Source: Gammaproteobacteria bacterium (GTDB taxonomy: Bacteria; Pseudomonadota; Gammaproteobacteria; Steroidobacterales; Steroidobacteraceae). From it: a DNA stretch of 64,000 nt. The position numbers were made by a program, and so were the translations under genes. The notes under the pieces were generated by a model. That model ran no database searches. It was not told the origin of the DNA and worked only from the letters and a program-made list of their open reading frames with translations. This document shows positions 1 through 64,000 of the stretch, one piece after another. Where the stretch lies: assembly GCA_025359565.1 (NCBI GenBank), contig JANYFY010000026.1, positions 62,001 to 126,000 of the forward strand, given 5' to 3'. Numbering within the stretch: the stretch's first letter is position 1; every line of letters starts with the position of its first letter.

Positions 1-786
1 ACGTGATATGACGTAGCCTCGCGCAAGGTAGTGACCCACTGTCCAGGCTGGCAGTGCCGCGATGCCGCGACCACTTGCGACTAACTGGAGTATGGCTACG
101 GTTAACTCGGCCGTTCGCCTGCGGGGGTGTATACGCGCGGGCACTAGGCAGTGCTTCATCACATCGAGTAACTCGTCTGGCACGGGGTAGGTGATGAGGG
201 TTTCATCAGCGAAATCTTCTGCTTCGAGCCATGGCTTTGCGCTAAGGCGGTGGCGTGGACTCATAAGGGCAACGCTCTCGTAGCGAAATAGCGGGCTAAA
301 TACTGCGTTTTGCCGCGCATCTTGCGGATCATGCATGATGGCGATTTCGGCTTCGTTGCGTTCAATTAATGGGAGAGGGTCGACAACGAACCCGGAAATG
401 ATATCGAGCTCTACTTCGGGCCACAGCGAGCGGTAGGCATCCATGGCCGGCATGAGCCAGTCAAAACAATTATGGCATTGTACGGCGATGCGCAGGGGAC
501 CTGCATGACCTTCAGCTAATCGGGCAATATCGCGGCCCGACTCTGCGACTTGAGGCAGTACTGCCTGTGCGAGTGCGAGTAGACGCTGTCCGATGGCGGT
601 AAATCGTAGGGGGCGCACGTTTTTTTCGACCAACGCCGCGCCGTAATGTGTTTCGAGAGCTTTTAATTGATGAGAGAGGGCTGATTGGGTCAAGAATAGG
701 CGTGCCGCTGCCTTGGACAAACTGCCGCATTCCGATAATGCCAACAGTGTTTCGAGATGACGGAGTTCGAGGGCGGTCGACGGCAT
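1..786 (-). CDS. metR: MetR, LysR-type methionine regulator (3' end outside window)
   Basis: The minus frame is open from an ATG at 784-786 to the window edge, giving 262 codons; about 50 C-terminal residues are missing by comparison with the E. coli protein (about 317 aa). The N-terminal winged helix (residues 1-60) holds the motif TQSALSHQLKALE. The effector domain has AVQCHNCFDWLMPAMDAY and later GIAALPAWTVG, close to E. coli MetR (AIECHSCIQWLTPAL, GIAALPHWVV). MetR activates methionine genes with homocysteine as co-activator. Its divergent neighbour is metF, the usual arrangement. Identity is fairly secure; only the N-terminal five sixths is visible. Confidence 0.9.
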   Translation of the reverse strand, partial: MPSTALELRHLETLLALSECGSLSKAAARLFLTQSALSHQLKALETHYGAALVEKNVRPLRFTAIGQRLLALAQAVLPQVAESGRDIARLAEGHAGPLRIAVQCHNCFDWLMPAMDAYRSLWPEVELDIISGFVVDPLPLIERNEAEIAIMHDPQDARQNAVFSPLFRYESVALMSPRHRLSAKPWLEAEDFADETLITYPVPDELLDVMKHCLVPARIHPRRRTAELTVAILQLVASGRGIAALPAWTVGHYLARGYVISR

Positions 787-794
787 GAGCTGGA

Positions 795-811
795 TTCATT
801 TCCTATATGAA
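795..811. promoter_or_regulatory. candidate LysR/MetR operator between metR and metF
   Basis: A dyad TTCA-N9-TGAA occupies 795-811 in the short metR/metF gap, and another TGAA follows at 823. The described MetR site is TGAA-N5-TTCA, so this is the inverse arrangement and fits the general LysR-type dyad better. It covers the first possible metF start (807), which favours a downstream metF start. No binding evidence is available. Confidence 0.35.
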
Positions 812-1715
812 GATAATGAGTTTGAATCATAGCGCGACTGATCGCATGCTGCTATTGATGTCAGTTCCCGCTGTTTCATTTGAATTTTTCCCCCCTGTTA
901 ATGAGGCTGCGGCTCTTCAGCTTTGGGAGGCGGTGCAGCGGCTTGCGCCGTTACAGCCACGTTTTGTGTCGGTGACCTATGGGGCGGATGGGTCCACACA
1001 GTCGCGGACGCATGAGTGTGTATTGAAGATATTGCGCGAAACTGACTTAACTGTAGCGCCGCACTTAACTTGCGTGGGGGCTTCGCGTCAAAAAGTTCTG
1101 GGTATTGCCGAGGATTATTGGCGACAAGGGGTGCGACACCTGGTCGCGTTGAGAGGGGACGTACCGGAAACTGCGCGGGGTGTTAACGGTCGAAAGGATT
1201 CCTCTTGTAGTAGCTTCCCGTATGCGTCGGATTTGGTCGGAGGTTTAAAAACGGCTGTGGACTTTGAAATCTCGGTTGCAGCCTATCCCGAGGGTCATCC
1301 GGAGTCGGGGAGTGTAGAGGCAGATGTTGAGAACCTTTGGCGCAAGATTGATGCCGGGGCGCATCGTGCCATTACGCAATTCTTTTTCGATACGGAGGCG
1401 TTTTTGCGATATCGGGATCGATGCGCGGCGCGCGGAATTGACGTTAAGATCGTGCCGGGGATATTGCCTATCTTACGTTTCTCACAATTGCTGCGCTTCG
1501 CGCAACGCTGTGGAACTGTAATACCTGATTGGCTGCATCGACGTTTCGCTGGTTTAGAGGACGATGTGGAGACTCACGCGATGATTGCGCAGCGCGTGGC
1601 GATCGATCAGGTGCAGCAACTGCAGCGAGAAGGGGTTGATGAATTTCATTTTTATACGTTGAATAAGGCGCCGCTTACCTATGCTGCTTGTGATGCGTTG
1701 GGGTTGCGGGCGTAG
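807..1715 (+). CDS. metF: 5,10-methylenetetrahydrofolate reductase MetF
   Basis: Reduces 5,10-methylene-THF to 5-methyl-THF with a flavin cofactor, supplying the methyl group for methionine synthesis. Family motifs are in order: VSFEFFPP near the N-terminus, FVSVTYGA, APHLTC, HLVALRGD, SVAAYPEGHPES, AITQFFFD, PGILPI and FHFYTLN near the C-terminus. The longest frame gives 302 aa, close to E. coli MetF (296). The start is uncertain: ATGs at 807, 816, 846 and 858 are in frame, none has a strong ribosome binding site, and 807 lies inside a dyad that may be an operator. It is divergent from metR. Confidence 0.93.
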   Translation: MKIMSLNHSATDRMLLLMSVPAVSFEFFPPVNEAAALQLWEAVQRLAPLQPRFVSVTYGADGSTQSRTHECVLKILRETDLTVAPHLTCVGASRQKVLGIAEDYWRQGVRHLVALRGDVPETARGVNGRKDSSCSSFPYASDLVGGLKTAVDFEISVAAYPEGHPESGSVEADVENLWRKIDAGAHRAITQFFFDTEAFLRYRDRCAARGIDVKIVPGILPILRFSQLLRFAQRCGTVIPDWLHRRFAGLEDDVETHAMIAQRVAIDQVQQLQREGVDEFHFYTLNKAPLTYAACDALGLRA

Positions 1716-1722
1716 GTGCCGT

Positions 1723-2256
1723 TTAACCGATGTCGAGCGCGTCGCGCGTCAATAAATAACACGGCTCCATTGCTTGGCTCGGCGGGTACAACTCATGATG
1801 GGTATAGTTAAAACCGACCGCTAGTAGAATTCGACGTGAGGCGTCGTTGGAGGGATGGTGACCTGCGAAGAGCGCCTTCGCTTGGCAGGCGGTAAACGCA
1901 AAGTAGGCCGCTGCGGCGGCCGCTTCGCGGGCAATGCCTTGGCCCCAATGTGAGCGCCGGAGCTGATAGCCGAGTTCGTAAATATGACCGCTGGGGTCAC
2001 GGGGTTGAAGACCGCAACAACCCACGTGTTCGCCCGAATCCAGCAGGAAAATAGGCCAGTATTGAAATCCATAGCGTTCGTGACAAGCGATTTCCTCGCT
2101 GAGTCGCGTATGGACCTGGGCAGGTGTTAACGGTCCGCTGGTCAGGCGCGTGACTTCCGGATCGCCCCACAGTTCCATGGCTAGAGGCAGATCCTCGGAG
2201 TTCCAAACGCCAAACCCGAGTCGCTTCGAGGTGAATATATAGTTGAGAGTACGCAA
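1723..2256 (-). CDS. GNAT family N-acetyltransferase (RimJ/RimL type)
   Basis: A 177-aa protein with the acetyltransferase fold of the RimJ/RimL branch: N-terminal TSKRLGFGVWNSEDL, the central strand EHVGCCGLQ, the acetyl-CoA loop RRSHWGQGIAREAAAA at about residues 100-115 and the C-terminal NDASRRILLAVGF. Members acetylate N-terminal amines of proteins or small molecules; the substrate cannot be read from sequence. It starts 12 bp after the permease gene on the same strand and is probably co-transcribed with it. Confidence 0.8.
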   Translation of the reverse strand: MRTLNYIFTSKRLGFGVWNSEDLPLAMELWGDPEVTRLTSGPLTPAQVHTRLSEEIACHERYGFQYWPIFLLDSGEHVGCCGLQPRDPSGHIYELGYQLRRSHWGQGIAREAAAAAAYFAFTACQAKALFAGHHPSNDASRRILLAVGFNYTHHELYPPSQAMEPCYLLTRDALDIG

Positions 2257-2268
2257 GTAGGTACTGCG

Positions 2269-3567
2269 TTAAGCGCGCGGCTGCGCTGATCCCCTGGTCT
2301 GTATCCAGTAGGCGCCAAGACTCAACAAGATCAGCGCAATCAGTCCGAGAATTTCGGCGCGCGACGCCAGGGCAATTAAAAACAACATACCGACGATGCC
2401 GAGCACCGAGGCTGCGCGTAACCAACGAAATTTAAGCGGAGCCCCCGCGAGCGCGATACCTTCTTTGGCTAGTCGCCAGGCGGCCGCGCAACCTGCGATG
2501 TATAGACCAGCGGTAGCAAGCGCCGCGAGCACCGCGAGTTCATTAAAAGTTCCGCTTAAGGCAAGACCCATTGCGATTCCAGCGTGCCAGATAATCGCTA
2601 TATGCGGTGCGTGACTACGTGCGTGAACGCGGCCGAGCATACGAGGCAGTAAGCCGTCGCGAGAGAAAGCAAATAAAATGCGTGGACTACAGAGAATATC
2701 GCAACTAATAAATCCAAACATGGATAATGCCGCGCCGACTAGCATGAGGTTGCGCAAGGCAGGACTAATACCGGTCATCACGTCCGCTAAAGGCAGAGTC
2801 GATTGTGCGAGCGCCGCGCCGAGCACTCCCTGTGCAATGATTTGAATGGTGATATAGAGCAACGCGACGAATGCCATACTTAAACCCAGTGCACGCGGAA
2901 TGGTTTTCGAGGGCTCTCGCACTTCACCACTGGTGCACAGTGCGGCCTCCATTCCGGTGAATGCGAATAGTTCCAGAATACAGGCGCGACCGATACCGTT
3001 GCTGGTGACTTCGGTGGGTTGAAAATAGGTGTTCACATGAAAAGCGCTGGCGCCCACTATGATGAAAACCGCCAGCGGCAGTAATTTTATCAAGGTGGTT
3101 GCGGAGACCAATCGCGTACCGCGCGCGACACCGCCGACATTCACGAGCGCAATTGCGCCAATGATTCCTACAATCACCAGCGCATGGCTCAGTGCTTGCA
3201 AAGGCGGGGGCACCCAGGGAGCTGCAAGGTCGGCAAGCGCTGCCGCAATAGCTCCACATGCGAGCACATCGCCGAACCAGAGTAGCGTGCCCGCCATGTA
3301 GCCGGTTCTCGGGCCAAACGCGGCCTGGATATAGGCGTAAGCACCGCCGCTGCTCGGTACTCGACTTCCCCCTTCCGCGAAGCAAATGGCGACGGCGCCG
3401 ACGGCCAGTGCACAAACAATAATGACGAGCGGCGCATAGATTCCGGCACTTAACGCTAGTGCGCCGGGAATCTTGAATATGCTTGCACCCACGACGCTGC
3501 TGACGATGCTGGCCGCGAGTCCCCAAGCACCCATCGCCCGCAGTAGCCCGGTGTCGCGATTGATCAC
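2269..3567 (-). CDS. APC-family amino acid permease
   Basis: A 432-aa inner-membrane transporter with about 12 hydrophobic segments across its length. The first helix carries GASIFKIPG, the APC signature (GxGIF type) for substrate contact, and helix 6 has FAFTGMEAA. Family members are amino acid/H+ symporters or exchangers; the substrate is unknown. The nearby methionine genes could hint at a sulphur amino acid, but that is only context. It is followed closely by a GNAT acetyltransferase. Confidence 0.85.
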   Translation of the reverse strand: MINRDTGLLRAMGAWGLAASIVSSVVGASIFKIPGALALSAGIYAPLVIIVCALAVGAVAICFAEGGSRVPSSGGAYAYIQAAFGPRTGYMAGTLLWFGDVLACGAIAAALADLAAPWVPPPLQALSHALVIVGIIGAIALVNVGGVARGTRLVSATTLIKLLPLAVFIIVGASAFHVNTYFQPTEVTSNGIGRACILELFAFTGMEAALCTSGEVREPSKTIPRALGLSMAFVALLYITIQIIAQGVLGAALAQSTLPLADVMTGISPALRNLMLVGAALSMFGFISCDILCSPRILFAFSRDGLLPRMLGRVHARSHAPHIAIIWHAGIAMGLALSGTFNELAVLAALATAGLYIAGCAAAWRLAKEGIALAGAPLKFRWLRAASVLGIVGMLFLIALASRAEILGLIALILLSLGAYWIQTRGSAQPRA

Positions 3568-3619
3568 GAGTTATCCATGTCTTTTTTGTTGTTGACGCTC
3601 ACTTTCTAAGGGGTCTCGC

Positions 3620-4663
3620 TTAAGGCGCCTTGCGTCGCCCGGTCAGGCGGCGTCCGGTGGCTCCCGGAGCGGCTCCCGCCTTGCGGTCTAAGTCCCCGCG
3701 TAGCTGCGCGGTCGCGCCCGTGGAAATGGCGCCGAGTCGCGTTTCGATCAACGCTAAATCAGGTTTTGGGCCGCGGGTGTGCGCCTCAAGCGCTTGACGC
3801 ATAATCTTCAAGTGCTCAGGCGAGGTGCCACAGCAGCCACCGATAATGCGTGCGCCGGCATCAAAGGATAGCCGTGCATATTCGGCCATCAATTCCGGTG
3901 TGCCGCTGAAACGAATTGCACCATCAATGAATTGCGGGATACCGCAGTTGGCTTTGGCGACGAGGATGGTGGATTCGTCCGAGGCGGTGGCAAGATTAAG
4001 AATACATGCGACGAGTTCTGAGGGACCCACGCCGCAATTGCTGCCGCACGCGGCTAGCTGATGTTTACGATGTATACCGGCAAGCTCTGCGGGTGAAATG
4101 CCCATCATGGTGCGGCCATTAGTATCGAAGCTTAAAGTGGCGACAATCGGTAGACCCATGCTGCGCGCGCCTGCGATGGCGGCCTCGGTTTCCTCGACCG
4201 AGGACATTGTTTCGATCCAGAGAATATCGGCACCGCCACGGCACAAGGCTTCGGCTTGTTCTGCGAAGGACTCTTGCGCTTCATCCGCACTTAAGGGACC
4301 GAGCGGCTGTAAGATTTCGCCTGTCGGGCCCATGCTGCCGGCGACCAGCACGGGGCGTTGCGCGCGCCGCGCTTCCATTCGAGCCAGACTTGCTGCCTTC
4401 TCATTGAGTTCGGCTACCCGCGCTTCGGCCTTATGTAATTTTAATCGATGCCGAGTACCGCCGAAACTATTAGTCAGGATGATATCGGCTCCCGCCTCTA
4501 CGAAATCCCTATGTAGATCTGCAATGCGTTCCGGGAAGTCCGCGTTCCATAATTCGGGAGCATCGCCGGAGGTAAGGCCTCGTTCGAATAAGTTACTACC
4601 GGTGGCGCCATCGGCGAGTAGCCAGGGCTTTATAGCTAAGAGGGGTGTGAGTCGATCGATCAT
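3620..4663 (-). CDS. bmt: homocysteine S-methyltransferase (Bmt/BHMT type)
   Basis: A 347-aa enzyme expected to transfer a methyl group, probably from betaine, to homocysteine to give methionine. It opens with PWLLADGATGSNLFERGL and has ILTNSFGGTRHRLKLH, as in alphaproteobacterial Bmt proteins. The zinc ligands are visible as GSNCGVG (about residue 208) and GGCCGTS (about residue 275). The last 60 residues are a basic, low-complexity tail absent from typical relatives. A split MetH homocysteine module is an alternative, but no folate, cobalamin or reactivation domain is nearby. Confidence 0.82.
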   Translation of the reverse strand: MIDRLTPLLAIKPWLLADGATGSNLFERGLTSGDAPELWNADFPERIADLHRDFVEAGADIILTNSFGGTRHRLKLHKAEARVAELNEKAASLARMEARRAQRPVLVAGSMGPTGEILQPLGPLSADEAQESFAEQAEALCRGGADILWIETMSSVEETEAAIAGARSMGLPIVATLSFDTNGRTMMGISPAELAGIHRKHQLAACGSNCGVGPSELVACILNLATASDESTILVAKANCGIPQFIDGAIRFSGTPELMAEYARLSFDAGARIIGGCCGTSPEHLKIMRQALEAHTRGPKPDLALIETRLGAISTGATAQLRGDLDRKAGAAPGATGRRLTGRRKAP

Positions 4664-4754
4664 GGGTTGTTACTATACCGATCCTGAAATCGATGCGTGC
4701 ACTTGACTACTTGTCCACCTCACCTTTAATGTCAGCTGCATATGCTAGCTCGAA

Positions 4755-4914
4755 TCTCACTCGCCGGTGTTGTCTCCACCGTGGTTAGTTCGGCGGATTA
4801 CCGGGCAAGATCAATTCACCCACCGGGCTTGCGTTGTTGTCCAGTAGCGGTGCCGTATCACTCGCCGTTGTCGATTCGTTTGAGCATGCTGTGCTGCGGG
4901 TGGATCTACCGTGA
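4755..4914 (+). pseudogene. possible NHL-repeat protein remnant
   Basis: This piece of the 360-bp gap holds two short reading fragments in different frames. One reads ISLAGVVSTVV; the other, from 4795 to the stop at 4912-4914, reads SPTGLAL and then LAVVDSFEHAVLRVDLP, which resembles one NHL repeat (GLAV..VADS.NHAVRV). There is no plausible start or complete domain. I take it as a frame-shifted fragment of a lost gene, with modest confidence. Confidence 0.35.
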
Positions 4915-4969
4915 TTTAAATAAAGACCCGCGACTATTGAGCTTGCGCGACATGGCCCGGTAAAGACAT

Positions 4970-4989
4970 TGATATGGGTACCCATATCA
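4970..4989. repeat. perfect 20-bp palindrome downstream of the RND operon
   Basis: TGATATGGGTACCCATATCA is fully self-complementary and sits 37 bp beyond the stop of the outer-membrane efflux gene. A perfect dyad without a loop suits a dimeric repressor site. A hairpin terminator is the other reading, but no T-run follows on the minus strand. Confidence 0.5.
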
Positions 4990-5026
4990 GAAAAACCCAC
5001 AGAGAGCTGCACAATCAAGTCAAAGT

Positions 5027-6463
5027 CTAGTGACCCGCCGCGGGCGCGCTAGGCGCAGCGGCAAAATCGCCGACCAGTGCTTTATAGAGTGCAGCCAGCG
5101 AAGTCGCGCGTTGCGATTGGGCGGTGGCCAGTTGATCTTCCGCATCGAGCTGGGTGCGCTCGGCGTCGAGCGCAATGAGCGAGTCAGCCGCACCGGCGGT
5201 GAACTGGGCATTTGCGAGGCTGCTCGCTGAGCGGGCCGTAGTCACGGCTTCCTCTAATACGGTTGCGCTCCGATTGGCGGCACGATAGCCCGCCATAGCG
5301 TTCTCGGTCTCTTCCAGTGCCCGTAGTACAGTGTCATCGTAGGCTGCAAGTGCTCCGGCTACGCGTGCCTTAGAAGCCCGCACCCGTTGCCGCACTCTGC
5401 CAATGTCTAGAAAGCTCCAAGTGAGTGAAGGTCCATAATGCCAGCGTTCTGCCGCTGTTTTGCCGATATCTGAAGCCAATTGTCCGGTCCAGCCCAGGCC
5501 GCCTAATAAAGTGAGTTTCGGAAAATAATCAGCCACATCGACCGAAATTTGCGCGGTTGCCGCGCTTAGCTTGCGCTCAGCCTGGCGAATGTCGGGCCGT
5601 CGTCGTAGCCAGGCTTCGGGGGTACCCACGGTCACCAAGGCAGGCATGCTAGGAATGGGTGCAGGCGGACCCAACTGTTCGCGCAGGGAGGTTAGAGGTT
5701 GTGCGGTCAATACTGCGAGTCGCTGTTCGTTACGTGTGATGGCAGCTTCGGTCTGCGGAACACGAGCAAGCGTCACTAGCAATAAAGAGCGCGATCGATC
5801 CATATCCAATTGGGTACCGCGACCCACTTGGTTGCGCGCCTCGATCAGTCGCTGATTCTCTTCAAGATTGGCGACGTTACGAGTTTGCACTCGCAGCCTC
5901 TCCTGTTCCGCACGTAGGCTAAAGTATGCCTGAGCGACTTCCGCGAGCACTGATTGGCGCGCGGCGTCGAGGTTGGCGAGAGTAGCCTCTTCTTGAGCAA
6001 TGGCGATGCGACGCGTATTCAATGCACTGCCGAATAAATCCACTTCCCATGCGGCATCGAAGCCCGCTTTGAACGTAGTGAGTTTGCCGATTCCGGGAGG
6101 AATCAGTGGATCTCGAGAACTTGGCGAGCTATGGTCGCGGCTGGCGTTGGCAGTGACCGTAGGGAACAACGCAAAGGCGTCCAGACCACGAATTGCGCGA
6201 GCCTCGTTTACTTGCGCAAGCGCCTGCTCGAGGGTCTTGTTATGGGTCAGTGCCGTAGCCATAAGCGCGTCAAGTTTTTGATCGCCGAAGGAATGCCAGA
6301 GCGCAGAGGCCGGGGCTTGGTCGGATGTGAAGGGCGCAGCGCTTTCGCTAAATACCGCTGGTAAAGTCGGAGAGGGCTTTACGTAGCGCGGACCTACTGA
6401 GCAGCCGCTAAGGAGATTGCATGCTGCAACGACTAGCGTCGTCCACCCCGCCGCTTTTAACAT
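5027..6463 (-). CDS. RND efflux outer-membrane lipoprotein (OprM/NodT family)
   Basis: The outer-membrane channel of a tripartite efflux pump, 479 aa from the ATG at 6461-6463. That start is preferred because it gives a lipoprotein signal ending LLSGC at once and falls 16 bp after the pump gene, whereas longer starts overlap the pump. After the lipobox come SVGPRYVKP and two copies of the OEP domain with the long alpha-helical repeats of the TolC fold, such as AWEVDLFGSALNTRR, then WSFLDIGRVRQRV. It is the last gene of the efflux operon. Confidence 0.9.
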   Translation of the reverse strand: MLKAAGWTTLVVAACNLLSGCSVGPRYVKPSPTLPAVFSESAAPFTSDQAPASALWHSFGDQKLDALMATALTHNKTLEQALAQVNEARAIRGLDAFALFPTVTANASRDHSSPSSRDPLIPPGIGKLTTFKAGFDAAWEVDLFGSALNTRRIAIAQEEATLANLDAARQSVLAEVAQAYFSLRAEQERLRVQTRNVANLEENQRLIEARNQVGRGTQLDMDRSRSLLLVTLARVPQTEAAITRNEQRLAVLTAQPLTSLREQLGPPAPIPSMPALVTVGTPEAWLRRRPDIRQAERKLSAATAQISVDVADYFPKLTLLGGLGWTGQLASDIGKTAAERWHYGPSLTWSFLDIGRVRQRVRASKARVAGALAAYDDTVLRALEETENAMAGYRAANRSATVLEEAVTTARSASSLANAQFTAGAADSLIALDAERTQLDAEDQLATAQSQRATSLAALYKALVGDFAAAPSAPAAGH

Positions 6464-6479
6464 GGTTTGGAGGGTTCGG

Positions 6480-9400
6480 TTATACACTGCTAACTTCTGG
6501 CCGGGTTTGGCGCTTACTACTGATCGTGCGGAGCACCACATAAAAAACCGGAGTTAAAAATATACCGAAAAAAGTCACCCCGAGCATACCGAAGAATACC
6601 GTGATACCCATGACTTGACGTACTTCGGCACCCGCACCATGGGCGAACACCAGTGGAGTTACGCCCATGATGAAAGCGAAGCTGGTCATTAAAATTGGGC
6701 GCAAACGCAGGCGGCAAGCTTCAATCGCTGCCGGAATAATGCCGCGACCGCGGCGCTCTAATTCACGGGCAAATTCAACGATAAGAATGGCATTTTTGCA
6801 CGAGAGTCCCATTAGAACGAGCAACCCGATTTGAGTGAAAATATTATTATCCAGAAAACTGGGCGGACCCTTGGGTGGAAACACCGCCAAGGACAATCCG
6901 TGCACTAGGTTTATGAGCGAAATCCCGCCCATAGCGGCGAGCATTGCCATGGGCACAATCAAAATCACGGTGAGCGGCAATATCCAGCTCTCGTATAGGG
7001 CCGCGAGAACCAGGTAGACCAAAAGCACGCAGACCGGGAATATCAGCAAACTTGCGTTACCTTGGCGTGTTTGTTGATAGGTAAGGCCAGTCCACTCAAA
7101 TTTCATCCCGTTGGGCAGCATTTTTGTCGCGAGTGCCGCGACCTGCGCGATGGCCTGTGAAGAGGACATGCGCGAGGGATCGGTACCACCGGCTAAATCC
7201 GCCGCCGGATAGCCGTTATAACGAATTACGGGGTCGGGTCCGTAAGTCGATTTTACATTTACAACGCTTCCGATAGGGACCATTTGTCCCGCTAGATTAC
7301 GAGTCTTCAAGTTGCTGATATCGGCAGCCGTATTGCGAAAGGGTGCATCGGCCTGCACGTAAACACCGTAAGTCTTACCAAATAAATTAAAATCGTTCAC
7401 ATATTGCGAACCTAGGTACGTTTGCAGCGTGTCAAATACATTCGATAAAGGTAGCCCTTCTTGCTTAGCGCGGGTGCGATCCACATCGGCCACCAATTGC
7501 GGGACATTGGATTGATACGCGCTGAATACCGAATAGGGGTTAAATCCTGGCGTTTGACGCAGTGCGCCGGCAAGCGTCTGGACCTGGGTGTTCAGTTCAC
7601 CATATCCAATGTTGGCGCGGTCTTCCAAGTACATTTCAAAACCGGCCGAATTGCCGAGGCCTAGAACGGGAGGTGGCATGAGAGCGAAACCGATGCCATC
7701 GCGCAGTTGGCTGAATTGAGTTGATAAGGACACCGCAATCTCGGCCGCAGTACCCGTCCGTTCGTTAAAAGGTTTTAAGCCAAAAAATACCGTCCCCGCG
7801 TTCGGGGTATTTGAGAAATGCACGCCGTTTAAGCCCGCGAATTCAACCGCATGTTCGATACCGGGAGTCTTAAGTGCAATCTCTGACATACGATTGATAA
7901 AGCGTTCGGTTCTGTCTAGCGACGCCCCTTCGGGAAGAAGCGCGACCCCAAAGAGATATTGCTTGTCCTGAGTCGGTATGAAGCCAGCCGCTACATGCCG
8001 AAATGCACCCAGCGTCAGAAGTACCAACACACCATAGATTATTAAAAGTCGTCCCGTGCGTCCCGTGAAAACCGCAACGCGATTCGAGTAGCCACCCGCC
8101 GCGCGTTTAAAGAAACTATTGAAGCGCGCAAAGAATCTTCCAAAAATCTTATCGATGCCGACGGCGAAGGCATCTTTCGGCGCGTCTTTGGGTTTAAGCA
8201 AATATGCAGCCAGAGCGGGCGACAAAGTAAGCGAATTGATGGCGGAAATAATAGTCGATATAGCAATCGTGACTGCGAACTGGCGATAGAACTGACCTGT
8301 GACACCTCCCAGTAAGGAAATAGGCACAAAAACGGCTGTCAAAACTAATGCGATGGCGACGATAGGACCAGACACCTCACCCATTGCTGCGTGCGCAGCT
8401 TCTAAAGGCGTTCGCCCCTCTTCTATATTACGCTCCACGTTCTCGACTACCACAATGGCGTCATCGACCACGATACCAATGGCTAACACCATTCCAAAGA
8501 GTGTCAAAACGTTGATTGAGAATCCGAGTAGCCACAATACACCGAAGCTTCCCACGATGGAGATGGGCACCGCCAATAAAGGAATAATCGAAGCGCGCCA
8601 GGTTTGAAGAAATACCAGTACGACGATGACGACCAGTAGTACCGCCTCAAACAGGGTTTCGACCACTGACTTGATGGAATCACGTACGAACACCGTAGGA
8701 TCATAAACCACTTGCCAGATGACACCTGCCGGGAAGCCCTGCGCAAGTTCCGTCATTTTTGCGCGTACACTATTCGATACCGCGATGGAATTGGCACCAG
8801 GAGCCTCGAACACTGCTATTGCGGCCGCTTTTTCGTTATCAAGTAAAGCACGCAATGAATAGTCGGAGGCTCCCAAGGTGATGCGCGCGACGTCCGAGAG
8901 GCGTGTGACTTCACCGCCGCTGCCAGTTTTTAATATAATGGCCCCGAATTCTTCGACTGTACTGAGTCGGCCCTTGGCGTTGATCGACAATTGTATTTCT
9001 GCGGGGTACGGTTGCGGTGACGCGCCCAAGGTGCCCGCTGAAACTTGAACATTTTGTTCGCGAATTGCGCTCACCACATCACCGGCATTCAAGCCGCGGG
9101 CAGCGACTTTTTCGGGGTCCAGCCACACTCGCATGGCATAGGTACCGCCCCCAAATACGATTGTTTGGCCCACGCCGGGCAGTCGGGTAAGCTCATCACG
9201 AATGTGCAGAGCGGCGTAGTTACTTAAATATAAGGCATCGTAGCGATGGTCTGGCGAAGTTAAGTGAACCACCATGGTAATACTAGAAGATTGTTTCTGC
9301 GTGCTGACGCCGAGTGCACGCACCGCATCAGGTAGGCGTGGCGTGGCTTGGGCGACGCGGTTTTGCACTTGAACCGTGGCGAGATCGATATCGGTACCGA

Positions 9401-9692
9401 TGGCGAAGGTTATGTTTAATTGCATGACGCCGTCGGAACCAGCGACGGATTTCATATAAATCAGCCCTTCAACGCCATTGATCGCATCCTCGATAGGTGC
9501 GGCCACAGTTTCTGAAATCACTTTCGGATTTGCGCCCGGATAAATAGCGCGTACTTGAACGGTGGGCGGTACTACCGAGGGATACTCGCTAATCGGTAGA
9601 TTGGGTAACGCAAGTAAACCCGCTCCGAAAATTACAATAGATAGAACCGCCGCAAAAATGGGTCGGTCAATAAAAAAGCGCGACAGATCCAT
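6480..9692 (-). CDS. RND multidrug efflux pump inner-membrane subunit (HAE1, MexF/OqxB-like)
   Basis: A 1070-aa proton-driven exporter of the AcrB family. It begins MDLSRFFIDRPIFAAVLS and has the family landmarks NLPISEYPSVVPPTV, a helix-4 segment GMVLAIGIVVDDAIVVVENV carrying the paired aspartates of proton relay, and C-terminal GLSCKNAILIVEFA. A segment with FPPKGPPSFLDNNIF between late helices is typical of MexF/OqxB rather than AcrB. The gene lies between adaptor (10 bp gap) and channel (16 bp gap), so the three form one operon. Substrates cannot be predicted, and no regulator gene adjoins. Confidence 0.94.
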   Translation of the reverse strand: MDLSRFFIDRPIFAAVLSIVIFGAGLLALPNLPISEYPSVVPPTVQVRAIYPGANPKVISETVAAPIEDAINGVEGLIYMKSVAGSDGVMQLNITFAIGTDIDLATVQVQNRVAQATPRLPDAVRALGVSTQKQSSSITMVVHLTSPDHRYDALYLSNYAALHIRDELTRLPGVGQTIVFGGGTYAMRVWLDPEKVAARGLNAGDVVSAIREQNVQVSAGTLGASPQPYPAEIQLSINAKGRLSTVEEFGAIILKTGSGGEVTRLSDVARITLGASDYSLRALLDNEKAAAIAVFEAPGANSIAVSNSVRAKMTELAQGFPAGVIWQVVYDPTVFVRDSIKSVVETLFEAVLLVVIVVLVFLQTWRASIIPLLAVPISIVGSFGVLWLLGFSINVLTLFGMVLAIGIVVDDAIVVVENVERNIEEGRTPLEAAHAAMGEVSGPIVAIALVLTAVFVPISLLGGVTGQFYRQFAVTIAISTIISAINSLTLSPALAAYLLKPKDAPKDAFAVGIDKIFGRFFARFNSFFKRAAGGYSNRVAVFTGRTGRLLIIYGVLVLLTLGAFRHVAAGFIPTQDKQYLFGVALLPEGASLDRTERFINRMSEIALKTPGIEHAVEFAGLNGVHFSNTPNAGTVFFGLKPFNERTGTAAEIAVSLSTQFSQLRDGIGFALMPPPVLGLGNSAGFEMYLEDRANIGYGELNTQVQTLAGALRQTPGFNPYSVFSAYQSNVPQLVADVDRTRAKQEGLPLSNVFDTLQTYLGSQYVNDFNLFGKTYGVYVQADAPFRNTAADISNLKTRNLAGQMVPIGSVVNVKSTYGPDPVIRYNGYPAADLAGGTDPSRMSSSQAIAQVAALATKMLPNGMKFEWTGLTYQQTRQGNASLLIFPVCVLLVYLVLAALYESWILPLTVILIVPMAMLAAMGGISLINLVHGLSLAVFPPKGPPSFLDNNIFTQIGLLVLMGLSCKNAILIVEFARELERRGRGIIPAAIEACRLRLRPILMTSFAFIMGVTPLVFAHGAGAEVRQVMGITVFFGMLGVTFFGIFLTPVFYVVLRTISSKRQTRPEVSSV

Positions 9693-9701
9693 GATTTGGC
9701 G

Positions 9702-10937
9702 CTATTTTGCGGATTTGGCAGAATGATCAGAATTTAGGACAGCACCGGCACCGGCTTTCGGTGCACTCGCCGTGGGCGGTTCAAAATCCGGTTGATCCAT
9801 GGGCACTGTACTTGGGGTCACCGGTTGACCCGGCATAAATATCTTACGTGTGCCATTAACAATGACCTGGTCGCCTTCGCTTAAGCCCTGGGTTACGACG
9901 CGTAACCCATCGATAGTCGTACCTAAAGTTACCTCTTTGCGGATCGCCGTATTATTGGGGCCTATGACATATACATATTTTCGATCCTGATCGGTGAGCA
10001 CAGCTCGCTCATGAATCAACAAAGCTTGCTGTGTGCCGCTACCCAATAGTTGCAGACGAGCGAATAGGCCAGGCGTGAAAATCCGATCTTTATTGGATAA
10101 AAGCGCCCGCGCATGGATTGTGCCCGTGGCCGGATCTAGCTGATTGTCTACAAATACCATTTCACCTGTATGGGGGTAACCTTCCTCCGTCGACAGTCCC
10201 ACCCGCACGGGATTGTGTGCCTCTCGCGAACTTTGGCGGGAACCCTCACGCGCCAACGCCTGATACTTTAAGTAAACGCGCTCATCGCCTTCGAATGACA
10301 CATACACGGGATCGACTGACAAAAGAGTTGCTAGTAGCGTGGCGGATGGACTTACTAAATTGCCGGGACGCACTGCTGCACGACCAATACGGCCATCAAT
10401 GGGCGCGGTTATGCGCGTAAAACTCAAATTCAGTTGCGCCTGACGTAGTTGCGCGGCCGCCGCCGCTTGGTCTGCCAGCGCTTGCTGCACTTCGCTTTTG
10501 CGTTGATCGAGTTCTTCTTGCGAGGAAGCTTTTAGGACTTTAAGTTTTTCGCTGCGACTCAACTCGGCGCGGGACAGTTCTGTTCTTGCATCAGCTCGGC
10601 TCAAGTTCGCTTGAGCGCTGGCAGTAGCGGCGCGGTAATCACGGTCGTCGATCGTGAATAAGAGATCTCCCTTATGCACTTCGCCGCCTTCATTAAAATG
10701 AATGGCCTTAAGGTAACCCGCAACACGCGGTCGTAATTCCACGGTCTCAATGGCTTCAATACGCCCAGAAAAACCGTCCCACTCCGTGACCGATTTTTTA
10801 GCGACTACCGCGACACTGACACCTGGAGGAGGAACAGCAGGTGGTCCACCTTCGCTACAGGAGGACAGCAACACGGTCGTCACCGCCAGCGTTAAAATGT
10901 GGTGCAATAATGATGATCGAGTAGCGCAGGACCGCAT
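9702..10937 (-). CDS. RND efflux periplasmic adaptor lipoprotein (MexE/AcrA family)
   Basis: Membrane fusion protein of the efflux pump, 411 aa from the ATG at 10935-10937, which has a GGAAAG ribosome binding site in front. The first 30 residues are a lipoprotein signal with lipobox LLSSC. The biotinyl-lipoyl-like half motifs (ELRPRVAGYLKAIHFNEGG and FTRITAPIDGRIGRAAV) flank a coiled-coil hairpin rich in Ala, Arg and Glu. The C-terminal beta-barrel contains LSEGDQVIVNG. It is the first gene of the operon. Confidence 0.92.
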   Translation of the reverse strand: MRSCATRSSLLHHILTLAVTTVLLSSCSEGGPPAVPPPGVSVAVVAKKSVTEWDGFSGRIEAIETVELRPRVAGYLKAIHFNEGGEVHKGDLLFTIDDRDYRAATASAQANLSRADARTELSRAELSRSEKLKVLKASSQEELDQRKSEVQQALADQAAAAAQLRQAQLNLSFTRITAPIDGRIGRAAVRPGNLVSPSATLLATLLSVDPVYVSFEGDERVYLKYQALAREGSRQSSREAHNPVRVGLSTEEGYPHTGEMVFVDNQLDPATGTIHARALLSNKDRIFTPGLFARLQLLGSGTQQALLIHERAVLTDQDRKYVYVIGPNNTAIRKEVTLGTTIDGLRVVTQGLSEGDQVIVNGTRKIFMPGQPVTPSTVPMDQPDFEPPTASAPKAGAGAVLNSDHSAKSAK

Positions 10938-11027
10938 GAGCTTTCCTAATTGGTAATGGATGGCGCGTGTTGCGCAGATCGAAGATAAATTAAAACATAG
11001 CATATTTTTGTTACGCCCAATAGACCG

Positions 11028-11948
11028 TCATGGCGATTTGTCGCGCAACTTGTCTACACGCTCGGCATCGAACCAATGCTCAATTAAATGATAGGAAATC
11101 GAAGCGCGCGGTGGCAGAAGCGGTTGTCCGGCGGCGATATCGGCTCGGCTAAACCACTGCGCATCCTCAAGTTCTTGGTCGTGAAGCTTAATTTCAGTCG
11201 TAATAGCCTGGGCGGTAAAGCCGAGCATTAGGGAAGCGGGAAACGGCCAGGGTTGCGAACCTTGATACTCGACTTTATGGACCTCGACACCGGTTTCTTC
11301 GAATACTTCTCGAACGACCGCATCTTCAAGCGACTCGCCAGGCTCAACGAAACCCGCAAGGGTCGAGTAGCGTCCCGAGGGCCAGAGAGCTTGACGACCG
11401 AGAAGTGCACGTTCACCGTCGCTCACCAACACAATAATAGCGGGATCGGTACGCGGAAAATGTTGAAGGCCGCAGCTCGCACTTGAGCAGACTCGCACAT
11501 GCCCGCCCTTGCTCGCCAAGGTTTTGGCGCCACAATTACCGCAGTACTGATGCCGCCGCCGCCAGTTAACCATGGCACGGGCGTATCCCAGCAGCCCAGC
11601 CTCATCCCAGTGCAGTTGAGAGACGATTAAGCGTAAGTCCTCGAAGCGTGTACCCGGGCGAAGTTGCGGCGCATCAGAAGAGGGAATTTCGGCGGTAAAT
11701 ACTGACCTTTCGCCGTATGATCCCAACAGTATGAGTTCCTGACTCGCTATTGAGTCGTGGGGTAATTCACTAAGTTCAAGCATCGCCGCCCGCGGCGTGT
11801 CCTGCCCCTCAATGAGGTTGCGGGTATTCCAAATCGGCAACACTCGACTGCTGGGATCTTTCAGCGCACGCTGGACCCACGCAGGATCGTCGCGTAAGTG
11901 ACCCGTGCGATTTAGATAATTACCCGAGAAGACTATGCTGCTTTTCAT
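11028..11948 (-). CDS. nudC: NudC, NADH pyrophosphatase / NAD-RNA decapping hydrolase
   Basis: A 306-aa Nudix hydrolase that cleaves NAD(H) and, in E. coli, removes NAD caps from RNA. The zinc ribbon reads YCGNCG followed by VCSSASCG. The Nudix box is complete (GFVEPGESLEDAVVREVFEE with TG following), and the NudC-specific array SQPWPFPASLM is present after it. The 120-residue N-terminal domain is divergent, as usual in this family. The ATG lies 9 bp after the stop of the FlhC-like gene, so the two are probably transcribed together. Confidence 0.93.
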   Translation of the reverse strand: MKSSIVFSGNYLNRTGHLRDDPAWVQRALKDPSSRVLPIWNTRNLIEGQDTPRAAMLELSELPHDSIASQELILLGSYGERSVFTAEIPSSDAPQLRPGTRFEDLRLIVSQLHWDEAGLLGYARAMVNWRRRHQYCGNCGAKTLASKGGHVRVCSSASCGLQHFPRTDPAIIVLVSDGERALLGRQALWPSGRYSTLAGFVEPGESLEDAVVREVFEETGVEVHKVEYQGSQPWPFPASLMLGFTAQAITTEIKLHDQELEDAQWFSRADIAAGQPLLPPRASISYHLIEHWFDAERVDKLRDKSP

Positions 11949-11957
11949 GTTGTGATT

Positions 11958-12536
11958 CTAACAGGCCAGCGCTGCGCTCGGGCTTAGCACAAGCAGCGGT
12001 CGGCAATTGCCACAAGAAATTTTTCGCTTTGCTAGTAGGTCTGCTAAGCGTACTCCACCACAGTCCTCGCAGCGTCCAATTCCTAATTCGTCATGTCTTG
12101 CTAAGGCCGTCAGCAAAAACCAGGCATGTTCGAAAGAAATTTTGATCGGCGCATGTAATTCGCAGTAAGCCTCGTAGGTCTGACATAGCAGGCTGCCCGA
12201 ATCGAGCGACCCTATCCGGTAGCCAGACTCTACGCGCTTAGAAGTTCCGCGTAACAGACCGTAGATGACAAATAGACTAGTTAATTGCGCGGCTTGAAAG
12301 TTTAATTCCGAGTTGCGGAAGAAAAAAGCGGCTTGGCGAGGTGATTTCCCTCGATGCCGCAATACAATTTTCGCATTTCCAGTCAGGCAATAACTGCGAT
12401 ATAGCTTACGAATTCGATCATCGCTCAAGCCGGTCCACTGACGAATTGTGAACGTACGGGCTTCAAGGCGAATCAAGCGCAAAGCAAGATCTAGTCGTTG
12501 TCGGTCTCGGGTATAGCGATCGTCAGAAACTCTCAT
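11958..12536 (-). CDS. FlhC-like transcriptional regulator
   Basis: A 192-aa protein from the ATG at 12534-12536, chosen because AAGGGAGA precedes it at good spacing. The length equals E. coli FlhC. Residues 36-47 (GLSDDRIRKLYR) resemble the FlhC helix-turn-helix region (LSRGRLIKLYK). The C-terminal zinc site is intact as CEDCGG (C156, C159) and CGNCRP (C175, C178), matching E. coli CNCCGG and CSLCQP. FlhC works with FlhD as the master activator of flagellar genes, but no flagellar gene is in this window. Its partner is probably the divergent FlhD-like gene 138 bp away. Orphan FlhCD-type pairs such as SetCD of SXT elements show that other targets are possible. Confidence 0.7.
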   Translation of the reverse strand: MRVSDDRYTRDRQRLDLALRLIRLEARTFTIRQWTGLSDDRIRKLYRSYCLTGNAKIVLRHRGKSPRQAAFFFRNSELNFQAAQLTSLFVIYGLLRGTSKRVESGYRIGSLDSGSLLCQTYEAYCELHAPIKISFEHAWFLLTALARHDELGIGRCEDCGGVRLADLLAKRKISCGNCRPLLVLSPSAALAC

Positions 12537-12674
12537 AGTCGTCTCCCTTATGTGCAAATCAGGTGATTTTGAGGACAAAAAGAATTTGACAAGAATTAAT
12601 CACAAAGTTAGCGTACTTGCCAAGGGGTAATTTGAGGCTATTTCGAGTAATTTTAAAAATAGCGGGAGCTGATC
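12537..12674. promoter_or_regulatory. AT-rich divergent promoter region of the FlhC-like and FlhD-like genes
   Basis: This 138-bp AT-rich gap must hold promoters for both genes. On the plus strand TTGACA at 12586-12591 is a good -35, but the matching -10 (about 12609) is poor. On the minus strand TTGGCA followed after 17 bp by ATTAAT is a fair sigma-70 pair toward the FlhC-like gene. AAGAATT occurs twice (12580-12586 and 12592-12598) and could be an operator repeat. Confidence 0.4.
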
Positions 12675-13328
12675 ATGTCGGATGCTGCGATTAGCGATTG
12701 GGGAAGAGGATCACTGCTATCCGGAGAGGGATTGGAATCCTTGCATGATTTGAATTATCAATTTCTGAGTTGGGCCGCCGAGCGGGCGGGTGGTTACTCG
12801 CTTGATTGGATTGGCGCGGACATTAATTGCTTGCCTGCCAAGCTCGCTGGACTATTGGCGCCTTTATCGCGGGGTGCCAGGGAGTCGGCGGCGCGCTGTC
12901 CTTACGCACTCTTTGATTTGCGTTTTCACGATCGGAATTATTGGTACCAGCGTCTTCGAAACTTCAGTCCGTGGAGGGTTAGTGAGCGCTCGGTGGATAG
13001 TGATACAGAAGATTTTGTGCGGCTGGCGCTATTTTTTAGTTGGCACGTGGCATGCGGCGGGCAACTTGCCGCGCAATTACTGCTAGGTATGAGTGAAGCT
13101 ACGGTTAATGATTTCAGGCGCTTACGCGTCAATGAAGTCACTGCTCTGGTGGTAACCGAATCGATACACCTGACCGCAAAATGGAGTCAATGTGGTGTCT
13201 ATTGGAATACGCTGATCGGAGCTGCCGCGCGTCGCGATGCCTGCGGGTTGCGTCGTGCACAATTGTCTGGGTTGCAGCTGGCCGCCTTTGTGAAACTTGA
13301 CGAGCCACAAATATCATTGCAGCCATAG
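12675..13328 (+). CDS. FlhD-like protein with two tandem FlhD-type domains
   Basis: A 217-aa protein with no direct family name that I recognise. Residues 21-92 align well with E. coli FlhD: LHDLNYQFLSWAAERA against YDINLSYLLLAQRL, then LFDLRFHDRNYW against CHFRFDSHQTI. Residues 110-180 repeat the pattern (LALFFSWHVACGGQLAAQLL, then LGMSEATVNDFRRL against LGINEEMATTLAAL). FlhD is an obligate dimer of about 115 aa, so this could be a covalent dimer. It is divergent from the FlhC-like gene, unlike the usual flhD-flhC operon. ICE-type DUF2857 proteins are an alternative description. Confidence 0.6.
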   Translation: MSDAAISDWGRGSLLSGEGLESLHDLNYQFLSWAAERAGGYSLDWIGADINCLPAKLAGLLAPLSRGARESAARCPYALFDLRFHDRNYWYQRLRNFSPWRVSERSVDSDTEDFVRLALFFSWHVACGGQLAAQLLLGMSEATVNDFRRLRVNEVTALVVTESIHLTAKWSQCGVYWNTLIGAAARRDACGLRRAQLSGLQLAAFVKLDEPQISLQP

Positions 13329-13357
13329 GCCTAGCAGGTCTATTCTAGTCGGCTGAT

Positions 13358-14311
13358 ATGCAAGCCCTAGTTCTTCGCAACCTGTTTAAGATTTATAAGA
13401 ACGGTGTCCAGGCGCTTAAAGGAATCGATCTGTCCGTGGAGGAAGGCGATTTTTTCGCGCTGCTTGGCCCGAATGGCGCGGGTAAAACCACCGCTATTGG
13501 CATAGTGACGTCCCTTGTCAATAAAACTAGTGGTAGGGTCGAGGTATTTGGGCATGACATCGACGTCGAGCTGGAGGTTGCTAAATCCTGTATAGGGTTA
13601 GTGCCGCAAGAAATAAATTTCAACATGTTTGAAACTGTTTTTACGATCGTCGTGAATCAAGCCGGATTTTATGGGATTGCGCGACCGCTAGCCAAGCACC
13701 GTGCGGAGCTGTATCTCAAACAATTGCAACTGTGGGAAAAACGCAATTCCATTGCTCGCTCGTTATCGGGAGGCATGAAGCGTCGCCTAATGATCGCGCG
13801 CGCGTTGATGCATGAGCCTCGACTTTTAATTTTGGATGAGCCGACTGCGGGTGTGGATATCGAAAATCGCCGCTCAATGTGGGAGTTCTTACGCGATATC
13901 AACGCACGCGGAACGACCATTATCCTGACCACTCATTATCTTGAAGAGGCTGAAAATCTTTGTAGAAATATCGCAATTATTGACGGCGGTAGAATTATCG
14001 AGCGCGATAGCATGACAAATGTATTGCGTAAGCTCCAGACCGAGAGTTTTGTATTCAATTTGCGCAGTTCCTGCGACCGTGTGCCCGAATTAGCGGGTTT
14101 TTCGGCGCATTTATCCGATGATCATACACTTGAGATAGAAGTCTCTAGGCATCAAAGCTTAAACGATATTTTTTCTCAGCTATCTTCGCAAGGTATCGAG
14201 GTTGCAAGCATGCGCAACAAGGTCAATCGCCTCGAAGAGCTATTTATTCGCTTGGTCGACAATGGCGCCAAAGCTAGCGCTGCCGCTACACACGCGGAAA
14301 AAGTTTCGTGA
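13358..14311 (+). CDS. yadG: ABC-2 type exporter ATP-binding protein YadG
   Basis: ATPase subunit of an ABC-2 exporter, 317 aa. Walker A GPNGAGKT is at residues 37-44, the signature LSGGMKRRL near 142 and Walker B LLILDEPTAGVD near 165, followed by the switch histidine in ILTTHYLEEAE. The roughly 70-residue C-terminal extension is shared with E. coli YadG. The stop overlaps the GTG start of the permease gene by 4 bp, showing translational coupling. The substrate of YadGH is not established. Confidence 0.9.
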   Translation: MQALVLRNLFKIYKNGVQALKGIDLSVEEGDFFALLGPNGAGKTTAIGIVTSLVNKTSGRVEVFGHDIDVELEVAKSCIGLVPQEINFNMFETVFTIVVNQAGFYGIARPLAKHRAELYLKQLQLWEKRNSIARSLSGGMKRRLMIARALMHEPRLLILDEPTAGVDIENRRSMWEFLRDINARGTTIILTTHYLEEAENLCRNIAIIDGGRIIERDSMTNVLRKLQTESFVFNLRSSCDRVPELAGFSAHLSDDHTLEIEVSRHQSLNDIFSQLSSQGIEVASMRNKVNRLEELFIRLVDNGAKASAAATHAEKVS

Positions 14312-15096
14312 ATTTGCCTACGTCACGTGCAACCACCGAATGGATTGGTTTTAAGACCATCTTGATACGCGAATTTAGCCGCATCGTGCGTATTTGGGGT
14401 CAAACCATCGTGCCCCCGGCGGTTACTGCCACCCTATATTTTGTTATTTTTGGAAGCCTTATTGGAAAACGCGTGGGACAGGTGGGCGGATTTGACTACC
14501 TGCAGTTTATTGCGCCCGGGCTGATTATGATGACAGTGATCACGAATTCCTACGGCAATGTGGTGTCATCGTTTTTTGGCGCTAAATTTGGCAAGCATTT
14601 AGAAGAATTATTAGTCTCACCCCTGCCTAATTGGTTGATTGTACTGGGCTATATGGCGGGCGGGGTGTTGCGAGGAATGCTCGTGGGCACGGTGGTAACC
14701 GTGGTTGCTTTGTTTTTTACTCACCTGACGTTGCAACATGTTTGGGCTATTATTTCTGCTGTGTTATTAACGAGTATGGTTTTTGCGTTAGGTGGATTTA
14801 TTAATGCCATATTCGCCAAGAATTTTGACCAAATATCCTGGTTTCCGACTTTTGTTTTGACTCCGCTCACGTATTTGGGTGGAGTATTTTATTCAATTAA
14901 AATGTTGCCAGATTGGGCACATTGGCTGTCGCATGGCAATCCCATTTTATATATGGTGAGTGCATTTCGTTATGGTTTCTTAGGCACCAGCGACGTGGAT
15001 TTGGCGCTAGCTTATGCCATCATGGTGTCGGCGGTGATATTGATGTTCACGTTGGCGGTAGGCTTACTCAATCGTGGCACTGGAATTCGTGATTAG
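14308..15096 (+). CDS. yadH: ABC-2 type exporter permease YadH
   Basis: Inner-membrane permease of 262 aa with about six membrane helices. It starts with GTG overlapping the yadG stop. Close agreement with E. coli YadH is seen in VPPAVTATLYFVIFGSLIG, NSYGNVVSSFFGAKFGKH, LEELLVSPLP and FVLTPLTYLGGVFYS. It forms an exporter with the preceding ATPase. Confidence 0.92.
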   Translation: MNLPTSRATTEWIGFKTILIREFSRIVRIWGQTIVPPAVTATLYFVIFGSLIGKRVGQVGGFDYLQFIAPGLIMMTVITNSYGNVVSSFFGAKFGKHLEELLVSPLPNWLIVLGYMAGGVLRGMLVGTVVTVVALFFTHLTLQHVWAIISAVLLTSMVFALGGFINAIFAKNFDQISWFPTFVLTPLTYLGGVFYSIKMLPDWAHWLSHGNPILYMVSAFRYGFLGTSDVDLALAYAIMVSAVILMFTLAVGLLNRGTGIRD

Positions 15097-15154
15097 GTTC
15101 GCTATCGTGTATTGTGCCGCCCTTTAAGACTCGTTAATTTTAAGGAGATGACTC

Positions 15155-15355
15155 ATGACCGAAGAGAAGCAGCAAAAATTTACCGCTAAAGTTCGCCGAG
15201 GCCTCGTGTGGGTGCACACCATTGCCGCCGCTGAACTGGCTAAGAAAAAGGCAGAGACCACCGGTGTGAGAATCGATGGCTTTACTGCGAGCGAACTTGC
15301 TGATGTTGAATCGGCTCTGACTTGGATTGAGCAAAATCGCGAAATGCCAAGTTGA
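15155..15355 (+). CDS. small conserved-looking protein of unknown function (66 aa)
   Basis: A 66-aa, highly charged, soluble protein with a strong ribosome binding site (AAGGAGATGACTC before ATG). It begins MTEEKQQKFTAKVRRGLVWV and contains an Ala/Lys-rich central helix (AAAELAKKKAETTGV). I do not recognise a family. It follows yadH by 58 bp on the same strand and may be a third gene of that operon. Confidence 0.6.
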   Translation: MTEEKQQKFTAKVRRGLVWVHTIAAAELAKKKAETTGVRIDGFTASELADVESALTWIEQNREMPS

Positions 15356-15375
15356 GGCTGAACTAGTTCAAGCGC

Positions 15376-15999
15376 CTATTTTTGTTTCCAGCCGGAACCG
15401 TCGTTGTAGTACCAGCCGCCTTTGGCATTCGCGATCCAGCGCTTGGCAAAGGTGGCTTTAATGTCGGCGCCCCATTCCGGGTGGCCATTCGCACGGGCTA
15501 TTTCCGCGTACAGTGCGGCACGATCTTTGTTCTCGTCAGCTAACAAAGTACGCACCACATTGCGTTCGGCCAACGTGATGCTGTTCGCGTCGCGTATATC
15601 CACCATACCATCCGCGGTGTAGCCAATGGCACCCGAATCATAATACTGCGTTAGTTGGGCGTGACGCGACTTCATCGATTCCGTAATTTGCCGCACGGTG
15701 GGCGTGGAGATTTCTAAATCCGGTGCGGCAGCGTCAGCGTTGCTCATCAATGTATTTAACATGCGGTCTATTGTAAGTACTATAACTCTTGCAGGCAGAC
15801 TATTGCTGCCAGGGTCGTGCAGATTTTTTCCCGTGGGAGCATGTGGCGCCAGTGGGGCGGCCGCCGGCTTCCCGATGACGTCGCCAATAATTTGGTCAGC
15901 CGCTTTTTCGACTGCGGCGGCCGGAAAGTACACGTTGATGGTTACGCAGGCGGCCAGTATGGCCGTCGCGAGGGCGAGCTTTAACGCGAGGTGTTGCAT
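15376..15999 (-). CDS. ydbL: YdbL-like DUF1318 lipoprotein
   Basis: A 207-aa envelope protein. The N-terminus is a lipoprotein signal with lipobox ILAAC followed by VTINVYFPAAAVEKAAD, a segment common to DUF1318 lipoproteins. The C-terminal half matches E. coli YdbL: ENKDRAALYAEIARANG, FAKRWIANAKGGWYY and a terminal GSGWKQK. In E. coli YdbL assists YdbH and the small lipoprotein YnbE, which carry phospholipids to the outer membrane. Here YdbL itself is predicted to be lipidated and no ynbE separates it from ydbH (48 bp gap). Confidence 0.8.
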   Translation of the reverse strand: MQHLALKLALATAILAACVTINVYFPAAAVEKAADQIIGDVIGKPAAAPLAPHAPTGKNLHDPGSNSLPARVIVLTIDRMLNTLMSNADAAAPDLEISTPTVRQITESMKSRHAQLTQYYDSGAIGYTADGMVDIRDANSITLAERNVVRTLLADENKDRAALYAEIARANGHPEWGADIKATFAKRWIANAKGGWYYNDGSGWKQK

Positions 16000-16047
16000 T
16001 TTAATTCCTTTAATACAAACGTAAAAAAGTTGTTACTGTCGTCAAGA

Positions 16048-18153
16048 TTATTGCGATGTAACCGTTGGTTGTGAATTCGATAATTCCTTAAGACTCGCCA
16101 CTAGCTTGCGCCAATCAACTCGGCGCGAATCGCTGATCACATCGATCCGAGGAATGCCGCTACCCTTGACTAAATAGTAACCTGTTGCGTGCGGTTCTAC
16201 ACCATTTAAGGCGCATACATCGTTGGCGAGGCTGCACTTTAATCCCAGTTGTTGATAGTGAAACTCTTTAAAAAACCGCAGCGCGCCGCGTTCCAGTGCT
16301 GCCGTGGCTCCCTGGCCGCCACCTATGCTAGAGATATTTTCTACCGCGCGCTGACTAATAAGTTTTTTTGAGCGATCACCCGGAGTGCTAAATAAACTGG
16401 CGTCAAAAGCGGTTGGCTCCCAGCCGACCAAATGCAGTGCTGCGATATGGCCGCTCAGTCGCCCGGTGATTTGTCCAAATGAAAAGGCGCTGGTCACTGC
16501 CGCGAGATCTAAGCGGTTGATGATGATATTGGCGTTAAGTTGTGGGCGGGCCCCGAAGGCCTCGCTCATGGTCAAATCGCTTACCGAGACATCACCATCG
16601 AAAATTTTTGCGTGTAACTGACCGCCCAGCGTCATTCTACCGTGCTCTACTTTAAGTTGCGGTATGGCACCCGCCACACTGCCGGCGAATATTGGCCAAC
16701 CAAACGCCTTGCACAATAACGGCATGCTAAGGGGCTCTAGTACGCCGTCAAATTGTACAGACATTTGTGCAGTGCCGATGCGCTGCAATTCTAGTCTGTT
16801 TACTTTAAGCCCACCATCCAGTACGGGAATTCGCAAGGCCTGCAGAAGTTGGAAATCTGCGCCTTCAGTAAAGAACCTTATCCGGGCCGACCCCAAACCG
16901 ATTCCATAGGCATTAGCGCTCTGCCAGCTCAGTTCGCTGGGGAAAGTTGTACGATGCGTTCTACTCCAGATGACATGCCCTTCCAATCCGCCTATGGCAA
17001 GGCCGGCCACGTGATCGCTTAAGTGCAGATCTTGCAGAATTAAATCGAGTGTCACGGGAACATTGTTTTCGACCACTATTTGGCCTTTAATTAGCCCACG
17101 TCCTTCAAGTTTGGAGAGCAGGGTTCCTAGCAGTAGACCGGCGCGGGTCTGTTGCGGAAGTGCGCCTAAATCAAATTTGGCTATTTGGGCTGACAATTGG
17201 ATGGCTGGAGATTGTGTGCTGAAGTTAAGATTTGCAAGGACATCGGCTGTTAACAATTGGCCTAGCTTAAGCTGCAAGCGATCAAAGACCAGAGTACTGT
17301 TGCGCCAAGCGCCGGAGAAATCTGCCGTTAGCGCAGCAGGGAAGCGCGCAGTAGATGAAGGTTCAGTGGGAGAGAAATTCCAGTACAGGCGACTGATCAG
17401 TAGTTCGCCGTGGGTACCCGTGAGCTGGCCTTGCGCTTTCCATGTACCGGACATCTGCGCGGCGTCGACTTTGAGCCCCACTTGGAGGTTTTGTGCGGCA
17501 ATAGTGCCATCCGCATTGCCCAGATTGAATTTTGAGACCTCGGTGTCGATATGCGCGTGATTGAAGTTTTTGTTTCCCGAAAGGAGCGCGTGGGCGTAGG
17601 CGAGTCTACCGTCTAGGGTCCAGTCCTTTGGCAGCCGGAACAGCGTGCCCCATTGTTTACGAAGCTCCGCGATGGATAGGTTTGTAGCAGTGGCCTCGAT
17701 TGACCACAAGGGCTCGTGCCAGTGCTTGCGCCAAACGCCTTGCAGCCGAATTTGACCGCCCGCCACGGTAATCGCGTTACTGGAGAAATTTAAGGTTTGC
17801 GTTTGCGGGTGCCAACCAAGATCGGCAATCAAGGCAACTGACCCGAATTTCTGGAAATGAGCGTGTATTTTTGCAGCGACACAACGGTACAAAGGAGCTT
17901 TTATTTCAAGCGCTGGACAATAGATTTGCACGCCACGAGCGATACCGAGTTCCGGTCCAAAATCGAGCGCCGCAACTTGCACGCGCGCTGTTGTGAGATT
18001 TGAATTGGCCAGCAAAAGTTCGACTGTGACGCCTTGGGCGTGCATGCCGTAACCGGCCCAATCGGCAAAGGATAAAGTTGTTTTGTCAATAGCGCCGAGC
18101 GGTGCGCTTACCAATAGTAAAAAACTCAAACGCGCTAACGATATCCGAATCAT
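16048..18153 (-). CDS. ydbH: YdbH-like AsmA-family envelope protein (lipid transport)
   Basis: A 701-aa protein with an N-terminal hydrophobic segment (residues 5-20) and a long beta-rich body typical of AsmA/TamB/YhdP/YdbH bridges between the membranes. The C-terminal region is the most conserved: ISSIGGGQGATAALERGALR, FFKEFHYQQLGLKCSL and VCALNGVEPHATGYYLVKGS. E. coli YdbH acts redundantly with TamB and YhdP in phospholipid delivery to the outer membrane. It is somewhat shorter than the E. coli protein (about 880 aa). It lies upstream of ydbL in one operon and is divergent from a response regulator gene. Confidence 0.78.
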   Translation of the reverse strand: MIRISLARLSFLLLVSAPLGAIDKTTLSFADWAGYGMHAQGVTVELLLANSNLTTARVQVAALDFGPELGIARGVQIYCPALEIKAPLYRCVAAKIHAHFQKFGSVALIADLGWHPQTQTLNFSSNAITVAGGQIRLQGVWRKHWHEPLWSIEATATNLSIAELRKQWGTLFRLPKDWTLDGRLAYAHALLSGNKNFNHAHIDTEVSKFNLGNADGTIAAQNLQVGLKVDAAQMSGTWKAQGQLTGTHGELLISRLYWNFSPTEPSSTARFPAALTADFSGAWRNSTLVFDRLQLKLGQLLTADVLANLNFSTQSPAIQLSAQIAKFDLGALPQQTRAGLLLGTLLSKLEGRGLIKGQIVVENNVPVTLDLILQDLHLSDHVAGLAIGGLEGHVIWSRTHRTTFPSELSWQSANAYGIGLGSARIRFFTEGADFQLLQALRIPVLDGGLKVNRLELQRIGTAQMSVQFDGVLEPLSMPLLCKAFGWPIFAGSVAGAIPQLKVEHGRMTLGGQLHAKIFDGDVSVSDLTMSEAFGARPQLNANIIINRLDLAAVTSAFSFGQITGRLSGHIAALHLVGWEPTAFDASLFSTPGDRSKKLISQRAVENISSIGGGQGATAALERGALRFFKEFHYQQLGLKCSLANDVCALNGVEPHATGYYLVKGSGIPRIDVISDSRRVDWRKLVASLKELSNSQPTVTSQ

Positions 18154-18163
18154 AGGTTTGCAC

Positions 18164-18169
18164 TATAAT
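18164..18169 (+). promoter_or_regulatory. consensus -10 just before the response regulator start
   Basis: TATAAT lies 7 bp before the preferred ATG at 18177. Used as a -10, transcription would begin within a base or two of the start codon, giving a leaderless mRNA. No good -35 is visible at 16-18 bp. The gap to ydbH is only 23 bp, so there is no room for a conventional promoter with a leader. Confidence 0.4.
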
Positions 18170-18176
18170 GCTTCTC

Positions 18177-19589
18177 ATGGTTCGCAAACGCGCATTAGTA
18201 GTTGACGATTCCAAGTCCGCTCGAGTGATCTTGAGCCGTATGCTTGAGAAGTATGATATCGAAGTGGATATGGCTGAGTCGGCTGAGCAAGCGATTGATT
18301 ATTTAAAAAACAGCCGTCCCGACGCGATTTTCATGGACCATCTTATGCCCGGCATGGATGGCTTCGAGGCTGTCCAAGCCATCAAAGGCAATCCTCAAAC
18401 AGCTACTATTCCCATTATGATGTACACCTCACAGGAGGGTGAATTGTACGTGGGTCAGGCACGCGCTTTAGGAGCTATGGGTGTATTACCCAAACAGGTG
18501 CGGCCCGTTGATGTTTCAAAAGTTTTGTACGAGCTGCATTTACTTCCTGATCGGCGTGATACTGAGCAGCCCGATGCGCAGCGTCCTGAGGTGATGCGGG
18601 TTGATATAGACCACCCGGTGACGCCGTTGACCCCGCGTTCCGGCGTATCGCCATTGGCGGCTATTGTGCCCGCGGTTACTCCCGAGTGGGGTCGTAGACT
18701 GGAATCTACCCTTAAGGACCAGACGGCCGATCTACGGCGCTTTATAGTGGCGAGCTTCGATAGTTTTTCGTCGCGGATTGTTAGTGATATGCGGCTTGTG
18801 GTACATGCGCCTCAAAACGAAGTAGTGCCTCCACTGCCGCTGCCCCCGAAATGGCCTTGGCTCGCAGGCATGGCGGCGATTGGCTCTTTGGCTGTGTTGG
18901 CGGGTGCATTGTGGTGGTTGACGCGGGATGACTTGGCAAAATCTCGAGTGGAGCTTGCGGGGTTGGCCGCTGCGAACGCCCAGTTGCAGCGTTCCCGCGA
19001 TGACTTGACGATCACCGTTAAAGATCTCACAGCTGCCATTGCTAATTTCCAGGCACTCCCCGCTGCGGGCAGCTCAATGTCCGGCGGTGGGATCGCACGT
19101 GCGGAAAGTGTTCCTTATGGTGAGGTACCGTTTGATAGAAGTCGTCTTGATGTACTGCGCGATCTATTATCCACGCTCGAAGCTAAAGGGTATAAGGGGG
19201 TCGTCAAGATGACCAGCATGCCAGGAGTGTTTTGTTTAAGCGGTAATGCGCTAGATGGATATGTGCCAGCAAATCCTAATTTGCCAGCTAGCAAATGTGA
19301 TCTGGTCGGTAACCCTTTTGAAGAGTCATTGTCGGCGCAGCAGCGTCAATCGCTGGCCTTCGCTAATTTGGCGTCCAGTGTCCGTCAGCGAACCTCAGGC
19401 CGACTAACGGTGGCAGTTGAAAATGCAACCACCCCTCGCGCTCCCGTAGCCTATCCAGCGCGTAGCGAATCATTGACCGCAGGCGAATGGAATCGTGTTG
19501 CCGTCGCTAATAATAGAGTTGAGTTCGTGACTGAGTTGTCTACGGAACAATTGGCCGCTACGCCAGGCGCTCCCGGGGCGGTACGTTAA
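18177..19589 (+). CDS. membrane-anchored response regulator with an unknown C-terminal domain
   Basis: A 470-aa protein. Residues 1-125 are a receiver domain with acidic pair D10-D11, phosphoacceptor D54 in FMDHLMPGMDG, T84 in YTSQEG and K106 in LPKQV. A Pro-rich linker and amphipathic stretch follow (residues 130-215). One transmembrane helix (about residues 222-245, LAGMAAIGSLAVLAGALWWL) leads to a coiled coil, and the last 170 residues (Cys at FCLSGN and SKCDLVG) have no family I can name. Topology would put the receiver in the cytoplasm and the C-terminal domain in the periplasm. No histidine kinase gene is adjacent. Confidence 0.8.
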   Translation: MVRKRALVVDDSKSARVILSRMLEKYDIEVDMAESAEQAIDYLKNSRPDAIFMDHLMPGMDGFEAVQAIKGNPQTATIPIMMYTSQEGELYVGQARALGAMGVLPKQVRPVDVSKVLYELHLLPDRRDTEQPDAQRPEVMRVDIDHPVTPLTPRSGVSPLAAIVPAVTPEWGRRLESTLKDQTADLRRFIVASFDSFSSRIVSDMRLVVHAPQNEVVPPLPLPPKWPWLAGMAAIGSLAVLAGALWWLTRDDLAKSRVELAGLAAANAQLQRSRDDLTITVKDLTAAIANFQALPAAGSSMSGGGIARAESVPYGEVPFDRSRLDVLRDLLSTLEAKGYKGVVKMTSMPGVFCLSGNALDGYVPANPNLPASKCDLVGNPFEESLSAQQRQSLAFANLASSVRQRTSGRLTVAVENATTPRAPVAYPARSESLTAGEWNRVAVANNRVEFVTELSTEQLAATPGAPGAVR

Positions 19590-19631
19590 ATTAGAGGTTA
19601 GGGCGTGATTAGGTTAGTGCTTTAGGCCCAA

Positions 19632-20456
19632 TCAAAAGGCTACTCTTACAAAAAACTCGGGGCCTTTGGCCTTGAAGTTAATATAACCCGACTGTTTCAA
19701 TGAGGTCGATGATAACTTTGCTTGAAGAGAGTTGTAGCCAAGTGCAAGCGAGATGTTCGGACGCAGACGATACAAAGCGTCAAATTCGTACAGAACTAAT
19801 GACCCATTGAGTTTTTGCGCGGAAGCCTTGAGATACTGTGCCCTTCCATCTAGGTAAAATCGTTTACTGAACACCCATGTAGCGTCAAACCCGGCGGTTG
19901 GCAATGGGCCCGCTTGATCTTCTTGCTGGTCGATATGCCGCGTTTGAGTTTGAACTCGCGCGCGCGTGGAAATATCAGTTATGCTAACGCCTAACGTGCC
20001 AGCAATTTCCAGTTTTTCGCTGTGCCAAAAAGAATAACCGTAAGTAAGGCCTAGCATGCGGACGCTCACACTGGTATTGACTGGATCACCTGCCAAAAGG
20101 ATCACATCTCGAAATACGAGGGGAGCACCGCTTAAGGTTTTATCGCCGGTTCTATCCAGCGTAAAGTAATCGAAGCGCAAACGATGCCGTTCGGCGGCGC
20201 GCACCATCACCTGAAATTTCGGCTCGAAGTTTGATCGGCTTAAGCCTAAATCGTTTTCCGCGCTAAGCGCAGACCCGGGTAAATGGTTGCTACTGTCGAG
20301 TCGTATATCGGTGGCAGAGGCGATTTTGGTAATGCCTAACGAAAGACGGACTCGCTCATTAGTGGGACTCAAGTCGCTGTTAAGATTTAAATAGTCATCG
20401 GCGTGAGCGATTGTTGCCATTAAGGCCAAGATCATCCCCACCGTGCCATTCTTCAT
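19632..20456 (-). CDS. predicted outer-membrane beta-barrel protein
   Basis: A 274-aa protein from the ATG at 20454-20456, which has GAAGGA at the right distance; 20471 is an alternative start. A signal peptide ending TIAHA is followed by alternating polar and aromatic strands (FEPKFQVMVRAAERHRLRFD, VRMLGLTYGYSFW, FYLDGRAQYLKASAQ), ending in VRVAF with the C-terminal Phe typical of outer-membrane barrels. No specific family is recognised. It follows the bactofilin gene by 76 bp on the same strand. Confidence 0.65.
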   Translation of the reverse strand: MKNGTVGMILALMATIAHADDYLNLNSDLSPTNERVRLSLGITKIASATDIRLDSSNHLPGSALSAENDLGLSRSNFEPKFQVMVRAAERHRLRFDYFTLDRTGDKTLSGAPLVFRDVILLAGDPVNTSVSVRMLGLTYGYSFWHSEKLEIAGTLGVSITDISTRARVQTQTRHIDQQEDQAGPLPTAGFDATWVFSKRFYLDGRAQYLKASAQKLNGSLVLYEFDALYRLRPNISLALGYNSLQAKLSSTSLKQSGYINFKAKGPEFFVRVAF

Positions 20457-20532
20457 TATAAAATCCTTCATCTACTTTGCAGTCTTTAATATTACGGCAA
20501 CACTCAAAATTGACCGCTGTGTCGCCAATAGC

Positions 20533-20937
20533 TTACAAGAGCTCGGGTTTTTCGCGGTGTTCGTCGAATTGACGCACGGGTTCACCCGAAGTGACTTCAA
20601 TTGCGCCGTCGACAATAGCACCGTTTGCGATCGCCACCGTTTGGGCGCTGACGCTGCCCCGAATGACCGCTGAAAAGCCAATTTCTAGTTTGCCCTGAAC
20701 AGTGAGGCTGCCGATTATTTCCCCAGCCACTATGGCCTGACGAGCACTAATATGGCCATGCCAGACGGCGTTGGCGGCGAGAATTAGATCGCCCTCTATC
20801 TCACCGTCTCCATAGACTTCGCCGGAAACTACAAACTGCCCTGGGCCGCGAATATTACCGTCAATTACGCTTCCTGCACCTATAAAGGTCGGAGCTGCCG
20901 AATTTCGTTCCAAAAATCGCCGTTTCTGAGCGCTCAT
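20533..20937 (-). CDS. bactofilin (polymer-forming cytoskeletal protein)
   Basis: A 134-aa protein from the ATG at 20935-20937; a GTG at 20964 is possible. Its middle is a right-handed beta-helix ladder of Gly/Ile/Val repeats: GSVIDGNIRGPGQFVVSGEV, GEIEGDL, GHISARQAIVAGEIIGSL and KLEIGFSAVIRGSVSA. Bactofilins polymerise without nucleotides and organise shape or envelope enzymes. The ends are short and unstructured, as is usual. The next gene downstream is a barrel protein. Confidence 0.85.
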   Translation of the reverse strand: MSAQKRRFLERNSAAPTFIGAGSVIDGNIRGPGQFVVSGEVYGDGEIEGDLILAANAVWHGHISARQAIVAGEIIGSLTVQGKLEIGFSAVIRGSVSAQTVAIANGAIVDGAIEVTSGEPVRQFDEHREKPELL

Positions 20938-21054
20938 CTGCACAGTATCCCCTATCCTTGGCACTCGTTAATGTGACGGGATCGGCGTCGCCGACAGATC
21001 TTACATTTCACAGTAGAATAAGAGTGGTCTCGAAATAATAAAGTGAGCCTAAAG

Positions 21055-21822
21055 ATGGGTATTCAGAAATTAGTGTGTTTGCTGTGTTGCGTGGGCGCCT
21101 TAGGTGTCGGCTGTAGCCGTCAACAAAGCGACTGGGAGCAAGCTCGAGCTACGAATACGAGCGCGTCTTATGAGCAATTCTTGAAGAAATACCCTACAAG
21201 CGAATTTACGGCCCAGGCTCAGGCTCGTGCGAAAGAGCTCGATGAGGAGCATGACTGGCAGAAAGCTCGCGATACCGATACGCAAGACGCCTACCAAGCA
21301 TTTTTAAAGCAACATCCGGAGGGCAAATTTACCGAAGAAGCCCGCATTCGAGTCGAGAATTTTACTTTAGCTCAAGCGCCTTCGGTTGCGGCCGGAGCAG
21401 TGGGTGCCGCAGGGGCAGTGGGTGCCCTAGGAGCGGTGGGCACCGCCGCGGTGGCTGGTGAAACTGGCGGTGTTGCTAGTAATGTGGGCGCGTTAAAGCC
21501 TGCGCCTGCGCCTGCGCCTGCGCCGGTGAAACCCGAAAAAGCGCAGACTTCTTCACGAATTACGTCACCCAAAGGGTTTGGCGTGCAGCTAGGATCATTC
21601 AGTTCGGGTTCAGAAGCGGCTAATCAACTCTGGACGCAACTCACTAAGAAGTATCCTGCGGTACTGGCAGGACTGCATTCGAAGGTCTCGCAAGTAAAGG
21701 TTGCGAGTGGTCCTGTTTATAGACTGCAAGTGGTAGGACTGAGCGAAAAAAAGGCATCGGCCGTGTGTAACGATTTAAAGACCAAGGCGCAGGCCTGTGT
21801 AATGCTACGACCTGGCCGTTGA
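21055..21822 (+). CDS. SPOR-domain lipoprotein with two repeat units
   Basis: A 255-aa predicted lipoprotein (lipobox LGVGC) from the ATG at 21055; an in-frame GTG lies at 21043. Two roughly 40-residue repeats follow (DWEQARATNTSASYEQFLKK and DWQKARDTDTQDAYQAFLKQ), then an Ala/Gly/Val linker and PAPAPAPAPV encoded by a GCGCCT repeat. The C-terminus from about residue 180 is a SPOR domain (GFGVQLGSFSSGSEAANQLW, then VYRLQVVGL), which binds denuded glycan at septa. A role near the division site is likely. Its 3' end overlaps the opdB stop by 18 bp in convergent orientation. Confidence 0.8.
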   Translation: MGIQKLVCLLCCVGALGVGCSRQQSDWEQARATNTSASYEQFLKKYPTSEFTAQAQARAKELDEEHDWQKARDTDTQDAYQAFLKQHPEGKFTEEARIRVENFTLAQAPSVAAGAVGAAGAVGALGAVGTAAVAGETGGVASNVGALKPAPAPAPAPVKPEKAQTSSRITSPKGFGVQLGSFSSGSEAANQLWTQLTKKYPAVLAGLHSKVSQVKVASGPVYRLQVVGLSEKKASAVCNDLKTKAQACVMLRPGR

Positions 21823-24015
21823 TGGCGCGTTGGCAAGTCGCTTAGGAAGTCTTACATCGTCAGGGCTGGTGGCGTGGTCCGTTAGCGCCCCCAGCAAACC
21901 CAACATGAACGCATATTCCTTGGCGATGATGCGGTAGCGTTGGAAGCGACCCGATTTGCCGCCGTGTCCAGCTTCCATGTCGGTGTGCAAAATCAAAAGA
22001 TTTTGGTCGGTCTTAGTTGCGCGCAATTTCGCCACCCACTTGGCGGGTTCATAGTATTGCACCTGGCTGTCCCATAGCCCGGTGGTGACGAGTATCGCAG
22101 GGTATTGTTGGGCGCGTACATTGTCATACGGCGAGTAGCTTAATAAATAATCATAGTATTTCCGGTCGGCGGGGTTGCCCCATTCATCGTACTCATTAGT
22201 GGTGAGTGGAATACTTTCATCCAACATGGTTGTGAGTACATCGACGAAGGGTACTTGAGCAACGATGCCGCAATAGTCTTGAGGACTCGTGTTCGCGATG
22301 ACGCCCATTAATAGTCCGCCAGCGCTGCCACCCATGGCGAATACTAAGGTTTTCGCGGCGTATCGATTTGCGACCAAATAACGGGTAACGTCGATAAAGT
22401 CTGTGAAGGTATTTTTTTTGTTGAGTAGTCGGCCCTGATCGTACCACTCGCGGCCCATTTCTTGACCGCCGCGCACATGGGCGATCGCAAAAACGAAACC
22501 CCGATCCAGCAAACTTAAACGCGCTGAAGAGAAAATCGGATCCATCGATAAACCATAGGAGCCGTAAGCGTATTGCAGCATCGGCGCGGACGCATCGCGC
22601 ACAAAGTCCTTATGATAGACAATCGACACTGGAATTAATTGCGCGTCGCGAGCCGGTGCAAACAAAAATTCGGTACGGTAATCAGCGGGGTCAAAATTCC
22701 CTATCACGGGGTCACGTTTAAGTAATTTTTTTTTGCCTGACTGCAGCGAATAGTCGTAGATCGTCGTGGGTGTGGTCAGTGATGAATAGGAGTAGCGTAG
22801 CACCTCGGTATTCATCTCTGGATTTGTCGACAGCGACATGCTGTAAGCGGCTTCGTCGCTCGCAATGAAGAATTCCGCCGCATTCTTCAAAGACTGGGCA
22901 TTTATGGGTGGGACATTTAGGGGCTTGACGCTAATTTTCTTAAGTCCGCCACTGCGAACCGATAGCGCCAAAAAGGTGTTGAACACTTCAAAATCTTCGA
23001 TAAAAATGTCATGACGGTGCGCTACCAGGTCGTGCCACTGATTGCGGTCTGACTCCAGCCCTGCGCGAACCGTCATCAGCCTGAAATTTTTCGCTTGCCA
23101 ATTGGTGCGAATAATAAACTGATCGTGGAGAGCTTCTATTTGATATTCGTGGTCACGCTCGCCAGTTTGGAATACTTTAAAATTGAACTGGCTATCCCCG
23201 GCATCGGCATAACGCCATTCAGAGGATAGTGTGTTTTCCATAGTCAAGAAAATGAAGCGCTCGTCTTTGGATTTGCTAACTCCGGTATAGAAGCTGGTGT
23301 CGGTTTGTTGAAAAATAATTGTATCGAGGCTAAGGTCTTGGCCGAGCACATGTTGTTTGACGGTTAAACCCAGCAGCGTCTCAGGGTCTTTTTCTATATA
23401 CAAAACCCTTTGGTTATCATTCGCCCAGACAATATCCGCTTCAACATCGTTGATGCAGTCGCGCTGAATCGCGCCAGTGGTGAGGTTCTTAAAGCGCAAT
23501 CGGTACTGACGCCTACCCACCGTATCTTCGCAAAATGCAAGCCAATTGGCGTCGGGCGAGATACTCAAAGTCGCGATCTGGTAGAACTCGTGTCCTTGGG
23601 CTAACTCATTGGCATCCAATAGGATTTGTTCAGGGGCATCGAGGGTGCCGCGGCGTCGCGCGTGGATGGGGTATTCCTTACCGGCGGAAAAACGCGTGTA
23701 GTACCAGTAGCCGTTGCGACGATAGGGGACTGAGGCGTCGTCCTGCTTTAGGCGAGCCGTGATTTCGTCGAATAGCTGGTTTTCAAGTTTCTTAATATCG
23801 GCGAACTGCTGCGCTTGGTAAGCGTTTTCGGCGGCGAGGTAGGCCAATACCGCGTCGTTCTTGCGTTCATCGTCACGTAGCCAGTAATAAGGATCGCTGC
23901 GCTCGCCGTGGCGGCAGACCACTGCATAAGGCTTTTGAGCCGCAATGGGAGGGGCCGCCGTGACACTCGGGCCAGGGTTGGAGCCTGCGTTCGGGCTAAA
24001 AGGGTACTTGAACAT
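21805..24015 (-). CDS. ptrB: oligopeptidase B (S9 family serine peptidase)
   Basis: A 736-aa cytosolic peptidase that cleaves short peptides after Arg or Lys. An N-terminal seven-blade propeller (about residues 80-420) precedes the alpha/beta hydrolase domain. Active-site features are YGSYGLSMDP, HVRGGQEMGREWYDQGR, the nucleophile in GGSAGGLLMG, VPFVDVLTTMLD and the histidine in EAGHGGKSGR. There is a short Pro/Ala-rich N-terminal extension without a signal peptide. Confidence 0.93.
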   Translation of the reverse strand: MFKYPFSPNAGSNPGPSVTAAPPIAAQKPYAVVCRHGERSDPYYWLRDDERKNDAVLAYLAAENAYQAQQFADIKKLENQLFDEITARLKQDDASVPYRRNGYWYYTRFSAGKEYPIHARRRGTLDAPEQILLDANELAQGHEFYQIATLSISPDANWLAFCEDTVGRRQYRLRFKNLTTGAIQRDCINDVEADIVWANDNQRVLYIEKDPETLLGLTVKQHVLGQDLSLDTIIFQQTDTSFYTGVSKSKDERFIFLTMENTLSSEWRYADAGDSQFNFKVFQTGERDHEYQIEALHDQFIIRTNWQAKNFRLMTVRAGLESDRNQWHDLVAHRHDIFIEDFEVFNTFLALSVRSGGLKKISVKPLNVPPINAQSLKNAAEFFIASDEAAYSMSLSTNPEMNTEVLRYSYSSLTTPTTIYDYSLQSGKKKLLKRDPVIGNFDPADYRTEFLFAPARDAQLIPVSIVYHKDFVRDASAPMLQYAYGSYGLSMDPIFSSARLSLLDRGFVFAIAHVRGGQEMGREWYDQGRLLNKKNTFTDFIDVTRYLVANRYAAKTLVFAMGGSAGGLLMGVIANTSPQDYCGIVAQVPFVDVLTTMLDESIPLTTNEYDEWGNPADRKYYDYLLSYSPYDNVRAQQYPAILVTTGLWDSQVQYYEPAKWVAKLRATKTDQNLLILHTDMEAGHGGKSGRFQRYRIIAKEYAFMLGLLGALTDHATSPDDVRLPKRLANAPSTARS

Positions 24016-24074
24016 AGAGGGGTGTTTCTAGCGAAACCTGGAGTATAGTTGTGAATGTTATCGGAGGGGGCGTT

Positions 24075-24503
24075 ATGCAGACCGTCGGTCAACTATTAAA
24101 ATTCAAAGGCGATGAAGTATTTTCGGTCGCGCCGCAAGATTCGGTGTTACGCGCGATTGAACTCATGGCTGAAAAGCACGTCGGTGCGTTACTGGTGATG
24201 GAGCAAGGAAAGCTGCTCGGCGTCATCTCGGAGCGCGATTATGCGCGTAAGGTGATACTCAAAAGCCGCTCATCGCACGATACCCCCATCAGCGATATTA
24301 TGAGTTCGCCCGTTATTACGGTTAGCCCAGCGGACACCGTGCATCACTGTATGGAAGTCGTTACGAGGGAGCGATTTCGACATCTACCCGTGGTGCACTC
24401 CGGCCGCGTGGTGGGCATGCTATCCATTGGTGATTTGGTGCGGGCGGTCATTCAGGATCAGCAGGCGCAGATCGAAGAATTAGAACGTTACATTGCGGGT
24501 TGA
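24075..24503 (+). CDS. tandem CBS-domain protein
   Basis: A 142-aa protein made of two CBS motifs: residues 5-60 (VFSVAPQDSVLRAIELMAEK, VGALLVMEQGKLLGVISERD) and 68-125 (VITVSPADTVHHCMEVVTRE, RHLPVVHSGRVVGMLSIGD). The ATG at 24075 is preceded by GGAGGGG, so the longer frame from 24051 is rejected. Such stand-alone pairs bind adenine nucleotides and act as energy sensors; the partner is unknown. Confidence 0.88.
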   Translation: MQTVGQLLKFKGDEVFSVAPQDSVLRAIELMAEKHVGALLVMEQGKLLGVISERDYARKVILKSRSSHDTPISDIMSSPVITVSPADTVHHCMEVVTRERFRHLPVVHSGRVVGMLSIGDLVRAVIQDQQAQIEELERYIAG

Positions 24504-24568
24504 CGGTGACCGCCAGCTAGGTATTATGTAATTCAAAGGTAGGCGTGCCTGTAGTTAGTATCCTACCC

Positions 24569-24583
24569 GGCACAATTTGTGCC
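24569..24583. promoter_or_regulatory. inverted repeat upstream of gltB
   Basis: GGCACAA-T-TTGTGCC is a 7-bp perfect inverted repeat with a one-base centre, ending 72 bp before gltB. Its position suits an operator for glutamate synthase control. It is not followed by a T-run, so a terminator for the CBS gene is less likely. Confidence 0.4.
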
Positions 24584-24655
24584 CTTAAGTTAAGTGATTT
24601 ATTGGTATTAATTCTCGGCTGAAATCTCCGCTGAGTAAAAGATTGTGGGCGTTTT

Positions 24656-27600
24656 ATGGCATTGGTTGAACAGTCGATACAAAGCACTAGCATAGACGGT
24701 AGGGATCCGCGCACGATCGATTGGGGGTTATGCCGTCAGCACTACGAAAAAGATTCTTGCGGTTTTGGGCTGATCGCGAGTCTTGACGATCAAGCCACTC
24801 ACTGGGTGGTACAAACCGCCATCAGCTCCTTAAACCGGCTTACTCATCGGGGCGCTATTGCTGCGGATGGCAAAACCGGCGATGGCTGCGGGTTATTGAT
24901 CAAGCAACCCACCCGGTTTTTACGGGCGGTGGCGGTGGAAGCGGGTCTATCGTTGGCTCCATTGTTCGCCGCTGGGTTAGTGTTTTTAAACACTGATAAA
25001 ACCAAGGCAGATCAGGCGCGGCGCATGCTGGTCGCGCAACTCAAAGTGGAGAAAATCGAGGTCGCAGGCTTTCGTACGCTGCCCGTCGATTCCAGTGCCT
25101 GCGGTGTAGAGTCGCTTAAAACGCTGCCGCTGATTGAACAAATATTTGTGAACGCGAGCGGCGATATCGACGAAGCTGCCTTCAATCGCAAACTGTATTT
25201 GGCGCGCCGTCGCGCTGAAAAATGTTTGGAGCAGAGCGACCCGGTGTTCTATGTTCCGTCTTTATCGGCAAGCACGCTGGTCTATAAAGGCATGGTGATG
25301 CCGCAATACCTGGCGCAGTTTTATCCGGATCTACTGGATCCTCGCATGGAAGCATCGGTGGTCGTTTTCCATCAACGATTTTCCACTAACACAATGCCCC
25401 AGTGGCGACTCGCGCATCCCTATCGGTATCTTGCACACAATGGCGAGATTAATACTGTGCAGGGCAACCGTAGCTGGGCGGTGGCACGGGGTCCGTTGCT
25501 TAAGTCTCCGGTATTACCGGATCTGTCCGATATTTTTCCTTTAGTCTCGCTGGCTGGCTCGGATTCACAGTCGCTCGACAATATGTTGGAGCTATTGTTG
25601 ATGGGCGGTCTTGATCCTATGCACGCTATGCGCCTATTGATTCCGCCCGCGTGGCAGTCGGTGGACATGATTGATCCGGATTTAAAAGCTTTCTATGAGT
25701 ATTACGCCAATCACATGGAACCCTGGGATGGGCCCGCGGGAATTGTGTTGACCGATGGCCGATACGCTTGCGTGACCTTGGACCGCAATGGCTTGCGGCC
25801 CGCCCGCTGGGTAATCACAAAGAATCGACACATCACGGTCGCCTCGGAGGCAGGGGTGTGGGATTATTTGCCAGAAGATGTGGTCAAGAAAGGCAAGCTA
25901 GGACCCGGGGAGATTTTGGCGCTCGATTTACAGACTTCCGAGTTGATGGACACGAAACGGGTTGATGATCTTTTAAAGAGTCGGCATCCGTACAAGACTT
26001 GGCTAAAAAAAGGCGTGCGCTACCTGCAAACCGATCTCATCGATCCGCGGCTTGCCGCGGAGCCGATGGATCGTGACACGCTGGCCCAGTACCAGAAAAT
26101 GTTCAATGTATCAGCCGAAGAGCGGGATGAAATTATTCGCGTGCTCGCCCAGGATGAGAGCGAGGCGGTGGGTTCCATGGGTGACGATACGCCCATGCCG
26201 GTGCTGTCGAAGAAAGTACGCTCGCTCTATGATTATTTCCGGCAACAATTTGCGCAGGTGACTAATCCGCCGATCGATTCGCTACGCGAGAGCATTGTGA
26301 TGTCATTGGCTACGCAGATTGGTCCAGAGTGCAATATTTTTGTCCCCGTGCAACAGCACGCGGAACAAATTGTGCTGAGCTCGCCAGTGCTTTCGCAGCG
26401 CAAGCTGCGTCAGATCGTCGCGCTGAGCGATAGTGGGGTGTCAAATGAATTCATTGATTTGCAATATGACGAGATACTTGATCTTAAGGCCGCGATACTC
26501 AACCTTTGCGATCAGGCGGAAGCCGCCGTGCGTGGCGGTAAGTTGGTCTTGTTGTTGTCGGATCGTTATTTGGTCAAGGGTAAGTTACCCATTCACGCCT
26601 TGCTTGCGACAGGTGCTGTGCATCATCGTCTGGTGAAAACCGGGTTGCGTTGTAAGTGTAATATTTTAGTAGAAACCGGTACTGCTCGCGATGCGCATCA
26701 TTTTGCCTGTTTGATTGGCTACGGGGCCACGGCCGTGTATCCGTATATGGCCTATCAAACCTTGTTTGATTTGATGCGCAAGGGTGCGGTCAACATGGAA
26801 GCTGACACGCGGCTGCAACTGGGTCGCAGCTACCGACGTGCGGTGTGTAAGGGATTGTTTAAGATTATGTCCAAGATGGGCATTTCGACCATCGCAAGCT
26901 ATCGTAGCGCGCAGTTATTCGAGATTGTCGGTTTGAGTGATGAAGTGGTTGATCTGTGTTTTAGCGGTTCGGAAAGCCGTATTCAGGGGGCGGATTTTCA
27001 GGATCTTAAGGCCGATGCTGAAGTGCTGGCGCGCCGTTCCTGGAATTTAGGAGCGAATATAGAGCAAGGCGGGTTACTGAAGTACGTGCATAACGGCGAA
27101 TACCATATGTATAACCCCGACGTCATTGCGACTTTGCAGTCGGCCGTCATGACAGGCGACTACGAGCAGTACAAACGGTATGCCGCGCTGGTTAATAACC
27201 GGCCGGTTTCTTGTATTCGCGATCTGCTCAAGCTGCAGCCCGTGGTGGGGCCGATTCCAATTGATGCAGTTGAATCGATTTCCGATATCCTTGCGCGCTT
27301 CGATAGTGCCGGTATGTCGTTGGGGGCATTATCGCCTGAAGCGCACGAAGCGCTGGCGATCGCGATGAATCGCCTCGGGGCGCGCTCTAACTCCGGCGAA
27401 GGAGGTGAAGACCCGATCCGCTACGGTACAGAGAAAAATTCAAAAATAAAACAAGTGGCTTCGGGTCGCTTTGGTGTGACACCGCAGTACTTGATCAATG
27501 CTGAAGTATTGCAGATCAAAATTGCACAAGGTGCTAAGCCCGGCGAGGGCGGTCAGTTACCCGGACACAAGGTCAACGATATGATTGCGCGGCTGCGGTT

Positions 27601-29173
27601 CGCGAGGCCTGGCGTTGGGTTGATCTCACCGCCTCCGCATCATGATATTTACTCGATTGAGGATTTGGCACAGTTAATTTTCGATCTGAAGCAGGTCAAT
27701 CCTAAGGCGTTAGTGTCGGTCAAGCTCGTATCGGAGCCGGGTGTCGGGACGGTAGCGGCCGGAGTAGCGAAAGCCTATGCCGACTTAATTACCATCAGTG
27801 GATATGATGGCGGTACCGGCGCTAGCCCGCTATCGTCAATCAAATATGCAGGTTCGCCCTGGGAATTGGGACTTGCCGAAACCCATCAAACTTTGCGCGC
27901 CAATGAGTTACGCCATCGAGTGCGTCTGCAAACCGACGGGGGTCTTAAGACCGGCCTTGATGTAATTAAGGCAGCGATTATGGGAGCCGAGAGCTTCGGA
28001 TTCGGCACAGCCCCCATGGTAGCCTTGGGCTGCAAATATCTACGTATTTGTCACTTAAATAATTGCGCGACCGGCATTGCAACTCAGCACAATGTCTTGC
28101 GTACTAAGTATTTTATCGGGTTGCCCGAAATGGTCATGAATTATTTTAGATTTGTCGCTGAAGAATGCCGCGAAGTTATGGCAAGTCTAGGCGTGCGTAC
28201 GATTGTTGAGTTAATCGGACGTACTGAGTTGCTTGAAGTGCTGACGGGCGAAACATCGAAACAGAGCAAGTTGGATTTAAAACCCCTACTAGCGAACTCG
28301 AGGTTGGTGTCTACTAAGCCACAATATTGTGTTGACCCACACAATGAGCCATTTGATAAGGGTGTGCTCGCGGAGAAAATGTTCAACGATATGAAAGCCT
28401 CGATAGCACTGAAGGCGGGCGGAGATTTTTCCTATCGCGTGAGTAATTACCATCGCTCGATTGGTGCGCGTATATCGGGAGAAATCGCGCGACATTGGGG
28501 TGATAATGGGATGAGCGATTTTCCGATCACGGTCACTTTAAAAGGTTCGGTAGGACAAAGTTTTGGCGTCTGGAATGCGGGGGGCTTACGCCTGCTGTTG
28601 GAAGGTGAAGCCAATGACTATGTTGGAAAAGGGATGGCGGGTGGCATGATTGTGGTTAAACCGCACGCCAACTCGAGTTTCGTCGCGCGTGAGACGGTGA
28701 TCATGGGCAACACCTGTCTGTATGGGGCAACGGGCGGCGAATTGTATGCTGCGGGTACCGCGGGCGAGCGATTCGCGGTGCGAAATTCAGGGGCAATGGC
28801 GGTGATTGAAGGAGCGGGAGACCATTGCTGCGAATATATGACGGGGGGCGTCGTGTGTGTACTCGGGCGAACAGGCGTAAATTTCGGAGCGGGCTTTACC
28901 GGCGGCTTTGCCTATGTGCTGGACCAGGAACGGGATTTCGTCGATCGCTACAATCATGACTTAATCGATATTCATCGTGTCTCGCCCGAGGGCATGGGTG
29001 TATACGCTCAGCACTTGCGCGGCATGATTGAGCAACATGTTACCGCTACGAATAGTGAATGGGGCGCGCAACTACTGAATGATTTTCGCACGTTCATTGG
29101 TAAGTTTTGGGTCGTAAAACCCAAAGCCGCGGCTATTGGATCTTTGTTAGAGAATTTAAGACGTGCAGCTTAA
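24656..29173 (+). CDS. gltB: glutamate synthase large subunit GltB
   Basis: A 1505-aa NADPH-GOGAT alpha subunit that makes glutamate from glutamine and 2-oxoglutarate. A 34-residue propeptide precedes the catalytic Cys35 ([10 protein letters not shown]) of the class II glutamine amidotransferase domain. A central domain follows, then the FMN-binding synthase domain ([31 protein letters not shown]) with the 3Fe-4S cysteines in [12 protein letters not shown]. The C-terminal GXGXG beta-helix ends the protein ([31 protein letters not shown]). gltD follows 21 bp later. Confidence 0.97.
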
Positions 29174-30652
<1,479 letters not shown>

Positions 30653-30695
30653 CATACTGCGCGCAAATCAGGTCGTCGCCAAAACGAGGTGGTTT

Positions 30696-31466
30696 ATGAT
30701 TCGTTTTTCTAAAGTTATTGTCGCTTTACTCATATCGTTGACTTTTTTCCCTCACTTAATTCAGGCGCGCAGTATTCCAGATAATGTGAGTGCGGCGGTT
30801 GCGGATGCGAACAGGCCTGATACGGACAAACAGCGCGATGTGAATCGTAAGCCCGCGGAGACGTTGGCATTTATCGGCGTTAAGGCTGGCGCACAAGTGG
30901 GTGAGCTGTTGCCTGGTGGTGGGTATTTCACTCGGTTGTTAGCCAAGTCCGTAGGGTCTAAGGGACATGTGTACGCTCTCGTGACGGCGCGCCCGGCGAA
31001 TGCTCCGGCCGATATGCCAGATCGGTCCCTTTTGGTGAGAGCGATTGCTGCGGATCCTAATTATTCTAACGTGAGCGTCGAGAGTGTGTCGTTTTCTAAA
31101 TTGATTGTACCGGCGCCCGTGGATTTAATTTTTACGGCGCAGAATTATCATGACTTGCACAATATTCCGGAACTAGATCTTGTCACTTTCAACAAATCCG
31201 TATTTGCCGCTTTGAACCCGGGTGGAGTCTACGTCGTACTGGATCATTCTGCTGCGCTAGGCTCAGGAACGCGAGACACCAATATCCTGCATAGAATTGA
31301 TGTCGATGTGGTTAAGAAGGAAGTCGAGGCCGCAGGCTTTAAATTTGTCGCGAGCAGCAATTTACTGGCAAATCCTAGCGACACCCGCAGCACCAAAGTA
31401 TTCGATGCGGCAGTCCGTGGTCATACCGATCAATTTTTATTGAAATTTCGCAAGCCGGGCCGATAA
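30696..31466 (+). CDS. exported methyltransferase-like protein (COG4798 type)
   Basis: A 256-aa protein from the ATG at 30696, which has GAGGTGG just upstream; a longer frame runs back into gltD and is rejected. Residues 1-24 form a signal peptide ending IQARS. The rest resembles a class I methyltransferase fold: glycine-rich motif I as VGELLPGGGYFTRLLA, motif IV-like VDLIFTAQNYHD, then LNPGGVYVVLDHSA. SAM is not known to be available in the periplasm, so a methyltransferase reaction there is doubtful. Function unknown. Confidence 0.72.
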   Translation: MIRFSKVIVALLISLTFFPHLIQARSIPDNVSAAVADANRPDTDKQRDVNRKPAETLAFIGVKAGAQVGELLPGGGYFTRLLAKSVGSKGHVYALVTARPANAPADMPDRSLLVRAIAADPNYSNVSVESVSFSKLIVPAPVDLIFTAQNYHDLHNIPELDLVTFNKSVFAALNPGGVYVVLDHSAALGSGTRDTNILHRIDVDVVKKEVEAAGFKFVASSNLLANPSDTRSTKVFDAAVRGHTDQFLLKFRKPGR

Positions 31467-31515
31467 TCGGTTGCACGCTGGCGTGCACAAAGTTTAGATT
31501 AATATAGCCGATTGC

Positions 31516-32991
31516 ATGTCCGAAAACGGCGAGTATTTGCAAGCTTACTTAAGTTATGCTCGCGATATGTTGCTAGATCATGCTGCCTATTTCCGCGCGG
31601 TACGTGCTCGTGATCGCCGTTTCGACGGGCGATTTTTTGTCGCGATAAAGTCAACGCGAATTTATTGTCGGCCCATTTGTCCCGCTCGTCCCGCGAAGCG
31701 GGAAAATATGAGTTTCTATTTAAGTGCGGCCGCGGCTGAGGCGAAAGGCTTTAGGCCTTGTTTACGGTGTCGCCCGGAACGCGCTCCGGACTCAAGCCCC
31801 ATTGATGCGGTCAGTCGGCGGGTGGGTGCGGTCGTTGCTGGAATTGAACGTCATGCTTTATCAAGCGAGCGGGTGGGTGAGTTGGCGGCAAGTCTGGGTG
31901 TCAGTGATCGGCATCTACGCCGCATCACTGAATCAGAATTAGGGGTATCACCGATTGAGTTAGCGCAAACCTATCGGCTATTATTGGCAAAGCGTTTGTT
32001 GCGTGACACTACGCTTAATCAGACTCAAATCGCTTTTGCGAGTGGCTTTGGCAGTGTACGACGCTTTAATGCATTATTTAAGGCCCGCTATAACTTAAGT
32101 CCGCGTGATTTGCGGGGCAAATTGCCGCCTGATACGGGCGTTCGAGTAGAGCTCGAGTTTAGACCGCCTTTCGCTTGGGATTGCTGCTTAAGTTATTTGA
32201 GATTGCGAGCGATTCCTGGGGTGGAAAGTGTTGATGCAACCCATTATCGTCGTACGCTTTGCATCGATAAATGTGCGGGTTGGATCGCGGTCTCTATGCA
32301 CAAATCGCGGCATGCGCTGCAGCTGGAAATGTCGGCATCGCTTGCTCCCGTTATTGGCGTGGTTATTGCTAGAGTTAAACAATTATTTGATTTAGGTGCA
32401 TTCCCTGATGCAGTCGGTGCACAGTTAAGCCAAGATCCACTGTTGAAGGACATCGTCCACCGTATACCCGGTTTAAGGGTGCCCGGTTGCTTCGACGGTT
32501 ATGAAATCGCGGTGCGTGCAATTCTCGGCCAACAAGTATCAGTCAAGGGTGCCAGTACTCTTGCGGGTCGTTGGGCAAATAGTTTTGGTGCGAGCATCGA
32601 GACTCCTTATGCAGAATTAAATCGATTGACGCCGACGCTCGAGACTATGATTTCGGTTGAGTTACTCGCGATTACTTCGCTCGGTATTGTGGGGAATCGC
32701 GCGAAATCGATTGTCGCGTTGGCGCATGCATTGCTCGCGGGCAAGGTTACTTTGACTTATGTCGTTGACGTTGAGGCGCAAATTGCAACGCTGCAACGCG
32801 TGCCTGGAATTGGCCCTTGGACAGCACAGTACATCGCGATGCGAGCACTTAGTTGGCCGGATGCCTTTCCGAGCGGGGATTTGGTATTGCTGAAGACTTC
32901 GCAAATGACCCAAAAAGCACTTGAAGCACGCGCTCAAGCCTGGCGACCCTGGCGGGGTTATGCGGCGCATTATTTGTGGCGGTTAAACTGA
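31516..32991 (+). CDS. Ada-type regulator fused to AlkA 3-methyladenine DNA glycosylase
   Basis: A 491-aa fusion for the adaptive response to alkylation. The N-terminal Ada zinc domain carries all four ligands (YCRPICPAR and FRPCLRCRPE) and would accept methyl groups from phosphotriesters. An AraC-type helix-turn-helix follows (about residues 110-195, SLGVSDRHLRRI and IAFASGFGSVRRFN). The C-terminal half is AlkA: FRPPFAWDCCLSYLRLR, AILGQQVSVKGASTLA, the helix-hairpin-helix VPGIGPWTAQYIAMR and the catalytic D455 in PSGDLVL. Starts at 31516 and 31567 are both possible; neither has a clear ribosome binding site. ogt follows. Confidence 0.9.
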   Translation: MSENGEYLQAYLSYARDMLLDHAAYFRAVRARDRRFDGRFFVAIKSTRIYCRPICPARPAKRENMSFYLSAAAAEAKGFRPCLRCRPERAPDSSPIDAVSRRVGAVVAGIERHALSSERVGELAASLGVSDRHLRRITESELGVSPIELAQTYRLLLAKRLLRDTTLNQTQIAFASGFGSVRRFNALFKARYNLSPRDLRGKLPPDTGVRVELEFRPPFAWDCCLSYLRLRAIPGVESVDATHYRRTLCIDKCAGWIAVSMHKSRHALQLEMSASLAPVIGVVIARVKQLFDLGAFPDAVGAQLSQDPLLKDIVHRIPGLRVPGCFDGYEIAVRAILGQQVSVKGASTLAGRWANSFGASIETPYAELNRLTPTLETMISVELLAITSLGIVGNRAKSIVALAHALLAGKVTLTYVVDVEAQIATLQRVPGIGPWTAQYIAMRALSWPDAFPSGDLVLLKTSQMTQKALEARAQAWRPWRGYAAHYLWRLN

Positions 32992-33008
32992 GTAGTGGGA
33001 GAGATTCT

Positions 33009-33497
33009 ATGGTGTATTACGCCGTATGCGAGAGCCCGATTGGGCTATTGACCCTTCATTCAGACGGCAAGTCGCTGACCGGTTTGTATATGAAGAATGA
33101 AGCGGTTCATTCAATGAAGGGCGGTCACGCGGTACTCGATGCTAAGGCGGGTCCGTTGCCGTTAGTCATAAGTCAATTGCGCGAATATTTCGCGGGCAAA
33201 CGACGTGATTTTGACGTGCCATTGGACTCTGAGGGCACACCTTTCCAGAAAACCGTATGGCGGTCATTGTTAAAAATTCCTTTTGGGGAAACCTTAAGCT
33301 ATGGGGGGCTTGCAAAACGCATCGGTAACCCAGGTGCATCACGCGCCGTGGGACTTGCCAATGGGAGTAATCCTATCTCCGTCATTGTGCCCTGTCATCG
33401 GGTAATTGGAGCTAATGGGACATTGACGGGGTATGGAGGGGGAATTGAGGTTAAGCGCTGGTTGTTGACGCATGAAGGTTGTGTGTTTAAAGGATAA
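33009..33497 (+). CDS. ogt: methylated-DNA--protein-cysteine methyltransferase Ogt
   Basis: A 162-aa suicide enzyme that removes O6-alkyl groups from guanine. The ATG at 33009 has GGGAGAGA in front, so the upstream in-frame start that overlaps the glycosylase is not used. The active site is IVPCHRVIGANG with acceptor C129, preceded by the DNA-binding segment SYGGLAKRIGNPGASRAVG. With the upstream Ada-AlkA fusion it forms a compact alkylation-repair operon. Confidence 0.95.
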   Translation: MVYYAVCESPIGLLTLHSDGKSLTGLYMKNEAVHSMKGGHAVLDAKAGPLPLVISQLREYFAGKRRDFDVPLDSEGTPFQKTVWRSLLKIPFGETLSYGGLAKRIGNPGASRAVGLANGSNPISVIVPCHRVIGANGTLTGYGGGIEVKRWLLTHEGCVFKG

Positions 33498-33518
33498 GGG
33501 ACAAGGTTTTATTTCTAA

Positions 33519-33547
33519 GCGTCACAAAAGCGTAAAGGAATTGTAAA
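33519..33547 (+). promoter_or_regulatory. Pho-box-like 11-bp repeats before the phoB remnant
   Basis: Three 7-mers at exactly 11-bp steps: GCGTCAC (33519), GCGTAAA (33530), TTGTAAA (33541), each followed by an A/G-rich spacer of 4 bp. A Pho box is built of 7-bp CTGTCAT-like units plus 4-bp spacers, and phoB genes are usually autoregulated through one. The units are degenerate. Confidence 0.4.
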
Positions 33548-33564
33548 GCGCAGGCTTTCTAATA

Positions 33565-33967
33565 GTGGGTGCTCTTATGCTCGCCACTTCACCTACTAAA
33601 CAAATATTGATCGTCGACCGGGATGTCGCTGCCGTTGAACCTCTCCGCCTAAGACTTACAGAGGTTGGATTTTCTGTGCGCGCTATTACCAACGTATCGG
33701 CGGCGCAGTCGGTGTTAGCGGAGCGGCCGCCTGATCTGGTTATCATTGACTGGAATATCACCGGCTTTCTCGGTGCGCGAGGTGGTGGCAAGGGTGGTGG
33801 CGGTCCTGCGTTGTGGTCCACACGAGCTTACATATGAGGCGATTGTTTGCGATAAGTTAGTGCTACAGGTTGCGACCAATCGAGTGACTGCGAATGGGCA
33901 ATTATTGAATTTGCGCGGGTTTGGATATCGTTTTGGATCGCCTAGTCCGGTTCGTTTTAAACAATAA
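33565..33967 (+). pseudogene. phoB: decayed PhoB-type response regulator
   Basis: The first frame reads a receiver start (QILIVDRDVAAVEPLRLRL, then PDLVIIDWN). DW at the phosphorylation site is typical of PhoB. The second frame, from about 33746, reads SPAFSVREVVARVVAVLRC, matching the PhoB segment after the receiver lysine (KPFSPKELVARIKAVLRR), and later GFGYRFGS, matching the end of the winged helix (GTGYRF). About 45 residues of receiver and about 70 of winged helix are missing, and a frameshift separates the parts. It cannot make a working regulator. Confidence 0.75.
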
Positions 33968-33979
33968 GTCACATTGTAT

Positions 33980-34000
33980 TGTTCCACGTGATGTTCCACG
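33980..34000. repeat. 9-bp direct repeat with 12-bp period
   Basis: TGTTCCACG occurs at 33980-33988 and again at 33992-34000, in the gap between the phoB remnant and the metallophosphoesterase gene. The first copy with its flank (TGTTCCACGTGA) resembles half of a parS site, but the right arm does not match. It may be an operator. Confidence 0.3.
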
Positions 34001-34036
34001 GCTAAGTTGCTAGTTTGTAAACAAATCTTATTCTAT

Positions 34037-34054
34037 TAGTCACGCGACGGTAAC
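34037..34054 (+). promoter_or_regulatory. Pho-box-like pair upstream of the PlcP-like gene
   Basis: TAGTCAC (34037) and CGGTAAC (34048) lie 11 bp apart, 24 bp before the ATG at 34078. Two degenerate units alone would be weak; they gain weight from similar repeats before neighbouring genes. Confidence 0.3.
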
Positions 34055-34077
34055 AACTTGATTCCATCCTAGCGGGT

Positions 34078-34893
34078 ATGGTTAAACGCAATATATCCCC
34101 GCTTCTGCGCATGCGAACCGTCTTTATCTCGGATATTCATTTGGGATTCAAGGGTTGTAGCGCTGATCAGCTACTTGATTTCCTACATCATGTTGAGATG
34201 GATACGCTGTTTTTGGTGGGTGACATTATCGATGTCTGGAGCATGAAAAAGAGTATGTATTGGCCGCAGTCTCATAACAATGTTCTGCGGACCATTTTGG
34301 GTAAGGCTAAACGCGGTACTAAAGTTATTTTCGTCCCTGGTAATCATGATGAAGTGTTTCGTGACTTTGATGGTGCGGTATTCGGCAATCTAGAAATTCA
34401 CCGAGAATGCATGCATCAGGGCGCGGGTGGACGGCGCATGCTGGTACTGCACGGTGATGAATTCGACAGCGTTGTAAAATGCAGTCCCTGGCTGGCTAAA
34501 TTCGGCAGTAGTCTTTACGATTTTCTATTGGCTTTAAACCCTTATATTAATTGGTTTCGGCGGCGGTTACATTTGCCGCATTGGTCACTCTCGGCCTATT
34601 TAAAAAATAAGGCTAAAAAGGCCGTGCAATACATTGGTAGTTTTGAGGAAGCGGTGGCGCAGGCGGCGCGTAAGCGCGGGGTCGATACTGTGGTGTGTGG
34701 CCATATTCACCGCGCCGAAATACGCGATATCCAAGGTGTTTTATATTGCAACGACGGCGACTGGGTCGAGAGCTGTTCCTCGCTGGTCGAGGATATGAAC
34801 GGGAAACTCAGTCTTATTAACTGGCCCGAGCTGCGGGCGCAGATGCAATTGCCGAGCGCTCCTCAGAATATCACCGTGGGGCAGTTGGCTTAA
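34078..34893 (+). CDS. plcP: PlcP-type metallophosphoesterase (LpxH-related)
   Basis: A 271-aa calcineurin-like phosphoesterase with the complete metal set: SDIHLG, GDIIDVW, GNHDE, HGDEFD and GHIHRAE. Such proteins are often annotated UDP-2,3-diacylglucosamine hydrolase, but this LpxH-related group includes PlcP, a phospholipase C that removes phospholipid head groups during phosphate starvation. The GT4 gene at 36.7 kb, of the type usually paired with plcP, favours PlcP, as do the Pho-box-like sites. LpxH activity is the alternative. Starts at 34078 and 34111 are both in frame. Confidence 0.72.
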   Translation: MVKRNISPLLRMRTVFISDIHLGFKGCSADQLLDFLHHVEMDTLFLVGDIIDVWSMKKSMYWPQSHNNVLRTILGKAKRGTKVIFVPGNHDEVFRDFDGAVFGNLEIHRECMHQGAGGRRMLVLHGDEFDSVVKCSPWLAKFGSSLYDFLLALNPYINWFRRRLHLPHWSLSAYLKNKAKKAVQYIGSFEEAVAQAARKRGVDTVVCGHIHRAEIRDIQGVLYCNDGDWVESCSSLVEDMNGKLSLINWPELRAQMQLPSAPQNITVGQLA

Positions 34894-35067
34894 GTGCGCG
34901 TTTTAACTTGGCATGCTCTGCAACGTCAATTAGCTGAAAAATATTATGTTTCCGCTCCGATAACGATGCCACCGGCCACGTTGAAGACCTATGCGAAGCA
35001 CACAAGTTGGTTGGGGCGCACCCGTAGCGGTGTGGCGGCGCAACCGGAGCGACTCTCCTCGGCTTAA
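34894..35067 (+). CDS. doubtful 57-codon ORF after plcP
   Basis: A GTG directly after the plcP stop opens a 57-aa frame beginning MRVLTWHALQRQLAEKYYV and ending QPERLSSA. It has no recognisable domain and no separate ribosome binding site. It may be a translated tail of the plcP operon or chance. Confidence 0.2.
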   Translation: MRVLTWHALQRQLAEKYYVSAPITMPPATLKTYAKHTSWLGRTRSGVAAQPERLSSA

Positions 35068-35160
35068 ATGTCAACAAATTGCCGCAATACTGTCTAAGAA
35101 TCGTCATGTTAGCCGCGCACGATTGAACCTTCAAGCTTATGAATAAATAAGGAAGGCACA

Positions 35161-35421
35161 ATGAACAGTTTAAACGTTGATTTCGATTTTGATTCGCGTA
35201 TGAGCCAATTGGAGTCCGAGTGGCGAGCTGCCTACGAGGACAGTATGGCAGCGCGAGCAGACTATCAGGCACTGGCTAATTCGGTAGGGGCCAACACTCA
35301 GAAAGTGAATGCCAAAGTCTTGGATAAGGCCCTAGAACGTCTGGATCGCAGCGAAGCGGCGAAAGATCGCATCATGGTCAAGAGTGAGCGCCTCGAAGAA
35401 GCCTGGCTAGGCGCCGCCTGA
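35161..35421 (+). CDS. small acidic helical protein of unknown function (86 aa)
   Basis: An 86-aa charged protein with a good ribosome binding site (AAGGAAGG). It begins MNSLNVDFDFDSRMSQLESE, is predicted to be almost entirely helical and probably coiled (LDKALERLDRSEAAKDRIM) and ends EEAWLGAA. No family is recognised. Its stop codon lies inside a strong hairpin. Confidence 0.6.
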   Translation: MNSLNVDFDFDSRMSQLESEWRAAYEDSMAARADYQALANSVGANTQKVNAKVLDKALERLDRSEAAKDRIMVKSERLEEAWLGAA

Positions 35422-35434
35422 GTGGCGCCTAGCC
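35405..35434 (+). terminator. strong hairpin spanning the end of the 86-aa gene
   Basis: An 11-bp perfect stem (GGCTAGGCGCC paired with GGCGCCTAGCC) with an 8-base loop covers the last codons and stop. No T-run follows, so it may be a Rho-independent-like or mRNA-stabilising structure. Confidence 0.5.
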
Positions 35435-35459
35435 TACAGTTGCGTACTCCTAAGGGTCT

Positions 35460-35870
35460 TTAAAGTATCGCAAATATGTCGTCTAACTTGTCTATTGTGC
35501 TGGGCTTTAACTTGAGCTTATAGTCGCCTGGCGTCACGTGCCGCACATGTGTCATCACATCCTGGGCGCACTGGGGGAAAAACGTCGCGCTTTGAGTAAC
35601 GAGTGACTCGATGATGCGGGTTCTATCAGTCAGCGGCCATGGCGCGGTAAATTTATTGAGCCAGCTTCGAAAATCACCGACCATCTCTTCGTATTTGACT
35701 AAGGTGACATTAGACTTCCCTATCAAATGCTCCGTATAGTCGCGTTGCCTTTGTGCCAAATTTCCAATAAGATCTTCGACATGCCCTCCGGTGCCGTAAT
35801 CCCCAACCATGTCGTTGCCGTCAATGGCTTTGGTTAGCACAAACGCATCGATTCCGCGCGCGGCCTGATT
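35460..35870 (-). pseudogene. C-terminal remnant of a sulfotransferase
   Basis: An open minus frame preceded by an in-frame TAA at 35871-35873 reads FVLTKAIDGNDMVGDYGTGG, SNVTLVKYEEMVGDF and HVRHVTPGDYKLKLKPSTI, a pattern I know from the C-terminal half of bacterial PAPS-dependent sulfotransferases. The N-terminal half, with the PAPS-binding loop, is absent and replaced by the start of the next gene on the other strand. A GTG at 35838-35840 could give 126 aa, but the product would lack the active site. Confidence 0.55.
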
Positions 35871-35883
35871 TTACTGAGTATCA

Positions 35884-36525
35884 GTGCCCGAAATTTCGAC
35901 TTCGAAACGCGCACCGATAGGGCCGATGATTGTGGCTGCGATTTTTATAGTCGCGTATGCGGTGTTATCGTATTACGGAAGCACGGAGTCCGGTTCTAAG
36001 GGGCTAGGGGCAGCTTTATCGATCGGGCCGCTATTAGTAATTGCTGCGGTGCTGAATTGGCGGTGGTTTGGTTGGAAGGCTGGTCTGATCGCAATACTAT
36101 TGAGTGCAGGCATGCTGTATTTCTGGTGGCCTGCTCTTAAGAATCACTACGAATGGGCGGATTTGGTGCAACAGTGCGGTGCCTATGCGCTGGTAGCGAT
36201 AAGTTTCGCTCGGTCGCTATTCGGGGGTCAAGTGCCCTTGTGTTCCCAATTAACCGAGAAACTCCACGGACCCTTGAGTGTAAAAGAGTTAACCTATACC
36301 CGCTACGCGACAATCGTCTGGGCTTTTTTTTATAGCTCACTTACGGGTATTATTTTAGTGTTGTTTTTCCTAACATCAATGAAATTTTGGTCGATGTTCG
36401 TCAACTTTGTCAGCTTCGGTCTGATCGCGTTGCTGTTCCTCATTGACCACGGCATTCGTCGGGTGTTGCTAGGGCGCACGGGTAATATTTTCGCCGCGAT
36501 TCGCCAGTCGTTGACAGGGAGCTAA
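35884..36525 (+). CDS. COG4648-type multi-spanning membrane protein
   Basis: A 213-aa inner-membrane protein with about six hydrophobic segments (VAAIFIVAYAVLSYYG, LVIAAVLNWRWFGWKAGLIA, ALVAISFARSLF, FFYSSLTGIILVLFFL, FVSFGLIALLFLIDHGIRR). The motif SFARSLFGGQVPLCSQL in the middle and RRVL near the end resemble COG4648 proteins, which also occur near lipid and aryl-polyene genes. No reaction is known. Confidence 0.65.
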   Translation: MPEISTSKRAPIGPMIVAAIFIVAYAVLSYYGSTESGSKGLGAALSIGPLLVIAAVLNWRWFGWKAGLIAILLSAGMLYFWWPALKNHYEWADLVQQCGAYALVAISFARSLFGGQVPLCSQLTEKLHGPLSVKELTYTRYATIVWAFFYSSLTGIILVLFFLTSMKFWSMFVNFVSFGLIALLFLIDHGIRRVLLGRTGNIFAAIRQSLTGS

Positions 36526-36553
36526 GCGGCAGACCTCACGGGAAGCCTGCCGC
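36526..36553 (+). terminator. weak hairpin after the COG4648 gene
   Basis: GCGGCAG (36526-36532) pairs with CTGCCGC (36547-36553) over a 14-base loop directly after the stop. No T-run follows; terminator function is uncertain. Confidence 0.3.
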
Positions 36554-36662
36554 CATCCAGCTGTCTTAAAGGTGCTTACTCAAACAGTTCAGGCAAAACC
36601 TTGGTTCAATACCGAGCGCCTGAATAACGGTTTATGAATCTACTGTGACGTGTTGCGGTGTC

Positions 36663-37709
36663 TTAGGCTGCGGCGGGCGCCGTGCGCGGCGCACGCCAGG
36701 TCGGCGTGCTGCGCAACGTGGGCACCAAATTGCTTTCGAACTGCCGTGCACAGACGTCCCAACCACTGCGTAGTGCGCGTGCGCGGCAGGCCACAGGACT
36801 AATCCCTAACGCACGCTCCGCAGCGGCGGCGAGATTATTATCGAGTGCACCGGTCACGCCATCTTCGATGACATCAATAGGGCCGGTCACCGGATAGGCG
36901 GCTACGGGTACGCCGCAGGCCATAGCTTCGAGATTTACGAGACCAAAGGTATCCGTGAAACTCGGGAATACTAGAATATCGGCAGCCGCCAAATGCGCAG
37001 CGAGATCCTCGCCGAGGCGCAGTCCTACGTAAACGGCATTTGGATATTCGGCTTGTAGGCGAGCCCGAGCCGGTCCGTCGCCGATCACGATCTTGGAGCC
37101 TTGCCACGGCATCTTTAAGAATGCTTCGATGTTTTTTTCTACCGCCACGCGTCCCACGCATGCAGCGATAGGACGAGGAAGACTTAAAAAAGTCTTGTCA
37201 CGTGGCTTAAATAATTCTGTGTCCACCCCGCGTTGCCAGCGCGCCAGATTCTTAAAGCCACGCGCGGCCAACTCTTGCTGTACGGTTTGGGTGCTCACCA
37301 TGCAACGCGTGGCCGGTGCATGAAACCAGCGGATGAGCGCATAGCTTACGCGGCGCGGAATCGGATAGCGCAACCGCAAATACTGGGGAAACTGGGTATG
37401 GTATGAGGTGGTAAAGCGCATATTTTTGTTAAGGCAGTAGCGTCTCGCGGCGAGCCCCAACGGGCCCTCCGTTGCAATGTGCAACGCATCGGGGACAAAG
37501 ACATTGATCTGCTGCGATACGGATCGATACGAAAACAGCGATAGGCGAATTTCCGGATAGCTTGGGCAAGCGACGCTGCGAAAATTCTGCGGAGTTATTA
37601 AGCGAATCTCATGACCAAACCGACCGAGCCAAGCCGCGGTTTGCGCCAGCGTGTTGACCACGCCGTTGGTTTGGGGAAACCAGGCATCGCTGACAATCAT
37701 GATTCGCAT
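36663..37709 (-). CDS. agt: GT4 glycosyltransferase, Agt-like (glycolipid synthesis)
   Basis: A 348-aa GT-B enzyme of family 4. The N-terminal acceptor domain begins IMIVSDAWFPQTNGVVNTL and has TSYHTQFPQYLRLRYPIP. The C-terminal donor domain has RWQRGVDTELF, CVGRVAVEKNIEAFL and the EX7E motif in FPSFTDTFGLVNLEAMACG. Close relatives transfer sugar from a nucleotide sugar to diacylglycerol; in bacteria with PlcP they turn the diacylglycerol it releases into glycolipid. Four Pho-box-like repeats lie directly upstream. Mannosyltransferases of this family with other acceptors are an alternative. Confidence 0.75.
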   Translation of the reverse strand: MRIMIVSDAWFPQTNGVVNTLAQTAAWLGRFGHEIRLITPQNFRSVACPSYPEIRLSLFSYRSVSQQINVFVPDALHIATEGPLGLAARRYCLNKNMRFTTSYHTQFPQYLRLRYPIPRRVSYALIRWFHAPATRCMVSTQTVQQELAARGFKNLARWQRGVDTELFKPRDKTFLSLPRPIAACVGRVAVEKNIEAFLKMPWQGSKIVIGDGPARARLQAEYPNAVYVGLRLGEDLAAHLAAADILVFPSFTDTFGLVNLEAMACGVPVAAYPVTGPIDVIEDGVTGALDNNLAAAAERALGISPVACRARALRSGWDVCARQFESNLVPTLRSTPTWRAPRTAPAAA

Positions 37710-37735
37710 AATGACCGATACGATGACGAAGTTGT

Positions 37736-37775
37736 GTGACTAGACCATGACTAGGCCGTGACTAAGGCATGACGC
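37736..37775 (-). promoter_or_regulatory. Pho-box-like array of four 11-bp repeats before agt
   Basis: On the minus strand GTCA cores recur every 11 bp exactly: GCGTCAT, TAGTCAC, TAGTCAT, TAGTCAC (plus-strand TGAC at 37737, 37748, 37759, 37770). The array begins 27 bp before the glycosyltransferase start. The Pho box consensus unit is CTGTCA(T/C) every 11 bp. Looser TGACs at 37712 and 37724 extend it. Confidence 0.6.
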
Positions 37776-37802
37776 AATGAACCTGTTGGGTCGTTTTTAG
37801 TT

Positions 37803-37820
37803 TTGTCACAAGTTTGCAAC
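37803..37820 (+). promoter_or_regulatory. Pho-box-like pair before the DUF962-like gene
   Basis: TTGTCAC (37803) and TTGCAAC (37814) are 11 bp apart, 54 bp upstream of the ATG at 37875. It is weak alone but shares the pattern of the agt array 30 bp away. Confidence 0.35.
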
Positions 37821-37874
37821 AGCCATGCTTTAAAAAGTTCATATCAGTTTCATTTAAATCATTAGGAACACCGC

Positions 37875-38495
37875 ATGAAGAGTTATTTTCAGATGCTTAA
37901 AGTCCAGCGCTGGGATGATCACCGTTACTACCACCATAGTCGTATCAACCAGTCGCTACACTTACTCAGCGCGTTGAGTTTTATTGTGGCGTATTGCACC
38001 ATTTTCAAAAATCCGGTGGCTTCAGCGCTCATTGGATGGCTAGTAGCAATGGTTTCCCGTCAGACGGGACATTTCTTCTTTGAGCCGAAAGATTATGATG
38101 TCGTTAACCGTGCCACTCACCAGCACAAAGAAGCCATTAAAGTAGGCTACAACCTACGGCGTAAGGTGGTGCTGATGTCTATTTGGGCCGTCTCTCCTTT
38201 AGTGCTGTGGTTTGAACCGCGTATGTTGGGGATGTTTAAGCCCCCCGTTAACAACGCCGAATATTTTCAGCATGTTGGTCAATTGTGGCTTGCCATTGGT
38301 ATTGGCGGGTTATTGTTCAGAACCGTCCATTTATTTTTCATCCAAGATGTAATGACCGGACTTGTGTGGTTGACCAAAATAATCACCGACCCGTTTCACG
38401 ACGTCATGCTGTACTACAAAGCGCCTCTCTATTTAATGCGCGGTGAACTTATTGATCCCATGGGTGTGCACCCGCGCTTGAATGAGTTCAGATAA
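37875..38495 (+). CDS. DUF962/Mpo1-like membrane protein
   Basis: A 206-aa membrane protein with about four hydrophobic segments. Early residues DDHRYYHHSRINQSLHLLSA and then SRQTGHFFFEP resemble the His-containing motifs of the DUF962 family (yeast Mpo1 is an iron-dependent dioxygenase of 2-hydroxy fatty acids). The similarity is in motif pattern only. Its 3' end overlaps the convergent aminotransferase gene by 63 bp. A lipid-modifying role would fit the context. Confidence 0.5.
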   Translation: MKSYFQMLKVQRWDDHRYYHHSRINQSLHLLSALSFIVAYCTIFKNPVASALIGWLVAMVSRQTGHFFFEPKDYDVVNRATHQHKEAIKVGYNLRRKVVLMSIWAVSPLVLWFEPRMLGMFKPPVNNAEYFQHVGQLWLAIGIGGLLFRTVHLFFIQDVMTGLVWLTKIITDPFHDVMLYYKAPLYLMRGELIDPMGVHPRLNEFR

Positions 38496-40106
38496 AACCT
38501 GACGCTTGATGGATTTACGAGTCAGCGTGCCATGCCACCACCATCCGTCGCTCTGCATAGCGTCGGCTGCGGACATGAATTTAGTGACTATTTGGGTAAA
38601 GTCTTCGTCCGTGTAATTTAAGCTAAAGACTAAACGTCCTGTGCCTACCCAACTCAATGCCAAGCCTGCTGCGCGCAAGTAATACTGGAACATCCAGTGA
38701 TAGCGCGAGGGGGTTAAATAACTTAAGGTCCAAATGGATGAAAGATTATCGACTCGAACAGGAATATCGGCGGCTTGGAGCAGCGCGTTAAGGTGGGCGG
38801 CACGGGCATTCCAAATGGAATCTAGTCCTTGATACACATGATTAACCTTAGGGTCCGCCATTCTTTGCAGAAATTCGTGCATGGCGCCCATTATGTAAGG
38901 ATGCGAATTAAAGGTGCCGCGCGCGAAACAAATATTCGCCGGCCGATCCTCACGGAATCGCTTCATAAGGTTTGCAACTCCACACACCACGCCAATCGGA
39001 AATCCTCCCGCCACCGTTTTACCATAGGTCACCATATCGGCGCGGACTCCGAAATATTCTTGCGCGCCGCCCAGCGCGAGTCGGAAGCCCACAAATACTT
39101 CGTCAAAAATCAAAACAATATTGTGGGCGGTACACACGGCGCGCAATTCTTGCAACCACTCTGTGTAAGCCACTTTATCGAATCCGGCTGTCCGGCTGCC
39201 GTCGATCAGCGCGGAATCGCCGGGTGCAGACCTATTAGGGTGCAGGGCCTGCAGGGGATTGACCAACACACACGCAATGTCGCGACGGCTTTTAAGGACC
39301 CGCAAGGTGTTGGCGTGCATCTCGCGCAGCGTATAAGTGTGGGAGGCAGCAATGGGATTTCCGATGCCCGGCTGAACGGCGCCCCACCAACCGTGGTACG
39401 CACCCGAGAATCGTACCAAATACTTACGACCTGTGTGGTATTGCGCCAGGCGCACGGCCTGCATGACGGCTTCGGTACCCGACATATGAAACGATATTTC
39501 ATCAAGCCCCGATATTTCGCGCAGCCGCCTAACGTTGTAGAGCATAACCGGGTGGTAGGATCCGAGCACCGGCCCCAGTTCACGCACCTTGGCCGCGCCT
39601 TGTGCCATACACTCTTTGTAAAAATCATTGCCAAAGACATTGACCCCGTAAGATCCGGTCAGGTCGTGGAAAATATTGCCGTCAAGATCTGTCAACGTCA
39701 CACCGGCCGAAAATTGCATGAATCCACTGACGGGCAATCGCTCCCGCAGGGTGCGACTAAACTGGAACGGGACGCGGTAGCGCGAGGTGAACTGCAGATC
39801 CGATATGCTGCTGCGCGCCGCATTCGTGGCGGCCAAGGATTGAGTGAAACGGTTTTGATAGTGCGCGACCAAGCGTTCGAAACCCGCGTGGCGACGCTCC
39901 ACAACGTCGAGCGGCGCGTTATCGGTGCAGAGAAACTGCGACTCGTTATATTCATAGTAGGGAATCCAGGACGCTATGCGCTGGGACCAGCGAACATACC
40001 CGGTGAGCGAGGGGTGTTTTGCGGCAGAAAGCTGCAGCCGTCGGTACAGCTTGTACAACAAGCCAGTAATCAGCGGCAGCGCGAGCGCGATAATCAATGT
40101 GTTCAT
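38433..40106 (-). CDS. membrane-anchored class III PLP aminotransferase
   Basis: A 557-aa protein. Residues 3-20 are a single hydrophobic anchor, about 110 residues of unassigned sequence follow, then a complete class III aminotransferase related to glutamate-1-semialdehyde aminomutase. Motifs: FHMSGTEAVMQAVRLAQYHT, SGAYHGWWG, D335 in LIFDEVFVGFR and the PLP lysine K363 in TYGKTVAGGFPIG. Typical members have 420-460 residues and no anchor. The gene is divergent from a phosphatidylserine decarboxylase-like gene with only 35 bp between starts. The substrate is unknown; an amino lipid or its head group is an inference from location. Confidence 0.82.
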   Translation of the reverse strand: MNTLIIALALPLITGLLYKLYRRLQLSAAKHPSLTGYVRWSQRIASWIPYYEYNESQFLCTDNAPLDVVERRHAGFERLVAHYQNRFTQSLAATNAARSSISDLQFTSRYRVPFQFSRTLRERLPVSGFMQFSAGVTLTDLDGNIFHDLTGSYGVNVFGNDFYKECMAQGAAKVRELGPVLGSYHPVMLYNVRRLREISGLDEISFHMSGTEAVMQAVRLAQYHTGRKYLVRFSGAYHGWWGAVQPGIGNPIAASHTYTLREMHANTLRVLKSRRDIACVLVNPLQALHPNRSAPGDSALIDGSRTAGFDKVAYTEWLQELRAVCTAHNIVLIFDEVFVGFRLALGGAQEYFGVRADMVTYGKTVAGGFPIGVVCGVANLMKRFREDRPANICFARGTFNSHPYIMGAMHEFLQRMADPKVNHVYQGLDSIWNARAAHLNALLQAADIPVRVDNLSSIWTLSYLTPSRYHWMFQYYLRAAGLALSWVGTGRLVFSLNYTDEDFTQIVTKFMSAADAMQSDGWWWHGTLTRKSIKRQVLSELIQARVHTHGINKFTAH

Positions 40107-40119
40107 AATTGGGAATCGT

Positions 40120-40148
40120 ATTGCACGCGGATGACACCTCCATGACGT
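40120..40148 (-). promoter_or_regulatory. Pho-box-like triple upstream of the aminotransferase gene
   Basis: On the minus strand ACGTCAT, GTGTCAT and GTGCAAT stand at exact 11-bp steps (plus-strand 40142, 40131, 40120), and TACGAT overlapping the last unit could serve as a -10. The first unit covers the preferred ATG of the divergent decarboxylase-like gene. Confidence 0.4.
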
Positions 40149-40978
40149 GGGGCGAAGAATTTAATTTTCTGGTCACTAATCGGATACCGCGTCGTTGGCT
40201 GACCTTGTGGGTGGGGTGGCTGAGCCGCATTGAACAACCCTGGGTGCGAGGGTGCTCGATGGCGCTATGGCGGGCGTTTTCACCGCTTGATTTGCGTGAT
40301 GCTAAGAAGGCCCACTTTGACAGTGTGCACGATTGCTTCACGCGGGAACTTAAGGCGGATGCTCGAGTTATCGATCCCGACAAGAGGGTATTAGTGAGTC
40401 CTTGCGATGCGATAATCGGCGCGTTCGGGACCGTAGAGGATGGTGTGGTTTATCAGACGAAGGGGTTCCCATATGCATTGAGTGACTTATTGCCGAACCC
40501 TGAGTTGGTGGACCGTTACAGGCACGGTCGCTATATCACGCTGCGGCTTGCATCCTATATGTATCATCGTTTTCATGCGCCTTACGACCTTGAGGTGCAG
40601 CGGGTGACTTATATTTTGGGTGACACTTGGAATGTGAATCCGGTGGCGGTAAAGCGTATTCAGAATTTGTATTGCAAAAATGAGCGTGCGGTAATCGAGT
40701 GCGCTTTAAAACCCGGGGGAATGCTAGTGACGATCGTGCCGGTAGCGGCTATTTTGGTGGCTAGCATGCGGTTAAAATTCATCGACGTAAGGCTGCATTT
40801 GCAGTATCAGGGCCCGAATGTAATTCCTTGCTCGGCCACGCTTTCAAAGGGTGAAGAAATGGGATGGTTCGAGCATGGCTCGACAATTTTGATGTTTGTA
40901 CCTCCGGGCGTAATCTTGCGTGATGGGCTAAAAGGTGGGGAATTTGTCCAAATGGGGGAGGGTCTATTCACGTTGTAG
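40142..40978 (+). CDS. phosphatidylserine decarboxylase-like protein
   Basis: A 278-aa protein from the ATG at 40142 (a TTG at 40109 is in frame). Psd features are in place: D89 in SPCDAIIGAFG, H142/H145 in YHRFHAPYD, GDTWNVNP and the self-cleavage site HGST (G246-S247-T248), where E. coli has LGST. Cleavage before the serine would create the pyruvoyl group. The sequence is only distantly related to E. coli Psd, so it may decarboxylate a different amino-acid lipid. The divergent aminotransferase neighbour supports a shared pathway. Confidence 0.8.
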   Translation: MTWGEEFNFLVTNRIPRRWLTLWVGWLSRIEQPWVRGCSMALWRAFSPLDLRDAKKAHFDSVHDCFTRELKADARVIDPDKRVLVSPCDAIIGAFGTVEDGVVYQTKGFPYALSDLLPNPELVDRYRHGRYITLRLASYMYHRFHAPYDLEVQRVTYILGDTWNVNPVAVKRIQNLYCKNERAVIECALKPGGMLVTIVPVAAILVASMRLKFIDVRLHLQYQGPNVIPCSATLSKGEEMGWFEHGSTILMFVPPGVILRDGLKGGEFVQMGEGLFTL

Positions 40979-41021
40979 ACGCGCGCGTGTTATAAAAAAT
41001 TCACACAACTGAAATTCGGCT

Positions 41022-41530
41022 GTGGTGAAAGTAGGCAAAACTGCCGTATTAACAGAGCGATTTAAACTGCGGTTCTCGCGTACCGAGGGAAGTCTGAGCG
41101 CGGATGGGCCGGGAATTGACGGTGGCGCGATATGTCTGGCGTCGGGCCTTTGCCCAACGGCTTCTCCTAGTTTCAGTTTTTTGACCGCGGGTGCGGTAAG
41201 CGGGTCATTTGTTTATGATTCGACATTGCAGCCCGTAAATTTCAACTTGACCTCGACCGCGCCCGCTAGTTTTGGGGGTATTCAAATTCTCGCCGGTTCG
41301 GCTTTTTCAGGGGTTGTGTCGGTGACTCAGTCGACCTTGAGTTCCGGAATTCAGGTGACTGAAACGGGGTTTGGGTTTGGATTAGCCTTATAAACTATTC
41401 GTCCGGCACAACGCCGCTCTTAAGCGCGCCTATCATCTCTGCGCTCACCTGCACTATAGGGACTGGAAGCGATCAGTGCGGGCTTACTCTTGGCCCCACT
41501 AACCTTCAGTTAACGAACGGCGGTACTCAT
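41022..41530 (+). pseudogene. possible remnant of a secreted beta-rich protein
   Basis: Between the decarboxylase-like gene and rpoH, a first frame (to 41393) reads AVSGSFVYDSTLQPVNFNL and FGGIQILAGSAFSG; a shifted frame from about 41393 continues with ISALTCTIGTGSDQCGLTLG and [10 protein letters not shown]. The Ser/Thr/Gly/Asn-rich composition resembles PEP-CTERM-type surface proteins. There is no signal peptide and a frameshift is needed, so I call it a fragment with low confidence. Confidence 0.35.
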
Positions 41531-42393
41531 TATGCCGCGACCATCATCCCCTTAAGCTTAGCAATGGCATTCGTTTCGACCTGGCGCACGCGCTCAGCCG
41601 ATATGCCATATTCATCTGCGAGCTCATGTAAGGTCGCTTTGTCATCGGTCATCCAACGACGCTTTAAGATGCTGCGACTACGATCATCTAATTTATTGAG
41701 CGCTACGCTTAATCGATCCGTGGAATCCTCTTCCCATTCCTCGCGCTCCACTTCAACGGCAGGATCCGCATTGTGTGCAGGCAAGTACATCGCCGGCGAA
41801 TAAGTTTCTTCCTCATCCGATTCTGGCGCGGGATCGAAGGACATGTCGCGCGCCGAGAGCCGCTGCTCCATCTCGCGTACGTCTTTCACCTCCACCCCTA
41901 AATCCTTCGCCACGGCCTGGGTTTCCGCTTCCGACAACCAGGTGAGATTCTTCTTCATTTTACGAAGGTTAAAGAACAGTTTACGCTGCGACTTAGTCGT
42001 CGCCACTTTTACCAACCGCCAGTTCCTCAACACATACTCGTGGATCTCTGCGCGTATCCAATGCACGGCAAAGGACACCAGCCGGACGCCCACGGTAGGA
42101 TCAAAGCGCTTCACCGCTTTCATTAAACCCACGTTACCCTCTTGTACCAGGTCACCCATCGGCAAGCCGTAGCCTAAGTAGCCCCGCGCAATATGCACCA
42201 CAAAGCGCAGGTGCGAGAGCACCAATTGTCGCGCCGCGTCCAAATCCTCTTCGTTACGGAAACGCGTGGCTAACGCCACCTCAACTTCTTTAGAAAGCAC
42301 CGGGATTTGGGACACACGGTCTATATAGGAGTCTAAACTCCCGACGGGACCCGCAAATATCAACGAATTTTGTTTAGCCACTAAAGCAGTCAT
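41530..42393 (-). CDS. rpoH: RNA polymerase heat-shock sigma factor RpoH (sigma-32)
   Basis: A 287-aa sigma-70 family factor. Region 2 holds [39 protein letters not shown] and [20 protein letters not shown]. The RpoH box [10 protein letters not shown], which distinguishes sigma-32, is intact near residue 136. Region 4 has [19 protein letters not shown]. The ATG has AGGAG 7 bp upstream. It follows ftsX by 122 bp and has its own promoter there, covered by a CIRCE element. Confidence 0.97.
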
Positions 42394-42407
42394 TCATTCA
42401 CTCCTAA

Positions 42408-42423
42408 ATTACCCTGCGGTAAT
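42408..42423 (-). promoter_or_regulatory. hairpin beside the rpoH ribosome binding site
   Basis: ATTACC-GCAG-GGTAAT forms a 6-bp stem with a tetraloop, ending 2 bases before the AGGAG region of the rpoH leader. It could affect ribosome access with temperature, though it does not itself mask the Shine-Dalgarno bases. Confidence 0.35.
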
Positions 42424-42437
42424 CGCTGTAAGGCCTC

Positions 42438-42467
42438 ATTATAGCACTCACAGGGCTTGAGTGCTAA
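42438..42467 (-). promoter_or_regulatory. rpoH promoter overlapped by a CIRCE element (HrcA operator)
   Basis: On the minus strand TTAGCACTC-N9-GAGTGCTAT (42441-42467) matches the CIRCE consensus TTAGCACTC-N9-GAGTGCTAA in 17 of 18 arm bases. TTAGCA of the left arm is an acceptable -35, and TATAAT (42438-42443) begins inside the right arm, 18 bp downstream. HrcA binding would therefore block the promoter directly. Confidence 0.88.
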
Positions 42468-42515
42468 CGCGCCACCCAGGGCGTTTAAATAATTTTCATC
42501 ATTAAAAACAGATAG

Positions 42516-43436
42516 TTACGACGGCTCAATCGCCTTAATATGGTGAGTAGCCGCCGTCCAAGACCCGAGCCAGCTTAAAAACACCGACCCCATTAAGACC
42601 GCCAAGCCGGTACCAAAGTTCACTCCCGCTAAGTGGAACGAACTGCCATACAAGGTCGCCAACCGCGTCACCGAATTGCTAAGCGCCAGGACCCCGACCT
42701 CGACTAAACCTAACGCCATCAATCCACCCCCTAAACCGTACCACACGCCGCTATACAGGAAGGGCCGACGAGCAAAAGCATCCGTCGCACCCACCAATTT
42801 CATTACTTCAATTTCCATGCGACGATTAAGGATATCTAAACGAATGGTATTGCCTACGACTAGCGCAACACCCAGACCTAATAACCCGGCCGTGATTAAG
42901 ACTACCCGCCGCAAAATATCGAGTAACGAATATAAGCGTTTAACCCAATCGGTATCCAACGCGACCGTCTCAACATCGGGCACTTGCGCAAGGGCGGACT
43001 TCAGAGCGGCGCCACCCTCCGGAGTGCTCGCGCTCAAGGTGGGAGTCACAATCAACGTATCGGGCAAAGGATTGTCACGCAACGCATCGAGAGCTGCGCC
43101 GAATCCCGACGAGCTGCGAAACTCCGCGAGCGCCGCCGCCGCCAGGATCACTCGCACGCTCGCTACATCGCTGCGCGCTCTGAATTGCTGCGCAATCAGG
43201 CTCGTGCGCGTGGCACTAGCTTTTTTGTCGATGTAAACCGAAAGATCAAATGCTTGATTCCAATTTTCAGTAGCGATTCGCGCGTTTTGCAAAAACACGT
43301 TCAAGTACAACGGCAAGCTCAACGCAATACCAATGACCGTGATGGTCATCGCGGACGCAAACGGGGTCGACACCAACCGACCTAACGAACCAAGCAGCGT
43401 TTGTGCATGCCGCGTGAAATACGCTTCGACGCTCAT
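42516..43436 (-). CDS. ftsX: cell division protein FtsX
   Basis: A 306-aa integral membrane subunit of the FtsEX complex, which activates peptidoglycan hydrolases at the septum. Four membrane helices are visible (SAMTITVIGIALSLPLYL near the start, then VVLITAGLLGLGVALVVG and two at the C-terminus), with a periplasmic loop between helices 1 and 2. RLDILNRRMEIEVMKLVGAT is the typical cytoplasmic loop. The start overlaps the end of ftsE by 4 bp. Confidence 0.94.
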   Translation of the reverse strand: MSVEAYFTRHAQTLLGSLGRLVSTPFASAMTITVIGIALSLPLYLNVFLQNARIATENWNQAFDLSVYIDKKASATRTSLIAQQFRARSDVASVRVILAAAALAEFRSSSGFGAALDALRDNPLPDTLIVTPTLSASTPEGGAALKSALAQVPDVETVALDTDWVKRLYSLLDILRRVVLITAGLLGLGVALVVGNTIRLDILNRRMEIEVMKLVGATDAFARRPFLYSGVWYGLGGGLMALGLVEVGVLALSNSVTRLATLYGSSFHLAGVNFGTGLAVLMGSVFLSWLGSWTAATHHIKAIEPS

Positions 43437-44191
43437 CGCGGTGTGCCCGCCGGGGGGCGCCCGGCGGCGGAAGATGCTGTGTGCAGCGATGCGTGCGATG
43501 CTGCTTGCGCCGCTGCTTGCGCCGCGTGAGGTGGCGCTTCGCCAGTGACACGGCCCTCTCCCAGCACAATACGTCGTGCATTCAAGTGATCGATCAAGTG
43601 CACATCGTGGCTGGCGATGACGACTGTCACACCGACATCATTAAATCGTTTAAACAGTTGTATGATCTCTAGCGCTAGTTCTGGATCAAGATTGCCGGTG
43701 GGCTCATCGGCAATCAACAATTTCGGCTTCGCGACCACTGCACGCGCGATACCGATTCGTTGTTGTTCGCCGGTCGAAAGTTCAAGCGGCCGTAATTTAT
43801 CCTTATCCAGTAGGCCCACTTGATCCAGTGCCGCGCGCACTCGTTTGTCGATTTCGCGTTGTGATAGGCCTGCGATAATTAAGGGTAGCGCGACGTTTTC
43901 AGCCACTGAGCGATCAACAATAAGCTTGTGATCTTGAAAGACGACTCCTAAGCGACTGCGAAATTCAGGGATTCCGCGTGGGCGAATGGTGGCGGTGTTT
44001 TGAGTATCCACCCACACCTGACCGCGAGTGGGACGCTCGATGAGTGCAATGAGTTTCAGGATGCTGCTCTTGCCGGCGCCGGAATGGCCTGTCAGGAAAA
44101 CCATTTCGCCGCTTGCAATATTTAAGGTCACGCCCGCTAATGCTTCGCGGCCGTTCGCGTAGCGTTTGTGAACTTGATCAAAGCGAATCAT
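43433..44191 (-). CDS. ftsE: cell division ATP-binding protein FtsE
   Basis: A 252-aa ABC ATPase partner of FtsX. It has Walker A GHSGAGKSS, the family segment FQDHKLIVDRSVAENVALPL, signature LSTGEQQRIGIARA and Walker B LLIADEPTGNLD. The last 30 residues are an Ala/His-rich tail (PPHAAQAAAQAASHASLHTA) not found in typical FtsE (about 222 aa). It overlaps ftsX by 4 bp downstream and ftsY by 4 bp upstream. Confidence 0.95.
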   Translation of the reverse strand: MIRFDQVHKRYANGREALAGVTLNIASGEMVFLTGHSGAGKSSILKLIALIERPTRGQVWVDTQNTATIRPRGIPEFRSRLGVVFQDHKLIVDRSVAENVALPLIIAGLSQREIDKRVRAALDQVGLLDKDKLRPLELSTGEQQRIGIARAVVAKPKLLIADEPTGNLDPELALEIIQLFKRFNDVGVTVVIASHDVHLIDHLNARRIVLGEGRVTGEAPPHAAQAAAQAASHASLHTASSAAGRPPAGTPR

Positions 44192-45219
44192 GCCGGTGCT
44201 TTACCCGGAGCCCGCGGCGGGTCATGAGGCGGATTGCGAGGTAGCTGCCGCGTAGTTTGGGTTGAGTCAGTTTTCAAAAGAGCAGTGACAAAATCTGCGG
44301 CGACGAAATTACCGAAGTCCTCGATTTGCTCCCCGACACCAATGAAGCGAATCGGTATTTGTAATTTTTGCGCAATGGCGAGCACCACGCCGCCTTTGGA
44401 AGTGCCGTCGAGTTTGGTGATGACAAGGCCGGTCACACCTAACCCCTTATTAAATTCCTCGGCCTGTGCAACGGCGTTTTGGCCAATAGTGCCGTCAAGC
44501 ACTAAGAGGACTTCGTGAGGAGCGGTGGCGTCGAGTCGGCTGAGCACGCGTTTAATTTTCTTGAGTTCGTCCATAAGATGGGTTTGTGTATGTAGTCGGC
44601 CAGCCGTATCGGCAATGAGCACATCGATATCCCGTGCGCGGGCGGCTTGTAGGGCGTCGAAAATCACCGCGGCTGGCTCGGCGCCTTGAGATTGAGCAAT
44701 GAGGGGGACTTGGTTGCGGGTGGCCCAAACTTCGAGTTGCTCGCGTGCGGCCGCGCGAAAAGTATCGCCGGCCGCCAGCATCACGCTATGGCCATCGTCC
44801 ATGAGTCTGCGTGCCAGTTTGCCGATCGTAGTGGTTTTGCCAGCCCCGTTGATACCAATGACTAAAATCACATAGGGTTTGTGCTGTGGCGCGATGACAA
44901 GAGACTGTTCCACGGGCTTTAAGATGGCGGTCATAGACTCGTGCAGAGCCGCTAGCAGTGCGTCAACGTCATCGAGTTCCTTGCGCGCGACGCGCATGCG
45001 CAGGTCACCTAGGATTCGAGTCGTAGCTGCGGCTCCGACATCGGCGGTAATAAGTCGGGTCTCTAATTCGTCGAGGATTTCAGCGTCAATTTTGCGGCCG
45101 GGCAATAGTTGGGCGATATCCGTCGTTAGCCAGGAGTTTCCTGAGTTGAGTTTGGCGCGAAGCCGCTGGAAAAAGCTGCGTGCGCCGGATTTTTCGGCTT
45201 CATTGCTCATAGGAGGCAC
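44188..45219 (-). CDS. ftsY: signal recognition particle receptor FtsY
   Basis: A 343-aa SRP receptor GTPase. A short N-terminal region replaces the long acidic A domain of E. coli FtsY. The NG domain follows with P-loop GINGAGKTTTIGKLA, DTFRAAAREQLEVWA, DTAGRLHTQTHLMDELKK, TKLDGTSKGGV and GVGEQIEDF. ATGs at 45219 and 45210 are both possible. It is the first gene of ftsY-ftsE-ftsX and is divergent from rsmD. Confidence 0.96.
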   Translation of the reverse strand: MPPMSNEAEKSGARSFFQRLRAKLNSGNSWLTTDIAQLLPGRKIDAEILDELETRLITADVGAAATTRILGDLRMRVARKELDDVDALLAALHESMTAILKPVEQSLVIAPQHKPYVILVIGINGAGKTTTIGKLARRLMDDGHSVMLAAGDTFRAAAREQLEVWATRNQVPLIAQSQGAEPAAVIFDALQAARARDIDVLIADTAGRLHTQTHLMDELKKIKRVLSRLDATAPHEVLLVLDGTIGQNAVAQAEEFNKGLGVTGLVITKLDGTSKGGVVLAIAQKLQIPIRFIGVGEQIEDFGNFVAADFVTALLKTDSTQTTRQLPRNPPHDPPRAPGKAPA

Positions 45220-45266
45220 AGCTTAGCAGAGAGATACGATAGGGGCTTTGTGGGTATGATACGCGG

Positions 45267-45947
45267 GTGAAAAAACCCATAGCGAAACGAACCAGCAAGC
45301 CTCACGGTAAAGCGACCGTTCACGGTGGAACTGGAACTGGAGCTGGGGCTGGGGCTGGGGCTGCGGAGCTTGACGCGCCACATAGGAACTCGGTGCGCAT
45401 TATTGGCGGTAGTTGGCGGGGTCGGCGATTAACCTTTCCCGATGTTCTCGGACTACGGCCCACGCCTGATCGGGTGCGGGAAACGCTGTTTAATTGGCTG
45501 CAGCACGACATTGCCGGTGCGCGCTGTTTGGACTTATTCGCAGGTTCAGGTGCGCTCGGTGTAGAGGCACTGTCGCGCGGCGCCGCGGAGTTAGTCTTTG
45601 TAGAAATGTCGCTGATCGCCGCACGGGGATTGCGTGATCAGCTACAGATCCTGGGTGCAAGCGCAGGCCGAGGGCGGGTCATTGAGATGGGGGCCGCGCG
45701 ATTTTTACGTGCGGCGGGCGAGCCCTTCGATGTGATATTTGTAGATCCACCGTTTGGAGTGAACGCGTTAGCGGAAATTGTTCCGCTAATAGATGCTGGA
45801 AATTGGGTCAAATCGGGCGGACTGGTGTATTTAGAGAGTGAGAAATTGGTGGGTGAGCCGAAACTGCCGTTGCACTGGGAATTACTCAAGTCGAAATCGG
45901 CAGGTGATGTAGGGTATTATTTAGCGCGGGTTAAGCCCTTCCAATAG
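45267..45947 (+). CDS. rsmD: 16S rRNA (guanine966-N2)-methyltransferase RsmD
   Basis: A 226-aa SAM-dependent enzyme with a GTG start. The core has RIIGGSWRGRRLTFPD, LRPTPDRVRETLFNWL, motif I CLDLFAGSGALGVEALSRGA and the catalytic DPPF in VIFVDPPFGVN. The N-terminal 37 residues are an extra tail containing a TGTGAGAGAGAA tract encoded by a 6-bp GGNRCT repeat (about 45327-45363). It is divergent from ftsY and 7 bp before coaD. Confidence 0.95.
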   Translation: MKKPIAKRTSKPHGKATVHGGTGTGAGAGAGAAELDAPHRNSVRIIGGSWRGRRLTFPDVLGLRPTPDRVRETLFNWLQHDIAGARCLDLFAGSGALGVEALSRGAAELVFVEMSLIAARGLRDQLQILGASAGRGRVIEMGAARFLRAAGEPFDVIFVDPPFGVNALAEIVPLIDAGNWVKSGGLVYLESEKLVGEPKLPLHWELLKSKSAGDVGYYLARVKPFQ

Positions 45948-45954
45948 TTGAGCC

Positions 45955-46440
45955 ATGAACAAAAGAACTGCGGTCTATCCTGGTACGTTTGATCCGATTA
46001 CTAACGGTCATCATGACTTAGTCAGGCGGGCTGCGAGTATTTTTGACCGACTCGTGGTGGCGGTGGCCGCTAATCCGAATAAAGCACCGATGTTCTCATT
46101 GGAGGAGCGGGTTGACATGGCGCGTCGGGTGCTCGTTGATGTCCACAATGTTGAGGTGATGGGCTACGCGGGATTGACGGTGGAGTTCGCGCGGCAAAAT
46201 CGTTTGGCGGTGATTGTGCGAGGTTTGCGCGCGGTATCGGATTTCGAATTTGAATTTCAACTAGCTAATATGAGCCGACATCTCACGCCTGAAATCGAAT
46301 CGGTGTTTATGACTCCACAAGAACAATACACCTTTATCTCCTCGACGCTGGTGCGTGAAATCGCGGTGCTGGGCGGCAATGTATCGGAGTTCGTGCATCC
46401 GCTGGTTGAGGTAGAGCTGAAAAAACATCGGAAGATATAG
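45955..46440 (+). CDS. coaD: phosphopantetheine adenylyltransferase CoaD
   Basis: A 161-aa enzyme for the penultimate step of coenzyme A synthesis. The nucleotidyltransferase motif [20 protein letters not shown] opens the protein. [19 protein letters not shown] and the late [10 protein letters not shown] complete the family signature. It is coupled to rsmD. Confidence 0.97.
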
Positions 46441-46482
46441 CGGTCAACCGTGCCAATTCTTCGCCAAGTAGTATTTTAGCTG

Positions 46483-46710
46483 ATGGCCTCAATAAGCCCC
46501 GCTGAAGCTCACGCGTATTTCAAGCGTTGGGAATTGGTCAAAGAGGTAGAGCTCGCTGAACTACGTAGCACCTCCACGGACACCAAGCTGCGACAGTTGT
46601 CGGTTCTGATGGCGTCGCGCAGCCTCTTTGGGGCAGATCCGGAACGTGAGAAAGGCATGCAACTAGTTCGCGATCGGTGGGCCCGTCTTTGGCAGGCATC
46701 GAATGGTTGA
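46483..46710 (+). CDS. small protein, probable antitoxin-side partner of a lost nucleotidyltransferase
   Basis: A 75-aa charged protein (ISPAEAHAYFKRWELVKEVE, DTKLRQLSVLMASRSLFG). I associate this pattern with small genes upstream of nucleotidyltransferase-fold proteins in toxin-antitoxin-like pairs. Its stop overlaps the ATG of a truncated partner by 8 bp, which supports that origin. It may still be expressed, but no working partner remains. Confidence 0.45.
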   Translation: MASISPAEAHAYFKRWELVKEVELAELRSTSTDTKLRQLSVLMASRSLFGADPEREKGMQLVRDRWARLWQASNG

Positions 46711-46807
46711 TCGCGTCCCTGCAACCCTGCTGGCCGCACTCGCCGATTTAGTAAAGTGGCTGGACGACTTCGACAAAGTGGTGGCGCGAAGCACATCGAC
46801 TCGCTAA
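46703..46807 (+). pseudogene. N-terminal stub of a nucleotidyltransferase-like protein
   Basis: A 34-codon frame overlapping the previous gene begins MVDRVPATLLAALADLVKWL, like the start of AbiEii/DUF6036-type nucleotidyltransferases, and stops just where the substrate domain should begin. The catalytic GS and DxD motifs are absent. Confidence 0.4.
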
Positions 46808-46850
46808 TTTGCTGTCTTCCTGGCGTGGAGTGCTTCAAGTGGCGCTGGCA

Positions 46851-46919
46851 ATCGTCGTGCGCTACGCTAACGACTTCGTGTTTGGCTTGAAACATCATCT
46901 CGATGCGCAGCGGTTTTTT
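46851..46919 (+). pseudogene. group II intron reverse transcriptase fragment
   Basis: Twenty-three codons read IVVRYANDFVFGLKHH followed by LDAQRFF. They match the catalytic YADD block of group II intron reverse transcriptases (VRYADDFVVGF.H..DA.RFL), here with YAND. No other reverse transcriptase segment or intron RNA structure is nearby. Confidence 0.5.
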
Positions 46920-46925
46920 TACATG

Positions 46926-47024
46926 TTGCCGGCTCGAACTCTGTACGCGTCTTTGGGATTTATTGAGATTTCTAGTTATTATCCCAACCCATTGCCAGGA
47001 GTGGTCGATATGGAGCGAAGTCTA
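46926..47024 (+). pseudogene. C-terminal fragment of a GNAT acetyltransferase
   Basis: Directly after the reverse transcriptase fragment, in the same frame, the sequence reads LYASLGFIEISSYYPNPLPG and then VVDMERSL. This is the usual end of small GNAT acetyltransferases (LY..LGF.EI.PY..NP.PG...ME..L). Confidence 0.5.
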
Positions 47025-47055
47025 CAAAACGCGCCTCCCGTGCTAGCATTGAGCA

Positions 47056-48900
47056 ATGCAAAAATCTAAATCTATGAATTTTTTCCGGTATTTTTTTTCG
47101 TCCAGTTTTGCGTTAATCGCGAGCGCTAGTCTGGTTGCTTGTGCAGCCGTAGATACCAAAATTAATTCGCCTCATGTAAACGCCCCCAGCACGGCTTCTA
47201 TTGAGTCGAGAATTGCCACACAAAATCTACTCTTCGAAGAATATTACCAGGCGAATTTAGAAGCCGATCCAGAGCGCGCAACGGCGTATGGAGACTACCG
47301 ATACAATGATCAGCTTGATGACGTTTCAGTCGATGCCTCGATTCGCCTTCAGCGCAGCGATGAGAAATTTCTCGCACGCTTAAAGACTATATCTGCCGTT
47401 GGGTTTCCGGAGCAGGACAAGTTATCGCATGAGGTGCTGGTGCGCACCCTAGAACAACATAGCGCCGATTTTTCGTTTCGTGAGTATGAAATGCCGGTGA
47501 GCCAGATGAACGGTCCACACGTATATCTGGCTGATTTGCCTCTGGCTGTGCCATTCGAGAACGCACGTCAGTACCAAGATTATATTGCTCGGCTGCATCA
47601 AATTCCCCGCGTGTTTAATCAGACCATGGATGTTTTACGCGTCGGAATGCGCGATCACTTAATGCCAGTGCGCTTTCTGTTGGAGAAAATACCGGAACAA
47701 TGTCGCGGTATTATCGCGGCTAATCCCTTTTTGATACCTACCAGGAATTATCCGAATAGTATTTCCAAAGAGGATCAAGAACGCCTAACGAAGTTGATCA
47801 ATGATGTGGTGATCCGAGAAGTGTTGCCAGCCTATAAGTCGTTCGCTGACTTTATTGCCGCTACCTACGCGCCTCAGGGGCGCAATGAGCTGAATGTGAC
47901 CTCGCTGCCGGGAGGCGTGCCGCGATATCTTAATGCGATTCGCAGCCGTACTACCATCAGTGATCTCTCACCGGATCAAATTCACCAGATTGGACTTCGA
48001 GAGATTGCGCGGATTCAGGGCGAAATGCTCAGCATCGCGCGTCACGAAGGATTTGCAGACTTAGAGTCATTTCGCTCGGCGGTAAAATCAAATAAAAAAT
48101 ACCAGCCGACCTCAGCCGAACAAATAGTCGAAGATTTTCGACGATATTTGACCCAAATGCAGCCAAAGTTACCGGAGTTATTCGGGTTTATTCCCGCCTC
48201 TCCCGTGACGGTTGAAGCGATACCGGAGTTTCAGGCCGCGATGGCCACTCATTATCAAACGGGTACTCCGGATGGATCACGTCCTGGACGGATTAGTGTC
48301 GCAACTTCGAATTTCGCGAAACGTAGCCTGGCTAATGATGAGGCGATTGCGTATCACGAGGGAATACCGGGTCATCACATGCAGCAGTCAGTAGCTCAAC
48401 TGTCGGTTGATTTGCCCAAATTTCGTCAGCACAGCGCGAATTCTGGCTATATTGAGGGTTGGGCTCTGTATGCAGAACAGCTTGGCAAAGAAGTGGGATT
48501 TTATCGAGACCCCGTGAGTGACTATGGGCGCCTTTCCAGCGAGTTATTTCGCGCGGTACGCTTGGTGGTCGACACGGGGATTCATGCGCAAGGTTGGAGC
48601 CGCGATCAAGTGGTAGATTACTTTCGTCAATCGGGGGCGGTAGATGAGCCGACGATTCAGTCGGAGACGGACCGCTATATCGCTTGGCCGGCCCAGGCCC
48701 TATCGTACAAATTGGGCCAACTAAAATTTCTTGACCTACGGACAAGGGCGCGGCGAGAGTTAGGTGGGCGCTTCGATATCCGAAAGTTTCATGACGAAAT
48801 GTTGAATGGGGGTGTGTTGCCCTTAGATCTTTTGGAATCACGCACTACTGAATGGATTCGCCAAAGCCAATTGGCTATGCGACCCATTGCAACAAACTAA
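47056..48900 (+). CDS. DUF885 family exported metallopeptidase-like lipoprotein
   Basis: A 614-aa protein with a lipoprotein signal (lipobox LVAC). The DUF885 domain fills the rest; the metal-binding region reads LANDEAIAYHEGIPGHHMQQ, an HExxPGHH variant of the zinc peptidase motif, and later SGYIEGWALYAEQLGKEVG supplies the probable third ligand. Members are thought to be peptidases with uncharacterised substrates. An alternative start is 47074. It heads a run of exported peptidase genes. Confidence 0.85.
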   Translation: MQKSKSMNFFRYFFSSSFALIASASLVACAAVDTKINSPHVNAPSTASIESRIATQNLLFEEYYQANLEADPERATAYGDYRYNDQLDDVSVDASIRLQRSDEKFLARLKTISAVGFPEQDKLSHEVLVRTLEQHSADFSFREYEMPVSQMNGPHVYLADLPLAVPFENARQYQDYIARLHQIPRVFNQTMDVLRVGMRDHLMPVRFLLEKIPEQCRGIIAANPFLIPTRNYPNSISKEDQERLTKLINDVVIREVLPAYKSFADFIAATYAPQGRNELNVTSLPGGVPRYLNAIRSRTTISDLSPDQIHQIGLREIARIQGEMLSIARHEGFADLESFRSAVKSNKKYQPTSAEQIVEDFRRYLTQMQPKLPELFGFIPASPVTVEAIPEFQAAMATHYQTGTPDGSRPGRISVATSNFAKRSLANDEAIAYHEGIPGHHMQQSVAQLSVDLPKFRQHSANSGYIEGWALYAEQLGKEVGFYRDPVSDYGRLSSELFRAVRLVVDTGIHAQGWSRDQVVDYFRQSGAVDEPTIQSETDRYIAWPAQALSYKLGQLKFLDLRTRARRELGGRFDIRKFHDEMLNGGVLPLDLLESRTTEWIRQSQLAMRPIATN

Positions 48901-48937
48901 TAGTTTTAAGGATAGTACAATCAAGGGGTTCTATTGT

Positions 48938-50563
48938 ATGAACGGTTTCGTTAGGATTTATGTTTTATTGATGGTCTGCATGTCGCCGATGTTGCACGCG
49001 GATGAAGTCTCTAAGAGTACCGGTGTCGCGGTTAAGGCGGATACGCCTAAGACAGAGGAGTTTAAGCCGGAAGAGAGGGCAAGCGAAGGTTCTGTCGTCG
49101 CGGGTGGGCGTCGCATGGATTATCGCGCCGTGGCGGGAACTCTCGTCGTGCATGCTAAGGGTTGGGATGATGTGCCACAAAATGCCGAAAAAGACGCTAA
49201 GGAAGGTCCACCAGAAGCTTCTATTTTTTATGTCGCGTATTTTAAAAAGGGAAGTCGCGCAACGGAGCGACCAATTACTTTTTTGTTTAACGGCGGTCCG
49301 GGATCTTCTACGGTTTGGCTGCACATGGGAGCCTTTGGGCCGCGACGGGTAGTTACCGCCGATGATTCGCATTCCTTAGGAGCACCCTATCCCTTGGTGA
49401 ACAACCAATATAGCTTGTTGGATGCGAGTGATCTGGTGTTCATCGATGCACCAGGTACCGGGTTTAGTCGCGTCGCCGGCAAGGACCGGGAAAAAGCCTT
49501 TTATGGCGTTGATGCTGATGCGCACGCATTTGCCGCATTCATCACGCAATTTTTAGGTAAATACGCTCGTTGGAACTCACCGAAATATTTATTTGGTGAA
49601 AGTTATGGCACGACTCGCGCAGCGACTTTAATTAATCTTTTGGAGACCGAGGGATTTGTCGATTTTAACGGCGTCATCATGTTGTCGCAGATCTTGGCGT
49701 TTGACGCGAGTGCCGATGGTCCGCAATTTAATCCTGGAGTGGATTTGCCTTATCAGTTAGTGCTGCCGACATTCGCGGCCTCGGCTTGGTACCACCATAA
49801 ATTACCGGGAGCGCGCGGCGAATTAGCCGCTTTTTTAGCGGAAGTCGAGCTTTTTGCAATGACGGAATATTCTGCGGCTTTGCAGGCCGGTGCTACTCTC
49901 GAACCTACACGGCGGCAAGCCATTGCCGAGAAACTGCATTTATATACCGGGTTGTCCGTCGACTATATATTGAAAGCCAATTTACGTATTAATGCGGGCA
50001 AGTTCGAGCAGAACTTAAAAGGGGAGAGCGATACAATAACCGGCAGACTCGATACGCGCTTTACGGGACCTGCGTTTGATCCGTTAAGCGAGGAAGCTGA
50101 ATACGATCCTCAATCGGCGGCGATCGGTTCCGCTTATGTGTCAGCGTTTAATGACTATGTGCGTAGCGATTTAAAGTTTGGTGAAGGCAAAGATTTTAAA
50201 CCTGAAATCGAATTGTGGAAGAGTTGGAATTACTTGCACCAACCCCCAGGCGCGCCTATTGCTCTTCCGCAAAGTGCTAATGTTATGCCGGATTTAAGTA
50301 TGGCGATGAAGTACAACCCGAAGTTAAAAATACTTTTAAATGCCGGATATTACGATCTTGCCACGCCTTTTTATGAGGGTGTATATGAAATGCAGCACTT
50401 GTCTATATCCGCGAAGCTGCAGGAGAACATCGAATATAAATTTTACGAGTCGGGACACATGGTGTATGCGCACGAGGCCAGCTTGAAACTATTACATGAC
50501 AATGTGGCAGATTTTATACGTCGGACGAATAACGTTGCCGTGGGTGCTTTGTCACAGAAATGA
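48938..50563 (+). CDS. exported S10 family serine carboxypeptidase
   Basis: A 541-aa protein from the ATG at 48938 with a signal peptide ending MLHADE. The alpha/beta hydrolase core has FNGGPGSSTVWLHMGAFGPR, the nucleophile in FGESYGTTRA, the acid in LNAGYYDLATPF and the histidine in YESGHMVYAHE, the full triad of S10 carboxypeptidases. The last codons overlap the start of the GFA gene (ATGA), so the genes are coupled. Confidence 0.9.
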   Translation: MNGFVRIYVLLMVCMSPMLHADEVSKSTGVAVKADTPKTEEFKPEERASEGSVVAGGRRMDYRAVAGTLVVHAKGWDDVPQNAEKDAKEGPPEASIFYVAYFKKGSRATERPITFLFNGGPGSSTVWLHMGAFGPRRVVTADDSHSLGAPYPLVNNQYSLLDASDLVFIDAPGTGFSRVAGKDREKAFYGVDADAHAFAAFITQFLGKYARWNSPKYLFGESYGTTRAATLINLLETEGFVDFNGVIMLSQILAFDASADGPQFNPGVDLPYQLVLPTFAASAWYHHKLPGARGELAAFLAEVELFAMTEYSAALQAGATLEPTRRQAIAEKLHLYTGLSVDYILKANLRINAGKFEQNLKGESDTITGRLDTRFTGPAFDPLSEEAEYDPQSAAIGSAYVSAFNDYVRSDLKFGEGKDFKPEIELWKSWNYLHQPPGAPIALPQSANVMPDLSMAMKYNPKLKILLNAGYYDLATPFYEGVYEMQHLSISAKLQENIEYKFYESGHMVYAHEASLKLLHDNVADFIRRTNNVAVGALSQK

Positions 50564-50961
50564 CTGCTGGCCAATCGGTGCATACCGGCGGGTGCCTGTG
50601 CGGTGCGGTCCGCTTTGAAATAAAAGGTACCTTGCGGGATGTGATTGCGTGTCACTGTTCACAATGTCGTCGCACGAGCGGGCATTTTGCGGCAATGACC
50701 AGTGCGGCTTCAACGGATCTTACTGTGAGCGCTTCTCAGGGACTCACTTGGTACCGTTCTTCTGATGCCGCCGAGCGCGGCTTTTGCAATATATGCGGTA
50801 GTAATTTATTTTGGCGTGAGTTTGCACACGATGTCACGAGCATAACCGCGGGGACTGTCGATATGCCGACCAATCTCAAAATTTCGGAGCATATTTTTGT
50901 CGCCGATAAATCTGATTACTATGCGATTTATGAGCAAGTGCCGCAAAAAGATCAGTGGTAG
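50560..50961 (+). CDS. GFA-family zinc protein
   Basis: A 133-aa protein of the glutathione-dependent formaldehyde-activating fold. Zinc ligands: CLCGAVRFEIKG, ACHCSQCRRTSGHFAA and FCNICGSNLFWRE. The catalytic role in most members is unproven. It is cytosolic, though embedded between two genes for exported peptidases, with an ATGA overlap upstream. Confidence 0.88.
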   Translation: MTAGQSVHTGGCLCGAVRFEIKGTLRDVIACHCSQCRRTSGHFAAMTSAASTDLTVSASQGLTWYRSSDAAERGFCNICGSNLFWREFAHDVTSITAGTVDMPTNLKISEHIFVADKSDYYAIYEQVPQKDQW

Positions 50962-50972
50962 AAACAGGAACT

Positions 50973-52439
50973 ATGAAAAAAACACTATACGGTTCATGCA
51001 CCTTCGCACTTGGCCTTGCCATTGTAGCTTTAAGTCTAGTGAATAAAGCCGGAGCGGTGGACGCGGTAGCGATGCAGCCACCTCCGGTAGTGGACCCAGG
51101 CGTTCTTGCACGCATTCGCGATGCTGCGATGGTCAACGACTGGGGTTGGCAGCGCTTGTCAGATTTGACCGATAAGATTGGACCGCGTTTGTCAGGCTCG
51201 CCGCAATTAGAGGCGGCGATTACGCAATTGGCGGGAGTCATGAGTTCGTTGGGAGCGACGGTAGCCTTGCAGCCGGTCAAGGTGCCTCACTGGGTACGAG
51301 GTGAGGAAATCGGTGAGCTTGTGGATTACCCGGGGAGGTTAAGAGGGCTCACGCAGAAATTACATTTAACCGCTCTTGGAGCGTCTTCTGCTACGACGCC
51401 CAAGGGAATAACCGCGCGTGTCATTGTGGTGCACGATCTTGACGAGCTTAAATTGCGAGCCCGAGAAGTGCGCGGCAGTATTGTGCTTTTCGAATCTAAT
51501 TTTGACCAACGCTTGGCAAGCAATGGTGAGGCGGGCGCTGCCTATCAACAATCCGGTTTCTATCGTTTTTCGGGACCTTCCGCAGCGGCGGCTCTGGGTG
51601 CCTCAGCTGCACTGGTGCGCTCTATTGGTGGTGCCGCCTATCGCTTACCGCATACCGGGCTAACGATTTGGAAGGACAACCAAGCGCCGATTCCGGCGGC
51701 GGCTTTGGCAGCCGAAGACGCTGATCTTATTGCGCGGCTGGATGCGTCAGGCCCCATTATAATGAAGCTAGTGCTTACCCCGCAGACCTTGCCCGACGCA
51801 GATAGTTTTAATGTTATTGCGGACTGGCCAGCGCGCGAAAAATCCGGTGAATATGTAGTGGTTTCGGGTCATCTGGATTCCTGGGATCTTGGAACCGGGG
51901 CGGTGGATGATGGCGTCGGTGTCATTGCAGCAGCGGCGGTAATTCAAGTATTAAAACAACTCGATTTGCATCCACGACGCACCATTCGTTTTGTGGGCTG
52001 GACCAACGAGGAAAATGGGAGTCGTGGTAATAAGGCCTATTTTGCGTCAGTGAGTCACGTAATTGAAACTCAAGTCGCGGCTATTGAGAATGATGAAGGT
52101 GGGGGTCGTGCGTTGGGAATAGCCGCGGCCGTCACGCCGGAGACGTTGGCAATATTGCAACCTGTACAAAAAGCATTGGGTCCAATCGGTGCGACCGTGC
52201 TGGCGCGACGGGATGGTGAGTTGGGAAGCGATATCGGGCCGTTGCAAGGCGCGGGAGTGCCGGGGTTTGCGCCGCTAGTGGACGCACGACATTACTTCGA
52301 CTATCACCACACCGCTGCTGACACATTAGATAAGGTAGACCCTAAAAATTTACAAAGCCAGATCGCAACCATGGCGGTTCTCGCGTATTACTTGGCTGAA
52401 TTGCCGGATGTAATACCGCGCTTTAAGGCGTTGCAGTGA
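50973..52439 (+). CDS. exported M28 family zinc aminopeptidase
   Basis: A 488-aa protein from the ATG at 50973 (GGAA upstream; the longer frame overlaps the GFA gene). The signal peptide ends NKAGA. A PA-type insert spans about residues 120-250. The M28 metal ligands are VVSGHLDSWD, AVDDGVGV, TNEENGSRG, ENDEGGG and YHHTAADTLDKVD. It is related to the plasma glutamate carboxypeptidase group and probably releases amino acids or dipeptides outside the cytoplasm. Confidence 0.9.
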   Translation: MKKTLYGSCTFALGLAIVALSLVNKAGAVDAVAMQPPPVVDPGVLARIRDAAMVNDWGWQRLSDLTDKIGPRLSGSPQLEAAITQLAGVMSSLGATVALQPVKVPHWVRGEEIGELVDYPGRLRGLTQKLHLTALGASSATTPKGITARVIVVHDLDELKLRAREVRGSIVLFESNFDQRLASNGEAGAAYQQSGFYRFSGPSAAAALGASAALVRSIGGAAYRLPHTGLTIWKDNQAPIPAAALAAEDADLIARLDASGPIIMKLVLTPQTLPDADSFNVIADWPAREKSGEYVVVSGHLDSWDLGTGAVDDGVGVIAAAAVIQVLKQLDLHPRRTIRFVGWTNEENGSRGNKAYFASVSHVIETQVAAIENDEGGGRALGIAAAVTPETLAILQPVQKALGPIGATVLARRDGELGSDIGPLQGAGVPGFAPLVDARHYFDYHHTAADTLDKVDPKNLQSQIATMAVLAYYLAELPDVIPRFKALQ

Positions 52440-52496
52440 ACGCAGTCGGCCGTAGCTTGTTGACGCGTTCCGCGAGGCAGTGGAAGGCTAATTAGG

Positions 52497-52640
52497 GAGG
52501 CGATGCGGATAGTTGCAAATCATTCCGGTGCCGCCGCCCACGCTGCCTTCTTCGACTGGCCCTGGGTACTAATGATCATGACGGGACCTTCGAGAAATCC
52601 CGACTCCTCCACCCAGGTTGTTCCCGTCATCTCGCCCAGC
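52497..52640 (-). pseudogene. S58 (DmpA-like) peptidase remnant
   Basis: In the 430-bp gap after the M28 gene, one minus frame reads MTGTTWVEESGFLEGPVMI and a second GSVGGGTGMICNYPHR. These match two motifs of P1/S58 aminopeptidases (GEMTG..W..ESG.L.GP..IT and VG.GTGM.C). The text between them, including the catalytic region, is lost. The rest of the gap shows nothing I can assign except a hairpin at 52830. Confidence 0.5.
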
Positions 52641-52829
52641 GCCAATTATCGTAGCGCGCACCCAAAAAATTAAGGAGAGGCCAGTGAATCGACGCACGGC
52701 ATCGTGCTCCCAGTAAATTATTTCCGGCATGCGCCTGCTAAAGTCGCGCGACCGTGTCGCGCACGATGGTGTAACGTTGATAATCTAAACACACTAGCCT
52801 CAGTCGATTTTACACGGTAGCGGCGCGAA

Positions 52830-52848
52830 GATCACGCTTGGCGTGATC
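52830..52848 (-). terminator. hairpin downstream of the SUI1 gene
   Basis: GATCACGC and GCGTGATC form an 8-bp perfect stem with a 3-base loop, 22 bp past the stop of the SUI1/YciH gene. No T-run follows, so termination is plausible but not certain. Confidence 0.4.
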
Positions 52849-52870
52849 GGTTTGCATGGACCCGTCGCGC

Positions 52871-53218
52871 CTATCCTCCCGACCGCTTTGTGGGCCATCC
52901 CTGTTTGATCAGTTCCGCGACAATGACCCCACGATGATCACCCTGAATTTCAATGACCCCGTCGCGTACCGTGCCCCCGGAGCCGCAGCGCTTCTTGAAT
53001 TTGGCGCACAAAGTTTCTAGTTCGGGCAGCGACATCGACAAACCCGTCACAGTCGTTACTGCTTTGCCTGCACGCCCCTTGATTTCTCGGGCCACACGCA
53101 CGGCCGCAGGCTTCACGGTGCCGGGCGCACCTTTTGCGCACACACATTCACGGACTGGCCTGCGACAATTGGGGCACAGACTTCCAATTCCCGTGGAGTA
53201 AATAATTCGCGCTGCCAT
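52871..53218 (-). CDS. yciH: SUI1/YciH-type translation factor
   Basis: A 115-aa protein from the ATG at 53216-53218. An N-terminal cysteine cluster (LCPNCRRPVRECVCAK) precedes the SUI1 fold with VTTVTGLSMSLPELETL, KKRCGSGGTVRDGVIEIQGD and VIVAELIKQGW. It is the bacterial relative of eIF1; E. coli YciH affects initiation fidelity. Confidence 0.92.
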   Translation of the reverse strand: MAARIIYSTGIGSLCPNCRRPVRECVCAKGAPGTVKPAAVRVAREIKGRAGKAVTTVTGLSMSLPELETLCAKFKKRCGSGGTVRDGVIEIQGDHRGVIVAELIKQGWPTKRSGG

Positions 53219-53332
53219 GCAGGTATTATGCCTAGGACTTTTTAACCAACCACTCAATTTGCGCGCTTGCTTGAGGAAATCGCAGTGGAGTCGCTATGAC
53301 TATCCATAGTTCACCACCAAAGATACCGTGGT

Positions 53333-53503
53333 ATACAGGGGCTGACAGCCTTGGACGAAATCATCGCGGATTTCCAACGCATGAATACGCAAGTTATCCT
53401 GTGTGAGGTGCGTGCCAATGTGCGTGAAAAACTGCAACGCGCCGGTATCCTGGCGCGACTGGGCGCAACCGGGCGCGAACGGACTGCGCGAAACTCTCGC
53501 TGA
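53333..53503 (+). pseudogene. C-terminal STAS-domain remnant of a SulP-type transporter
   Basis: A plus frame ending at the TGA 53501-53503 reads ALDEIIADFQRMNTQVILCE and VRANVREKLQRAGILARLG, the usual last helix-strand-helix of STAS domains on SulP anion transporters. No start or transport domain precedes it. This remnant accounts for most of the 300-bp gap between the SUI1 and MAPEG genes. Confidence 0.55.
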
Positions 53504-53560
53504 ATGTGCAGTATCCTAAAAATGGGATACGGCCACTCAGCAATGCGCTCTGGGCCGTGC

Positions 53561-53950
53561 TTAGAACAAACCTTCGACCACTTGCAGAAGTCCCCACAGA
53601 GAAATAATCCAGACGGCAGTTCGTAAGTAGGGAACGCCCACAATGTAAATGGGCAGGTAAGCGAGACGTGCCCAGAAATAGATCTCGGAACCGAGCGCTG
53701 TATGCGCCGTGTTCAGCTTAGCAAACGCTACTGCAAGGACTGCAGCCGCGAAAAAACCAAATGTTTCGAGGAAATTATGGTACGCGCGATCGGCTCGTGA
53801 CGCGGCGGCCGACAATGGCTTGAGTTCACCCTCGCGGTTGCCGGCGTTCCATTTCAGGCCTCGCTGCAGAGTCGCGAACGTGGCGGCTACTAATACATAA
53901 ACAAGTCCTAAAAGAATAGCCCAGGCCAACATTTTTAGATCGATCGTCAT
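53561..53950 (-). CDS. MAPEG family membrane protein
   Basis: A 129-aa protein with four hydrophobic helices (MLAWAILLGLVYVLVAATFA, FGFFAAAVLAVAFAKLN, ARLAYLPIYIVGVPYLR, TAVWIISLWGLLQVV). RADRAYHNFLETFGFF and WARLAYLPIYIVG are typical of bacterial MAPEG proteins, a family that includes microsomal glutathione transferases. The reaction is unknown. A short GTATCC/GGATAC hairpin at 53511-53530 may end its transcript. Confidence 0.88.
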   Translation of the reverse strand: MTIDLKMLAWAILLGLVYVLVAATFATLQRGLKWNAGNREGELKPLSAAASRADRAYHNFLETFGFFAAAVLAVAFAKLNTAHTALGSEIYFWARLAYLPIYIVGVPYLRTAVWIISLWGLLQVVEGLF

Positions 53951-54021
53951 GGCACATTTCCTCGTGTGGCGGTCAGCAGATTATGCGCGCGAATCAAACG
54001 CGAAGTCATCTATCCTGGCAC

Positions 54022-54165
54022 TTAAGGTCCCGCGACCGTGGCGCAAACGGGGGCTAACACAATCCAACCGCCGGCTACTGCCAATACATAGGCGCCGGCG
54101 GCGACACAAGCCACCGCAACGCTGCGCGTAGAATTCGCCGTGATGCCCTGGGGAGCTTCGTTCAT
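54022..54165 (-). CDS. small single-span membrane protein after purD (47 aa)
   Basis: A 47-codon frame starts 15 bp after the purD stop on the same strand: MNEAPQGITANSTRSVAVAC followed by a hydrophobic stretch (VAAGAYVLAVAGGWIVLAPV) that would span the membrane once. No strong ribosome binding site is visible and I know no family. The composition is protein-like, but it is short. Confidence 0.4.
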   Translation of the reverse strand: MNEAPQGITANSTRSVAVACVAAGAYVLAVAGGWIVLAPVCATVAGP

Positions 54166-54180
54166 TAAAGTTGCCGTGAC

Positions 54181-55500
54181 TCAGCGCTCGGCGTTGCCGC
54201 GCTCGCCGCGGCTCTCGCCAGCGCGCTCACGCCCAATCGCACGCGCGCCGATGTCGCGTCGATACTGCACTAAATTCCAATGTATAGCATTAACGAGCGC
54301 GTACGCCTGACGTTGCGCGGAACTGATAGTAGCGCCTAAGCCCACCGCGCACAGCACGCGACCACCCGCAGTCACTACTTGGCCTTCGCTTAAGCTCGTG
54401 CCAGCGTGAAATACTTTGCCGGGCAAGCCCGCGGCGACCTCTAGCCCTTGAATAATATCGCCTCTGTGGAATTCCAGCGGATAGCCGCCCGCCGCCATAA
54501 CCACACCGAGCGCCGCGCGCGGATCCCATCGTGCTTCGACGCTAGCTAAGTGACCGTCGAGCGCTGCATCACAGAGCACCGTCAAATGGCTTTGCAGTCG
54601 CATGAGGATGGGTTGGGTTTCCGGGTCGCCAAAACGGCAGTTATATTCAAGTACATTAGGCGTACCATCTGCTGCGATCATCAATCCGGCGTAGAGAAAT
54701 CCGACGTAAGGATTGCCGTCATCGCGTAACCCTCGCAACGTGGGCTCGATCACCTCGCGCATGATGCGCAAGTTAAGGGCGGGCGTTACTAATGGAGCAG
54801 GTGAATAGGCTCCCATGCCACCGGTATTAGGTCCCTGATCGCCATCGTCGCGACGCTTATGATCCTGTGAAGTGGCAAGAGTGAGTACTTGCTGATTGCT
54901 GGCGATGACGATAAAGCTGACTTCTTCGCCTTGCAGGAATTCTTCCACTACGATTGTCTTACCGGCTGCACCAAAGCTGCCCGCGAGCATTTCTTGAGCA
55001 CTGGTAATTGCGGCTGCATGGGTCTCACAAATAATCACGCCTTTACCGGCGGCCAGTCCATCGGCTTTTACGACGAGCGGCAAACGCTGAAGCCTGATGT
55101 AGCCGGGATCAAAATTCGCGCTCGTGAATGTTGCGTACCCCGCGGTGGGTATTGCGTAGCGGCGTAAAAATTCTTTTGTGTATGCCTTGGAGCCTTCGAG
55201 TCGTGCTGCAAGTTTTGACGGACCGAAACAACGCAGGTTGGTTGCCTCGAAGCGATCAACAATGCCGGCTACTAGCGGTCCTTCAGGTCCCACAATACTC
55301 AGATCAATGCGCTCTCGCTGCGCAAATGCTATCAACCCATCAATGTCATCAGCGCTAATCCCGACATTACTGACTTTAGGTTCGAGCGCTGTACCGGCAT
55401 TGCCGGGAGCAACGTAAACGTGGGTGACTCGATTTTCTTGCGCGCATTTCCAGGCAAGCGCGTGTTCACGTCCGCCGCTGCCGATTATCAATACTTTCAT
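54181..55500 (-). CDS. purD: phosphoribosylamine--glycine ligase PurD
   Basis: A 439-aa ATP-grasp enzyme for the second step of purine synthesis (GAR synthetase). It begins MKVLIIGSGGREHALAWK and has VKADGLAAGKGVI, EEFLQGEEVSFI, QDHKRRDDGDQGPNTGGMGA and YNCRFGDPETQPIL. A short Arg/Gly/Glu tail (RERAGESRGERGNAER) is extra. It is the last large gene of the dusB-fis-purH-purD block. Confidence 0.97.
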   Translation of the reverse strand: MKVLIIGSGGREHALAWKCAQENRVTHVYVAPGNAGTALEPKVSNVGISADDIDGLIAFAQRERIDLSIVGPEGPLVAGIVDRFEATNLRCFGPSKLAARLEGSKAYTKEFLRRYAIPTAGYATFTSANFDPGYIRLQRLPLVVKADGLAAGKGVIICETHAAAITSAQEMLAGSFGAAGKTIVVEEFLQGEEVSFIVIASNQQVLTLATSQDHKRRDDGDQGPNTGGMGAYSPAPLVTPALNLRIMREVIEPTLRGLRDDGNPYVGFLYAGLMIAADGTPNVLEYNCRFGDPETQPILMRLQSHLTVLCDAALDGHLASVEARWDPRAALGVVMAAGGYPLEFHRGDIIQGLEVAAGLPGKVFHAGTSLSEGQVVTAGGRVLCAVGLGATISSAQRQAYALVNAIHWNLVQYRRDIGARAIGRERAGESRGERGNAER

Positions 55501-55515
55501 GAAAAGGCGGCAGCG

Positions 55516-57099
55516 CTAGTGACGAAAGTGACGCATACCGGTGAATACCATGGCAATGCCCTGTTCGTTGGCTGCTTCAATGATTTGTGCGTCGCGCTTT
55601 GATCCGCCGGGTTGTATAACCGATTTGATTCCGAATTTTGCCACCACATCGAGGCCATCACGAAAGGGAAAAAAAGCATCTGATGCCATTGAAGCAGAAT
55701 GTAGGTCAAGTTTTTCGTCGTGGGCTTTCATGGCTGCGATTTTACTACTCACGACGCGGCTCATTTGCCCAGCACCAATACCGAGCGTCGTCCGGTCCTT
55801 CGCGCACACGATGGCGTTGGACTTTACATATTTCGCAACGCGCCACGCAAAAACCAAATCGGCCAGTTCTGCGGGGGTTGGTACGCGTACGGTCACCGTG
55901 CGCAATTCCTCCGGCGCAATCTTGCCATCATCTCGGGTTTGAACTAGGAGCCCACCGGTAACGCTTTTATATTCCAGTAACTGCGTAACCGGACGTTTGA
56001 TTTCGCCCACATCCAGCACACGAATATTATCCTTGGTGGCCAAAATGGCTTTGGCTGCCGCGCTGACGCCAGGACTTAAAATCACTTCAACGAATTGATT
56101 GTCAATGATAGCGCGTGCCGTTTCAGCATCTAGTTCGCGGTTAAACGCGATGATGCCCCCATAAGCAGAGGTGGGATCAGTTTGGTAGGCCCGGGTGTAG
56201 GCCGCCAATAGCGTATGCGCTAACGCCACACCGCAAGGATTAGCGTGTTTTACGATGACACAGGCGGGTTCAGCGAATTGGCGTACACACTCAAACGCGG
56301 TGTCACTATCGCCAATATTGTTGTACGAAAGTTCTTTCCCTTGAATTGAGTTGGCCGAGGTAACCGAGGCACCGATGGCATGCGGATCAACGTAAAACGC
56401 CGCAGCTTGATGTGGATTTTCACCGTAACGCAAGTCTACCGATTTCCGAAATGATAAATTCAGATCCTCCGGAAACGTGGGTCCCATACTGGTGATGGTT
56501 CCCGTATTGTTAGTTGACGCCGTGAAATACGCAGATACCATGGCATCATATTGCGCCGTGTGTGCGAAGGCTTTAGCAGCCAGTTTTTGACGCATCGCGG
56601 TGTCTGTGCAACTCTGATTAGCGGCTAGTTCATCCAGTAAAGCTCGATAATCGGCGGGATCCACCACCACATTGACTGAGGCGTGATTTTTAGCGGCCGC
56701 GCGCACCATGGCGGGTCCACCGATGTCTATATTTTCTACCGCATCATCATAAGTGCACTCCGATTCTGCCACCGTAGCCGCGAAGGGATAAAGGTTAACC
56801 GCCAACAAATCAATGGGTTCAATATCGTGCTCACGCATCACTGCCTCATCTAGGCCGCGACGGCCTAGGAGTCCACCGTGAATTTTCGGATGCAGGGTCT
56901 TGACGCGACCCCCCATGATTTCTGGAAAGCCGGTGTGGTCAGCAACTTCCTTAACAGCGATACCGTGTTGCGTCAGTAATTGCGCGGTTCCGCCGGTGGA
57001 CAACAGTTCAATGCCACGTTCTTTTAAGGCACGGGCAAATTCTACAATACCGGTTTTATTAGAAACACTCAGTAAGGCGCGACGTACCGGAGTGAGCAA
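55516..57099 (-). CDS. purH: bifunctional AICAR transformylase / IMP cyclohydrolase PurH
   Basis: A 527-aa enzyme for the last two steps of IMP synthesis. The N-terminal MGS-like cyclohydrolase domain ([31 protein letters not shown]) is followed by the transformylase domain with [25 protein letters not shown] and [10 protein letters not shown]. It starts 5 bp after fis and is followed by purD after 15 bp. Confidence 0.97.
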
Positions 57100-57104
57100 C
57101 GCAG

Positions 57105-57416
57105 CTACTCGCCTATTCCAAATTCTTTGAGCTTTTTGCGTAACGTGCCGCGGTTAATCCCAAGGATTGTTGCAGCGCGACTTTGATTTCCCTGCACATG
57201 AGTCATCACCACTTGAAAAAGTGGCTCTTCCACTTCGCGCATCACCAGGTTGTACAAATGCGCCGGGTTGTGACCATTAAGCGTTTCAAAATAGCACTGC
57301 AAAGCTTCAGCTGCTTGCGAGCGCAGCGGCACACCCTTGCCATTAACCTTGATATCGCGACCGTTAAACGGTACTAAGTTATCTTTGCGTGACTTTGATT
57401 TTTTCTTGACGACCAT
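57105..57416 (-). CDS. fis: nucleoid protein Fis
   Basis: A 103-aa DNA-bending protein. The C-terminal helix-turn-helix reads [20 protein letters not shown] with LKEFGI at the end, near-identical to other gammaproteobacterial Fis proteins. A basic N-terminus ([10 protein letters not shown]) is slightly longer than in E. coli (98 aa). It sits between dusB and purH, as usual for fis after dusB. Confidence 0.96.
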
Positions 57417-57450
57417 AGCCTTAACTTGCCTTCCCTTCCCGCCTTTCCTT

Positions 57451-58425
57451 TCATGCCGCGCGAACTGATCGCGCGAAGTGTTTCAGCAACGTAGACAATT
57501 GTTCCTGCGGGGTCTCAATTTTCATGAGTTGTGCCCGCAGAGCTTCGTGCCCAGGGTGTTGCTGGAAATACCAGCTTAAGTGCTTTCTCGCCACTCGAAC
57601 GCCCGTGTCACTGCCGTAAAACTGATACAGGTCTTCAAGGTGGGCGCGCATAATATCACGGACTTTTTCTAGCGCCAGTTTGTCACGCAATTCACCTGAA
57701 TTTAAGAAAAAATTGACTTCGTCGAAAATCCATGGCCGACCTTGTGCAGCTCTGCCGATCATTACGCCATCGCATCCAGTTGCAGCCAATACCTCGCGTG
57801 CGCGTTGCGGTGAGTCGATATCACCATTCGCAAATACCGGAATACCGACTTGCGCTTTGATCGCACGAACGGTGTCGTGTTCTGCTTCACCCTGATACAT
57901 ATCGCGACGTGTGCGGCCATGAATACTTAAGGCGCGAATTCCGCTGCTCTCGGCTATTTTCGCAATGAGCAGACCATTTTTATTGTCTCGATCCCAACCG
58001 GTACGAGTCTTCAATGTGACCGGTGCCGAAACCGCAGCCACGACAGTTTCAAGAATGCGCGACACCAGCGCTTCGTCTTGCATGAGTGCAGAGCCAGCAA
58101 GACGATTGCAGACTTTTTTTGCAGGACAACCCATGTTGATATCAATTATCTCTGCTCCAGCGTCGACATTGCGCTTTGCAGCCTCCGCCATCATGGTCGG
58201 ATCGTAGCCTGCAATTTGCACGACACGTGGGCTGGGTTCACCACTGTGATCCATGCGGCGTCGAGATTTCGGCGTGTTCCAAAGACTGGTATCCGCGCTC
58301 AGCATTTCCGACGCCGCTAAACCTGCGCCAAAACGGCGACACAACATGCGAAAGGGTCGATCGGTGACACCCGCCATGGGTGCGAGCACAATATTGGAGG
58401 GTAGTGTGTACGGACCGATCTTCAC
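57451..58425 (-). CDS. dusB: tRNA-dihydrouridine synthase DusB
   Basis: A 324-aa FMN enzyme that reduces uridine in tRNA. It begins MKIGPYTLPSNIVLAPMAGV, has the catalytic cysteine segment INMGCPAKKVCNRLAGSALM, the SIHGRTR segment and PVFANGDIDSP. The dusB-fis order is the classical one in gammaproteobacteria. Confidence 0.96.
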   Translation of the reverse strand: MKIGPYTLPSNIVLAPMAGVTDRPFRMLCRRFGAGLAASEMLSADTSLWNTPKSRRRMDHSGEPSPRVVQIAGYDPTMMAEAAKRNVDAGAEIIDINMGCPAKKVCNRLAGSALMQDEALVSRILETVVAAVSAPVTLKTRTGWDRDNKNGLLIAKIAESSGIRALSIHGRTRRDMYQGEAEHDTVRAIKAQVGIPVFANGDIDSPQRAREVLAATGCDGVMIGRAAQGRPWIFDEVNFFLNSGELRDKLALEKVRDIMRAHLEDLYQFYGSDTGVRVARKHLSWYFQQHPGHEALRAQLMKIETPQEQLSTLLKHFARSVRAA

Positions 58426-58450
58426 ATCTATACCTTAGTGCGCGAGAAAT

Positions 58451-59800
58451 TTATTTTGTGGAAATGTCATTAGCGCAAGATATTCTTTCATCGATTCCGC
58501 GCAGACACACGTCAACCTCAAAACCTTCCGCGCTTCGGCCAGGGTCTAATATATCTAAAACGGCATCGACGCGTTCCCCGGGTGCGAGTAGCGGGGCGGT
58601 CTTTTTACCTAAATATTCGTATGCTTCGAAGTTGCGAATCCCTAAAAGCCCGCCGAAGCGATTGGCCAACGATACGTGCAGCAAAGGGTAGGGCTGAAAT
58701 TTGCTCTCGGTATTTAAAATACTCGCGCGAACACGTAAAGTATTGTTATTGCCGGGATCGCCAGTGACGCCCCATTGACGCAATTGATAGGCTGCTAAGT
58801 GAGCGGGCGGTGGCAGCGTGGCGCCAAACTCTGAATAGACAGTGCGTAGCGCGTCACCGAATGAATCGCTGGCAGCTAAGTAGGCTCGATTTTGATGCAC
58901 TAGTTGAGCCACTAGCAACAAACCTAGAACAAAAGCCCCCAATATCCAGGCGCTCATGATGCCGCGGTCCCGAGTGCCACTCCTAGGCGCGCTATCCATG
59001 GCTTTCGCAGATTTTTTAGCGGCGGAAGAGCGTGCGAGAGTAATGCCCTCTACTACTTCACGTCGAATATTCTCAGACACTTCAAAGCCTGTGGTGCGTG
59101 CTACCGGCGCGTTTGCAAGCGCGCCGGGTGTGACGGCGTCGGGGGCGCGTTGCGGCGTTTTCGCAGGCGCATCTCTAGGACGCGCCCTGCGTTCGGGATG
59201 TGCTGGAGCCAGGGGATGTGCTGTGGCCAGGGGATGTGATGGGGCTATCGGGAGCGCCGGGGGTGTGGACAGCGCAGCGAGCTCGGGATGCACCGGAAGA
59301 TCAAGGCGCGGTACTTGCTCAGGTAGCGATCGCGCTTCGGGTTTTACACGGGCTTTAAAGTTTAAGGGTTGACGGGACCCGGGTTTAGAGATGACAAATA
59401 TTCGGTCGAGTTCGCCCGGTGGCAGCGTGAATTCCATTGACATTTCTTCCGATTCCGACGGCGCGTCATCGCCGCGCGAGGGCTTCTCGGGGATCGCGGG
59501 CACAGCAGGGGTCTGCCATAGCAGGACAGCATGTTGCGGACCGCTCTGCTCTAATTCGTCTAAATTTTTAGATTCGCCCGAAGCGATAGGTTCGGGTTCA
59601 GAACGTAAAATGCGATCCGCGCGAGACTCAAGCTCTAACGGCGATTCGCCGCTGGTAAAAACGCTTGCATCCTCTGCCAAACGTGCCAGCGCGTTAAATA
59701 TTTCGCCGCAGCGCCCGCACCGCACCTGACCACCCGCCGTACGTAGCGAGTCGGCCGAGAGTCGAAATACTGTTTCACATTTAAAGCATTGCGTGAACAT
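58451..59800 (-). CDS. zinc-ribbon and DUF3426 domain membrane protein
   Basis: A 449-aa protein. Residues 1-40 are an MJ0042-type zinc ribbon (CFKCETVF, RCGRCGEIF). A long Pro/Ala/Glu-rich linker follows, then one transmembrane helix (about residue 283, AWILGAFVLGLLLVAQLV) and the DUF3426 domain, predicted to be periplasmic (RVRASILNTESKFQPYPLLH, LGKKTAPLLAPGERVDAVLD). Function unknown. It starts 1 bp after the prmA stop, a common neighbourhood for this family. Confidence 0.85.
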   Translation of the reverse strand: MFTQCFKCETVFRLSADSLRTAGGQVRCGRCGEIFNALARLAEDASVFTSGESPLELESRADRILRSEPEPIASGESKNLDELEQSGPQHAVLLWQTPAVPAIPEKPSRGDDAPSESEEMSMEFTLPPGELDRIFVISKPGSRQPLNFKARVKPEARSLPEQVPRLDLPVHPELAALSTPPALPIAPSHPLATAHPLAPAHPERRARPRDAPAKTPQRAPDAVTPGALANAPVARTTGFEVSENIRREVVEGITLARSSAAKKSAKAMDSAPRSGTRDRGIMSAWILGAFVLGLLLVAQLVHQNRAYLAASDSFGDALRTVYSEFGATLPPPAHLAAYQLRQWGVTGDPGNNNTLRVRASILNTESKFQPYPLLHVSLANRFGGLLGIRNFEAYEYLGKKTAPLLAPGERVDAVLDILDPGRSAEGFEVDVCLRGIDERISCANDISTK

Positions 59801-59801
59801 A

Positions 59802-60683
59802 CTATCCTAGTCTACGCGCGTGCAGGCAGCACCAGTCATCGCGCTTAATAACTTCAGCGAACACAAATCCAGATTGGTAGGCCGCCATTACCGACGCGCA
59901 CTGGGCCTCTAGTATGCCCGACAATATTAAAATCCCCGCAGGACGACAGGCTCCCGTTAACAGTGACGCCAACTCAATGAGGGGTTGCGCCAAGATGTTG
60001 GCTACGACACAGTCCGCAGGTTTTAGCGGCAGCGTTACTCCGTGAGTTTCGAGATTTGTCGAAACACCGTTGCGCTCGGCATTGTCGCGGGTCGCGAGTA
60101 ACGCCTGAGGGTCGATATCCACCGCAGTCGCGTGCGCAGCACCCAGTTTTAAGCCAGCAATCGCTAAAATTCCTGAGCCACAGCCATAATCGAGTATCGA
60201 TCGGCCTGCGACGCATCGTGATTCTAGTGCTTCCAAACACAGGGCGGTGGTGGGGTGGGTCCCGGTACCGAACGCCAATCCGGGATCTAAGCGAATTACG
60301 ATCGCATTAGGATCGTCAGGAGCGGCCGCGCTCCACGGACAAATCCATAAGCGTTTTCCAAAGCGTAGAGATTTCCAGTCGTTCAACCATTCGCGTTCCC
60401 AAATTTTATCTTGCACGGCACTTACCCGTGCGCTTGCGGTAATCGCAGTTCCAAGTTCGGCACTCAAAGCCGCCAGTGCATGGGTAGGACTAGAACATTG
60501 GTCGAATAGGCCGCGTACTAACGTATCGCTCCACAGGCGCACCTCCCCGACCTGTGGCTCAAGTACTGGAGTGCTGCCAAGATCGGTAAACGTAATGGAT
60601 AGGGCGCCGATCCCTTGCAGCGCTGCTTCAACTGTTTCAGAGTTGAAACGACCGAGTGGAAAAGCAATCTCGTAGAATAACAA
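59802..60683 (-). CDS. prmA: ribosomal protein L11 methyltransferase PrmA
   Basis: A 293-aa enzyme. The N-terminal substrate-binding domain carries KIWEREWLNDWKSLRFGKRL. The methyltransferase domain has LDPGLAFGTGTHPTTALCLE, motif I LDYGCGSGILAIAGLKLGA and ANILAQPLIELA in the catalytic loop. It lies 6 bp after accC, as in many gammaproteobacteria. Confidence 0.96.
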   Translation of the reverse strand: MLFYEIAFPLGRFNSETVEAALQGIGALSITFTDLGSTPVLEPQVGEVRLWSDTLVRGLFDQCSSPTHALAALSAELGTAITASARVSAVQDKIWEREWLNDWKSLRFGKRLWICPWSAAAPDDPNAIVIRLDPGLAFGTGTHPTTALCLEALESRCVAGRSILDYGCGSGILAIAGLKLGAAHATAVDIDPQALLATRDNAERNGVSTNLETHGVTLPLKPADCVVANILAQPLIELASLLTGACRPAGILILSGILEAQCASVMAAYQSGFVFAEVIKRDDWCCLHARRLG

Positions 60684-60689
60684 GCGCGA

Positions 60690-62033
60690 CTACTTCAAGC
60701 CCAAACGACGCTCCAAATAATGGATATCCGTTCCGCCTTGGCGAAAAGCTGAGTGATTAAAAATTTCCTGATGCAAGGGGATATTAGTTTTGATGCCTTC
60801 GACTACCATTTCTGCGAGCGCATTGCGCATCCGGGCAATCGCCGTGTCGCGGGTATCGCCGTACGAAATTACTTTGCCAATCATTGAGTCATAGTAGGGT
60901 GGCACGTTGTAGCCGGTATATACGTGACTATCCACTCGAATGCCGGGCCCACCTGGCGCATGCCAGAGTTTAATCGGCCCGGGCGAGGGCGTGAAATTCT
61001 TTGGATCCTCTGCATTGATTCGGCATTCCACCGCGTGGCCCCGAATTTCGATATCGGCTTGTGAGTAAGGAAGTGCCTCCCCGCCGGCAATCAGGAGTTG
61101 TGCTTTAACGATATCGATGCCCGTCACCAGTTCAGTCACTGGGTGTTCGACCTGAACCCGCGTGTTCATTTCAATAAAGTAGAACTCATTATCTTGGTAG
61201 AGAAATTCCAGAGTTCCGGCACTGCGGTAGCCCACTTCGCGACAGGCTTTGACGCAACGCTCGCCCATGGTCTTGCGCTGTTTTGAGTTAAGTCCCGGAG
61301 CCGGAGCTTCTTCAATGACTTTCTGGTGACGACGTTGCATTGAGCAGTCGCGTTCGCCTAAGTGTACGATTTTGCCGTAATTATCGCCTAACACTTGAAA
61401 TTCAATGTGACGCGGTTTTTCGAGAAATTTCTCCATGTACACTTGAGGATTGCCGAAAGCGGCGAGCGCTTCAGACTGAGTTACGCTGATAGCATTGAGA
61501 AGTGAGGCATCGGTGTGCACTACGCGCATACCGCGACCGCCACCGCCACCGGAGGCTTTAATAATTACCGGATAGCCGATGGTCTTGGCAATGCGAAAAT
61601 TCTCGTCAATATCACTGCCTAGCGGCCCGTCGGATCCCGGCACACAAGGAACGCCGGCTGCCTTCATCACTTTTATCGCGGAAACTTTGTCGCCCATCAT
61701 ACGAATGGTCTCAGCGCGCGGACCTACAAAGATAAAGCCGCTCTTTTCAACCCGCTCAGCAAAATCGGCATTCTCTGAGAGAAATCCATAGCCTGGATGA
61801 ATCGCCACCGAATCAGTCACCTCAGCGGCGCTGATAATTGCCGGCATGTTTAAGTATGAAAGCGAGGATTGAGGGGGACCGATGCACACGGTTTCGTCGG
61901 CCAACAGCACATGTTTAGTATTAAAATCGGCGGTTGAATGAACCGCGACGGTTTTGATGCCAAGTTCACGGCAGGCGCGCAGGATACGAAGCGCTATCTC
62001 GCCGCGGTTTGCAATAACAACTTTTTCAAGCAT
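60690..62033 (-). CDS. accC: biotin carboxylase AccC (acetyl-CoA carboxylase)
   Basis: A 447-aa ATP-grasp enzyme that carboxylates the biotin on AccB. The start is the ATG at 62031-62033 ([20 protein letters not shown]), 4 bp after accB; the longer frame overlaps accB and is rejected. Motifs: [18 protein letters not shown], the glycine-rich [34 protein letters not shown] and CRINAEDP. Confidence 0.98.
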
Positions 62034-62037
62034 CGGA

Positions 62038-62532
62038 TTATTCGATGATGAACAGAGGTTGGCCGTATTCGACCGGATCTCCGTTGTTTGCGAGAATCGC
62101 GGTGACTCGCCCAACCTTATCCGCTTCGATTTGGTTCATCATCTTCATTGCCTCGATGATGCACAAGGTTTGACCTAGTTTAACCTCGGTGCCGATTTCA
62201 ACAAATGGTTTAGAGCCTGGCGATGCGCACGCATAGTAAGTGCCAACCATGGGAGAGGATACTGTGTAATCATTGTTCGGCGGCCGAGCCGTCCCACTCG
62301 TGGCAGGAGCGGCCGCAGTTGCGCGCACCTCGGATCCATGCGTTGCACCGGGCAAGGTCGCTGCACCCGTCGGTAGGCTATACATCATGGGATTAACCAT
62401 GGGTTGAGTTTGCATGGACCCGCGCGGATAGCGGCTAATACGTACTGATTCTTCGCCTTCAGATATTTCTAACTCTGATATGCCAGACTCTTCTAATAAT
62501 TCGATAAGTTTTTTGACTTTGCGAATATCCAT
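62038..62532 (-). CDS. accB: biotin carboxyl carrier protein AccB
   Basis: A 164-aa carrier. The N-terminal helix region ([20 protein letters not shown]) is followed by a Pro/Ala-rich linker and the biotinyl domain with the lysine in [12 protein letters not shown] and the thumb segment [19 protein letters not shown]. It lies between aroQ and accC in the usual order. Confidence 0.97.
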
Positions 62533-62558
62533 ACCGATCTCCCGAATATATTGTTGTA

Positions 62559-63020
62559 TTATTTAATTAAAGTGTGTGAGGACAGATCTAAGCGCCGGCA
62601 CGCGGCTTCGAGTGCAAGTTCGTAGCCAACAGCTCCTAAACCCACAATGCACCCAACCGCAATGTCGGACAAATAGGAACGATGCCTGAATTCTTCGCGT
62701 GCAAACACATTGCTGAGATGCACCTCAATAAAAGGAATAGCCACCCCTAAGAAAGCGTCGCGCAATGCAATACTGGTGTGCGTCAGTGCCCCTGGATTGC
62801 AAACAATGAAGCTCACAGGGGTGTTTTTTGCCGTATGAATGTGCGCAATGAGTTCATGCTCGGCATTACTTTGCGCTGTGACTAGCTCATAACCTTTCGA
62901 TCGAGCAAGCTGTGCAAGCCGGGTCTCGATGTCTTTTAAGGTTTCGGAACCATAAAGTGCAGGCTCGCGTGCTCCGAGAAGATTCAAGTTAGGTCCGTTG
63001 AGCAATAAAATTTGTGCCAT
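62559..63020 (-). CDS. aroQ: type II 3-dehydroquinate dehydratase AroQ
   Basis: A 153-aa shikimate pathway enzyme. [20 protein letters not shown] at the N-terminus includes the catalytic tyrosine, [15 protein letters not shown] the substrate loop, and [20 protein letters not shown] the active-site histidine and arginine. It is upstream of accB on the same strand. Confidence 0.97.
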
Positions 63021-63175
63021 AAGGTCCGCGATAATAACCAGATTTGGGGGGGAATAGGCAAGCTTACGCTGCGAACGTCGGCAGATTGCGCGTTTTTAGG
63101 GGTCGAAGTGCGCCTAACCGACTTTAACAGGCCTTGATAGCGTCGTAGTGACCCCTTAACGACGCCTCAATGACG

Positions 63176-63214
63176 CCTTTAAGGCCCTTTAAGGCCCTTT
63201 AAGGCTCTTTAAGG
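63176..63214. repeat. four tandem 10-bp repeats at the end of the thioredoxin-like gene
   Basis: CCTTTAAGG recurs at 63176, 63186 and 63196, and as TCTTTAAGG at 63206, an exact 10-bp period. Each unit is an odd palindrome (CCTT-T-AAGG). The last copy contains the stop codon of the minus-strand gene. Replication slippage may have produced it. Confidence 0.75.
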
Positions 63215-63955
63215 CGATCCGATGCGATCGAGTCCCGCGGCAATTGCCCTGCGGGCGGCATTTAGCGCCGCACGGCTTGTGCCGGCCGCAGGGGTCGTAC
63301 CAGCCGCAGGGCTGGTACTGGCCGGAGGGCTGTTATTGAGCAACTCAACCTCGGCCATAATTAACTCTGCCTGGGGTCGATGTAATTCGCCCATGAATAA
63401 CGCGACCACTTCGCCGTGCCGATCCGTAAAAAGGGTAAACGGGAAAGCCGGTGTTTGCACGCCCAACAAGGCCATTACGTCGAGGACATCTTGCTCTCCA
63501 ACGAGCAGGGGATAGGGGATTTTGTATTGCTCGGCAAAAGATTTAACGGCCTTTGGCTCATCGTAGGCGATGCCGATCACTTCTACATTACGCTGCGCCC
63601 AATCGTGGTGTAGTACCGCTAACAAAGGCATTTCTTGGCGGCAGGGAGCGCACCAGGTCGCCCAAAAGTTCAATATCAAGGACTTACCGGCCCAGGTGGA
63701 TATTGACGTAGATTTGCCTGCTAGATCGGCCAAGGAAAATATCGGTAATTTTTCAGGGATAGAGCTCCAGGGTGTTGCAAGGGGATCTGGGGGGGTGTCG
63801 GGGTGGACAGCGGTGACGGGATTGGCTATGGCAATTGGCGCGGTGTGGGTGTTTTTAATGACGAGACCAAGCGCGACAACACCTAGGATAATAATGATAC
63901 TAACGAGTAAGGTGCGTCCGTAGGGCCATGGGGCGGGGGTCGGGATGGGCGTCAC
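63209..63955 (-). CDS. TlpA/ResA-type thioredoxin-like protein, membrane-anchored
   Basis: A 248-aa protein with a GTG start. One N-terminal helix (LLVSIIIILGVVALGLVI) anchors a periplasmic thioredoxin fold with the redox motif in NFWATWCAPCRQEMPLL and the cis-proline segment TPAFPFTLF. It probably reduces disulfides in cytochrome c or other exported proteins. The last 35 residues are an Ala/Ser/Thr-rich tail (SPAAGTTPAAGTSRAAL) outside the fold. The start overlaps the stop of an upstream gene (GTGA). Confidence 0.88.
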   Translation of the reverse strand: MTPIPTPAPWPYGRTLLVSIIIILGVVALGLVIKNTHTAPIAIANPVTAVHPDTPPDPLATPWSSIPEKLPIFSLADLAGKSTSISTWAGKSLILNFWATWCAPCRQEMPLLAVLHHDWAQRNVEVIGIAYDEPKAVKSFAEQYKIPYPLLVGEQDVLDVMALLGVQTPAFPFTLFTDRHGEVVALFMGELHRPQAELIMAEVELLNNSPPASTSPAAGTTPAAGTSRAALNAARRAIAAGLDRIGSP

Positions 63956-64000
63956 GTGGCGGCCGGGGTTGCGAGTTTGCGGCCTTTGCGTAGCCTAAAA
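63952..64000 (-). CDS. 3' end of an upstream gene (partial)
   Basis: The last 15 codons of a minus frame run in from the window edge and read RLRKGRKLATPAAT before a TGA that overlaps the GTG of the thioredoxin-like gene by 4 bp. The tight overlap suggests a real gene end. Too little is visible to identify it. Confidence 0.4.
   Translation of the reverse strand, partial: FRLRKGRKLATPAAT

Follow-up and report, generated by a model that had tools for sequence, protein, structure and literature searches.

Accounts of the heat-shock response usually treat HrcA, with its CIRCE operator, and sigma-32 as two distinct systems. The former is known from the class I genes of Bacillus subtilis and from many proteobacteria, in which a repressor of the HrcA family and the operator TTAGCACTC-N9-GAGTGCTAA, overlapping the promoter, are found at groESL and hrcA-grpE-dnaK. 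For the sigma-32 of E. coli, control lies mainly in translation, protein stability and the binding of chaperones, and a control search of E. coli for hrcA found none. The same regulators were reportedly treated in beta-, gamma- and epsilon-proteobacteria by Permina and Gelfand in 2003, and that work may include rpoH among its CIRCE targets. A close described case is that of Geobacter sulfurreducens, for which a CIRCE element is predicted at rpoH, at position -51 (Table 8 of Rodionov et al. 2004, PMC545781). This prediction shares with the locus described here the operator, the gene and the placement near the start codon; Geobacter sulfurreducens likewise possesses sigma-32.

The operator and promoter upstream of rpoH

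The rpoH gene of the window (the whole stretch of 64,000 nucleotides that was analysed) occupies positions 41530..42393 on the minus strand. Its translation scores 412 bits against the TIGR02392 equivalog model (cut-off 323), corresponds to PRK06596 and contains the RpoH box (QRKLFFNLR), all of which identify it as RpoH (sigma-32). The genes ftsX (42516..43436), ftsE (43433..44191) and ftsY (44188..45219) lie upstream on the same strand, and the resulting order ftsY, ftsE, ftsX, rpoH is that of E. coli. Within the gap of 122 bp that separates ftsX from rpoH sits a CIRCE palindrome at 42441..42467 of the minus strand, which reads TTAGCACTC-AAGCCCTGT-GAGTGCTAT from 42467 to 42441 and continues with AAT down to 42438. 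This TTAGCACTC-N9-GAGTGCTAT operator, kept in relatives, agrees with the consensus inverted repeat at 17 of 18 arm bases and has the N9 spacing. It is the only match in the window at three or fewer mismatches (0.02 expected in shuffles). The preliminary description had placed a 17-of-18 CIRCE element at 42438-42467, and the presence of a real CIRCE element on the rpoH promoter is confirmed. At one mismatch or fewer, chance would supply 8e-8 such sites in the gap and 0.002 in the 3.14 Mb genome. A chance palindrome thus has practically no probability, and its retention in more than 100 genomes of the class already refutes this explanation.

A promoter scan of positions 42380-42600 returned a single sigma-70-type site, TTAGCA-18 bp-TATAAT, matching at 10 of 12 bases where 0.2 sites would be expected. 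The -35 hexamer TTAGCA (42462..42467, minus strand) coincides with the six outermost bases of the left CIRCE arm, and the first three bases of the -10 hexamer TATAAT (42438..42443, minus strand) fall within the right arm; the CIRCE element therefore overlaps both hexamers of the sole predicted promoter of this heat-shock gene. The scan upholds the earlier proposal that the arms contain the -35 and the start of a perfect TATAAT. The single mismatch to the CIRCE consensus (final A to T) is also what brings the -10 to a perfect TATAAT. For a sigma-32 promoter at rpoH the only matches are weak ones (9/13), inside ftsX or upstream. Transcription would begin about 7 nt past the -10, giving a predicted rpoH leader of roughly 38 nt.

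The position of this promoter bears on the alternative that the palindrome works in the rpoH leader as an RNA hairpin and is not a DNA operator. In some bacteria CIRCE can indeed be part of the transcribed leader. Here, however, the -10 overlaps the right arm at the downstream edge of the palindrome, so that the transcript would start beyond it, and the presence of the palindrome across genomes tracks that of hrcA. An RNA-level role was rejected on the position of the -10, and the hairpin is considered highly improbable.

The hrcA and groES genes and the distribution of the site

A DNA operator of this type calls for its cognate repressor, and the check for hrcA suggested in the preliminary description was answered by a gene upstream of grpE scoring 344 bits against TIGR00331 (cut-off 197). 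No recognisable CIRCE precedes hrcA(-grpE) in this genome, the best upstream match having 6 mismatches, in contrast to the operons of the Bacillus subtilis type, and HrcA autoregulation was accordingly rejected here. At most about 30 bp separate the start of hrcA from a divergent nadK-like gene (L001:2499-2530), too little for a promoter region of its own.

At up to three mismatches the whole genome contains just two CIRCE-like sites, the rpoH site with one mismatch and a site upstream of groES (L005:1416-1442) with two, the latter having TTAGCAGCC as its left arm. Judged by consensus match alone, the predicted operator at rpoH is better than that at groES. The degenerate groES arm TTAGCAGCC is common to most genomes of the genus and to some other genera of the family, and because it is so shared the weaker groES operator looks fixed and not decaying. 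Upstream of the groES CIRCE there is also a weak sigma-32-like match, CTTGAAT-N13-CGCTAT (10/13); such a promoter would bring groE under the control of HrcA and sigma-32 alike, but the match is too poor to carry that conclusion.

Among 98 genomes of the genus, family and order, 93 carry at least one CIRCE at two or fewer mismatches, mostly exactly two, and those fetched loci of relatives that hold rpoH carry CIRCE just upstream of it. Of the 19 copies found in this window's genus, 18 have T as the last arm base, which gives TATNAT in most; this base is the one counted as the mismatch in the present site. In a separate collection of named genomes, the rpoH CIRCE is found in Steroidobacteraceae, Woeseiaceae, Dyella, Silanimonas, Thioalkalivibrio, Methylomonas, Ketobacter and others, and is absent from those of Legionella, Halomonas, Pseudomonas, Acinetobacter, Aeromonas and Idiomarina. 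A variant with both arms altered (TTAGCAGTC, GACTGCTAA) occurs at rpoH in Pseudoxanthomonas, Stenotrophomonas and Luteimonas. Three of these loci (L063, L074 and L084, from Pseudoxanthomonas and Stenotrophomonas) have matching arm changes upstream of rpoH, of the form TTAGCAGTC-N9-GACTGCTAA or close to it. The pairing of arm changes in these Xanthomonadales suggests a shifted HrcA specificity.

The association with hrcA was examined in 167 genomes drawn from across the class, usually one or two from each family, which were scored for hrcA and in which rpoH was located. The 350 bp upstream of rpoH were read in 147 of these, and the other 20 were left out. A CIRCE at three or fewer mismatches precedes the orthologous rpoH in 102 of the 111 genomes with hrcA and in 6 of the 36 without it (p about 1.6e-17, Fisher test, n=147, with genomes treated as independent and phylogeny allowed for only through the roughly one-per-family draw). 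None of 2980 composition-shuffled rpoH upstream regions reaches three mismatches. The comparison of rpoH promoters among relatives, also proposed beforehand, finds the element retained across the whole order and in most of the class, its presence following that of hrcA. Both checks support the earlier reading that HrcA would repress rpoH.

The exceptions to this pattern fall on both sides. Nine genomes possess hrcA and lack the rpoH site, and because those examined retain the groES CIRCE (0-2 mismatches), the link between HrcA and rpoH is dispensable in some lineages. In reciprocal fashion, two of the six genomes with an rpoH site and no detected hrcA (G168 and G201) also retain CIRCE at groES, for which reason the lack of hrcA in them may simply reflect a gap in the assembly. 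Four sampled genomes lacking both hrcA and a groES CIRCE retain something CIRCE-like at rpoH. Two species of one genus in which hrcA was not found (G258 and G154; loci L139 and L148) have a modified palindrome, TGTGCACTC-N9-GAGTGTTAA, at rpoH and no groES CIRCE; this palindrome may be used by another regulator. Two genomes, G122 and G238 (L188, L198, L172, L201), have two rpoH genes each, only one of the two with a CIRCE-like site upstream.

The fusion of operator and promoter was compared across the class between 108 rpoH sites and 57 groES sites. Three positions past the right arm, where a -10 would have its final T, a T is present in 96 of 108 rpoH sites against 8 of 57 groES sites (p 5e-22), and this difference identifies the rpoH site, on sequence comparison, as a predicted composite of CIRCE and promoter. 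Relatives' rpoH sites have a -10 of the TANNNT type at the equivalent position, the commonest hexamers being TAAAAT, TAATAT and TAAACT. At left arm position 3, a change of A to G (yielding TTG) occurs in 30 rpoH sites, whereas the mirror change in the right arm occurs in 2 (p 2e-7); the corresponding numbers at groES sites are 9 and 3. The -35 hexamer is TTGGCA, nearer to TTGACA, in 25 of the 108 rpoH sites. These asymmetries run in the direction that would help a promoter reading towards rpoH.

A proposed GroE-sensing brake on sigma-32

Very probably, an operator for HrcA and the vegetative (sigma-70-type) promoter of rpoH are here fused into one element, which would form a GroE-sensing brake on sigma-32 transcription. 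HrcA binding, the repression of rpoH and its timing are inferred, and the link to GroE is drawn by analogy with HrcA in other bacteria, where the repressor depends on GroE; HrcA sites overlapping the -35 and -10 are known from Helicobacter (PMC6032397). Under this proposal free GroE would keep HrcA active, and active HrcA on the palindrome would cover the -35 and -10, exclude RNA polymerase and hold rpoH transcription low. Upon heat, unfolded proteins would occupy GroE, HrcA activity would be lost, and rpoH and groESL would be derepressed together, with the extra sigma-32 raising the rest of the heat-shock genes. Once enough GroE had been made, HrcA would recover and close rpoH again. The net effect would be a GroE-sensing transcriptional brake added to the control of sigma-32.

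Alternatively, HrcA may bind while rpoH is supplied mainly by read-through from ftsYEX or by another promoter, with sigma-32 controlled mostly by translation and stability and the operator having a small effect. No intrinsic terminator was found between ftsX and rpoH, and read-through from ftsYEX could yield rpoH transcripts that would in part escape HrcA; moreover, E. coli controls sigma-32 after transcription (PMC6032397). Against such translational control, the rpoH leader has no match to the Rfam rpoH thermometer family, and folding of the transcript's first 250 nt is only marginally stronger than that of shuffled sequences (z -1.4, a value that does not exclude a thermometer), leaving an RNA thermometer in the leader unsupported. 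That the operator and the promoter embedded in it are both strongly conserved across the class is an argument for the importance of the site, and this alternative is regarded as unlikely.

Relation to described heat-shock circuits

Repression of rpoH by HrcA through the composite site would differ from the Bacillus subtilis type of HrcA/CIRCE control in its target, which here is the sigma-32 gene and not a chaperone operon. The Geobacter sulfurreducens prediction concerns one species of the delta-proteobacteria (as named there), a different phylum-level group, and the passages concerned do not describe promoter overlap or a class-wide pattern (PMC545781). The novelty implied by the preliminary description is smaller than it suggested: the pairing of CIRCE with rpoH was already predicted in 2004 for Geobacter sulfurreducens (PMC545781), and it is a rule among HrcA-bearing relatives and not a peculiarity of this genome. 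The open literature searched yielded no experimental demonstration of HrcA control of rpoH. The present work adds the class-wide rule, for which priority is uncertain, and the composite promoter.

E. coli has the same rpoH gene in the same ftsYEX-rpoH order and, without HrcA, appears to be the exception, since about nine in ten of the sampled HrcA-bearing gammaproteobacteria share the arrangement. We lean towards the view that in the class Gammaproteobacteria (GTDB sense) HrcA repression of rpoH via a promoter-fused operator is both ancestral and general, that the two textbook heat-shock circuits form one cascade there, and that the E. coli circuit is what remained after the loss of hrcA. If HrcA does control rpoH in most of the class, GroE availability would set sigma-32 transcription within a single cascade, and the E. 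coli model would represent a derived case.
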